A stretch of 35,259 nt of DNA from a virus, in IMG/VR virus record IMGVR_UViG_3300025769_000388, positions 1 through 35,259 of that record. One strand, 5' to 3'. Numbering within the stretch: position 1 is the stretch's first letter; each line of letters starts with the position of its first letter. Below, one piece after another: positions 1-35,259 of the stretch. Below the pieces are notes generated by a model. It had not been told where the DNA came from and made no database searches. It saw only the letters and a list, made by a program, of their open reading frames with translations. A program made the position numbers and the translations under genes.

Positions 1-153
1 ATCTTTAAACTCAAATGTTTCGTATGCTTGTTTTCTGGTTGCTAATTCTTGTGTTGCGGCCTGTTGTTCTCTTCTGCGTTTTCTTCCACCGAATAAAGAT
101 CCTACCGCTTTTATAACACCCGGTGCTGCTGCTGCTATTAATGGTAATGCCAT
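1..153 (-). CDS. Partial gene, N-terminus of small virion-associated protein
   Basis: Only the first 51 codons are in the window; the gene runs off the left edge. The start is the ATG at 153, eleven bases after the stop of the upstream gene. The visible protein opens with a hydrophobic Ala-rich stretch (MALPLIAAAAPGVIKAVG), followed by a Gly-Gly-Arg-Lys-Arg basic cluster and then a charged, Gln-rich helix. A short membrane-active or amphipathic N-terminus followed by a basic segment is common in phage internal virion and ejection proteins. The place directly after the nozzle-like gene fits that idea, but the function is inference. I do not recognise a specific family. Confidence 0.7.
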   Translation of the reverse strand, partial: MALPLIAAAAPGVIKAVGSLFGGRKRRREQQAATQELATRKQAYETFEFKD

Positions 154-164
154 AATTATTATAT

Positions 165-491
165 TTAACTGCTAAAGCTTACTTCGGAATTTACCGCGTA
201 AAGCTCGCAAAATTCTGTTGATGTATTTTTTATTGTAACTGTTGCATGATAGCCTATAAGCCCATTACTATTTATCACGTTGTTTTTATTAAACATAAAA
301 TATGTATTTTCGTCTACCGCCCCTGCAGAATTAAGAACATCTACAACAAACGATTTACGATCCGATGCAACACTAACGCAGGTACCCAATTTTACTTTAT
401 GGCTTTCTCCATCCCTTGATATATATATTATATCAGTCGGTTGCAAAGAAGTATTTATTTCTTTAGAAAATGTTATTGTTTTATTTGCCAT
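165..491 (-). CDS. Small structural protein of unknown function
   Basis: A 108-residue protein beginning MANKTITFSKEIN. It has alternating short beta-strand-like segments, few charges in clusters, and no signal peptide or membrane segment. It lies one base after the stop of the giant nozzle-like gene and just before the truncated gene at the window edge, so it is probably cotranscribed with the tail genes and may be a virion component. The composition (Thr, Ser, Asn, Val) resembles small beta-rich tail proteins. No family was recognised, and the role is inferred only from position. Confidence 0.75.
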   Translation of the reverse strand: MANKTITFSKEINTSLQPTDIIYISRDGESHKVKLGTCVSVASDRKSFVVDVLNSAGAVDENTYFMFNKNNVINSNGLIGYHATVTIKNTSTEFCELYAVNSEVSFSS

Positions 492-492
492 T

Positions 493-3400
493 TTATGGAT
501 TTAAAATATTAGCATTAGAACCAAAATTACTTCCTTTTGTAATATGGTCAACAATAGTAATAAGAGTTGGGTCATCTGATAATTGTCCAACAAATGTGTT
601 TGAATTTACCCATATTTCTGCTCTAAATGATTGAGTTACATACGGTATATTTGGTCCAACCTGCAATACTCCAGTTCGGTTATTTAATTCTAGTGTGTCA
701 AATTTAACCTCAAAAGGATCCGGTTCAAAATATTTCATTTTACTGCTAGGTATAACAACCACTTTTTCTATATTATTTACTATTTGCACAGCTGAGTTAC
801 CGCTGAACTCTACCCCAAAACCTAATCTTGTTCCGCCGTATAGCCCACTTGTTAAAGAACTAATGATCCCATTCATTTGCATAACGTATCCGCCAGAAGG
901 TCGCAAAGATTGAGGTGTGCCTAATACTCCCCCGCTTGTTACCCAACTTGAATAATAGCTTTTTGTAAATGCAGCAAATTCAGCTTTTGCAGTAAAGTCA
1001 GGAATTTCACTGCACAATTCTGATATTTCAGTTATTCCTCTAACTCCATTTGCAGGATATTGAATTATTTTTGAATTAGTAAAATCTTTAAAATAAACAT
1101 ACTCAGCGTTTATGCCAGTGTAATCAGATTCCCATGGAAAAGATACTCTTTTACCTGTTTTTGTTGATAAAAATGATCCAACCGTTACACCATTGCTATT
1201 AGAGTTGTCATGCGTATAAACTCGAAGACTACCTGTTTTGTTTGAATTACACGCTTCTTGCCTTGTAGGTTTAGGATCTCCTACGTTTATTGAAAAATTT
1301 TCTCCAACGTCAGCCGATATTCGTATATCTAATGTTCCTAAGCTTTTATTATTGGACGTTACGTCTGTTATATTCACTAATAAATTAACAGTTAATTCTA
1401 AACCGTTATCATCTATAGTAAAAGGACCGTCTACTGTAACATTGCTTCCTCCGCCAATAGGCGTATAACTACCAGCTGTAGCTTTAGTTATTTCGCTAGG
1501 ATTATTTATTATATCAAAAATAGTACTGAGTTGGCCCTCATGAAAAGAAGTGTTTGCTCCTCCATTTTCAAAAACCCCTGTATCAATTGCTCTTTTCCTA
1601 TCTATTTTATATGTAAACTGCACTAATCTATAGGTAGCGCTTCCTGTAGCTGTCTCTGTTATTACATCGCTTTGTTTAGGCGAAAAGTAATTCCAATTTT
1701 CATATTGCGGAAGTTTTGATCTCCAAATAGACACAGAAGATTTTTCGTCAATTTCTATTGCCCCGATTTCATGGGTTAAAACATTTTTAATTTTAACTAT
1801 ATAATCATTAGCATTCGACGGTTCAGCCTCAGCAATATCCCTAGATGGTTTTATGGTCAATGTTTTATCCGCAGTAGGAAAAGTGAAATTCCCAGGATCA
1901 AAAGATATTGTAGCTTTTTTATCTGTAAAATCTAAAATTTCTAGTGTGCCATCGTTGTCATAAGTAGACGTTACGTCTGTTGATCCATCATATAATTTCC
2001 ATTCTCCTGCTTGAATAGCGGCTTCTCCATCACCATCTAAAAATTGCTTACCTGAGTTCATTGTAATTGCATATTGAACTTTAGTATAGTCAGTATTAAT
2101 AGCTCCTGCTATGCCGGTTATTTGAGTATAAGAATTTACAAATGAGCCATTATAGTCTGATGAATTGTTTGCGTCTGAATACGCTACAGTAATTGTAATA
2201 TCTTTATTAACAAAATCATCTAATTCAAGTGTTATTATTTCCGTATCCTGTGTCATTTCAGGAATAAGCAAAGATAAATTTAAAGTGGTAACATGCTCAT
2301 TAGGACTCGCTCCAAATTCTACACTAATATTTTTTATTTCAATATTGTCATCATTTTTACCGTCTTTAAAAATAAAATCATTAGGTGAAATATTTTTTAT
2401 TTTTGAATATGTTTCGTTAGAATCTAATGTTAACTCTATTGACACATTTTTTTCTAAAGTGTCCCCGCTAAAACCTTTAAACTTATTAGTAACAACACCT
2501 CCAGATAAATCAGCGTGGTAAACTTTTAATTGCACTTCTTTTGCGGCTTTTGCTGCCCTTGTAAATGTAATAGGGTTTGAAACAAAAGTGTCAGCAAATT
2601 CAGTTTTAATAGCTTTACCAGATATTGGGTCTTTAGAATCGCTTATAAAAAATTCTAAAGTATATGTAGCTGCAGCATTATAATCTGTAGCACTAAAATC
2701 TAGTGTTATAGTACTACTTGCTGAATCTTGTTGCTTAATTGTTCTTTCTTGTAATACAGTTGAACCTCTTTTAAATTTCCATCCATACGATGCATAAATA
2801 TCATTTGTAACAACAGCATTAACAGTTTGAAGATCGTTTTCTAATGTATAATAGGTTGCCAAATCGGATACACTATGCAAATACTTTACCTCAGGAGGTA
2901 TTACTTTAGCATTAAGTTTTATAGTATAATCCCTATTTGTTTGTGTCTGAGAAGGTATTGTGGTTCTTTCTATTATTTCAATATTACCTGTTTCCTGATT
3001 TTTTATTATATCAGAATGAGCTGAAATTTTTGAATTATTAATAGATAAGTCTGCAGCACTAATAGAATAATTATCATTTGGGAATAATATTCTTCTGCGT
3101 ATTTCTACGACATCTTTTGGTTTTCCTGTGACAGTATAAGTGCCATTGCCTTCAGAAGCCGTACAGCCTTCCAAATCCACGCTATAACTGCCGGAAACAG
3201 TAACATCTTTTAAATAAAATCTTACTCCTTCAAATAAAATTTGCACAAGTTCATCATTTTCCGGGTAGGAATCAATACCATGTGTATACGTTACAGAAAC
3301 ACCATCACCGTTTTGTGTAAAGGTGCAATTTTTCCCCTTAAAATCACTAGCTATAAATTTATACGCTGGGTCTGTGGGGCGTATTGGCCCTAAAGTTACA

Positions 3401-6400
3401 GTGCTTTTTGTTATTCTGTCTCCAGAATATCCGCTTATTTGAACCTGATTTCCAGAGGTCATACCAACGGGGTAGTACCCACCTGAATTATTCACTAGTA
3501 TAAATGTTAGGTTTGTTTTTACCCTATTATCCGGAATATTATCTAAAGTCGTTGGCTTACCGATGCCTTGAAAATTAAACTTTTTTAAGTCAAGGTTACT
3601 ATTAGTCTGTGAAAAAGTTTTAACCTCACCTTTTATGTTAGCAAAATATTTATTTTCTTTATTTATAAAAGAAATATCTGAAGAGCTTTCTTGGTCTGTT
3701 TTTACGGTTGCTTCCCAGTCTTTAGTGCCCTCATAAGATAAAGTTCTAAATCTTTTTACGGCAGAGGGATCGTCGTTTATTTCTAATTTAATTTCAGAAT
3801 TATAATCTGTTCCATAAAAATTGTTTCTATTTACAGCTTCTACGTCATGCAACCAAAACCCGCTATCTTTAAAAGTATAATATTTGCTATTCAAAGAACA
3901 CGCCCAGTCAGGTACAAAAGATTTACGAGTTACCCACCCATTTACACTTTCAGAAAAACATACTGTGTCTTCATCTGTTGCAAATGTTAAATTGTACATT
4001 TTATTTCTTTCGTCAAATGACCCAAATATAGTTTGGTTTCCAGATAATCGATCTCTAAAGAAATCGTTCATATTAACGTTTGAAATTGGTGTTAAACCAT
4101 CTTTTGACAAACGCATTACTTTGCCATTTTTTCTATCAACAAAATAACAGCGATAGCCAAATGAAGCAAATGACTGTGGATCATTTGATATACCAAAATC
4201 TCCGTTGTATTCTATTGGGTTACCAATTACATTCCTAGACGCTATTAAGTTTGTAGAGCCGTCAGCATTAAATAAAGCATCTTTATCAGCGGGCGCTCTT
4301 AGTATTTTATTTTCTAAAAATACCACAACGCTATCATCCCATGCATGTAATTTTTGTATTTTGCCATAGGAAGGTAAAAAGTCTTTTGTAATACTTTCAG
4401 CCTGTATAAACTGATTAGAATTATTTATACTACTTTTAGAATTAACAATTCCAGACCAGATTAGTCCATTAAATTTTCTTTCTTCTTCGTATCCTTCTTC
4501 GAGAACTGCCGAAGCTTTAACCCCATTTCTTATATAAGGAGCATTAAAATCATCTCTTATTCTATTGCTTTCTACTCCATTGCCAAAGCTAAAACAGTTG
4601 TACCAATTTATTTCTTGTTCTTGTCCGTGAAATTGTATTGGGAACGCTTTTTCTGTTTCGTAATATATATCTAATTCTGTAGTTTGAGCTAATGGCTCTG
4701 TTTCAAAAATAGCAGGATTATTAGTAAAAGGTGCTTTTTCATCTTGATCAACCTCGCGTAATATAGATACGGTTATAAAATTACCAGGAGATAATTTTTC
4801 TTTATTAACAGCTACTTTTTGAGTCAAAGGCGTTAAAGTTCCATCGGCGTCTTTGAATATAAGCCTTAATTCTATAACACCCCCCGCGATACTAGTTTTC
4901 TTTATTTGTTTAACACCTACTCTATATATCGTAGAATGATTACTAAATTTTAATAAATCGCCAACTTCAACTGCTTTTAAAAAACTAGTGCTATTTCTAA
5001 GATTTGTTTGCCGTAACGTTATATGTGTATTTTCAGTACCTATTTTAAACGTACCACCACCAGTATTCCCGCCATTACTAACATATATATCATTTAATCC
5101 AATACCACCTTTTCCGTCATACCTATGACCGTCAAAAGATGATGTGTACGTATTAAAATATGTTTTACCATCTTCGAGCTCTTCCTCAAGTTCCCCGAAA
5201 TTCTTTAAAGTTGTATTAGACTCTAATTTTACAAAAAACCTACCTTCAAATTCAGGATCACCTGCGTTTAAATTGGTTTTAAAAATCTGCATTTCAATAG
5301 CAGGCCTAGGTGCCGAAGCGTCATCTGAAGGGTCAACGTATAATATATTTACGTCTTCCCCAAATGGTTTTTTAAACACTATTTCTGCTTCATCGTCTCC
5401 GGGAAGATCATATCTTACGGATTTAATTTCGTAGGCTTTTGTTGTTTTCCCTTTAACTCCAAATTTAATATAATTACCAGCCTTTAAATTTGTTTTAAAT
5501 TCATCTTCAATACCTTGCTGGCCCCCTTCTGAACTAATTGTACCAGTAGAATTTACAGATCTTATCTGCACAACATCATTACCTTCAAAAGGAGTAGAGC
5601 CCGCTCTCTTTACAGCCGTTGTTGATCCATCACCAAAACTAGGGGCAAATAAAACATTATTTAATTGATCAATTTGATCTAATTTTTCTGTTATAAATTC
5701 AGGAGCTTCAGAAGATATATCAATTATTTTGTATCTATTATCGGAGTCTGTTACAGCATCGTCTTTACCATGCACTTTTTTAAGATACAAATAATTATCT
5801 TGCGTTATTTTATTTCTTTCTGCTGAAGAAAATGAAACATAGCAAAATCCGTTTTCGTCATCAAAATACATTCTATCCGCTGCTAAATTATAGTATTCAG
5901 CAGAAGACTCTTTGATAAAGTATTTAAAATGTGTTGCCCAAGCTGGAGGATTGTTATTTATTTTTAAATTGAATTTGTTTACGTTTACACTTTCATTTTT
6001 TGGAACAAAAAACGAACTGTCTTTTCCAGAAAGAACAGGTGTTTGTCTATTAAATTGATCTACATAAACAACACCAAATTCATAATTTCTATTAGATTTT
6101 ACGCTTCTTTTTAAACCCCTTGAAGCATGCTTTAACGTACTAGAAATATCAATATCCTCTTCAAAATTATAATTTTGTAAATAATTACCATAAACAACTC
6201 TATTAGAAATTATTTCTTGTGCTTTTGCTTTTCTAGGTATATTATCCCACTGCCGTAACAACTGAGTGTTTGGTACTGTTGATTTTATCTTTTCTTTTGT
6301 TATTTCAAAATTAAGATTAATTGGCCCAGGCTTTTTCTTTGTATCTATTATGTAAACATTATTATCGTCATCAAATTTTAATAATATATCAATTGACTTA

Positions 6401-7854
6401 ACATTGCTAGGCCCAGTGCTAATGTTATTTAAATTAATTTTTCTAAGATTATTGATAACACCTTCATTAAAGCCTTTTTTACCGTCGTATTTAAATTCTT
6501 TAGGATAAAAAGCAGGCTCAGTAAATGGTGAAAATGTTGAGTACGTATTGTCGTCAAATTTCCATCTATATGCAAATCTTGGAAATTTTAATTCATATAT
6601 AGGATCGTTTTCTTGCAAAATTTGGTGAACATAATAATTTTTGTTTTCAGGTTCCGTTGAATACGATAATATTTCAAATTGTATTTTGTTACCTGTAATG
6701 TTATTTATTTTAGCTTTAGCTTGTTCATCCTTATTATTCTCTTCAAACTCAAATATGATTATATCATCTTCTTTCCAATCTGGTAAAACAGAATATGACT
6801 TTGTAAAATATTTATTAGAACCCCCAGGGGTTGGTAAATAATCAGGTTGAAACGGGATAGGATTGTCTTGGTAGAAGTTAAATGTAGCATCCGAAACTTC
6901 AACATCTCCATCTCGCAATGTATTACTAAGAACCATAGACGGAGCTGCTTGTGGTGCTCTTTTTGCTACACTTATATCATAATCATAAACCAATCGCGTC
7001 CCTGAAGAATCGGTAATTTTAGTGTCTGACTCAGACGATATTGTTCCGTCTTCTAACTTTAATTCTTTAGAGTTTCTTTTGAATTTATCAATATCAACAA
7101 CTCTAGGTTCGTTTAAATTGTCTGTAAAGAACAATAAACCTTCTAATATGTTAGCTCCTGTAATTAGGTTCTTTTTTTGAAAATTTAATAAGCTGCTAGT
7201 GGTAGATGTAAAAGTAACATTTAAATCCCCTGCATCTTTATTAGCATTATTAATTTTTTCAAATGTCCATATACTTTCTCCTCCATCAAGGGACACTTCT
7301 TTTACTACTGTATTTTTAGGTATTGTAAAACTTAAATCAGGCCTTTCCCCAACATTTATTTCTGTAGTGTAATCTGTTGTGCGGGGAAGTGAAGCTGTAG
7401 GTGCTTTACCACCGCTAAAAAATATATTTAAGAGCTCTTGCTCAGATAAATTTCTTATTGTTAAATAATCTTGATATTTATTGTCAAAACTAGATAAAAA
7501 AGATAAATTAGTTACATTTGTAACGACTTTTTCTTTCTTGTCAATTAATATTGGAGAAACATCATTATTAGCAACATCGTACTCATAAATTCCATCAATA
7601 TTATCAGAAGTTACAAACCAATATATTTTTTTATTAAGTAAATCTTTTGCTGTGCCAATACATTTTGCGTTTGTTAATCCTAAATCAAATAATTCAGTAT
7701 TACCCAATATATTTTCAACAGCACCTGCGTCAGATCCCTCTGAACTAGATATTTGTATATTTAAAGCGTCTCTATACTCGCCGTTAGGTATAAGTCTTTC
7801 GTCAAGGTCTTTATTCATTCGACCTTTAACAAATGTGTGCTTCAATTCTGCCAT
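493..7854 (-). CDS. Giant tail nozzle/muzzle-like structural protein (2453 aa)
   Basis: This is the largest gene in the window. The N-terminus has a conserved opening (MNKDLDERLIPNGEYRDALN, then a Ser-Glu-Gly-Ser and ENILGN stretch) that I associate with phage nozzle or stabilisation proteins of the P22 gp10 / T7 gp12 type, which cap the short tail and gate the DNA channel. Around residues 1100-1300 there are beta-propeller-like segments (QKLHAWDDSVVVFLENKIL and YRCYFVDRKNGKVMRLSKDG). From about residue 1400 on, the protein becomes Thr/Ser/Asn-rich with Ig-like or fibre-like beta segments. It follows two connector genes, which is the usual place for a nozzle. Known nozzle proteins are shorter (roughly 470-800 aa in T7 and P22), so the extra 1000 or so C-terminal residues may be fused fibre or decoration domains. 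The fold assignment is inference. Confidence 0.7.
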   Translation of the reverse strand: MAELKHTFVKGRMNKDLDERLIPNGEYRDALNIQISSSEGSDAGAVENILGNTELFDLGLTNAKCIGTAKDLLNKKIYWFVTSDNIDGIYEYDVANNDVSPILIDKKEKVVTNVTNLSFLSSFDNKYQDYLTIRNLSEQELLNIFFSGGKAPTASLPRTTDYTTEINVGERPDLSFTIPKNTVVKEVSLDGGESIWTFEKINNANKDAGDLNVTFTSTTSSLLNFQKKNLITGANILEGLLFFTDNLNEPRVVDIDKFKRNSKELKLEDGTISSESDTKITDSSGTRLVYDYDISVAKRAPQAAPSMVLSNTLRDGDVEVSDATFNFYQDNPIPFQPDYLPTPGGSNKYFTKSYSVLPDWKEDDIIIFEFEENNKDEQAKAKINNITGNKIQFEILSYSTEPENKNYYVHQILQENDPIYELKFPRFAYRWKFDDNTYSTFSPFTEPAFYPKEFKYDGKKGFNEGVINNLRKINLNNISTGPSNVKSIDILLKFDDDNNVYIIDTKKKPGPINLNFEITKEKIKSTVPNTQLLRQWDNIPRKAKAQEIISNRVVYGNYLQNYNFEEDIDISSTLKHASRGLKRSVKSNRNYEFGVVYVDQFNRQTPVLSGKDSSFFVPKNESVNVNKFNLKINNNPPAWATHFKYFIKESSAEYYNLAADRMYFDDENGFCYVSFSSAERNKITQDNYLYLKKVHGKDDAVTDSDNRYKIIDISSEAPEFITEKLDQIDQLNNVLFAPSFGDGSTTAVKRAGSTPFEGNDVVQIRSVNSTGTISSEGGQQGIEDEFKTNLKAGNYIKFGVKGKTTKAYEIKSVRYDLPGDDEAEIVFKKPFGEDVNILYVDPSDDASAPRPAIEMQIFKTNLNAGDPEFEGRFFVKLESNTTLKNFGELEEELEDGKTYFNTYTSSFDGHRYDGKGGIGLNDIYVSNGGNTGGGTFKIGTENTHITLRQTNLRNSTSFLKAVEVGDLLKFSNHSTIYRVGVKQIKKTSIAGGVIELRLIFKDADGTLTPLTQKVAVNKEKLSPGNFITVSILREVDQDEKAPFTNNPAIFETEPLAQTTELDIYYETEKAFPIQFHGQEQEINWYNCFSFGNGVESNRIRDDFNAPYIRNGVKASAVLEEGYEEERKFNGLIWSGIVNSKSSINNSNQFIQAESITKDFLPSYGKIQKLHAWDDSVVVFLENKILRAPADKDALFNADGSTNLIASRNVIGNPIEYNGDFGISNDPQSFASFGYRCYFVDRKNGKVMRLSKDGLTPISNVNMNDFFRDRLSGNQTIFGSFDERNKMYNLTFATDEDTVCFSESVNGWVTRKSFVPDWACSLNSKYYTFKDSGFWLHDVEAVNRNNFYGTDYNSEIKLEINDDPSAVKRFRTLSYEGTKDWEATVKTDQESSSDISFINKENKYFANIKGEVKTFSQTNSNLDLKKFNFQGIGKPTTLDNIPDNRVKTNLTFILVNNSGGYYPVGMTSGNQVQISGYSGDRITKSTVTLGPIRPTDPAYKFIASDFKGKNCTFTQNGDGVSVTYTHGIDSYPENDELVQILFEGVRFYLKDVTVSGSYSVDLEGCTASEGNGTYTVTGKPKDVVEIRRRILFPNDNYSISAADLSINNSKISAHSDIIKNQETGNIEIIERTTIPSQTQTNRDYTIKLNAKVIPPEVKYLHSVSDLATYYTLENDLQTVNAVVTNDIYASYGWKFKRGSTVLQERTIKQQDSASSTITLDFSATDYNAAATYTLEFFISDSKDPISGKAIKTEFADTFVSNPITFTRAAKAAKEVQLKVYHADLSGGVVTNKFKGFSGDTLEKNVSIELTLDSNETYSKIKNISPNDFIFKDGKNDDNIEIKNISVEFGASPNEHVTTLNLSLLIPEMTQDTEIITLELDDFVNKDITITVAYSDANNSSDYNGSFVNSYTQITGIAGAINTDYTKVQYAITMNSGKQFLDGDGEAAIQAGEWKLYDGSTDVTSTYDNDGTLEILDFTDKKATISFDPGNFTFPTADKTLTIKPSRDIAEAEPSNANDYIVKIKNVLTHEIGAIEIDEKSSVSIWRSKLPQYENWNYFSPKQSDVITETATGSATYRLVQFTYKIDRKRAIDTGVFENGGANTSFHEGQLSTIFDIINNPSEITKATAGSYTPIGGGSNVTVDGPFTIDDNGLELTVNLLVNITDVTSNNKSLGTLDIRISADVGENFSINVGDPKPTRQEACNSNKTGSLRVYTHDNSNSNGVTVGSFLSTKTGKRVSFPWESDYTGINAEYVYFKDFTNSKIIQYPANGVRGITEISELCSEIPDFTAKAEFAAFTKSYYSSWVTSGGVLGTPQSLRPSGGYVMQMNGIISSLTSGLYGGTRLGFGVEFSGNSAVQIVNNIEKVVVIPSSKMKYFEPDPFEVKFDTLELNNRTGVLQVGPNIPYVTQSFRAEIWVNSNTFVGQLSDDPTLITIVDHITKGSNFGSNANILNP

Positions 7855-7857
7855 TTA

Positions 7858-8742
7858 CTAGTGCTTAATTTGTTGAGATTTACCTCTCATTATTTGAGTA
7901 AGATCTTCAATGCTAATATTTGCTAATCTTAATTTAGCTGAGCGAATAGCTGCTCTTTTTTCTTTTTTAAGTCTATTAACTTGGTATTCAGGTACATTAG
8001 CCTTTGCTGTAATTATACCATGAGCAATAAACTTATATATAGCTTCTTCTGCAAATTTGTGTATACGCATATCACCATCCGCAAATAAACCATCTGAAAT
8101 ATATTTTAAAACAAGTGTTTTACTTTTTAAATCACTTGAAAAACTTATGATGCCATTTGTATCATCAATTATAAAAAATCCTGTTTTTGTAGCTAGTTGC
8201 GGATTTAATCCATATCTTTTTCCAAAATCAACATTGTAGCCATATCCTTCTTCAAGGTTATCTATATTGTCCCGTTGCACATTATCACTGCTAGATTTTT
8301 GGAATCTTGAAACTGTTGTAGACTCTGAGCCTATTAATACGTTGCCATCTGCATCAAACAAATAATTATAATTATCATCTTGTAAAACAGAAGCTGGTGC
8401 AGATGATAAAGGAGCGGGTTTTATTGCTCTTTCTACTCCTGCGTCATCAACGTACGTAATTTTAACATAACTTACAAAATCATGTGGCAAATCTACAGAC
8501 AGCGATGGTGGTAACTCAAACTCTTGCGTTTTTAGGCTATTAACAGTGTCATAGTTTAATTCTTGTATTCCACGTTGGGCATGAAATGCAACTTCAGCTC
8601 TTTTTGCACTTTTAATAATCTTATCGTCACCTACTTGTGAAACAATAAAGTTATTAATAATGTCTGTAGCTGTTATATACTGATAGTTTCCTTTATTGGA
8701 ACCTTCGTAATATTCTTTGGGAGTTTGCGTTCCTAATGCCAT
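7858..8742 (-). CDS. Head-tail connector / tail tube ring protein
   Basis: A 294-residue protein whose place between the capsid block and the nozzle gene matches tail tubular (T7 gp11-like) or crAss-like ring proteins, which form the dodecameric adaptor under the portal. The N-terminal half is helical and ends with a PPSLSVDLPHDFVSYVKITY segment. The C-terminal part (residues about 220-290) is a helical, Lys/Arg-rich region containing HKFAEEAIYKFIAHGIITAK, typical of connector C-termini that contact the portal. The gene ends with TAG directly followed by TAA, two bases before the start of the nozzle gene. The general role is fairly sure; the exact homologue is not. Confidence 0.65.
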   Translation of the reverse strand: MALGTQTPKEYYEGSNKGNYQYITATDIINNFIVSQVGDDKIIKSAKRAEVAFHAQRGIQELNYDTVNSLKTQEFELPPSLSVDLPHDFVSYVKITYVDDAGVERAIKPAPLSSAPASVLQDDNYNYLFDADGNVLIGSESTTVSRFQKSSSDNVQRDNIDNLEEGYGYNVDFGKRYGLNPQLATKTGFFIIDDTNGIISFSSDLKSKTLVLKYISDGLFADGDMRIHKFAEEAIYKFIAHGIITAKANVPEYQVNRLKKEKRAAIRSAKLRLANISIEDLTQIMRGKSQQIKH

Positions 8743-8746
8743 TTAT

Positions 8747-9433
8747 TTAAGATTTTTCTTTTTGTACTTTTAAAGCGTCTTTCTGTTCTGCTATTTGGCT
8801 TATTTCGGCTTGTTTAATGACTATTCCTGCATAAGCTAGTATTTTATATACGAGAACAGTTTCTTCGCTTTCATGAAGCTCAAAATCAGTCGTGGTTGAT
8901 GAATCATAAAGACTTACATTATCAACATCAGTATAACCCCAAATAGCTTCTGCTGGAGTTTTAATATAGGATGCTTTAATACTAGACGTTATAGTTGAAG
9001 GATACACGTTTATATTGTTGCCTTCTCTGATAAAAACAGGCCTAGATGTAGTTGGTTTTGTTAAAGGTGAAGCATTTATGTATAAGTATTCGTTTTGAGC
9101 TATTTCTTCAACCTCTGTGGCATTGTTGTAGTATACAGTGCCTAATCTATATAAATCAGAAGATAAAGCAAAAGAAGGGTTTGTATAAGACAAAGTTGCT
9201 GACTTTCTGAATAGATTAATTTTTTCTTTAATATTTTTAATAATATTAGCATGCTCATTATTAATCTCACCCATTCTATTAAATTGGTTAAGATCATAGA
9301 AATACTGCTCAAATATTTCTAATTGAGCTTGATTAGCAAGCAGATTAAATTCTTGCGGAGTAATATAGCCTCTGTTTTCTTTATTTGAAATAGCTAATAC
9401 TCTATTATATACTGTGTTAATGCTAACTGCCAT
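8747..9433 (-). CDS. Head-tail connector / ring protein
   Basis: I chose the ATG at 9433, giving 228 residues starting MAVSINTVYNRVLAISNKEN. An in-frame ATG at 9478 would add 15 hydrophobic residues, but these would be encoded by the hairpin that precedes the gene, so the shorter start is better. The pattern 'helix, NRGYITPQEFNLLANQAQLE, helix, then beta-rich middle with PVFIREGNNINVYPS' is one I associate with adaptor proteins of crAss-like and related podoviruses. Four bases separate its stop from the next connector gene. The function is inferred from gene order and general sequence character. Confidence 0.65.
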   Translation of the reverse strand: MAVSINTVYNRVLAISNKENRGYITPQEFNLLANQAQLEIFEQYFYDLNQFNRMGEINNEHANIIKNIKEKINLFRKSATLSYTNPSFALSSDLYRLGTVYYNNATEVEEIAQNEYLYINASPLTKPTTSRPVFIREGNNINVYPSTITSSIKASYIKTPAEAIWGYTDVDNVSLYDSSTTTDFELHESEETVLVYKILAYAGIVIKQAEISQIAEQKDALKVQKEKS

Positions 9434-9449
9434 ATTTATATTTATAATA

Positions 9450-9475
9450 ATAAGGGCCACCGAAGCGACCCTTAT
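9450..9475 (-). terminator. Stable hairpin with UUCG tetraloop between head and connector genes
   Basis: On the minus-strand RNA this forms arms AAGGGUCGC and GUGGCCCUU closing a UUCG loop, with two more A-U pairs outside, eleven pairs in all including two G-U wobbles. C(UUCG)G is an unusually stable tetraloop. The stem is followed by UUAUUAUUAUAAAU rather than a clean U-run. It sits just after the stop at 9485 and just before the start at 9433, so it could be a leaky terminator, an RNA processing site or a 3' stabiliser. Confidence 0.6.
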
Positions 9476-9484
9476 CACTACGGT

Positions 9485-10255
9485 TTACTTAAGTTTTTTC
9501 TCTATTGATTTGTAAACTTCAGTTCCTTCATCTGTTTTAAACCATGCCGCAATTGCAGAATATGGGTTTTCATCAAATGGTACCGTCATAAGCTTTTTAT
9601 TTGTACCACCCCAAGTAAATGTTCTTTGGTCTTGTGATAACGAAATAATACCTGCTTCCGAGGCTTTAATTCCAAAGTTTCTTAACTGTACGTTATCATC
9701 ATTTACTAATTCTATAAACAACGAAGGGTTGTCTTTTGCAAATAACAATAAGTCTCTTTTAATTTCTTGACTAGTCATATTACTAACAGAAGAGCCTTGC
9801 TCAACTCGTAGTACAGCTTCAGCGTGGTCTATATCTAAGCCCTTCGCAAGTGTTAAAGCTTCAATTTCTAGTTCTAAATCAGCTAAATCATCTTTAGCTT
9901 CTGCTACCGGATCTAATTCTTGATATATAGAATTTTTTCCAGGATGATATAATGATAATAATTTTTGTAATCCTTGATCTGCTTTAGAAACAAATAAAAA
10001 TCCATCTCTAAAAACAATATGCCCTAAAGTAGAGCGCCCTTGTTGCTCATCCCTAAAAGGGCTTTTTTGGTTTGTAGCATATCTAAGTTCTCTTGAATAA
10101 CCTTGTTCTTCGTCAAAATACAATAAAGGTGTTCTACTGTGATGCCTAGATGCTAATGTAAATGTAATTGGTGTTTTATTCCCTAATAAAGAATAAGATC
10201 TGTCTTTAATCACCCAATTATCTTCAGGTGTTTTTGTTTTAGCTTTTGTTGCCAT
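9485..10255 (-). CDS. Conserved head-associated protein of unknown function
   Basis: A 256-residue protein directly downstream of the capsid gene. It contains an N-terminal segment (YSLLGNKTPITFTLASRHH, then a LLYFDEEQGYSRELRYATNQ stretch) and a middle acidic helix (residues about 118-150), then more helical sequence. There is no signal peptide or membrane segment. I recall similar proteins next to capsid genes in marine phages, always without a function. Position suggests a minor head or head-completion role. The gene is bracketed by two hairpins (10290-10314 upstream, 9450-9475 downstream), so it may be expressed at its own level. Confidence 0.6.
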   Translation of the reverse strand: MATKAKTKTPEDNWVIKDRSYSLLGNKTPITFTLASRHHSRTPLLYFDEEQGYSRELRYATNQKSPFRDEQQGRSTLGHIVFRDGFLFVSKADQGLQKLLSLYHPGKNSIYQELDPVAEAKDDLADLELEIEALTLAKGLDIDHAEAVLRVEQGSSVSNMTSQEIKRDLLLFAKDNPSLFIELVNDDNVQLRNFGIKASEAGIISLSQDQRTFTWGGTNKKLMTVPFDENPYSAIAAWFKTDEGTEVYKSIEKKLK

Positions 10256-10289
10256 GATATAATATAATAAAATTAATAAAGGTAAAACC

Positions 10290-10314
10290 TACCCCTGAAA
10301 ATACATCAGGGGTA
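10290..10314 (-). terminator. Hairpin downstream of capsid gene
   Basis: A perfect 9-bp stem, TACCCCTGA and TCAGGGGTA, with a 7-base loop lies 17 bases after the capsid stop codon. On the minus strand it is followed by GGTTTTACCTTTATTAATTT, a T-rich but not uniform tail. It is a good candidate for a (partial) intrinsic terminator or a 3' stabiliser of the capsid message. Confidence 0.65.
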
Positions 10315-10330
10315 AATCTTACATTAAGTA

Positions 10331-11803
10331 TTAAGCTACTTGAGAAGCAGTCTTAAATAGTACGAAGTTGTTAGCTCCTTGTACACACAAGCAACGCTCA
10401 GATAAGAAGTGTACATTCATTTCGTCAACATCAGAAGTGTAAACTCCACCTACAGATCCAGTGATCCAAGATTTCATTTTACGATCATCAGCTTCAGAAG
10501 CACGGTAACGTACGTGCAAGAATGGACGCTTAATGTTTTTACCAAGCTGCTGGTCATATACTGTAGAAGTTCCAGCTGGTACTAAAATACCATCAATATT
10601 TCCACCTAAACCACGAGTAGTCGCGTCGTTTAAGTATTTCCAGTCAGTTTTATAGAAGTCATAAGAACCACGACGGAAGCCACTAAATCCAAGATTTAAT
10701 GCCATATCCTCTTCGTTATTAAATACTCCATAAGAAGTACCGCCATTGTAGTGTGCATTAACAGCACCTAACATATCGTCAAAAGCCAATGCGGTAGCAC
10801 GGTTTAAGAATAACATGTTTTCTTCAATAGCACCTTGCTTATCTAAGTTCTTTAAGATTTCATCAAAATCAGCTAAAGCTCCACGAGCAGCTCCATCAGA
10901 GTTATCTAATGCATCTTCACCAGAGTTAAAGTTTTGATAGATATTTCCGCGACTTTCTACAGCAGAAAATAAACCTTCTGTACCTTTGTAGCTAGCACCA
11001 ATAGCTCCAGATCCAGAAGCAGCAAGCTCACCTTCAACCATTGACATTTCTAAGTAATCTTCAAAGCGTAAGCGTGTTTCATGCTCAGATTTCAAATACC
11101 ATAAATACCCAGAAGCACCGTTTTCAGTAGTTACTTCGACCCATCCAATTTGTGCAACATCAGATCCAGAAATATTGTATTTATCTTTAATGATAATTGG
11201 TGAGTTAGAAAACTGTTGGAATCCAGCATCAACTGATCCATCCATTCCAGCAGTACCTTTCTTAAATTCAGAACCATATACAAATACCTTAACAGATACA
11301 GCAGTTCCTGAAGTTAATCCAGCAGCTGTAAGAGTAGCACCACCATAAGCAAGCACAGTAAACGTGTTTGTAGTTACAGCAGACACAACACCCTTAACTA
11401 CTTTATCAGCAGTCCAAGTTACTCCGTCATTAGGATATGTTCCAGACTCAATAATAGCAACAGTTTGCCCTACGCGTACAGCGTGGTCGTTTTCAGTAAC
11501 AACGCCAGTAGTAGTGTTAGCAGCAGCACTGTCATAAGCAATGTGTAATCTTCCTTGCTCAGACCAAATGACTTGATCAGAAGCTGAAGGAATCTCAGCA
11601 CCAACCATACGTAAGAAAGAAGCTACAGAGCGATTTCCATAGCGCTCAACTTCTTTTTCGTATACGTCTGGTAAAAATTGTTTTGCAAAAGTTCCTCCTC
11701 CTGAGCTATCGTCAAAAGTTAGATAATTTGTTCCAAAAAGTGTTTTTGTTGGGGTAGGAGTTAATCCTGCTGGAAACGACCCACCCGTTGAAAATAATCC
11801 CAT
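10331..11803 (-). CDS. Major capsid protein
   Basis: A 490-residue protein with the features of an HK97-fold capsid protein of the crAss-like type. The N-terminal arm contains FLPDVYEKEVERYGNRSVAS and SFLRMVGAEIPSASDQVIWS. A beta-rich inserted region follows (about residues 95-185, Val/Thr/Gly-rich, with GQTVAIIESGTYPNDGV). The C-terminus has a conserved-looking NIKRPFLHVRYRASEADDRK segment and ends in an NNFVLFKTASQVA strand. Gene order portal, scaffold, capsid supports the call. Its codons look more G/C-ended and regular than those of neighbouring genes, which fits high expression. It starts 20 bases after the scaffold gene stop, with an A/T-only leader, and is followed by a hairpin. Confidence 0.85.
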   Translation of the reverse strand: MGLFSTGGSFPAGLTPTPTKTLFGTNYLTFDDSSGGGTFAKQFLPDVYEKEVERYGNRSVASFLRMVGAEIPSASDQVIWSEQGRLHIAYDSAAANTTTGVVTENDHAVRVGQTVAIIESGTYPNDGVTWTADKVVKGVVSAVTTNTFTVLAYGGATLTAAGLTSGTAVSVKVFVYGSEFKKGTAGMDGSVDAGFQQFSNSPIIIKDKYNISGSDVAQIGWVEVTTENGASGYLWYLKSEHETRLRFEDYLEMSMVEGELAASGSGAIGASYKGTEGLFSAVESRGNIYQNFNSGEDALDNSDGAARGALADFDEILKNLDKQGAIEENMLFLNRATALAFDDMLGAVNAHYNGGTSYGVFNNEEDMALNLGFSGFRRGSYDFYKTDWKYLNDATTRGLGGNIDGILVPAGTSTVYDQQLGKNIKRPFLHVRYRASEADDRKMKSWITGSVGGVYTSDVDEMNVHFLSERCLCVQGANNFVLFKTASQVA

Positions 11804-11822
11804 TTTATTTTAGGTTTAAAAG

Positions 11823-13052
11823 TTATTTTTTAATTTTAATTCTTAAGCGATCAACATCATCCCCGCTAATAGCTTTTACTTGCATACCAGATGTTGTTGT
11901 AACTTTTTCATGGGTTGAACGTGGATCCATATCAATATTTTTTGATTTGGCCATTTGCGTTTTTAACGCATCGGCACGCCCTTGCTCATAAAAATGATTA
12001 GCAACAGCATCAGCATTCATGGCTGTAAATAATGCTTTGTGGTAACCAGCAGCATCTGACATTTCATTATTTTCGTTGACAAACTTTTCAACTAATGAAT
12101 TAATATCAGCTTGTGATTCTTTTACATTGTTCACATCCTTAACCTTAAACCTATATTTGTTATCCCCTACTTTAAAATCAAAACCTTTGAAATTTTCGGA
12201 AAACAATTCATTTGTTTTTTGTTCAAATATAGATCTTTGTTGTTCAGCTATTTTAGTTCGTGAATCTTGATCTTGTTTATAATCGTTGTAAAACTCAACC
12301 GCTTCTCGTTGCTCAGGAGTTAACTTAGAACTTAACTTAAGATCTTCGTAGTATTTACCCTTAAGGTTATTAAGATTTGATTTAGCTTCAGCAATTGATT
12401 CTTTAAATGCTAATTTTTTGCGTCTTATATCACGCTCTTCATCCACTTCCTCATCATAAGAAAAGTTATCTTCAATTAAGAAGTCAACTTCGTCTGCTGA
12501 TAAATGTGGTTTTGTTTGTTGATAGTATTCGCGGAGTAATTCCATATCCGCCATACTTTCATAATCTTTATTAAGATTTACATAATCCTCAACTGTGCCC
12601 CCTGTTTCTTCCATAAACTGCACTAGCTTATCAATGTTTTCAGGCAGCTCACGCTCAGGCTCTTGATTATTATTTACGCTTTCAGATTCTTCTTTAAGCT
12701 TATTTGGAATATCTTTTATTTTATCGGCTAATGTCGCCTCACTTTCTACCTCTTCATCCGATACGAGCTCGAGCACTGTATCTTCTTCGTTATCGGGCCC
12801 ACTTTCTCCGGCAGGCTCCTCATCTGTTTGTTCGACGTTTTGTTCTTGTACTTCTCCGCTAGTTTTGGGTTCGTCGCGTACAGGAACCTCATCTGTGCTT
12901 TGCTTTTGAACGGCATCTTCTGTAAAGTTTCGTAAATCTAGTTTAATTGTTCCGTCTTCATCAACAGTTGTTGTTGGTGTAGACTCTTGCGTTTCAGGTG
13001 CAGCTTCTTGTACTTCTTGAACTACTTCCTGCTCTTGTGTTTCTTCTGACAT
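11823..13052 (-). CDS. Acidic scaffold-like head assembly protein
   Basis: A 409-residue, strongly acidic protein. Residues 1-135 are Glu/Gln/Thr-rich and low-complexity (MSEETQEQEVVQEVQEAAPE). The middle is helical with a likely coiled coil (EESIAEAKSNLNNLKGKYYE-like region, about 210-290). The C-terminal 60 residues are Lys/Arg-containing and end DDVDRLRIKIKK. Acidic, helical, placed between portal and capsid genes, and with a basic C-terminal end that could bind the capsid, it has the profile of a phage scaffolding protein. Sequence does not prove this; a prohead protease domain was not recognised. Confidence 0.65.
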   Translation of the reverse strand: MSEETQEQEVVQEVQEAAPETQESTPTTTVDEDGTIKLDLRNFTEDAVQKQSTDEVPVRDEPKTSGEVQEQNVEQTDEEPAGESGPDNEEDTVLELVSDEEVESEATLADKIKDIPNKLKEESESVNNNQEPERELPENIDKLVQFMEETGGTVEDYVNLNKDYESMADMELLREYYQQTKPHLSADEVDFLIEDNFSYDEEVDEERDIRRKKLAFKESIAEAKSNLNNLKGKYYEDLKLSSKLTPEQREAVEFYNDYKQDQDSRTKIAEQQRSIFEQKTNELFSENFKGFDFKVGDNKYRFKVKDVNNVKESQADINSLVEKFVNENNEMSDAAGYHKALFTAMNADAVANHFYEQGRADALKTQMAKSKNIDMDPRSTHEKVTTTSGMQVKAISGDDVDRLRIKIKK

Positions 13053-13084
13053 GATAAAATATTATAAAATTAAAACGGGTTTTA

Positions 13085-15508
13085 TTACCTAGGCTCAAAC
13101 ATTTCTAAATTAAATCCGCTACCCATGGTATCATTACCTGCAGATTCAAATGCTTGTTCACCTTTTCTATCTTTTCTTTGCTCTATTAATTGAGACTGTT
13201 GAGAAGCTTGTATACGTGTTCTTTCGTCTTTTCTATCTTCTTTATATTTTTCTTTATTTGTAAATGCCTCTGCCTCTTTGTCTTTAATAGCCATATTAAG
13301 ATCAAACTCATATTTCATAAGTTCTTTCTTAAGTTCTTTTTCGTTTTGCAGTTTTTGAATTTCAAGGTTAGCTTCTATTTGTGCTAGCTCTGCTTTTTGT
13401 TGAGTAATAGCTTGCTGCTTTTGAACATCTGCTTGTGCGGCTGCTTGCGCTGCTTGCGCATTGCTTTGGCTTTGCATTTGAATATTTTCCTGTTGAACTT
13501 GTCTGTCTTGCTGGAATTTTTTCTTGCGGCGTACCTTTAACAATTGATTAGCTAACTTGATATTCTTTATTTCTCTAATATCAATAGCGTCTTCTAAATA
13601 TATTTGATCTTTAGATAAAGCCGCTTGTATATTGTTTTCAAGCATTGCTTTTTCTTCATCATCTGGGGTAAGTTCAATAAATATACCAAAGTCATGCAGA
13701 TGCATGTTTTTAATATCATCTAATGTACCTACATTAAATCTTCCTATACTAGAAATGAATGCATCTCTAGTTGGGCTGTATTCTAATATATCCGATATAC
13801 GTAACGAAACCGCTTCCGCAGTTTTAGCTGTAAGGTATAAACCAGATTGCAGTATATGGCGCGTTGCTGTATTAGAGTTTGCTGCTGCTAATTTTTGAAC
13901 GCCTACTAACGCATATTGTTCAGGAGTGCTGCCATCACGTGCTTCGTTTAACCCCGTAACGTCGCGAATCATTTGTAAGTAATAATTATAAGTGTTAATT
14001 AAAGAACTTATTTTATTATTACCCCCATTAGATGTTAGCTCTTGAATAGGCACTTTACCTGGGTTCATATCCCCGTCAACAGTCAATGATCTACCAATAA
14101 CAGAACCCGTTTGGAAGAACATATTTAATGCTTCTTGCGGATTGTAGTTAGTACCGTTACCTAAATCTATTTCAGCTAAGCCGTCCGCATCAAGATAAAC
14201 ACCATCCGGTATCATTCTTGACATGACCTGCTGAAGTTTTAAATGCGTTAGCTGAATCATATCAGCAAAACTTGTGATTCTGCTTACTAATGATTCTATT
14301 CTGCCTTTGTATATTCTAGGAGCAACAACATTATAATTCATCATTACTTTAGTTGTGTCAGCTTTTGGTCTTACCATATTTTTAGCTAACTCCCATTTAA
14401 GCATTTGCTGCGTGCCTAATACAAACGCGCCATCATAAACTACTTCAACTGATCGGCTTACTTTTTCAAAAAGAGATCTTGGATCTTTTGGCGGATTGAA
14501 TTGATCTGTTTTTTCAATCGCTTTTGAAGCGCCTGTAGCTGTTGTTTTAATTTTGTAAACTTCATTATTATAAGTTTTGTAATTAAAATAAAGAACTTGA
14601 ATTGTGTTAGCATCTAACACTGAATCTTCGTTAATATATCTATTATGAGACGCTGCAGTCTGCACGCCTTGCTTTGTAATTTTTTCTAATTCCTCATCCG
14701 TTAAATCTGGGAATTGTTTCTTAAGTTCGTTTATAGTTACACTTTTAACTTCTCCTACATAATATATATCATCAAAATATGGTGAATAAGTATAAGAATA
14801 AACTAAATCAGCTGGATCCACATATTCAACTTTAATACCTTCAGACTTATTAAAGTGATTTTTTAAAGCGGCTATACCAAGAACAGTTAAATCATAATTA
14901 ACACGCCTTTTTGTTAATTCGTAATTATTCTGATTTAATATAGAATTTATAGCTTGCTCTTCTGCAATTTCAATAGCTTGTTTATACTCAAGTTGCATAT
15001 GTAATGCTAACTCATTTTCGTCTTCTGGCAACTTATCTCTATCGGTGCTATACACGTTTATACCGAGCTGCTCTTGTATTGCATCATTTAATTCGCGCGT
15101 TTGCATATCGCGAGTAATACTTTCAACGTATTCAGAACGTTGTTTTACAGATGACGGATCTTGTGAAAATGCTTTAATATCAAAAGCTCTGTCAGACATA
15201 CCATTTACAACTATATCTACAAACTTAGGTATAATCGGGACAGGTTTCCAGTCTAAATTTAAATATGATAAATCACCGTTAATAGATAATTCATCTTTAT
15301 ATTTCTTAACAGACTGTTCTCCTCTTGCATATAATCTTAATCTATGAAATTCATCTCTATTAGAATAAAATCTTGTTGCTCCGGAATCTCTTTTAAACCA
15401 CTCATGCTCAATAGCGCGGGCTATTTTTAATCCGTACTCTGAGCTAGCCTTTTCTTCATCTGAAGCAATTTGACTCGGGAAAGAAGACTTTAATATTGTT
15501 TCCGCCAT
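13085..15508 (-). CDS. Portal protein
   Basis: An 807-residue protein downstream of TerL, the usual place and size for crAss-like portals. The N-terminal part contains EFHRLRLYARGEQSVKKYKD and DWKPVPIIPKFVDIVVNGMS, a portal-type wing/clip region. The middle carries LTVLGIAALKNHF and VEYVDPADLVYSYTYSPYFD. A loop near residue 525 reads MIRDVTGLNEARDGSTPEQY, a pattern common in portals of this group. From about residue 660 the protein is a long Gln/Ala/Glu/Lys coiled coil and basic tail, likely the barrel or an internal extension. It forms the dodecameric DNA gate at one capsid vertex. It starts one base after the TerL stop. Confidence 0.85.
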   Translation of the reverse strand: MAETILKSSFPSQIASDEEKASSEYGLKIARAIEHEWFKRDSGATRFYSNRDEFHRLRLYARGEQSVKKYKDELSINGDLSYLNLDWKPVPIIPKFVDIVVNGMSDRAFDIKAFSQDPSSVKQRSEYVESITRDMQTRELNDAIQEQLGINVYSTDRDKLPEDENELALHMQLEYKQAIEIAEEQAINSILNQNNYELTKRRVNYDLTVLGIAALKNHFNKSEGIKVEYVDPADLVYSYTYSPYFDDIYYVGEVKSVTINELKKQFPDLTDEELEKITKQGVQTAASHNRYINEDSVLDANTIQVLYFNYKTYNNEVYKIKTTATGASKAIEKTDQFNPPKDPRSLFEKVSRSVEVVYDGAFVLGTQQMLKWELAKNMVRPKADTTKVMMNYNVVAPRIYKGRIESLVSRITSFADMIQLTHLKLQQVMSRMIPDGVYLDADGLAEIDLGNGTNYNPQEALNMFFQTGSVIGRSLTVDGDMNPGKVPIQELTSNGGNNKISSLINTYNYYLQMIRDVTGLNEARDGSTPEQYALVGVQKLAAANSNTATRHILQSGLYLTAKTAEAVSLRISDILEYSPTRDAFISSIGRFNVGTLDDIKNMHLHDFGIFIELTPDDEEKAMLENNIQAALSKDQIYLEDAIDIREIKNIKLANQLLKVRRKKKFQQDRQVQQENIQMQSQSNAQAAQAAAQADVQKQQAITQQKAELAQIEANLEIQKLQNEKELKKELMKYEFDLNMAIKDKEAEAFTNKEKYKEDRKDERTRIQASQQSQLIEQRKDRKGEQAFESAGNDTMGSGFNLEMFEPR

Positions 15509-15509
15509 G

Positions 15510-17714
15510 CTATTTTATTATTGTTGAATGCGATCCTTTATTGTTATATCTTGAAATTTTTATATTCAATGGTTGTCTTTCTGATTTTGGCTTTGGGTGA
15601 TATAAATGTCTATTACATGCCATTATAGCCAACCCTGAACTTATTGCCGCATCATATTTAGTTCTTTTATTTATATCAAACTTGGCCCAGTCGTTTAATG
15701 TTCTATTAAAATATATATTACCGCCACCTTCTTCTGTTATGCCTACATGATTATTAATGTAAGTTTCTATAGCTGCGGCATGAGCTTGTTTTATATCTTC
15801 AGATGTATTTGGTATGCCACCAATTTCTCTTTCTGTTACAGATAATTTATTCCAAACTTTGTCTGGTCTGTTCATTGAAAATCCTCTATATCCTCTACGT
15901 CTAATGTGATACAGTAACCGTGGTTTGTTATTCTCTGCCAAAAGTGGCATACCGTAGTAGACCAAAGCCATGAGAACATCTTCAAAAAACATTTCAGCAG
16001 TTTGTGGGCGTGCAACATATTCTAAAAAAAATGTGTTAGCAGGAGAATCCTCCATGCTAAATTTAGTTAATCCGTGTAAAGCGCCCTTAGAACCTTGTCC
16101 GTCTGTTGTTCCTGAAATATCGTACGAGTCACAACCAAAAGCTCCCATATGTTCATTACCAGGATATTTGACGCCATTCTTAAGTATTACGTTGTTTTCT
16201 AAGTTCTTAGAAGGAGTCCAGGATACGTAAAATCTTCCATTTGTATTTGGTGTAAAAATTACTTTTGAATCTTTAATACCATTTTCCCATGAAAACGACC
16301 CTCTTGTGATATACCCTTTTCTCGCAAGATCTTCGTTGTAATCTATTTGCTCGTATATTTTTGTTAAATTAAATATACTATTTTTTGCTTCGTCACGAAA
16401 CGCATGCTCTTCTGTTCTTGGAAATTGTCTATAATATTCATTTAAGGCGTCACTATCGTGCTTTAGCCCCTCAACTTCATTTTCCCAAAAATCTATAACA
16501 CCTGTTTCAATATCTGTTCCGTCATTTCCTTTGACCGGTATTCCTGGCGTAGAAAATACAGGGTATCCATAAGAATCAATGAATCCTTCGTAGTTCCATT
16601 CCATAGGTATGAACAAACTATATAATCCTGAACTAGTCTGCCCGTTGCGGTTTCTTTTAGTAACGTCGGAGTCATTATATAATTTTTTAAAATTATTTCC
16701 GCCTTTATCCAAAGCATTAGACGTTGATCCCATCATGCACTTGCCTATAACTTTACTACCTAATCGCAATGTAGTTTTAGTTACACGCCAGTTATTTAAT
16801 ATATTGTCGGGTCGTTCCCATTTACCGCTTTCATCATGCACTAACAGATTTAACTTTTCCCCGTCATATGAATTATCACCTGTATTTTTCCAATCTATTG
16901 TTGTATCAAGTCCTTCAAGTTCTGTTTCTTTAGAGGTTTGAACAATTGATTTTTTGGTGAGCTTGGAAGCTGGTACTCTGTACGCGAGCTCGGTTTTAGG
17001 CCTATCCATTCCATCCTGTATTGGTTTGAAAAAGAATGGGTAGTTGAGTGATATTGGTACAACCTTGTCCGTGAACATCTTTTTAGCATCGGCACCAGAT
17101 TTGGACAATATTCCGAACCGTGCATCTTTTGTAATTGTTGCCAAATTGACTGATTCTGCTGAAGACATAAAACTAAATCCGGAGCGGCGGTTTTTAAGAT
17201 AACACATTCCGTAAGACCTATAGTCTGCTTTACACGCTTCCCAGAAGATAAAGAAAATTCTGTTAGCTTCCCTGAAGTCTGGCTTCCCAACATCAATCTT
17301 GGTCCACTGCAAGTACATATAGTGAGTACCAGTAATATAAGTAGGTGTATTTTTATTATAAAACCAATGACCTTCTTCGCGTCTGGTAAATTCTCTATCA
17401 ATATATGCATACCATTTATTTTTAAAAGCGTCAGGGTATGTTTCCCAATCAAACCTAGTTTTTATTTTTTTAAGTTCGTTGGGGTATTCATGAGGCGTCC
17501 ACCTACCGTTATTTTCAATTTCTTTTGGAGCCACTGGCAAAGCTATCTTTAAATTTTGTATTTCTACAATTTCACCAATTTTTCCACTTTTACTAATTAC
17601 AACAACGTCGTAGTCTTTATTATACCCGTACTCCCATTTGTTTAACTTATTAAATCGTTTAATTGTGTTTAAACGTATGGGGCTTATAGATTTAATTAAA
17701 TTTTGTTCGTACAT
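15510..17714 (-). CDS. terL: Terminase large subunit
   Basis: A 734-residue packaging motor with an N-terminal ATPase and a C-terminal nuclease. A degenerate Walker A-like segment, KNRRSGFSFMSSAES, lies at about residues 174-188. Walker B plus catalytic Glu is LNLLVHDESGKW at about 288-299 (D294, E295). The RNase H-like nuclease shows GAFGCDSYDISGT near residue 525 and a late DAAISSGLAIMACNRHLY near 695, supplying acidic metal ligands. The aberrant Walker A without a GKT/S matches the crAss-like and related marine phage TerL type. The start ATG overlaps the stop of the upstream small gene by one base (TAATG), which suggests translational coupling. Confidence 0.88.
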   Translation of the reverse strand: MYEQNLIKSISPIRLNTIKRFNKLNKWEYGYNKDYDVVVISKSGKIGEIVEIQNLKIALPVAPKEIENNGRWTPHEYPNELKKIKTRFDWETYPDAFKNKWYAYIDREFTRREEGHWFYNKNTPTYITGTHYMYLQWTKIDVGKPDFREANRIFFIFWEACKADYRSYGMCYLKNRRSGFSFMSSAESVNLATITKDARFGILSKSGADAKKMFTDKVVPISLNYPFFFKPIQDGMDRPKTELAYRVPASKLTKKSIVQTSKETELEGLDTTIDWKNTGDNSYDGEKLNLLVHDESGKWERPDNILNNWRVTKTTLRLGSKVIGKCMMGSTSNALDKGGNNFKKLYNDSDVTKRNRNGQTSSGLYSLFIPMEWNYEGFIDSYGYPVFSTPGIPVKGNDGTDIETGVIDFWENEVEGLKHDSDALNEYYRQFPRTEEHAFRDEAKNSIFNLTKIYEQIDYNEDLARKGYITRGSFSWENGIKDSKVIFTPNTNGRFYVSWTPSKNLENNVILKNGVKYPGNEHMGAFGCDSYDISGTTDGQGSKGALHGLTKFSMEDSPANTFFLEYVARPQTAEMFFEDVLMALVYYGMPLLAENNKPRLLYHIRRRGYRGFSMNRPDKVWNKLSVTEREIGGIPNTSEDIKQAHAAAIETYINNHVGITEEGGGNIYFNRTLNDWAKFDINKRTKYDAAISSGLAIMACNRHLYHPKPKSERQPLNIKISRYNNKGSHSTIIK

Positions 17715-17989
17715 TATTTAGATCTACCTTCTGCAAAGCCTTTAAAGGATTGTGTAGATCCTTTTTCAGATGCCTCTAGCATATTCTTTTCGGTTTCAAC
17801 TCTTGTTAATATTTCAAAAGCGTCAAATATTGCTAATTTTTTTGTTGCGGCCGCATTTTTTAGTCTATCTGCAGCTAAATCTTCTTCAGGATCGCCAATA
17901 ATTATTTTTTCTTCGGCAACTCTTATAAGCTCATCAACCGCTTTATACCCAGCTTGGATTATATTCTGCTTCAGTTCCTTGTCTTTCAT
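17714..17989 (-). CDS. Candidate terminase small subunit
   Basis: A 91-residue, mostly helical protein directly upstream of and coupled to terL. It contains ELKQNIIQAGYKAVDELIRV and LAADRLKNAAATKKLAIFDA, followed by another helix and a Gly/Ser/Arg tail ending GFAEGRSK. Small terminases are short helical DNA-binding proteins encoded beside terL, so the call rests on position, size and helicity; there is no diagnostic motif. Its start overlaps the 3' end of the upstream gene by 47 bases. Confidence 0.55.
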   Translation of the reverse strand: MKDKELKQNIIQAGYKAVDELIRVAEEKIIIGDPEEDLAADRLKNAAATKKLAIFDAFEILTRVETEKNMLEASEKGSTQSFKGFAEGRSK

Positions 17990-18536
17990 ATTTTATTGCT
18001 ATAGAATTTAAAGGGACTCTATATAATCTTTCGTCTTCAATAACGAACTCATACTCGCTGTTTGGAGTAAAACCTACTATATCATTATCAGTTAGATTAA
18101 AGCTTCTTAAATCAGCCCCTAGGTGCTTTAAAACGCCTATATGCTCTTTTTCTTTTGTATTTAAAAAGCTATCGTCTTGTTTTAGAGGTTTTACAAAGCA
18201 ATAACCTTCAGGTGCAAACCACTTGTTATTACGTTTGTATAAAAATATTTGATCTTCATAACACATAAAGAGATTATTTTGAAAATAGCTACTACTATTT
18301 CTTTCTTCTCCTCTCACATCAAAATATCTTCTAAATACATTATGATGCGCAATAATTATATCGTCTTTTTTAAAAATCGGATTATTTATTGGTGTTTCTA
18401 TTATTTTAGCTTGTCTATTTACAAACTTATGATCTTCTATTTGAGTATTTAAAATTAAATTAGAGTCACCTATTTTTTTATTATTTGTATACCTTCCATC
18501 TAAAGGCTCTATTAAATAGGCGTGTAAATGTTTCAT
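17943..18536 (-). CDS. Putative tandem GroES-like fold protein
   Basis: A 197-residue protein that I read as two halves with GroES-like character. Half one has NRQAKIIETPI, then FKKDDIIIAHHNVFRRYFD, then EDQIFLYKRN and YCFVKPL. Half two has HIGVLKHLG, then LTDNDIVGFTPNSEYEFVIE and RLYRVPLNSIAIKYE. Each repeats the co-chaperonin order 'G-x-V-x-x-x-G, D-x-I/V, aromatic strand, final D/S-x-I-A-I'. The second half is the closer match to the C-terminal part of GroES. No membrane segments. It precedes the terminase genes and starts at the stop of the 76-residue gene upstream. The fold call is inference; it could equally be an unrelated beta-barrel protein. Confidence 0.55.
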   Translation of the reverse strand: MKHLHAYLIEPLDGRYTNNKKIGDSNLILNTQIEDHKFVNRQAKIIETPINNPIFKKDDIIIAHHNVFRRYFDVRGEERNSSSYFQNNLFMCYEDQIFLYKRNNKWFAPEGYCFVKPLKQDDSFLNTKEKEHIGVLKHLGADLRSFNLTDNDIVGFTPNSEYEFVIEDERLYRVPLNSIAIKYERQGTEAEYNPSWV

Positions 18537-18766
18537 TAATATTCTAAATTGTATTCTACTGCGATAGCCATATTTTTATTGAAAGTTTTCCAAGGTAAAA
18601 CCTCATCATTTTTTTCAATAAATATATTATAGCTTTCATCTTCTTCTAAAATTTCAACTATTCTATGGCCACCAAATACTTCTTGACCTGTAGAATAGTG
18701 CATTGCATCATTTTTATAATCTCTGCCAATGCTAATCTTCCGTATTAGATTCATTTTGATTTTCAT
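18536..18766 (-). CDS. Small conserved-looking phage protein, unknown function
   Basis: A 76-residue protein with an N-terminal basic strand and the segment DYKNDAMHYSTGQEVFGGHR, then an acidic turn, then DEVLPWKTFNKNMAIAVEYN. The compact beta character and the phrase 'Gly-Gln-Glu ... Trp-Lys' recall small proteins of unknown role I associate with marine phages. The start at 18766 overlaps the 3' end of the 52-codon gene upstream by 35 bases in another frame; an internal ATG at 18754 is an alternative. It ends at the start of the GroES-like gene. Confidence 0.65.
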   Translation of the reverse strand: MKIKMNLIRKISIGRDYKNDAMHYSTGQEVFGGHRIVEILEEDESYNIFIEKNDEVLPWKTFNKNMAIAVEYNLEY

Positions 18767-18890
18767 TTAGTATTTCAGCATTATTAAATACTTCAATAAT
18801 TGCCTTTACTCGATTAAATTCTTTAATAGGCATTTCGTTTAAAATTGCTGTAATTTCAGTTAATTGTTCTTGTGTTAAAATTCTTTTCAT
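18732..18890 (-). CDS. Very small helical protein (52 aa), unknown function
   Basis: An open reading frame of 52 codons ending with TAG. The protein begins MKRILTQEQLTEITAILNEM, continues with a second helix (KEFNRVKAIIEVFNNAE) and ends in an Asn/Glu-rich tail. The leader is A/T-only (TTAAATATAATAAAATG), like that of real genes here. It fills a space between the holin gene and the 76-residue gene that would otherwise be empty, and it overlaps the latter by 35 bases. Function is unknown. Confidence 0.55.
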   Translation of the reverse strand: MKRILTQEQLTEITAILNEMPIKEFNRVKAIIEVFNNAEILNENQNESNTED

Positions 18891-18931
18891 TTTATTATAT
18901 TTAATTTAAAGTTATATTTCTTTATTACGTG

Positions 18932-19345
18932 TTATCTATGTTTATTATTGCCGAACACTTTTTCAACGCCCCGTGAACCAAAATATCCGCCTATAACTAT
19001 AGTAAGTAATCCTGTAATATCATCAAGAGGATAACCTAAATACCACCCCACTACATAAGAGACAACTAAAAATATTAATACTAATGGGCGCACGTTTGCC
19101 GCAAGAAAACTTCCCGACTTGGCATCCGCAACCCATCTTTTTGTAGTACCATCTATTTCGGCTCTTTCAATTCTTAATTTTTCAAGAGCCACTTCTTTAT
19201 CTTCAGGAGCCATATCACTGCCTCCGATTATTGCTTCTATTACAGAGCCAACTGGTGTATCTCCAGCAATTGCGCCTACAACGTTAGGAATTTTATTTAA
19301 CAAAAATTGCCCAACTTTAGTATCTTTAAATTTTTTCTTACTCAT
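18932..19345 (-). CDS. Holin, three-transmembrane type
   Basis: I chose ATG 19345 (MSKKKFKDTKVGQFLLNKIP, 137 residues). A longer in-frame start at 19393 would overlap the upstream adhesin gene by 29 bases. The N-terminal half is amphipathic and charged. The segment RWVADAKSGSFLAANVRPLV precedes a first membrane helix (LVLIFLVVSYVVGWYLG), then a short loop and a second, weaker hydrophobic stretch (DDITGLLTIVIGGYFGSRGV). This order of 'D-x-x-S-x-SWLA/FLAANVRPLVL ... G-x-RG-x-EK' matches the GTA-type 3TM holin family, which permeabilises the inner membrane for the endolysin. The endolysin is encoded separately at 26544-27011. Confidence 0.78.
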   Translation of the reverse strand: MSKKKFKDTKVGQFLLNKIPNVVGAIAGDTPVGSVIEAIIGGSDMAPEDKEVALEKLRIERAEIDGTTKRWVADAKSGSFLAANVRPLVLIFLVVSYVVGWYLGYPLDDITGLLTIVIGGYFGSRGVEKVFGNNKHR

Positions 19346-19364
19346 ATGCGTAAGTCTTATATCA

Positions 19365-21785
19365 TTATAGTCCGTATGTTGATTTAGTAGCATTGTAGTC
19401 TGCTAGTAGTTCTGAAGCTGTTAAGGCTTTACTGTAATATTTTACAGCACCTATATCTCCGTCAAAGCGTCCAGTACTACTTCCACCCAAAGAACCTATA
19501 AAAGTATTATAAGATGTTGTGTCGGCACTTTTACCACTAGATGAAGAAGCCTCTAATGTTCCATTGACATATATTTTAACAGTTCCGTCATCCTCTACTA
19601 CCCCAGCAATATGGTACCAAGTATTAGCTGAATACGTTGATGTTGTAGAAAGGTACTCATCTGTACCATATACATAGAACTTAATTGTATTATCTGAATT
19701 AAAACGTAAAAGCCAATTTTGAGTATTACCGTCAGCAGTTGTTTGAGAAGCTATATAATCTGTCGTTCCTGTTGTGTGCATTTTTACCCACGTTTGAAAT
19801 GTGAAATTAGTTGCGTTAATTAAAGCACTAGGATTTCCAGAAGTTTCAAAGTATTCGCTTGAACCGTCAAGGTCAAAATATCCACTACTGTTCCAATCTG
19901 AACTAGAAATATTGTTACCAGTAAAGTGTATCCCATTAGGATAGTCATTCTTAGTAAATCGGTAGTTTTGCATTACCTCATCTGCTGTAAGGGCTGAAGA
20001 ATACATTCTAATTTGACCAATATCACATTTAGGTTTGTCTGCTGTAATGTAAGTTGTTCCAAAATTAAATGCGCCCAAACTTCTAGTACCACTAGTTACA
20101 GATTGTGTTTTTACTAATTCACCATCAAAGTATATTTTACAGTTGCTACTGTCTTGTGCTATTACACAATGATACCATTGACCTACAGTTATAAAATTCC
20201 CATTAGAAAAATAACCTGTCGCAACATCTGAATTATTTATACGCCATCCTAAACCACTATAATAGAAAAAGTTCCATCCTCCACTAGATTCATAGATGAA
20301 CCTGTTTGCCGCACTAGGTGTAGATTTCCAATTAAACCAAAACTCTAAAGTAAAACTATTGTCATTTAAAGGGTGTCCGCTTGCAATTTGTATAGTTGAC
20401 TCACCATCAGTAGATATATCAAAACTATCACCTAACTCTTCGTCATACCTAGAAGCCACTACTGTTGCATTACTTCCTGTATCAGCAGTCCAAGTAGTTC
20501 CACTACCGCTATATGAAGCAGGGTCTAAATGTTGCTCTAGGTCTGTATCATCTATTAAGCTACTAGGCTTCTCTGCTGCAAAGGCTAGGTAGATAAAATT
20601 GTTTCCGCTTTGGTTTAAGTGTACACTATTTGAATTTCCCAAAGTAAATCCATCTGCATTAGGAGAAACAGTAGCGGTTGAAGCACTAGCCTCTGCATCA
20701 CTTGTGTTGGCTTCAAGAAATTTATTTATAGTGCCATCAGTATCACGTTTGATATCATATATCATCCAATTACCAGTCCCTGATGTATTTTTTATCAGCA
20801 CCCAAGCAGGTTGAAAACCTGTGTAAATCTTGTTTCCGCTTGTGCCTGTTCCTGTATAACTACCTACTTTAGACACGCCTCTTTTAGAAACAAAATTGTA
20901 TATTACAAAGTCTCTAGAGCTGCTATCTAACAAAGCATTTTGATGATTACTATCGGAGAAAAACCTACCTGAAAAAGATGAGCTTTGAGCGTCAGTTGCA
21001 TTTAAGACTAGGTATCTATCTTTACCTACGTCTTTATGATATGTATACCACGAAGAGGTAGTACTGGTGAACTTATATATAGACATCTCCGGCTCTTGTC
21101 CTAGACCGTGAGTAAGCTTTTTATTGTTATGGTTTACAGAAACACTGTTAGCTTTAACAATACTGAAACCTAATTTAGTATTTACACTTACCTCTTGGCT
21201 GGGTGCTGATGAGTGCTGTGTTAATCCAGCATCTGCATAGTTGGTGTACTGCGTTCCGTCTATACTAATTATGTTAGTGCTATCTGTAGCACCACCCGCT
21301 TTAAAACACCAAGCAACGTAATCATCTGCTGATGAATTACTTACTCCTCTATTATTAGGATCTAAAGTAAATCCATCGGAAAAAGAAGAAAGTTCCGAAA
21401 ATGAGCCTGACCTTGTACTTTCTGCGCTAGTACTGTCAGGTAAAAGTCTTTCGTTTGCTCCTCTTACTGTGTCAAATATTCTATGAGAATATACGCCATC
21501 TCTATTTTTAAGCCAAACTAAATCGGGTTGAAAGCCTATTGTATCAGCTGTTATTGTTTGGGATGTGCCTTGCCCTGTATAAAGAACAGTATTAAAGTTT
21601 TCTGCAGGGTTTACAGCAGGTGTATATTCGTGGTTAGTTATATCATACCATATATCACCATCCCCATCGTAGCTGTCTATATCGTTAGCATCTAAATGTA
21701 GGATAAGTCCTTCTTCTTGATTTCCTGTTCCCCCACCTGCTGCTGCATCTGCTGCGGTATGTATTAGACGCTCGTTAATAGCCAT
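19365..21785 (-). CDS. Receptor-binding adhesin with two lectin-like (LamG) domains
   Basis: An 806-residue tail protein. The N-terminus contains EEGLILHLDANDIDSYDGDG. Two copies of a module I have seen in marine phage tail proteins follow: GFQPDLVWLKNRDG near residue 86 and GFQPAWVLIKNTSG near 323, each followed by 'DGFTL' and an aromatic strand. Two concanavalin A/LamG-like domains lie at about 470-610 (FTLEFWFNW, WYHCVIAQD, KIYFDGEL, IGQIRMYSSALTADEV) and 660-800 (FTFQTWVKM, WYHIAGVVE, KIYVNGTL, IGAVKYYSKALTASEL). Such jelly-roll domains bind glycans, so the protein probably recognises host surface polysaccharide. It closes the appendage gene array and is followed by the holin gene. Confidence 0.75.
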   Translation of the reverse strand: MAINERLIHTAADAAAGGGTGNQEEGLILHLDANDIDSYDGDGDIWYDITNHEYTPAVNPAENFNTVLYTGQGTSQTITADTIGFQPDLVWLKNRDGVYSHRIFDTVRGANERLLPDSTSAESTRSGSFSELSSFSDGFTLDPNNRGVSNSSADDYVAWCFKAGGATDSTNIISIDGTQYTNYADAGLTQHSSAPSQEVSVNTKLGFSIVKANSVSVNHNNKKLTHGLGQEPEMSIYKFTSTTSSWYTYHKDVGKDRYLVLNATDAQSSSFSGRFFSDSNHQNALLDSSSRDFVIYNFVSKRGVSKVGSYTGTGTSGNKIYTGFQPAWVLIKNTSGTGNWMIYDIKRDTDGTINKFLEANTSDAEASASTATVSPNADGFTLGNSNSVHLNQSGNNFIYLAFAAEKPSSLIDDTDLEQHLDPASYSGSGTTWTADTGSNATVVASRYDEELGDSFDISTDGESTIQIASGHPLNDNSFTLEFWFNWKSTPSAANRFIYESSGGWNFFYYSGLGWRINNSDVATGYFSNGNFITVGQWYHCVIAQDSSNCKIYFDGELVKTQSVTSGTRSLGAFNFGTTYITADKPKCDIGQIRMYSSALTADEVMQNYRFTKNDYPNGIHFTGNNISSSDWNSSGYFDLDGSSEYFETSGNPSALINATNFTFQTWVKMHTTGTTDYIASQTTADGNTQNWLLRFNSDNTIKFYVYGTDEYLSTTSTYSANTWYHIAGVVEDDGTVKIYVNGTLEASSSSGKSADTTSYNTFIGSLGGSSTGRFDGDIGAVKYYSKALTASELLADYNATKSTYGL

Positions 21786-21788
21786 ATG

Positions 21789-22298
21789 CTAAAAGTTTAT
21801 ATCGTACTTAAGTATAGCTGCTTTATCTGTTAAAGCATTAATTTCATTTTCTTTTGTTCTAGCTGTAGATCTGATTCCATCTCTTTCAACTTGTATTGCC
21901 GATGGAATGCTGATAGCTTTTTCAGTAAACCTAGTGATATAAAAATCAGTAGGCTGTAGTTTGCCATATACTAACCCATTAAGCTCTTTAATACGCTTTG
22001 TTTTAAGCTCATCTACCGTTTCGCTAATTACTTTATCTTTTACGTCATATGTAAAAACAGTACGCGTTGCATTTGGATCCTCCGGCGTTGGAGAAGCGTA
22101 AGAGCTTTCCATGTGCAAATTACTAATGCTTTGTGTCACTGGATCATAATCTGGTACAACAACATCGTAAAAACCTAAATCTTCTAAGTCTTCATTAGAT
22201 AACCTTTTAGCATTTTCTACTGTTCCCGCGCTGCTGTATATAACATCTGGTATTCTATTGTACTTTACAATTTTACCAGCCTCTATTTTTGCCTTCAT
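21789..22298 (-). CDS. Fibre-associated protein, tail assembly chaperone-like
   Basis: A 169-residue soluble protein. The N-terminal half is beta-rich with YDVVVPDYDPVTQ. The C-terminal half contains KTKRIKELNGLVYGKLQPTD, FYITRFTEKAISIPSAIQ and a closing helix. The 'L-x-P-T-D-x-Y-x-x-R ... I-P' pattern is typical of small proteins encoded after phage tail fibres that act as assembly chaperones or fibre-tip parts. Its place three bases before the 806-residue adhesin gene suggests it assists or joins that adhesin. The assignment is from pattern and position. Confidence 0.55.
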   Translation of the reverse strand: MKAKIEAGKIVKYNRIPDVIYSSAGTVENAKRLSNEDLEDLGFYDVVVPDYDPVTQSISNLHMESSYASPTPEDPNATRTVFTYDVKDKVISETVDELKTKRIKELNGLVYGKLQPTDFYITRFTEKAISIPSAIQVERDGIRSTARTKENEINALTDKAAILKYDINF

Positions 22299-22302
22299 AT
22301 TA

Positions 22303-22626
22303 TTATGATGTATAATTAGAATATGTTAAATAAATATCAGTTGTGCCGTTAGTTGATATAAGTTGTATTACGTTGGCTGTAGCAGAGCCGCTATAAGTAC
22401 CGTTTAAAACTTTTACACCAGATGGCCAAGTAATTGTTTGATCGCCATCAAGTATAACTGTTTTGACCATACCGGTTTTTACATTTGTAAACGTAAATGT
22501 TGTGGCCGCGCTTAATGTTTTTGTAAACACTGCCGCATCAGACCAGTCTATTTCTGTTCCTGATAAAGCCGAAGATGAAAAAAACTCATCCGCTAATACG
22601 TCGCTTGTTACTTTTGTTAATGCCAT
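22303..22626 (-). CDS. Small beta-rich tail fibre/tip protein
   Basis: A 107-residue protein with a short N-terminal part (MALTKVTSDVLADEFFSSSA) and a beta-rich remainder: TTFTFTNVKTGMVKTVILDG, then QTITWPSGVKVLNGTYSGSA and NVIQLISTNGTTDIYLTYSN. This reads as a single beta-sandwich of the kind seen at phage fibre ends, where a Trp-Pro-Ser-Gly-Val turn is common. The 'MALTKVTSDVL' opening is also a frequent tail-fibre start. It overlaps the upstream gene by one base (TAATG). Likely a virion appendage component. Confidence 0.6.
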   Translation of the reverse strand: MALTKVTSDVLADEFFSSSALSGTEIDWSDAAVFTKTLSAATTFTFTNVKTGMVKTVILDGDQTITWPSGVKVLNGTYSGSATANVIQLISTNGTTDIYLTYSNYTS

Positions 22627-22913
22627 TATAATGTTGGTTTAGTATTTGGGAAGTCGTCTGTTGATGGCCAATCTCTAAGATTTGCTCTATATGTTAAATA
22701 ATTTGCTCTTTCTGGGTGATCTGTCAAGGGCACAATCCAATCCGTTGCTTTTAATTCTTCATTTCTCCAAAACCTTGCCGTTTCATCAGCTGTAAGCGGT
22801 GCGGGAGCAGTTCTTAATTGCCACGTGCCTTCTAATGTAGCTATAAAATTAGCGTCTGCAACTATCGAATCTACTACTACATTATTTTCTATTTTGTCGT
22901 ATACTATTTCCAT
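22626..22913 (-). CDS. Phage tail assembly chaperone-like protein
   Basis: A 95-residue protein whose C-terminal half carries the pattern RNEELKATDWIVPLTDHPER, then YLTYRANLRDWPSTDDFPNT. The 'R-N-x-x-L-x-x-T/S-D-W ... Y-R-x-x-L-R-D-x-P ... F-P' arrangement is the signature I know for the tail assembly chaperone family encoded beside fibre genes. It sits between the Gly-rich adhesin and the small fibre protein. Expected role: folding or trimerising a fibre, and it may not be present in the mature virion. Confidence 0.68.
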   Translation of the reverse strand: MEIVYDKIENNVVVDSIVADANFIATLEGTWQLRTAPAPLTADETARFWRNEELKATDWIVPLTDHPERANYLTYRANLRDWPSTDDFPNTKPTL

Positions 22914-22914
22914 A

Positions 22915-23526
22915 TTATAAGTAATAAATTATTATAACTCCAGAAGATCCTGCGACATGGCCGCCGCTGCCACCTAAAACACCACCCCCTCTGCCGGTAT
23001 TTGGTATAACAGCTCGCAGGCTTGCATCATTACATCCTCCACCTGCTCCATATCCGTTTATTCCATATTGACTAGAAGCTTCATATGAGCTGCCTACATG
23101 AGCAGGAGATCCTCCAATAACATAACCTGTAGAGCCACCAAAAGAAGCAGGGTAATAAGTAGCATCAGCTACAGGAGATTGACCTGTTGACTTAGTTGCT
23201 GGTAGTCCGCCCCCGGTTATACTAGTGCTTCCACCACGCCCACTGTTTGCTGCTCCGCCAGCTCCTATTGTAGCTGTTACTGTTCCTGCTGTACCTAGTA
23301 CTACAGACCCTAGCCACATATTACCTCCAAATCCAGCTCTTGCATGAGTGGAACCTGTGTCGCCACCACCACCTCCGCCGACTAAAAATAGTCCTATGGT
23401 ATCCCCGTCAGCAATACCTAATGTAGTAAGATCAAGTGTGCCTGAGGAGGTAATTATATGTTGTTTTAGTATCCCGCCACCACCGCCGCTCGCCGCTGCT
23501 GGAAAAAAGCTTGATATATTTGCCAT
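22915..23526 (-). CDS. Glycine-rich tail adhesin
   Basis: A 203-residue protein dominated by glycine, with runs such as AAASGGGGGILKQH, FLVGGGGGGDTG and NTGRGGGVLGGSGGHVAG, and a closing hydrophobic strand SGVIIIYYL. Poly-glycine-rich blocks separated by short variable loops are known from phage adhesins (for example the Gp38-type tips of T-even relatives), in which a polyglycine sandwich carries receptor-binding loops. The N-terminus MANISSFFPAAASGGGGG is a common start for such proteins. The neighbouring tail-assembly-chaperone-like gene supports a distal appendage role. Confidence 0.7.
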   Translation of the reverse strand: MANISSFFPAAASGGGGGILKQHIITSSGTLDLTTLGIADGDTIGLFLVGGGGGGDTGSTHARAGFGGNMWLGSVVLGTAGTVTATIGAGGAANSGRGGSTSITGGGLPATKSTGQSPVADATYYPASFGGSTGYVIGGSPAHVGSSYEASSQYGINGYGAGGGCNDASLRAVIPNTGRGGGVLGGSGGHVAGSSGVIIIYYL

Positions 23527-23535
23527 ATTCGTTTT

Positions 23536-24996
23536 TTATGTTGTTCCTTCTATTCCTATTAATATCCATCCTTGAGCATCTCCTGAAAATATCATTTCAA
23601 AGCCTGTATTTAGCTTATCTAATGTTAAATCCTCAGCAGCACCCATTATTTTTTTGCCATTACGGGCAACAGTAGCAGTTGCTACTCCAGATCTATTTGA
23701 TATTTTTATTGAATCACCTGTACTGGGTGCGGATGGTAACGTTAGTGTGCATGTTGCTGTTAGCACATACAAATAATCTTTTTGAGCATTTGTATTAGCG
23801 CTTATGACAGAAACGTTATAATTTGCCAAATCGTTTTCAGCCGTTGTTGCTACAATATGTAATAGTTCAATGGCAGTTCCATTCGGCGGCGCATTACCTG
23901 CGTTAAAAGTAACTGTTGTTCCACTAATAGAATATGTGTCTTTTGATTGGTATACTCCATCAATATAGACCTGCACATCATTCGCACTTGTTATTGTTGA
24001 GGTAGTTGAAAAAGTTCTATCTGAACCATCACCTGTGTATGAGTTTAACTCTACGCGGGCATTTACTACTTTTAAATGTATTATTTCAACTTGTGTACCA
24101 ATAGCTACACCTGTACCAGCATTTATAGTTACTGTTGTTCCACTCGTGGTGTAATTTGCTTTTGCTTGATAAACACCGTCAAGATATACTTGAAGGTTAT
24201 TCACGCTATCAGCAGCTGAAGTTATTGTAAAGTCTTCTTGCGCAGCAGTAGCTGTAATAGTGTTTTTTTCTACAGTCACATTTCCCCCTCCACCTGAAGC
24301 ATCAGCATTTTTCCAATAGCTATTTGTGTTGTCCCAAGTAAGAACTTGTCCATCAGTTGGCGATGAGGTTGTTACATCTTTAACATTGTTTAATAAATGT
24401 TCGGTAGCCGTAGCTACGCCAGATGAATTACCAAGCCATATATAGTTTTCAGCAATGTTAGGAATGTCATTTGTTCTATTAGCGCCAAATACTTCAATCG
24501 TCCCTGAAGAAGCATGCGATCTTACAACTATACCTATTTTTTGTATAAGAGCAGTTCCTGTTGGTTTAGTTGTAGTAAAGCCACCTGAAGTATTAACATA
24601 CAAAGAATCGCCAGCTGTATAAGAGCTTGTGTTTAAGCCGCTTACTCTTCCTAAAGCGATTGCAGTACCTTCTGCGTCATCTGCTAATGCAGCTTTCAAA
24701 ACGCCAATTGCAGGCATTGTTGAAGCCGCTGAATTATCAGCAGCTATTACTTCTATTACATTTCCACTAGGTGGTGAGGCTGTAGGTGACGGATGTACAA
24801 CTGTTCCGATAGCTAAAGTACCACCAGATACATTTTTTACTGTTAATCCTACCGCTGGTGCTTCGTCTACTGTTATATCTGAGAAACTTAGTGTTCCTGA
24901 ACCGTCTGTGGTTATAGCTTGGCCATTGGTACCGTCTGACGCTGGTAATGTATACGCGTCGTTAACCTTTATATTACTTAAGAACCTTTGAGCCAT
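23536..24996 (-). CDS. Tail fibre protein with repeated beta modules
   Basis: A 486-residue Thr/Ser/Ala/Val-rich protein starting MAQRFLSNIKVNDAYTLPAS. The first 190 residues are beta-rich with GQAITTDGSGTLSF. Two related modules follow: LQVYLDGVYQAKANYTTSGT near residue 272 and VQVYIDGVYQSKDTYSISGT near 349, each continuing into 'TVT(I/F)NAG ... G-T-x-(I/V)-E-(I/L)-(I/L)-H', evidently a tandem duplication. The C-terminus is a short beta domain (LYVLTATCTLTLPSAPSTGD ... GWILIGIEGTT). Repeated strands of this type are typical of trimeric phage fibres. It is part of a run of appendage genes with spacings of only about ten bases. Confidence 0.7.
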   Translation of the reverse strand: MAQRFLSNIKVNDAYTLPASDGTNGQAITTDGSGTLSFSDITVDEAPAVGLTVKNVSGGTLAIGTVVHPSPTASPPSGNVIEVIAADNSAASTMPAIGVLKAALADDAEGTAIALGRVSGLNTSSYTAGDSLYVNTSGGFTTTKPTGTALIQKIGIVVRSHASSGTIEVFGANRTNDIPNIAENYIWLGNSSGVATATEHLLNNVKDVTTSSPTDGQVLTWDNTNSYWKNADASGGGGNVTVEKNTITATAAQEDFTITSAADSVNNLQVYLDGVYQAKANYTTSGTTVTINAGTGVAIGTQVEIIHLKVVNARVELNSYTGDGSDRTFSTTSTITSANDVQVYIDGVYQSKDTYSISGTTVTFNAGNAPPNGTAIELLHIVATTAENDLANYNVSVISANTNAQKDYLYVLTATCTLTLPSAPSTGDSIKISNRSGVATATVARNGKKIMGAAEDLTLDKLNTGFEMIFSGDAQGWILIGIEGTT

Positions 24997-25005
24997 ATTA
25001 TATTA

Positions 25006-25893
25006 TTAGTCAATTAAAGTAACAAGAACTCTGATGTCATTACTTGAAGGTGCAGATGTAAATCCTACAGTTACCGTGTTAACAGTGGCTCTGGCAACAT
25101 CAGCATGAACTGTATCATAACTAGAGTTGTCATATAATTGTACTATTACATCTCTAGTATTTAAGTTGTGTGTTACAGTATAACTTGTAGCAGAGCCATC
25201 ACCTATAGACGTGGCAAAACTTCTTGCGGCAGCGTGAGCAGCTAATCCAGCGGGTGTAACAGCTCTAGCTGTATCCGTGCCTGTTGTTGCTTCCGCTGTT
25301 GTAGCTAATTCAACAATACCTTCCGCGCTTTCTGTTGCACTATTTGGAGACGCACCTAATTCTGTAAACGACGATCCACCATCTACAGAAAATTCCCACT
25401 TATCAGTGTTTTCATTGAACTGGAGTATAGCGTTAGCTGTGTCACCACGTTCTACTTCTATACCTGATCTTAATGATGTAGGAGGTGTGCCTGTTTGACC
25501 GCTATTAAGAGTCATTAGGTTGTCCTCAATGGTAAGCTCTGTTGTATTAACGGTTGTAGTTGATCCGTTTACAGTTAAATCACCTGTTACCGTTAAATCA
25601 CCTGAAGTTGTTATAGTAACATCAGTTGCATCACCTATAGTAACATCATCTGTTATTTGAGGTAATCTAGCTACTAAGTTTGCTAAACTAACATCAACGT
25701 CTGTATCGGTGTTTTTCATGCTAATCCATGAGCTACCGTCCCAGTATTTCATTAGGTCAGATGCGGAGTTATATATAATTGCACCTTCTTCCGCTGCACC
25801 AAACCCAGATGGATCGGATGTAACCACGTCAATTCTGACGTTTTTTATCTCGTTGTTATTTAAATTGAGATTTGCTAAATGTTTTATTGCCAT
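25006..25893 (-). CDS. Tail fibre protein
   Basis: A 295-residue protein with a typical fibre N-terminus ([20 protein letters not shown]), followed by [19 protein letters not shown], a short linker of beta repeats ([20 protein letters not shown]) and a C-terminal domain [20 protein letters not shown] ... [20 protein letters not shown]. The 'THNL-N ... V-x-V-x-D' C-terminal fold is shared with the small gene at 25900-26223, so the two may have come from a common fibre end domain. Expected role: trimeric appendage contacting the host surface. Confidence 0.7.
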
Positions 25894-25899
25894 TTTCTA

Positions 25900-26223
25900 T
25901 TAGTTTAAAAATGCTTTGCCCGCGAACGCAGCGCCAAAAGTTATTATAACTGTATTTCTATCTTGATAATTTGTATCACCATAAACAACATCGTCATCAT
26001 TGTCTACAACAGTGACAGACGGGTATTTATCTAAATTATGAGTGATAGTCCATGTTGATGAAGATGACGCTTGCGTATGCTCATATGTAGTCTCGTCATC
26101 AAGTAAATCAAGTATTGATTCAAGCGAAAAGTTTTTTGTTCCTCCAGTAACAGAGTCTGTACCTATAACTTTGTCTTCTTTCGATACGGTAGAGTCCTGC
26201 TCATATGTTTTTATTCTAGCCAT
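25900..26223 (-). CDS. Small fibre protein with shared attachment and tip modules
   Basis: A 107-residue protein made of two recognisable parts. Residues 1-45 (MARIKTYEQDSTVSKEDKVI, then GTDSVTGGTKNFSLESILDL) match the N-terminus of the large fibre gene at 31098-32540 (MARI, GTDS, NF, SI-DL), suggesting a common virion attachment segment. Residues 55-107 (STWTITHNLDKYPSVTVVDN ... VIITFGAAFAGKAFLN) form a C-terminal fibre domain. It therefore looks like a minimal fibre: attachment segment plus tip with no shaft. Confidence 0.65.
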   Translation of the reverse strand: MARIKTYEQDSTVSKEDKVIGTDSVTGGTKNFSLESILDLLDDETTYEHTQASSSSTWTITHNLDKYPSVTVVDNDDDVVYGDTNYQDRNTVIITFGAAFAGKAFLN

Positions 26224-26232
26224 AATATAATA

Positions 26233-26556
26233 CTAGCAGTTCCAACGGCGTCTTGCTGCTCTACCTCTTTCAGATGTCCAGCTTTTGGATCTAGCACAAA
26301 ACGATTTTCGTCTTTTAGCCGCTTTACTTCCGGGCTTTAATTTGCTAGGTGGTGTTGTTACTGCTGTTTTTAATTTGGAACCAGGATTATCCTTGCGATA
26401 TTTAGCAACACCTTTGCGCGACATACCACCACCAGCTGCCGCTCCTGTACCAGTGGGTTTAGCCTCGTTATAATAGCCTAAAGATTTTTTCTTTGAAGGA
26501 GCCGGCGGCTTTTTCATTAACGCGGCCTGTTGTATTCTTTTGGTTATTGGTTCCAT
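26233..26556 (-). CDS. DUF6321-like small basic protein
   Basis: A 107-residue Lys/Arg-rich protein. The C-terminal two thirds match a conserved phage family that I know as DUF6321: SRKGVAKYRKDNPGSKLKTA, then SKLKPGSKAAKRRKSFCARS, ending ARRRWNC. The family ends with that Trp-Asn-Cys and it is intact here, followed by TAG. Function of the family is unknown; the high positive charge suggests nucleic acid binding or packaging with the DNA. Its start overlaps the 3' end of the endolysin gene by 13 bases. Confidence 0.75.
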   Translation of the reverse strand: MEPITKRIQQAALMKKPPAPSKKKSLGYYNEAKPTGTGAAAGGGMSRKGVAKYRKDNPGSKLKTAVTTPPSKLKPGSKAAKRRKSFCARSKSWTSERGRAARRRWNC

Positions 26557-27011
26557 ATAGTATATTTTGTTTTTCCGTTTTCTTTTATAGCTTTTAAGAT
26601 ATTGCCTCTATTATCAGAAGCATTGTAGCTAACATGCACCCAGTTAGGACTATCATCATTTCCAAATTCCCAGATTAATTGATCAAACTCTAAATTGTTT
26701 TTTATATAATTAAAAAAATCAGCATTTGTTGAATTGCCTATAACATCATCAATGTCAATAGCTTGGCCTTTGCAATGCTGACTTCTAGAGCTGCCTCCGA
26801 TAGCTTTATTTAGCTCCGGACTGCGATAAAAGCTAGTTATATATATTGGGTGTCCAAAGTGCTCTCTAAGGGGTTCAAATACATTTTCAGCCAAAGCTTG
26901 CATATTAACAAGCGTAGGGCTGTCAGGAAAATTATCTATTCCTAATCTTTCAGCTGTATTTGATCTTGTAGCTTCTTTGATTGAAATGTGTTTACTTATT
27001 CTAATTTCCAC
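26544..27011 (-). CDS. Endolysin, M15-family D,D-peptidase
   Basis: A 155-residue zinc peptidase. The N-terminal part (ISKHISIKEATRSNTAERLG) matches the family's opening. The metal site is in two blocks: FYRSPELNKAIGGSSRSQHC followed by KGQAIDID, giving H79 and D86, and NWVHVSY giving H126. These are the conserved zinc ligands of M15A peptidases, which cut peptide crosslinks of peptidoglycan. The start is GTG at 27011, because no ATG precedes the conserved N-terminus; this overlaps the 3' end of the Cys-rich micro-protein gene by 11 bases. No signal peptide, so release depends on the holin encoded at 18932-19345. Confidence 0.82.
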   Translation of the reverse strand: MEIRISKHISIKEATRSNTAERLGIDNFPDSPTLVNMQALAENVFEPLREHFGHPIYITSFYRSPELNKAIGGSSRSQHCKGQAIDIDDVIGNSTNADFFNYIKNNLEFDQLIWEFGNDDSPNWVHVSYNASDNRGNILKAIKENGKTKYTIWNQ

Positions 27012-27156
27012 CTCTTATGTGTAAGTATCCGCTTGAACAAGCACATTGCGTTCCAATTGGCTTTTTACAAGTTTCACAAATTTCTGATTTAGCACCAGAT
27101 GTTTTTGAATGAACTTTTTGAGTAATTGGCACTGCTGCCGGTCCTGACATTCCCAT
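27001..27156 (-). CDS. Cys-rich micro-protein (51 aa), possible zinc knuckle
   Basis: An open frame of 51 codons ending with TAG, starting ATG 27156 (MGMSGPAAVPITQKVHSKTS). The C-terminal half contains four cysteines arranged C-x2-C ... C-x-C (ICETCKKPIGTQCACSSGYL), with further possible ligands nearby, which suggests a single bound zinc. Two bases separate it from the stop of the gene upstream, and it overlaps the GTG start of the endolysin. Tight packing and an A/T-rich leader support a real gene. Role unknown; it might regulate or partner the HEXXH protein or the endolysin. Confidence 0.5.
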   Translation of the reverse strand: MGMSGPAAVPITQKVHSKTSGAKSEICETCKKPIGTQCACSSGYLHIRGGN

Positions 27157-27158
27157 AT

Positions 27159-27479
27159 TTATTTTTTTTGTTTTTTATATGCCTCTTTTTCCCAAGGTAA
27201 ATTACTTGCACCTTCTTTCATAAGCGCTCTTGGGTGTTTTTTTCCTTTCCAATAAACGTTTTCATCATCATATGACAAATCCCCTCTAAGTATTTGATCG
27301 CGGTGAACTTTTTCGTGACTGATAGCAACGTCTTTTTTCTTTTTAGATAAATTTTTATTTACAACAATAGTGCCATCATTTAAGGTAACGCCTTCAACTT
27401 TACCCATTCCATTTTCCTCTGTTACCAGGCCATGGTCCATTATCAATGACTTGATATTGGTTTTCATTTTATATGCCAT
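27159..27479 (-). CDS. Putative small HEXXH zinc metallopeptidase
   Basis: A 106-residue protein with an HEKVH motif (AISHEKVHRDQILRGDLSYD) near residue 55 and a downstream acidic candidate third ligand in SNLPWEKEAYKKQ near residue 95. HEXXH plus a later glutamate is the gluzincin-type zinc site. The protein is too short for known large peptidases, so it would be a minimal domain. The start at 27479 overlaps the stop of the winged-helix gene (TAATG). Substrate unknown: host protein cleavage, virion maturation or a wall-related role are all possible. Similar small phage proteins exist as I recall, but none with a proven function. Confidence 0.6.
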   Translation of the reverse strand: MAYKMKTNIKSLIMDHGLVTEENGMGKVEGVTLNDGTIVVNKNLSKKKKDVAISHEKVHRDQILRGDLSYDDENVYWKGKKHPRALMKEGASNLPWEKEAYKKQKK

Positions 27480-27919
27480 TATCTTGTTATATCTTTAAAC
27501 ATATCGTCTATAGCCTTGTTATAAACTTTATCTGTATATGATTTATTTTTAAAAAACACGCTGCGCTCAGACATTGGTAAGTCTTCTTCGCCTAGCATTA
27601 TTTTGTATATTCTTGTTATAAGGTGTTTACACTTTGTTGATGTTTTAAACACATTATATTTTATTGTGGTTTGGTTTCTTTCTGCATAAACGTCAATCCA
27701 ACCTTGTCGGCGCAATCTTTCCCATCTTTTTTTATCCCATGAAAAAGTGTATGTGCCTTTAATATAATCATCACGCGTAAACAATCCTACGCAATCAAAA
27801 TATATAAGTAATTCTAAATCAGCATCTTTTAAATTATAAGTTTTACAGGCCCATCTTCTGATAAGCCTGTAATACTTTAGTATGTTCATTTCTCTTAAAT
27901 CAGATGCTTCTATTCTCAT
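27479..27919 (-). CDS. Winged-helix (MarR-like) DNA-binding protein
   Basis: A 146-residue basic protein. Residues about 8-110 follow a MarR-like winged-helix order: helix (MNILKYYRLIRRWACKTYNL), DADLELLIYFDCVGLFTRDD, recognition helix WDKKRWERLRRQGWIDVYAE, wing RNQTTIKYNVFKTSTKCKHL, then dimer-type helices. The tail is charged (FFKNKSYTDKVYNKAIDDMF). Its start shares ATGA with the GroES stop, so it is translated with the chaperonin genes. It could control late gene expression or bind DNA structurally. Assignment by pattern only. Confidence 0.55.
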   Translation of the reverse strand: MRIEASDLREMNILKYYRLIRRWACKTYNLKDADLELLIYFDCVGLFTRDDYIKGTYTFSWDKKRWERLRRQGWIDVYAERNQTTIKYNVFKTSTKCKHLITRIYKIMLGEEDLPMSERSVFFKNKSYTDKVYNKAIDDMFKDITR

Positions 27920-28185
27920 AGCACAGCAATGACGTCAGACTCTTTTATAACGAAATATAATTTGTTATCAAACTCTATTCCGTAGCCAGCATGCTTATCA
28001 TAGTATATTAACGCATCTTCATTAAGCCCCTCAACTAGGTTGCCTATAGAAATAACTTTGCCTTTTCTATATCTTACGTCGTCTTGATGTTTTTCGTTTA
28101 AAAGCAAACCATTTGTTTTCTTTGGCTCTTCTTTTATTCTATCTATAATTATATATCTATTGATTGCCTGCATCTTCTCTAACAT
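27916..28185 (-). CDS. groES: Phage co-chaperonin GroES
   Basis: An 89-residue co-chaperonin. Family pattern: INRYIIIDRIKEEPKKTNGL (first strand and mobile loop), RKGKVISIGN, DALIYYDKHAGYGIEFDNKL, then FVIKESDVIAVL, matching the GroES order 'RVLV, mobile loop, G-x-V-x-x-x-G, GD-x-V, ESDI-AV'. The mobile loop keeps three hydrophobics (NGLLL in place of GIVL), needed to contact the GroEL apical domain. Between GN and the later strands it is shorter than the E. coli protein, so the dome 'roof' hairpin is probably missing, as in T4 gp31. The start at 28185 overlaps the groEL 3' end by 29 bases; an ATG at 28173 is an alternative. Confidence 0.82.
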   Translation of the reverse strand: MLEKMQAINRYIIIDRIKEEPKKTNGLLLNEKHQDDVRYRKGKVISIGNLVEGLNEDALIYYDKHAGYGIEFDNKLYFVIKESDVIAVL

Positions 28186-29716
28186 TTGAAATTACACAAT
28201 CAGCAGATATAATTGTAGAAGCAACGGACGCTGCATTTTTCAATGCTGTTTTGGTTACTAACACTGGGTCAATGATCCCAGCTTTAATCATATTAACGAC
28301 TTTGCCGTTTGTAACATCAATTCCTTTACCTTTGCTATACACATCCCCAGTAACACCAGAGTTGCTTAATATAGTTTTAAAAGGTTCTTTCATTGCTGCC
28401 AACAATATTTCTTCGCCCGGGCAAGCTGATTTTATACTATCAGCTGCATTACATAATGCAATACCTCCTCCTGGAACAATACCTTCTTTTAAAGCAGCTT
28501 TAACAGCATAAATAGCATCTTCAACACGGTCTTTCTTTTCTTTCAAGGCTACTTTACTATCAGCACCAACTTTTATGATACCAACGGATCCAGAAAGCAT
28601 CGCTTTACGCTCTTCTAACTTTTTAATTACATAATCGTTTTTTTCTTCTTTCAATTGTTTTTCAATTGACTCAATACGACCAGTAATTTTTTCGTTAATA
28701 TTTTCTACAGTAATAACGGTGTTGTTGTCATCTGTTACCGCTTTTTTGCAAACGCCTAAATGCTCAACGCCAATTAAATCTAAGTCATCACCCAAATCTT
28801 CATTAATAATAGTTGCCCCAGTGATAGAAGCTAAATCTTCCATTAATTCTTTTCTTGTTAATGAAAAGCCTGGTGAATCAATAACATTTACTTTTATGTT
28901 ACCCTTTGCTTTATTCATTATTAATGCAGAAAGTGGCTGTTGAGCAATATTGCCAATTATAAGTATACTGCGTTTTTCTTTTATAGCATACTCTAAAACA
29001 GTTTGAATCTTTCTAATAGTATTTACTTCAGATTCAACTAAAAGCACCAAAGGATCTTCTAATACAGCTTTACCTTTTTCTTTATCTGTAATAAGATGTG
29101 GAGATTTTAAGCCTGAGTCAAATTGCACTCCATCTACGATTTCAACGTGCGTTTCTGCTGTATCAGACTCTTCCATCAATACCACACCGTCTTTTCCAAC
29201 TTGCTCGTAAGCATTTGCTATAATACTTGCTAATGCTTTATCATTATTTGCAGAAATATTTGCAACATGGTTGAGCATTGTTCCCTCAACAGGGACTTTA
29301 ATTTTATCAAGGTATTTTAACGATTTAGCTAGGGCTTTTTCAATTCCAATCTTTATACCTCTAACGTTCGTTTGACCGCTTTGATAATATTCATTTAAGA
29401 TGGCGGAAGCAAGGACTGTTGAGGTGGTAGTACCATCGCCTGCTTCCTTTACTGTTTTTTGAGCAGCTTCTTTTATAAGGGTGGCGCCAATATTTTCTAC
29501 CGGGTCCCGTAAGATTACGCTGTTTGCTACAGTTACACCATCTTTTGTGACGATCGGTCTACCTAATGCGTCTTCATATATAACACACTTTCCCGATGCG
29601 CCTAGTGTTGATTTGACAGCATCGTTAAGTTTATTAACGCCTGCCATAATTTTAGTACTTGCGTTATTGCCAAAGTTTAAATCTTTAACAATATCGCTTG
29701 GGTGATTAAATTCCAT
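28157..29716 (-). CDS. groEL: Phage chaperonin GroEL
   Basis: A 519-residue group I chaperonin. The equatorial domain keeps the ATP residues: VTKDGVTVA (D59), AGDGTTTSTVL (D94), VEDAIYAVKAALKEGIVPGGG (D400) and IIDPVLVTKTAL (D483), which correspond to D52, D87, D398 and D495 of E. coli GroEL. So ATP hydrolysis is probably intact. The apical domain keeps RSILIIGNIAQQPLSALIMN but the aromatic face differs: the E. coli segment GYLSPYF reads GLKSPHL here. The C-terminal Gly-Gly-Met repeats are absent (ends REDAGNQ), and the N-terminus has about seven extra residues. The gene order groEL-groES is the reverse of bacterial operons. Likely folds large virion proteins. Confidence 0.9.
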   Translation of the reverse strand: MEFNHPSDIVKDLNFGNNASTKIMAGVNKLNDAVKSTLGASGKCVIYEDALGRPIVTKDGVTVANSVILRDPVENIGATLIKEAAQKTVKEAGDGTTTSTVLASAILNEYYQSGQTNVRGIKIGIEKALAKSLKYLDKIKVPVEGTMLNHVANISANNDKALASIIANAYEQVGKDGVVLMEESDTAETHVEIVDGVQFDSGLKSPHLITDKEKGKAVLEDPLVLLVESEVNTIRKIQTVLEYAIKEKRSILIIGNIAQQPLSALIMNKAKGNIKVNVIDSPGFSLTRKELMEDLASITGATIINEDLGDDLDLIGVEHLGVCKKAVTDDNNTVITVENINEKITGRIESIEKQLKEEKNDYVIKKLEERKAMLSGSVGIIKVGADSKVALKEKKDRVEDAIYAVKAALKEGIVPGGGIALCNAADSIKSACPGEEILLAAMKEPFKTILSNSGVTGDVYSKGKGIDVTNGKVVNMIKAGIIDPVLVTKTALKNAASVASTIISADCVISNVREDAGNQ

Positions 29717-29733
29717 TAAATTAAAATATTAGA

Positions 29734-30018
29734 TTATTTGAATGTTTTAACTACTGTTGGGCCTTCAAAAGCTTTTAGTCTTTTTCTAAAATGCTGCACC
29801 GAAGAATCGATTGCTTGTTCCGCGCCTTCAATAGTTTCGCGCCTTGTTACATCAATCCATTGGTCATCAAGCTCATATTCAGTTTGATAAAAACCATTCG
29901 GTAATTGCGTAATACGCCAATTTTCTTTTAAGGCTAAAGTTTCCCATAGGGCTTTGGTTTCTTCATTCAATTTAGGTTGTTGGTTAGTCGTTGCCGACTT
30001 GTAATAAAAATAGGTCAT
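29734..30018 (-). CDS. Small unknown protein upstream of groEL
   Basis: A 94-residue soluble protein beginning MTYFYYKSATTNQQPKLNEE. It has a central helix (ETKALWETLALKENWRITQL), a beta hairpin NGFYQTEYELDDQWIDVTRR and a C-terminal helical stretch (EGAEQAIDSSVQHFRKRLKA). No motif recognised. Its stop lies 17 bases before the groEL start, so it is cotranscribed with the chaperonins. A 62-base A/T-rich gap separates it from the upstream fibre-like gene and may hold a promoter, but I see no clear element. Confidence 0.6.
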   Translation of the reverse strand: MTYFYYKSATTNQQPKLNEETKALWETLALKENWRITQLPNGFYQTEYELDDQWIDVTRRETIEGAEQAIDSSVQHFRKRLKAFEGPTVVKTFK

Positions 30019-30080
30019 AATAAAAGGTTTTGGTTAATTATTTTTGGTTCTATAGTTATATTACGTTATTTGGTTTATTT

Positions 30081-30695
30081 TTATTTAATTCTTATTTTTA
30101 AAGCAGAATTAGCTCCGCTTAATGTTCCAGCGCCTGCAATAAAATCGGCAGCAGCAAAATCATAATTATTAGCGCTTGACCCTCCAAAAAAAATTCCACG
30201 TAGTGCAGCGCCTGATGTGTGACTATTAAGCCTTGTGTTTGCTGTGTTGTCTGAAAAAGAACCAATAGAATTTATTTTAAATTTAATGTACCACTCCGGG
30301 GTGGCGCTGTCGTGTTCTATTTGCATTGTTAAAGAGGTTGATAATTCTACTAATTGCAATTTTACGCCCATAGTGTGAGCCCCGGTTATATCTTCAACAG
30401 CTTGGCCAAAATTATCACCATCCACGGTTCCAGGAAATGGAGAACCACTAAAAAATGTTTGAAAATTACTTGCAAAAGTCGTTGCGTTTACAGGACCACT
30501 ATTCCACACTGTTCCATAAGTGTTGAAAGTACCAGAGTTATTTGTGCTACTCGCTCTTAATACATACACATGCCCTGAACTAGCAGGTCCTATAACTTGT
30601 GAACCAATAACGGTTACCGGGCCAGAAAGGCCAGAATCAGCGGGTATAGTTATGCCACTTAATTCGCCTACGTGTATATTTTTTAGTACAAACAT
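30081..30695 (-). CDS. Putative appendage protein of unknown function
   Basis: I chose ATG 30695 (MFVLKNIHVGELSGITIPAD, 204 residues) because the longer in-frame start at 30740 overlaps the preceding fibre C-terminus. The protein is Ser/Thr/Asn/Gly-rich with beta-strand character (GPVTVIGSQVIGPASSGHVY) and a small helix (SNFQTFFSGSPFPG), and ends NSALKIRIK. Composition and place after a fibre gene suggest a fibre partner or a decoration protein. No family recognised. Confidence 0.55.
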   Translation of the reverse strand: MFVLKNIHVGELSGITIPADSGLSGPVTVIGSQVIGPASSGHVYVLRASSTNNSGTFNTYGTVWNSGPVNATTFASNFQTFFSGSPFPGTVDGDNFGQAVEDITGAHTMGVKLQLVELSTSLTMQIEHDSATPEWYIKFKINSIGSFSDNTANTRLNSHTSGAALRGIFFGGSSANNYDFAAADFIAGAGTLSGANSALKIRIK

Positions 30696-30699
30696 ATTA

Positions 30700-31145
30700 T
30701 TAGGCTTGTGATACTGTATAAATAAAATCTCTCTTGTCAACGTCTATATTACTGTCAGTAATACAGGTTATTTGTATATAATTAGTTGTACTTGCTGTCC
30801 TAACTATATCATCTGACGATAAACGCGTTGCTGTGAATGTAACACCATTAACAGAGGTATCGCTGGTAGCAAAAGTAATAGTGCCTGTCCCAGCTGTGCT
30901 TTGATTTTTTAATAGCAATAATTTTGTACTTCCCGCTGTTGCTGAATTAAACTTAATAGTTACATTGGTTGCATCAGTAGGCGTGAGCACTTCGTATATT
31001 GCGTGGTCTCTAAAATCTAAATTTGCTGTTACATTACTAGACGATAGCGTTATTGTGGCATCTTTGGTTTTAAACTCATTACCAAGCTTCGTCGTTGTTA
31101 CAGTGTCATCACCCGGTGTAACATCAGCACTGGAATTACTAACCC
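30700..31145 (-). pseudogene. Detached C-terminus of tail fibre (frameshift)
   Basis: This stretch continues the fibre gene at 31098-32540 in the -1 frame. Read without interruption it encodes VSNSSADVTPGDDTVTTTKL, then GNEFKTKDATITLSSSNVTA, then NLDFRDHAIYEVLTPTDATN and a beta-rich end DKRDFIYTVSQA. The upstream frame instead ends 15 codons further on as GLVIPVLMLHRVMTL, which is unlike fibre sequence. No good start codon opens the fragment at its true N-terminus; an ATG-like start only occurs internally at 30990. Restoring one base at 31143-31148 would give a fibre of about 613 residues. Confidence 0.7.
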
Positions 31146-32540
31146 TTCCATATCGCCGTTACTATTAATACCAAGAACCTTACCAGATGATGGGCTATTG
31201 CTAACATCAAATTCATCTTTCTTTACAGATAGCCCTGTATATTCAACAGCAGTGGCACCTGAGTTAACACGCAATACTTGACTAGCCGTACCAACAGAAG
31301 ATGGCAATAATCTGTTTGTAGCTATTGTAGTTGCTGAAGAATTAATCCAAACAAGTTCGTTGGATGAATTAACTGATAATACTTGGCCATTTGTACCTGC
31401 TGTAGCGGGAGATAATTTTGCTAATGTTACAGAATTATTATTTATTTCACTTGTGCCAACGCTAGCTAATGATGCTAAACCACCTGCATCTGTTATATCC
31501 GCTATACCGTGTTTATGATCGCTTCTCGCTACGGTATCCGCTGTTCCAAAAGTATTTGCATTTGATCCAGCAAAATCTTGGAATGCTGCATCCCCAAATG
31601 TGTATGTTTTATCTGTACCACCATTTACTGAAAATGTAAGCGTATTGCCAGATTTAGTAATATTGTCTAAATAGTAATTAGACGCAGAGTTAGCTTCCCA
31701 AGCCATAGCCCCATCGACACCATCTGCAGTTAAAACATATCCATCAACAGGGTCGTTTGATATATTAAGCTTAGACTCAGAAATAGTGCTATTTAATATT
31801 TTACTATTAGTGATAGCGTTTTCGTTAATTAGGCTATTTGTTATTTTATCAACAACTGCCACATCACCTAAGAAAGTAAAATCATTAGCCGTGTAAGTTA
31901 AGTTGTTTTTTACTTCTGTTCTAATTTCTGACTTAGACATAAATGCACCGTCACCAAATATAGTAGCAGTTACATTTGATCCACCGTTTCCTGATATTGT
32001 GAATAAAACATCATTACTAGATCCGCTTGGCTTCGATACAGCTGATAAATAATTATTGTCGTTATCATCTTGATCATCAGCCCACGCAAAATTGCCAGCC
32101 CCATCCGATGTTAATACTTGGCCACTAGAACCATTGACTGTAATTCCTTTTAATTTAGTAGGCCCTAAACTTTGGCTACCAACAATAGAATCAAGACTAT
32201 GCGGTTGTGTTGTATCATTTATGTGGTTTGTTAAAGCAGTTGAGGTTGCATAATGGCTAGCTGCTTTAAACGCCGCACCACCTAAATCCAATGTTACATC
32301 AGTTTGCGAGCCTACTGAAAATGTTATAGTAGCCGTATCTGATGCATCTGCTGCATATCCAGGCTCAACTGTTATACCATCAAGATAGTCATTAGTATCA
32401 CCTAAAGATTCTGACGTTAAATCTATAATTGATTGTACTGTGAAATTTCTAGTTGGCCCTCCCCCAGCTGGGCTGTCGGTCCCTAGTAAATAGTCATCCG
32501 TTGTAGGGGTTATAGCGGTATACGAATCTATTCTTGCCAT
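31098..32540 (-). CDS. Tail fibre protein, truncated by frameshift
   Basis: A 480-residue fibre. The N-terminus (MARIDSYTAITPTTDDYLLG, then NFTVQSIIDL) resembles the small fibre at 25900-26223. The body repeats the motif 'G-x-V-L-x-x-(D/N)-(G/S)-x3-5-W': GQVLTSDGAGNFAWADD near 141, GYVLTADGVDGAMAWEANS near 267, GQVLSVNSSNELVWINSS near 383, SQVLRVNSGATAVEYTGLS near 421, and GKVLGINSNGDME near 453, where the frame is lost just before the expected Trp. The last 15 residues before the stop are out-of-frame sequence. The intact gene would end at 30700. Confidence 0.7.
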   Translation of the reverse strand: MARIDSYTAITPTTDDYLLGTDSPAGGGPTRNFTVQSIIDLTSESLGDTNDYLDGITVEPGYAADASDTATITFSVGSQTDVTLDLGGAAFKAASHYATSTALTNHINDTTQPHSLDSIVGSQSLGPTKLKGITVNGSSGQVLTSDGAGNFAWADDQDDNDNNYLSAVSKPSGSSNDVLFTISGNGGSNVTATIFGDGAFMSKSEIRTEVKNNLTYTANDFTFLGDVAVVDKITNSLINENAITNSKILNSTISESKLNISNDPVDGYVLTADGVDGAMAWEANSASNYYLDNITKSGNTLTFSVNGGTDKTYTFGDAAFQDFAGSNANTFGTADTVARSDHKHGIADITDAGGLASLASVGTSEINNNSVTLAKLSPATAGTNGQVLSVNSSNELVWINSSATTIATNRLLPSSVGTASQVLRVNSGATAVEYTGLSVKKDEFDVSNSPSSGKVLGINSNGDMEGLVIPVLMLHRVMTL

Positions 32541-32773
32541 TATTTAGTGTTGTTTATTTTTGTTCCTTTACCAAACCCAGAGCGATTGCGCCGCGCCGAT
32601 ACAAAGCTTTGTGTAGTGTGATCGTAATCCATTCCATCTATATTTTTGCCGTTACTTTTTGCAGCACGACGCTTCCGTTGGTTTTCGGCTTTCATACGCC
32701 GGCGTCTAGGGGTCTTAGCGTATTCTAGGTCTCGCTGCTTTTTACGGCGCTTCGCTTCTGGTGATAAGGCCAT
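32540..32773 (-). CDS. Small basic protein of unknown function
   Basis: A 77-residue, very Arg/Lys-rich protein: MALSPEAKRRKKQRDLEYAK, then TPRRRRMKAENQRKRRAAKS, then NIDGMDYDHTTQSFVSARRN and RSGFGKGTKINNTK. The 'DYDH ... N-R ... GTK' ending is one I have seen in small phage proteins of unknown role. It may be a nucleic acid-binding virion protein. Its start lies one base after the stop of the 265-residue gene, and its stop overlaps the fibre start by one base. Confidence 0.65.
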   Translation of the reverse strand: MALSPEAKRRKKQRDLEYAKTPRRRRMKAENQRKRRAAKSNGKNIDGMDYDHTTQSFVSARRNRSGFGKGTKINNTK

Positions 32774-32774
32774 C

Positions 32775-33572
32775 TTATTTCTTATACATTTTTTTTGTCA
32801 TGGTAGCACGCTTAGGAGCATTTTTCTTTTTCTTAGCGTCTTCCTGTATTCTTTGCTTTATAGACTTTGAGCCAACGCCTGCTATTTTTTTCGGTGCAGC
32901 CCCGGCAGTTTTAGTAGATTGTTTTTTGTATTTATCATAGCTTCTCCCTTGCATGCCGAGGTCGTACATTTTACTTAGTCTTTCTGCTTCAGAGCTATAT
33001 TTTCCTAAAGTCTTTTTCGTTTTAGCAGAAGCTTTTATCCCTGCGCGAGGATAAGCCATACCCACTTCTTTTGCAGCATTAGCATTAATAGCCTCAGTTC
33101 TAGTTAGTCTTTCTTTTGCACCAATGCCTGGTTCTGACGGATCTCCATATTTTGCAGTATACTTTGCTTTGCTTTCACGAAATTGTTTTTGCAGCTGAGT
33201 GTATGCTTCATCTCCTCCAGTTTTTTCGTAATCTTTTAATTGTTTTGCCGCGAAATCTTTTGCCATTCTAGAGCGTGTCAATTCGTCCGCTTCTTTATAA
33301 GCCTTCATTGCTTTATATCGTTCAGCGGCGGGCATATCATCAAATAAGCCATTAGAGCTTTTTGTAGTTGTTGCTTTTTTCTTATCTGTTGGATCTTTCT
33401 TAAGAACTTTATCACCATACTTTTTAGCAGGTGATTTTTCTGGAGCTGCCTTGATAGCCTCTTTAAGATGATCTGGTAATTTGTGCTGATCACCTACTAA
33501 TGCTTTCATTAATGCTGGTACTCCCTGGTGTTTCATTTTAAACATACCAGGTTTGGATTTTCCGTATCCCAT
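32775..33572 (-). CDS. Lysine-rich virion-type protein, first gene of minus block
   Basis: A 265-residue, strongly basic protein. It begins MGYGKSKPGMFKMKHQGVPA, with LVGDQHKLPDHLKEAIKAAP and SPAKKYGDKVLKKDPTDKKK, the 'K-M-K-H ... G-D-Q-H-x-L-P ... SPAKK' pattern of basic proteins I associate with marine phages. The middle is helical with many charged residues; the C-terminus is Lys-rich (IQEDAKKKKNAPKRATMTKK). Nothing suggests catalysis. High charge fits DNA binding, packaging with the genome or head assembly. The leader is A/T-rich (AACAAAACAAAATT) and includes an AAGATTAATCTT palindrome 15 bases upstream. Confidence 0.7.
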   Translation of the reverse strand: MGYGKSKPGMFKMKHQGVPALMKALVGDQHKLPDHLKEAIKAAPEKSPAKKYGDKVLKKDPTDKKKATTTKSSNGLFDDMPAAERYKAMKAYKEADELTRSRMAKDFAAKQLKDYEKTGGDEAYTQLQKQFRESKAKYTAKYGDPSEPGIGAKERLTRTEAINANAAKEVGMAYPRAGIKASAKTKKTLGKYSSEAERLSKMYDLGMQGRSYDKYKKQSTKTAGAAPKKIAGVGSKSIKQRIQEDAKKKKNAPKRATMTKKMYKK

Positions 33573-33903
33573 AATTTTGTTTTGTTAAAGATTAATCTTA
33601 TTTATACATGCATACGTTATTTATTGCGTATAATAAGTGAGGTTTACATTAGAGTGTGACGTTAGCCTATTATTATGTATATATATGGGGTATTTGTCAC
33701 ATAAAACTGTTATGAGATATATAGAGGTTTTGTATTACACCTAACTATCTGATAACCAGCCACTTAACTAAAACCAATATTTTAACCCCATGGGTACCAA
33801 TAAGTTACAACAATATATAAAGTTTTTACCTTTTTATTATTATAAATTACAATATAAATACGAACTAAAGTGGATAATATAAATGTAAAAAGAATTTAAA
33901 ATT
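33573..33903. other. Divergent intergenic region (331 bases)
   Basis: No coding frame was found here. It separates the minus-strand structural block from the plus-strand small genes, so both transcription starts should lie in it. Visible elements: the palindrome AAGATTAATCTT at 33588-33599; a TGTGAC/GTCACA pair at 33655-33660 and 33696-33701; a CCCATGGG palindrome near 33788; and one copy of the repeated plus-strand promoter-like element at 33856-33884. I could not assign a minus-strand promoter. Confidence 0.6.
33856..33884 (+). promoter_or_regulatory. Repeated promoter-like element, copy 1
   Basis: AAATACGAA, then CTAAAGT, then GGATAATATAAAT. It ends about 20 bases before the ATG of the first plus-strand gene. 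Same spacing between the ACGAA and TAATAT blocks as in copies 2 to 4. Confidence 0.65.
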
Positions 33904-34143
33904 ATGAAAACTACATTAGAAAAACACTTAAAAGAAGTAAAGTTACAAAATAGAAAAATTGTTAACTCATTAGTACAAAGTGAACTTAATAAAATATTTA
34001 GAGAAGATTACTATGGAAGTAAAGAACAAATTCTAAATGAAAAAGTAATAAGTGAAAATGTATTAGTAAAAGAAAATTGTGAAATGAAATATAATGAAAC
34101 AATTGAAGAATGGTATTTAAGAATCTATGATTTTACAAAATAA
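33904..34143 (+). CDS. Small helical protein, unknown function (79 aa)
   Basis: A 79-residue charged protein: MKTTLEKHLKEVKLQNRKIV, then NSLVQSELNKIFREDYYGSK, ending EWYLRIYDFTK. Largely helical in its first half, without membrane segments or recognised motif. The leader AATTTAAAATT before ATG has no Shine-Dalgarno. Its stop TAA overlaps promoter-like copy 2, so each gene and the next element form a compact unit. Small early phage genes of this kind often inhibit or redirect host functions, but nothing here shows which. Confidence 0.7.
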   Translation: MKTTLEKHLKEVKLQNRKIVNSLVQSELNKIFREDYYGSKEQILNEKVISENVLVKENCEMKYNETIEEWYLRIYDFTK

Positions 34144-34170
34144 ATACGAAACAAATTGGATAATATAAGT
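34142..34170 (+). promoter_or_regulatory. Repeated promoter-like element, copy 2
   Basis: AAATACGAA, then ACAAATT, then GGATAATATAAGT. It starts inside the stop codon of the preceding gene and precedes a 116-base leader that holds a hairpin before the next start. Confidence 0.65.
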
Positions 34171-34217
34171 GTAAATAATATAAATAAGTTAATAAAATTA
34201 ACTAAAATAACTTAAAA

Positions 34218-34246
34218 AGTGTATAGAACTAGTGAACTATACCACT
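34218..34246 (+). other. Hairpin in 5' leader
   Basis: Arms AGTGTATAG and CTATACCACT pair over nine bases with one bulged C and a 10-base loop (AACTAGTGAA). It lies in the leader between promoter-like copy 2 and the gene at 34287. No U-run follows, so it is more likely a leader structure than a terminator. Confidence 0.45.
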
Positions 34247-34286
34247 CTACTAAAAATAACTAATAAACAACTTATACCCTTTAGAT

Positions 34287-34493
34287 ATGAATAAAATGAA
34301 CTATACAATAAACGAAATTAAGATAGAACTATTTGACAAGTGTCACGAACTAGTGTACGAATATATGAATAGATATGCCGAACAAATCAAAGATGAAACT
34401 TTAGATGAATTCCATAATAGACACGGAGAAATGATGAAAAAGGTGTTTAGAGAATTAAGTGGAGATGTAGTGGCTTTTTACCAAGAAAAATAA
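34287..34493 (+). CDS. Small helical acidic protein, unknown function (68 aa)
   Basis: A 68-residue protein, nearly all helix: MNKMNYTINEIKIELFDKCH, ELVYEYMNRYAEQIKDETLD, EFHNRHGEMMKKVFRELSGD. A second in-frame ATG at 34296 is a possible start, as its leader AATAAAATG looks like the others. The length and composition suggest a compact helical bundle. No motif recognised. It is the only plus-strand gene with a long leader (116 bases after the promoter-like element). Confidence 0.65.
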   Translation: MNKMNYTINEIKIELFDKCHELVYEYMNRYAEQIKDETLDEFHNRHGEMMKKVFRELSGDVVAFYQEK

Positions 34494-34516
34494 ATTGCTA
34501 TACACAACTACAAACC

Positions 34517-34545
34517 AAATACGACCTCAAATGGATAATATATAT
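34517..34545 (+). promoter_or_regulatory. Repeated promoter-like element, copy 3
   Basis: AAATACGAC, then CTCAAAT, then GGATAATATATAT. The first possible ATG of the next gene (34544) overlaps its end, which argues for the ATG at 34556 as the true start if this is a promoter. Confidence 0.62.
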
Positions 34546-34717
34546 GAACAATAAAATGAAAGATATGATAGAGTTATTAAAAAAAGAAGCAAAGTACTTG
34601 AGCTATCCTCAAATAAAAGAGCAAGTTGAGTTCTATATTGAAACCGAATGCTATGCAAACAATGCTGATGAAGAGTTAAGACTCACCAACTATATACTAA
34701 ACGAAATATATAACTAA
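34544..34717 (+). CDS. Very small protein, unknown function (57 aa)
   Basis: An open frame of 57 codons: MNNKMKDMIELLKKEAKYLS, YPQIKEQVEFYIETECYANN, ADEELRLTNYILNEIYN. It is helical and acidic. The first ATG lies within the promoter-like element; the in-frame ATG at 34556 (53 residues) has a normal A/T-rich leader and is the better start. It fills the gap between copy 3 and the next gene, which follows after 13 bases and so is probably cotranscribed. Confidence 0.6.
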   Translation: MNNKMKDMIELLKKEAKYLSYPQIKEQVEFYIETECYANNADEELRLTNYILNEIYN

Positions 34718-34730
34718 AAAATAAAAAATT

Positions 34731-34952
34731 ATGAAAGAATTAAGAATGAAAAGACTTCAAAGAGAAGTACAAGAAAGAGTGTTGATGAATGATGGAAATC
34801 TTAAAAAAAGTTTTCAAGAAGTGTTAGACCACTTATACAAATCACACGAGTTGTATTATGACAATGATAGAATTGTTCAAGCAATGGAAACAATGCGAGA
34901 TATTAACACTCTAAAAGAAATGATTGTCGAATATAATACACTACAAGATTAA
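34731..34952 (+). CDS. Small helical protein, unknown function (73 aa)
   Basis: A 73-residue protein with helical, coiled-coil-like character: MKELRMKRLQREVQERVLMN, DGNLKKSFQEVLDHLYKSHE, LYYDNDRIVQAMETMRDINT. It starts 13 bases after the preceding stop with leader AATAAAAAATT and has no promoter-like element of its own, so it appears to share copy 3 with the upstream gene. Its stop touches copy 4. No family recognised. Confidence 0.68.
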   Translation: MKELRMKRLQREVQERVLMNDGNLKKSFQEVLDHLYKSHELYYDNDRIVQAMETMRDINTLKEMIVEYNTLQD

Positions 34953-34979
34953 CACGAATCAAATTGGATAATATAAACG
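34951..34979 (+). promoter_or_regulatory. Repeated promoter-like element, copy 4
   Basis: AACACGAA, then TCAAATT, then GGATAATATAAACG. It begins in the preceding stop codon and ends 16 bases before the next ATG. Confidence 0.65.
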
Positions 34980-34995
34980 AATAAAGAATTTAATT

Positions 34996-35220
34996 ATGAC
35001 AATGAAAGAATTATTAGCCTACTCGGCACAACAAAAGAAACTAAGAGCTAAAATTTGGAATAGCCAAAAAGACCAAGATTGTCGAGGTCTAACCGAAAAA
35101 GAGTACAAACAAATTGATACTCAAGTTAAAAAAGCAAGAGGTTATCGTCACACTCATCGAGGTTTGTGGTCTTACCCAAGAAGCGAAAAAGGTTATGCCT
35201 TCCCAAAATATTACAACTAA
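34996..35220 (+). CDS. Small basic protein, unknown function (74 aa)
   Basis: A 74-residue, Lys/Arg/Tyr-rich protein: MTMKELLAYSAQQKKLRAKI, WNSQKDQDCRGLTEKEYKQI, then DTQVKKARGYRHTHRGLWSY and SEKGYAFPKYYN. Unlike the other plus-strand proteins it is basic with an aromatic, Gly-containing C-terminus, which could bind nucleic acid. A second ATG two codons in is an alternative start. Its leader is AAGAATTTAATT, and its stop directly abuts promoter-like copy 5. No motif recognised. Confidence 0.68.
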   Translation: MTMKELLAYSAQQKKLRAKIWNSQKDQDCRGLTEKEYKQIDTQVKKARGYRHTHRGLWSYPRSEKGYAFPKYYN

Positions 35221-35250
35221 AACACGAATAAAATCGGATAATAATATAAA
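35221..35250 (+). promoter_or_regulatory. Repeated promoter-like element, copy 5
   Basis: AACACGAA, then TAAAATC, then GGATAATAATATAAA. It follows the last stop without a gap and should drive the next gene beyond the window. It differs from the other copies by three inserted bases in the TAATA block. Confidence 0.6.
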
Positions 35251-35259
35251 ATAAAAGAT

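Follow-up and report, generated by a model that had tools for sequence, protein, structure and literature searches.

A phage-encoded GroEL-GroES pair and a second co-chaperonin, predicted to be a tandem Cpn10, beside the terminase in a marine phage lineage

The chaperonin genes and their setting

The window analysed here, meaning the whole 35,259-base stretch that makes up one IMG/VR virus record and whose positions serve as coordinates throughout, carries a groEL gene with an overlapping groES and, close to the terminase, a gene for a second co-chaperonin that we call ES2. Among relatives of the terminase we found 87 phage records, whose hosts are Flavobacterium, Cellulophaga, Maribacter or Tenacibaculum or are not named, and judging by these hosts the phage probably infects a flavobacterium. 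The features needed for the argument are the following:

10331..11803, minus strand: putative major capsid protein, 490 aa, 52.6 kDa (PHROG 13704, virion structural protein, 2.4e-106)
15510..17714, minus strand: terL, terminase large subunit (PHROG 6681, 2.3e-169), marking the head/packaging module that adjoins ES2
17943..18536, minus strand: ES2, second co-chaperonin of 197 aa with a predicted double-Cpn10 tandem build, lying two genes upstream of terL (PHROG 13932, 1.1e-11)
27479..27919, minus strand: gene for a 146-aa protein after groES, overlapping it by 4 bp here (PHROG 17028, 5.7e-08; synteny)
27916..28173, minus strand: groES, single-domain co-chaperonin, probably 85 aa (PF00166, 6e-12; PHROG 3188, 2e-12; AF2 model and Foldseek)
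28157..28173, minus strand: groEL/groES overlap, 17 bp if groES starts at the conserved ATG (29 bp if at the first ATG)
28157..29716, minus strand: groEL, group I chaperonin, 519 aa (PF00118, 1.9e-52; PHROG 5725, 2.8e-129; NCBIfam NF000592)
29734..30018, minus strand: gene for a 94-aa protein directly upstream of groEL, kept in relatives

The first-pass annotation had reported a GroEL of 519 residues, and both the position and strand of the open reading frame and its family matches bear this out. The product scores 179 bits against PF00118 (cut-off 34.3), with profile positions 1-488 of 490 covered, and 467.7 bits against the subfamily model NF000592, above its cut-off of 397, and it falls below the NCBI equivalog cut-off of TIGR02348 (454.8 bits vs 582.1). 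By these scores it is a divergent member of the group I family and not an equivalog of bacterial GroEL. PHROGs already holds phage families for both parts of the chaperonin, namely 5725 for groEL and 3188 for groES. The four ATP-site aspartates that had been pointed out (D52, D87, D398 and D495 in E. coli numbering) are present and, together with T30, kept in all 31 aligned members of the window's clade. The altered apical motif noted earlier, GLKSPHL versus GYLSPYF, is equally real in the alignment, and so is the loss of the GGM tail, which is found in 32 of 36 sampled bacterial GroELs and in none of the 31 clade members.

Apical contact residues Y199, Y203 and L234 also differ in the clade, and positions R452, E461, S463 and V464, which we take to be the ring-ring contacts altered in the single-ring mutant SR1, are conserved in bacteria but scattered across the whole GroEL clade, with deletions nearby. 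This scatter makes an altered or absent double ring possible for the phage GroEL, that is, a single-ring or weak double-ring state. Both sets of changes would suit a reading in which the phage GroEL folds proteins without enclosing them fully, perhaps as single rings in the manner of the phage EL chaperonin, and in which the co-chaperonins serve host GroEL. We regard this as improbable: the direct overlap of groES with groEL at nearly every locus points to a functional pair, hydrophobic or invariant residues persist in the clade at L237, N265 and a number of other apical positions, and the phage EL chaperonin itself has no GroES partner.

The groES product is recognized by PF00166 with 45.9 bits (cut-off 21.1), and its AF2 model (pLDDT 87) has a Cpn10 fold, with Foldseek matches to Cpn10 down to E=2.9e-6, T4 gp31 (1g31) being among the matches. 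A roof hairpin had been described as lacking; the alignment indeed has a deletion opposite the E. coli hairpin, and in the model strand 35-43 passes to the next strand (55-59) through a short turn alone. The mobile-loop hydrophobics, which had been described as kept, are present as an aliphatic triplet, LLL in the window, with G22 in 47/47 sequences and positions 23-25 mostly L/F/I, I/L/V and L/M/I. As for the start, the 89-residue product and 29-bp overlap given at first do correspond to the first-ATG reading frame (27916-28185, minus strand), but the conserved start is the ATG at 28173 (M5): the upstream ATG is missing in a close relative (L003) and is directly followed by an in-frame stop in another record (L004). 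Since relatives conserve M5 and not the upstream ATG, the product is likely to be 85 aa long, with a 17-bp overlap. The 29-bp overlap was rejected as a conserved feature, given that the upstream ATG is not kept and that the overlap varies in length, from 1 to 20 bp across the window's clade when counted from the conserved ATG.

Some observations on the surrounding DNA can be recorded here. In nearly all relatives the gene for the 146-aa protein comes after groES, with inserted genes between the two in some of them, and its relative in MW202828 is annotated 'repressor protein'. A 106-aa protein encoded between the chaperonin genes and an M15 endolysin (27159-27479) gives weak metallo-protease-type matches (phrog_87, E=0.009; DUF6782, E=0.06). 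On the plus strand, 33860-35243 holds five copies of ACGANNNAANNNGGATAATA with 0-1 mismatch, compared with 0.5 matches expected per whole window; most of the copies immediately precede small rightward ORFs, and they are candidate phage early promoters, and exact copies are also present in records L008, L013, L131 and L180.

Gene order, ancestry and selection

Across all 103 viral loci with both genes (some records being represented twice), groEL precedes groES and shares its strand, whereas the 80 bacterial loci comprise 72 with groES first, 2 with groEL first and 6 without an adjacent groES. The inverted order, which the first-pass annotation had singled out, thus stands when set against bacteria (2 of 74 pairs are groEL-first) but not as a novelty, as it has already been reported in viruses and is seen in cultured phages. 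A groEL-first pair is also found in MW202828, in the cultured Flavobacterium elemo phages and in the Maribacter phage Panino, with the opposite order, groES first, in phi38:1, Calle_1 and immuto. The groEL-first order is a real trait of this lineage, the rule here and not new. In the passages of PMC9611531 that cite Marine et al. 2017, viral subunit order is said to track GroEL phylogeny, and the passages of PMC7185714 that bear on the subject mention homologues of both GroEL and GroES in some phages. As portrayed in these two citing texts, the virioplankton GroEL/GroES are like the pair described here in being group I, divergent from bacteria and of an order tied to GroEL phylogeny; the citing passages do not mention a tandem second co-chaperonin, which the window phage has in ES2. 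Because order and overlap persist over more than 100 viral loci and dN/dS is low, the pair is not a chance arrangement.

The window GroEL shares about 43% identity with its nearest bacterial counterpart and 57-99% with viral relatives. A GroEL phylogeny, which had been named earlier as a check, was run on 78 rows; it unites the window clade (SH-aLRT 97) and sets it apart from each of the 37 bacterial rows sampled, with no nesting in a host clade, while distant cultured phages sit on long branches and are of uncertain placement. Against close relatives, dN/dS is 0.02-0.04 for groEL, 0-0.05 for groES and 0.16-0.19 for ES2. Judged by these ratios all three genes are under purifying selection, strong in the case of GroEL, and ES2 evolves faster than GroEL or GroES in these close pairs. 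Given the position of the GroEL clade outside the bacteria sampled and the strong purifying selection on it, the GroEL/GroES pair is best regarded as phage-owned and long-standing, and a recent acquisition from the host is unlikely. Indeed, nothing but homology speaks for a recent capture of groEL and groES from a host, and given the identities, the well-supported viral clade and the reversed gene order in bacteria, we attach next to no probability to it.

ES2, a predicted tandem co-chaperonin

The pair had at first been taken to form a self-sufficient, matched chamber. This holds insofar as GroEL and GroES are phage-owned, but the account was incomplete, since the second co-chaperonin by the terminase had been overlooked. 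The PHROG family matched by ES2 (13932) bears the label 'co-chaperonin GroES'; by sequence, the window ES2 has no match in Pfam, NCBIfam or PDB. Its AF2 model, built from 59 sequences (pLDDT 80), has two Cpn10-like strand patterns in succession. The best solved match in Foldseek, 7ekq_R (E=2.6e-4, probability 1.00, 207 columns, TM about 0.54), covers both domains and carries the entry name 'Cpn20 co-chaperonin subunit' (algal Cpn20); it is followed in the ranking by 7ekq_Q and then by single Cpn10s. Among viral models, ES2 matches the 'chaperonin cpn10' of phi18:3 along its entire length. Homologues add evidence by sequence: the second half alone is a Cpn10 (PF00166) in phi38:1 (2.4e-10) and phi13:2 (3.2e-10), and in elemo it is the first half of the homologue that lies in register with GroES (PHROG 3188, residues 14-64, 3e-4). 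Direct hhalign comparison of ES2 with GroES gave in-register matches that are weak and sub-threshold because the alignments are shallow. ES2 is thus predicted to consist of two Cpn10 domains head to tail; for domain 1 this relies mostly on the model, its sequence signal being weaker than that of domain 2.

The two domains differ in their loops. In domain 1 the length of the loop does not vary, and the rows have L27 in 59/59, I28 in 54, L29 in 48 (the rest I or V), N30 again in all 59 and T31 in 56. Domain 2, across the same rows, has a short loop without an aliphatic triplet, and no GroEL-binding-type loop was found in it. Read most simply, domain 1 would bind the apical face of GroEL and domain 2 would serve as a spacer.

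A likeness to chloroplast Cpn20 (7ekq) is apparent, as that protein also has two head-to-tail Cpn10 domains and occurs alongside a single Cpn10; it is, however, a plastid protein, and ES2 is without a mobile loop in domain 2. A search of PDB sequences found no specific kinship of ES2 with plastid Cpn20. The likeness is likely to be convergence, and while ES2 may work like Cpn20, we do not file it as a member of that family, because it has a GroEL-binding-type loop in domain 1 only. The tandem Cpn20 type of co-chaperonin is described in a review as chloroplast-specific, and algal subunits of the Cpn20 and Cpn10 types are described there as forming functional hetero-oligomers of seven domains (PMC5780408).

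We scanned for the position of ES2 using the terminase as the only seed, a locus being testable if it had at least 900 bp upstream of TerL. Each of the 69 testable loci proved to have ES2 upstream of TerL; 67 of the genes end no more than 600 bp from the terminase and two lie slightly further away. Of 30 long viral contigs, all have ES2, 27 have GroES and 26 have GroEL; the contigs that miss one of the genes are cut or fragmentary. This fixed position upstream of TerL, the lack of a mobile loop in domain 2 and the divergent, faster-evolving sequence could also be understood if ES2, instead of being a lid, had turned the Cpn10 fold to a role in the virion or in assembly, for example as a head completion or packaging factor. 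A GroEL-binding lid needs the aliphatic triplet that domain 1 retains in essentially all 59 rows, however, and we would be surprised if the assembly role proved correct.

All three components, GroEL, a single Cpn10 and ES2, occur in elemo, phi38:1, Panino, MW202828 and Calle_1. The elemo phages (NC_055854 and others) have groEL and then groES with a 1-bp overlap and, like the window, an ES2 homologue beside TerL; their GroEL and ES2 are 36% and 33% identical to those of the window, and the ES2 homologue is annotated 'chaperonin cpn10' or 'co-chaperonin GroES', with the two-domain build absent from the annotations seen. The podovirus ctfjg026 (MW202828, Manatee Spring) has a TerL 65% identical, a groEL-first pair with a GroEL 35% identical and, two genes upstream of TerL, a homologue of ES2 that is annotated 'hypothetical protein'. 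Cellulophaga phi38:1 and Calle_1 (Callevirus) likewise have GroEL, a single Cpn10 and an ES2 homologue next to TerL; unlike in the window, groES comes first and is separated from groEL by one gene. The ES2 family is therefore not unseen, as database annotators label relatives cpn10 or GroES. Keyword searches of open papers found none describing its two-domain build, and it is this tandem second co-chaperonin that sets a chaperonin pair otherwise ordinary for its lineage apart. Jumbo phage CBB (PMC5259590) is an earlier case of a phage with two GroES-like ORFs, and a tandem protein is not described in the passage concerned.

Cellulophaga phage phi13:2 has co-chaperonins of 82 aa (L274:30087-30335) and 200 aa (L264:7028-7630), and no GroEL was detected across its whole genome. 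Its ES2 homologue, missed by tblastn and found by profile, led us to reject a strict co-occurrence of GroEL and ES2. In Gundel_1 none of GroEL, single Cpn10 and ES2 was found. Since phi13:2 keeps both lids without GroEL, the single and the double lid are the common denominator among carriers and GroEL is the variable part; and because ES2 accompanies single-domain GroES even in a GroEL-less phage, it looks like the more ancient part of the set. Separately, an ORF at L009:10281-12314 joins a fibre-like N-terminus to a bacterial-type GroEL from GDGTTTATV onwards; this apparent second GroEL was rejected as a probable assembly chimera.

Lids, clients and a proposed mechanism

T4 gp31 is a single-domain co-chaperonin that uses host GroEL. 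It is roofless and a structural match to the model of the window GroES, but T4 places one lid on host GroEL, whereas the window phage itself supplies a GroEL as well as two lids. With gp31 as a precedent, one may picture two separate systems, a self-contained groEL-groES pair and an ES2 that acts as a gp31-like lid and steers host GroEL to the capsid, the two lids never mixing. ES2 lies within the head module, some 9.6 kb away from groES, which would fit this picture, as would the presence in phi13:2 of ES2 and a single GroES without a phage GroEL. The same phage can be turned against it, however: as both lids are retained there, the single GroES is not bound to phage GroEL alone, and the aliphatic loops of GroES and ES2 are alike. 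We therefore consider such a strict separation unlikely, although it deserves to be taken seriously.

A cage of the GroEL type encloses clients of up to about 60 kDa. Two clients had been proposed in the first-pass annotation, and they fare differently: the 2453-residue protein called 'nozzle' (PHROG 14478, 'virion structural protein') has a mass of 274 kDa, too large to be encapsulated, and was ruled out as such a client, but the 52.6-kDa capsid candidate would fit by size. Because ES2 lies in the head module and the capsid candidate has this size, head proteins suggest themselves as clients, and the putative capsid protein would be the most plausible of them.

On balance we favour, with moderate confidence, a three-gene group I set, composed of GroEL, roofless GroES and tandem ES2, that would form a two-lid, possibly mixed-lid, folding system for head proteins. 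This reading builds on the observed gene content, gene order, selection, ATP site, predicted folds and loops, from which we infer ring assembly, mixed lids and clients. Group I GroEL hydrolyses ATP and is capped by a co-chaperonin. In the mechanism that we propose, the phage GroEL would hydrolyse ATP and capture newly made head protein, most likely the capsid protein, after which the loaded GroEL would be capped by GroES, by ES2 or by a mixture of both, and the resulting chamber would be suited to virion proteins. GroES would bind via its LLL triplet and ES2 via the LIL-N-T loop of domain 1, with domain 2 left blank. A mixed lid is modelled on the chloroplast case, where Cpn10 and Cpn20 sum to seven domains. 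In a phage without a GroEL of its own, ES2 would have to act on host GroEL. At least one homologue of the phage GroEL is made, since mass spectrometry found that of phi38:1 both in virion samples and in infected cells (PMC13288928).

That single-domain and tandem lids occur together, even without a phage GroEL, suggests by analogy either the same arrangement as in algae or two interchangeable lids. The three-gene reading can be taken further to a phage GroEL capped by a mixed GroES/ES2 lid, convergent with the Cpn10/Cpn20 hetero-lid of chloroplasts; such a lid would be asymmetric, with fewer GroEL-binding loops than domains, and might be tuned for the folding and release of the capsid protein. 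This more specific proposal is possible, but we hold it tentatively and lean against it.

In this common lineage of marine phages a predicted tandem lid keeps a constant place next to the terminase, and every cultured carrier that we checked also has a single-domain partner. The phage tandem lid could thus serve as an independent test of why lids doubled, and of whether mixed or asymmetric lids aid large clients such as capsid proteins. The culturable relatives elemo, phi38:1, Calle and Panino make the idea of two lids testable.
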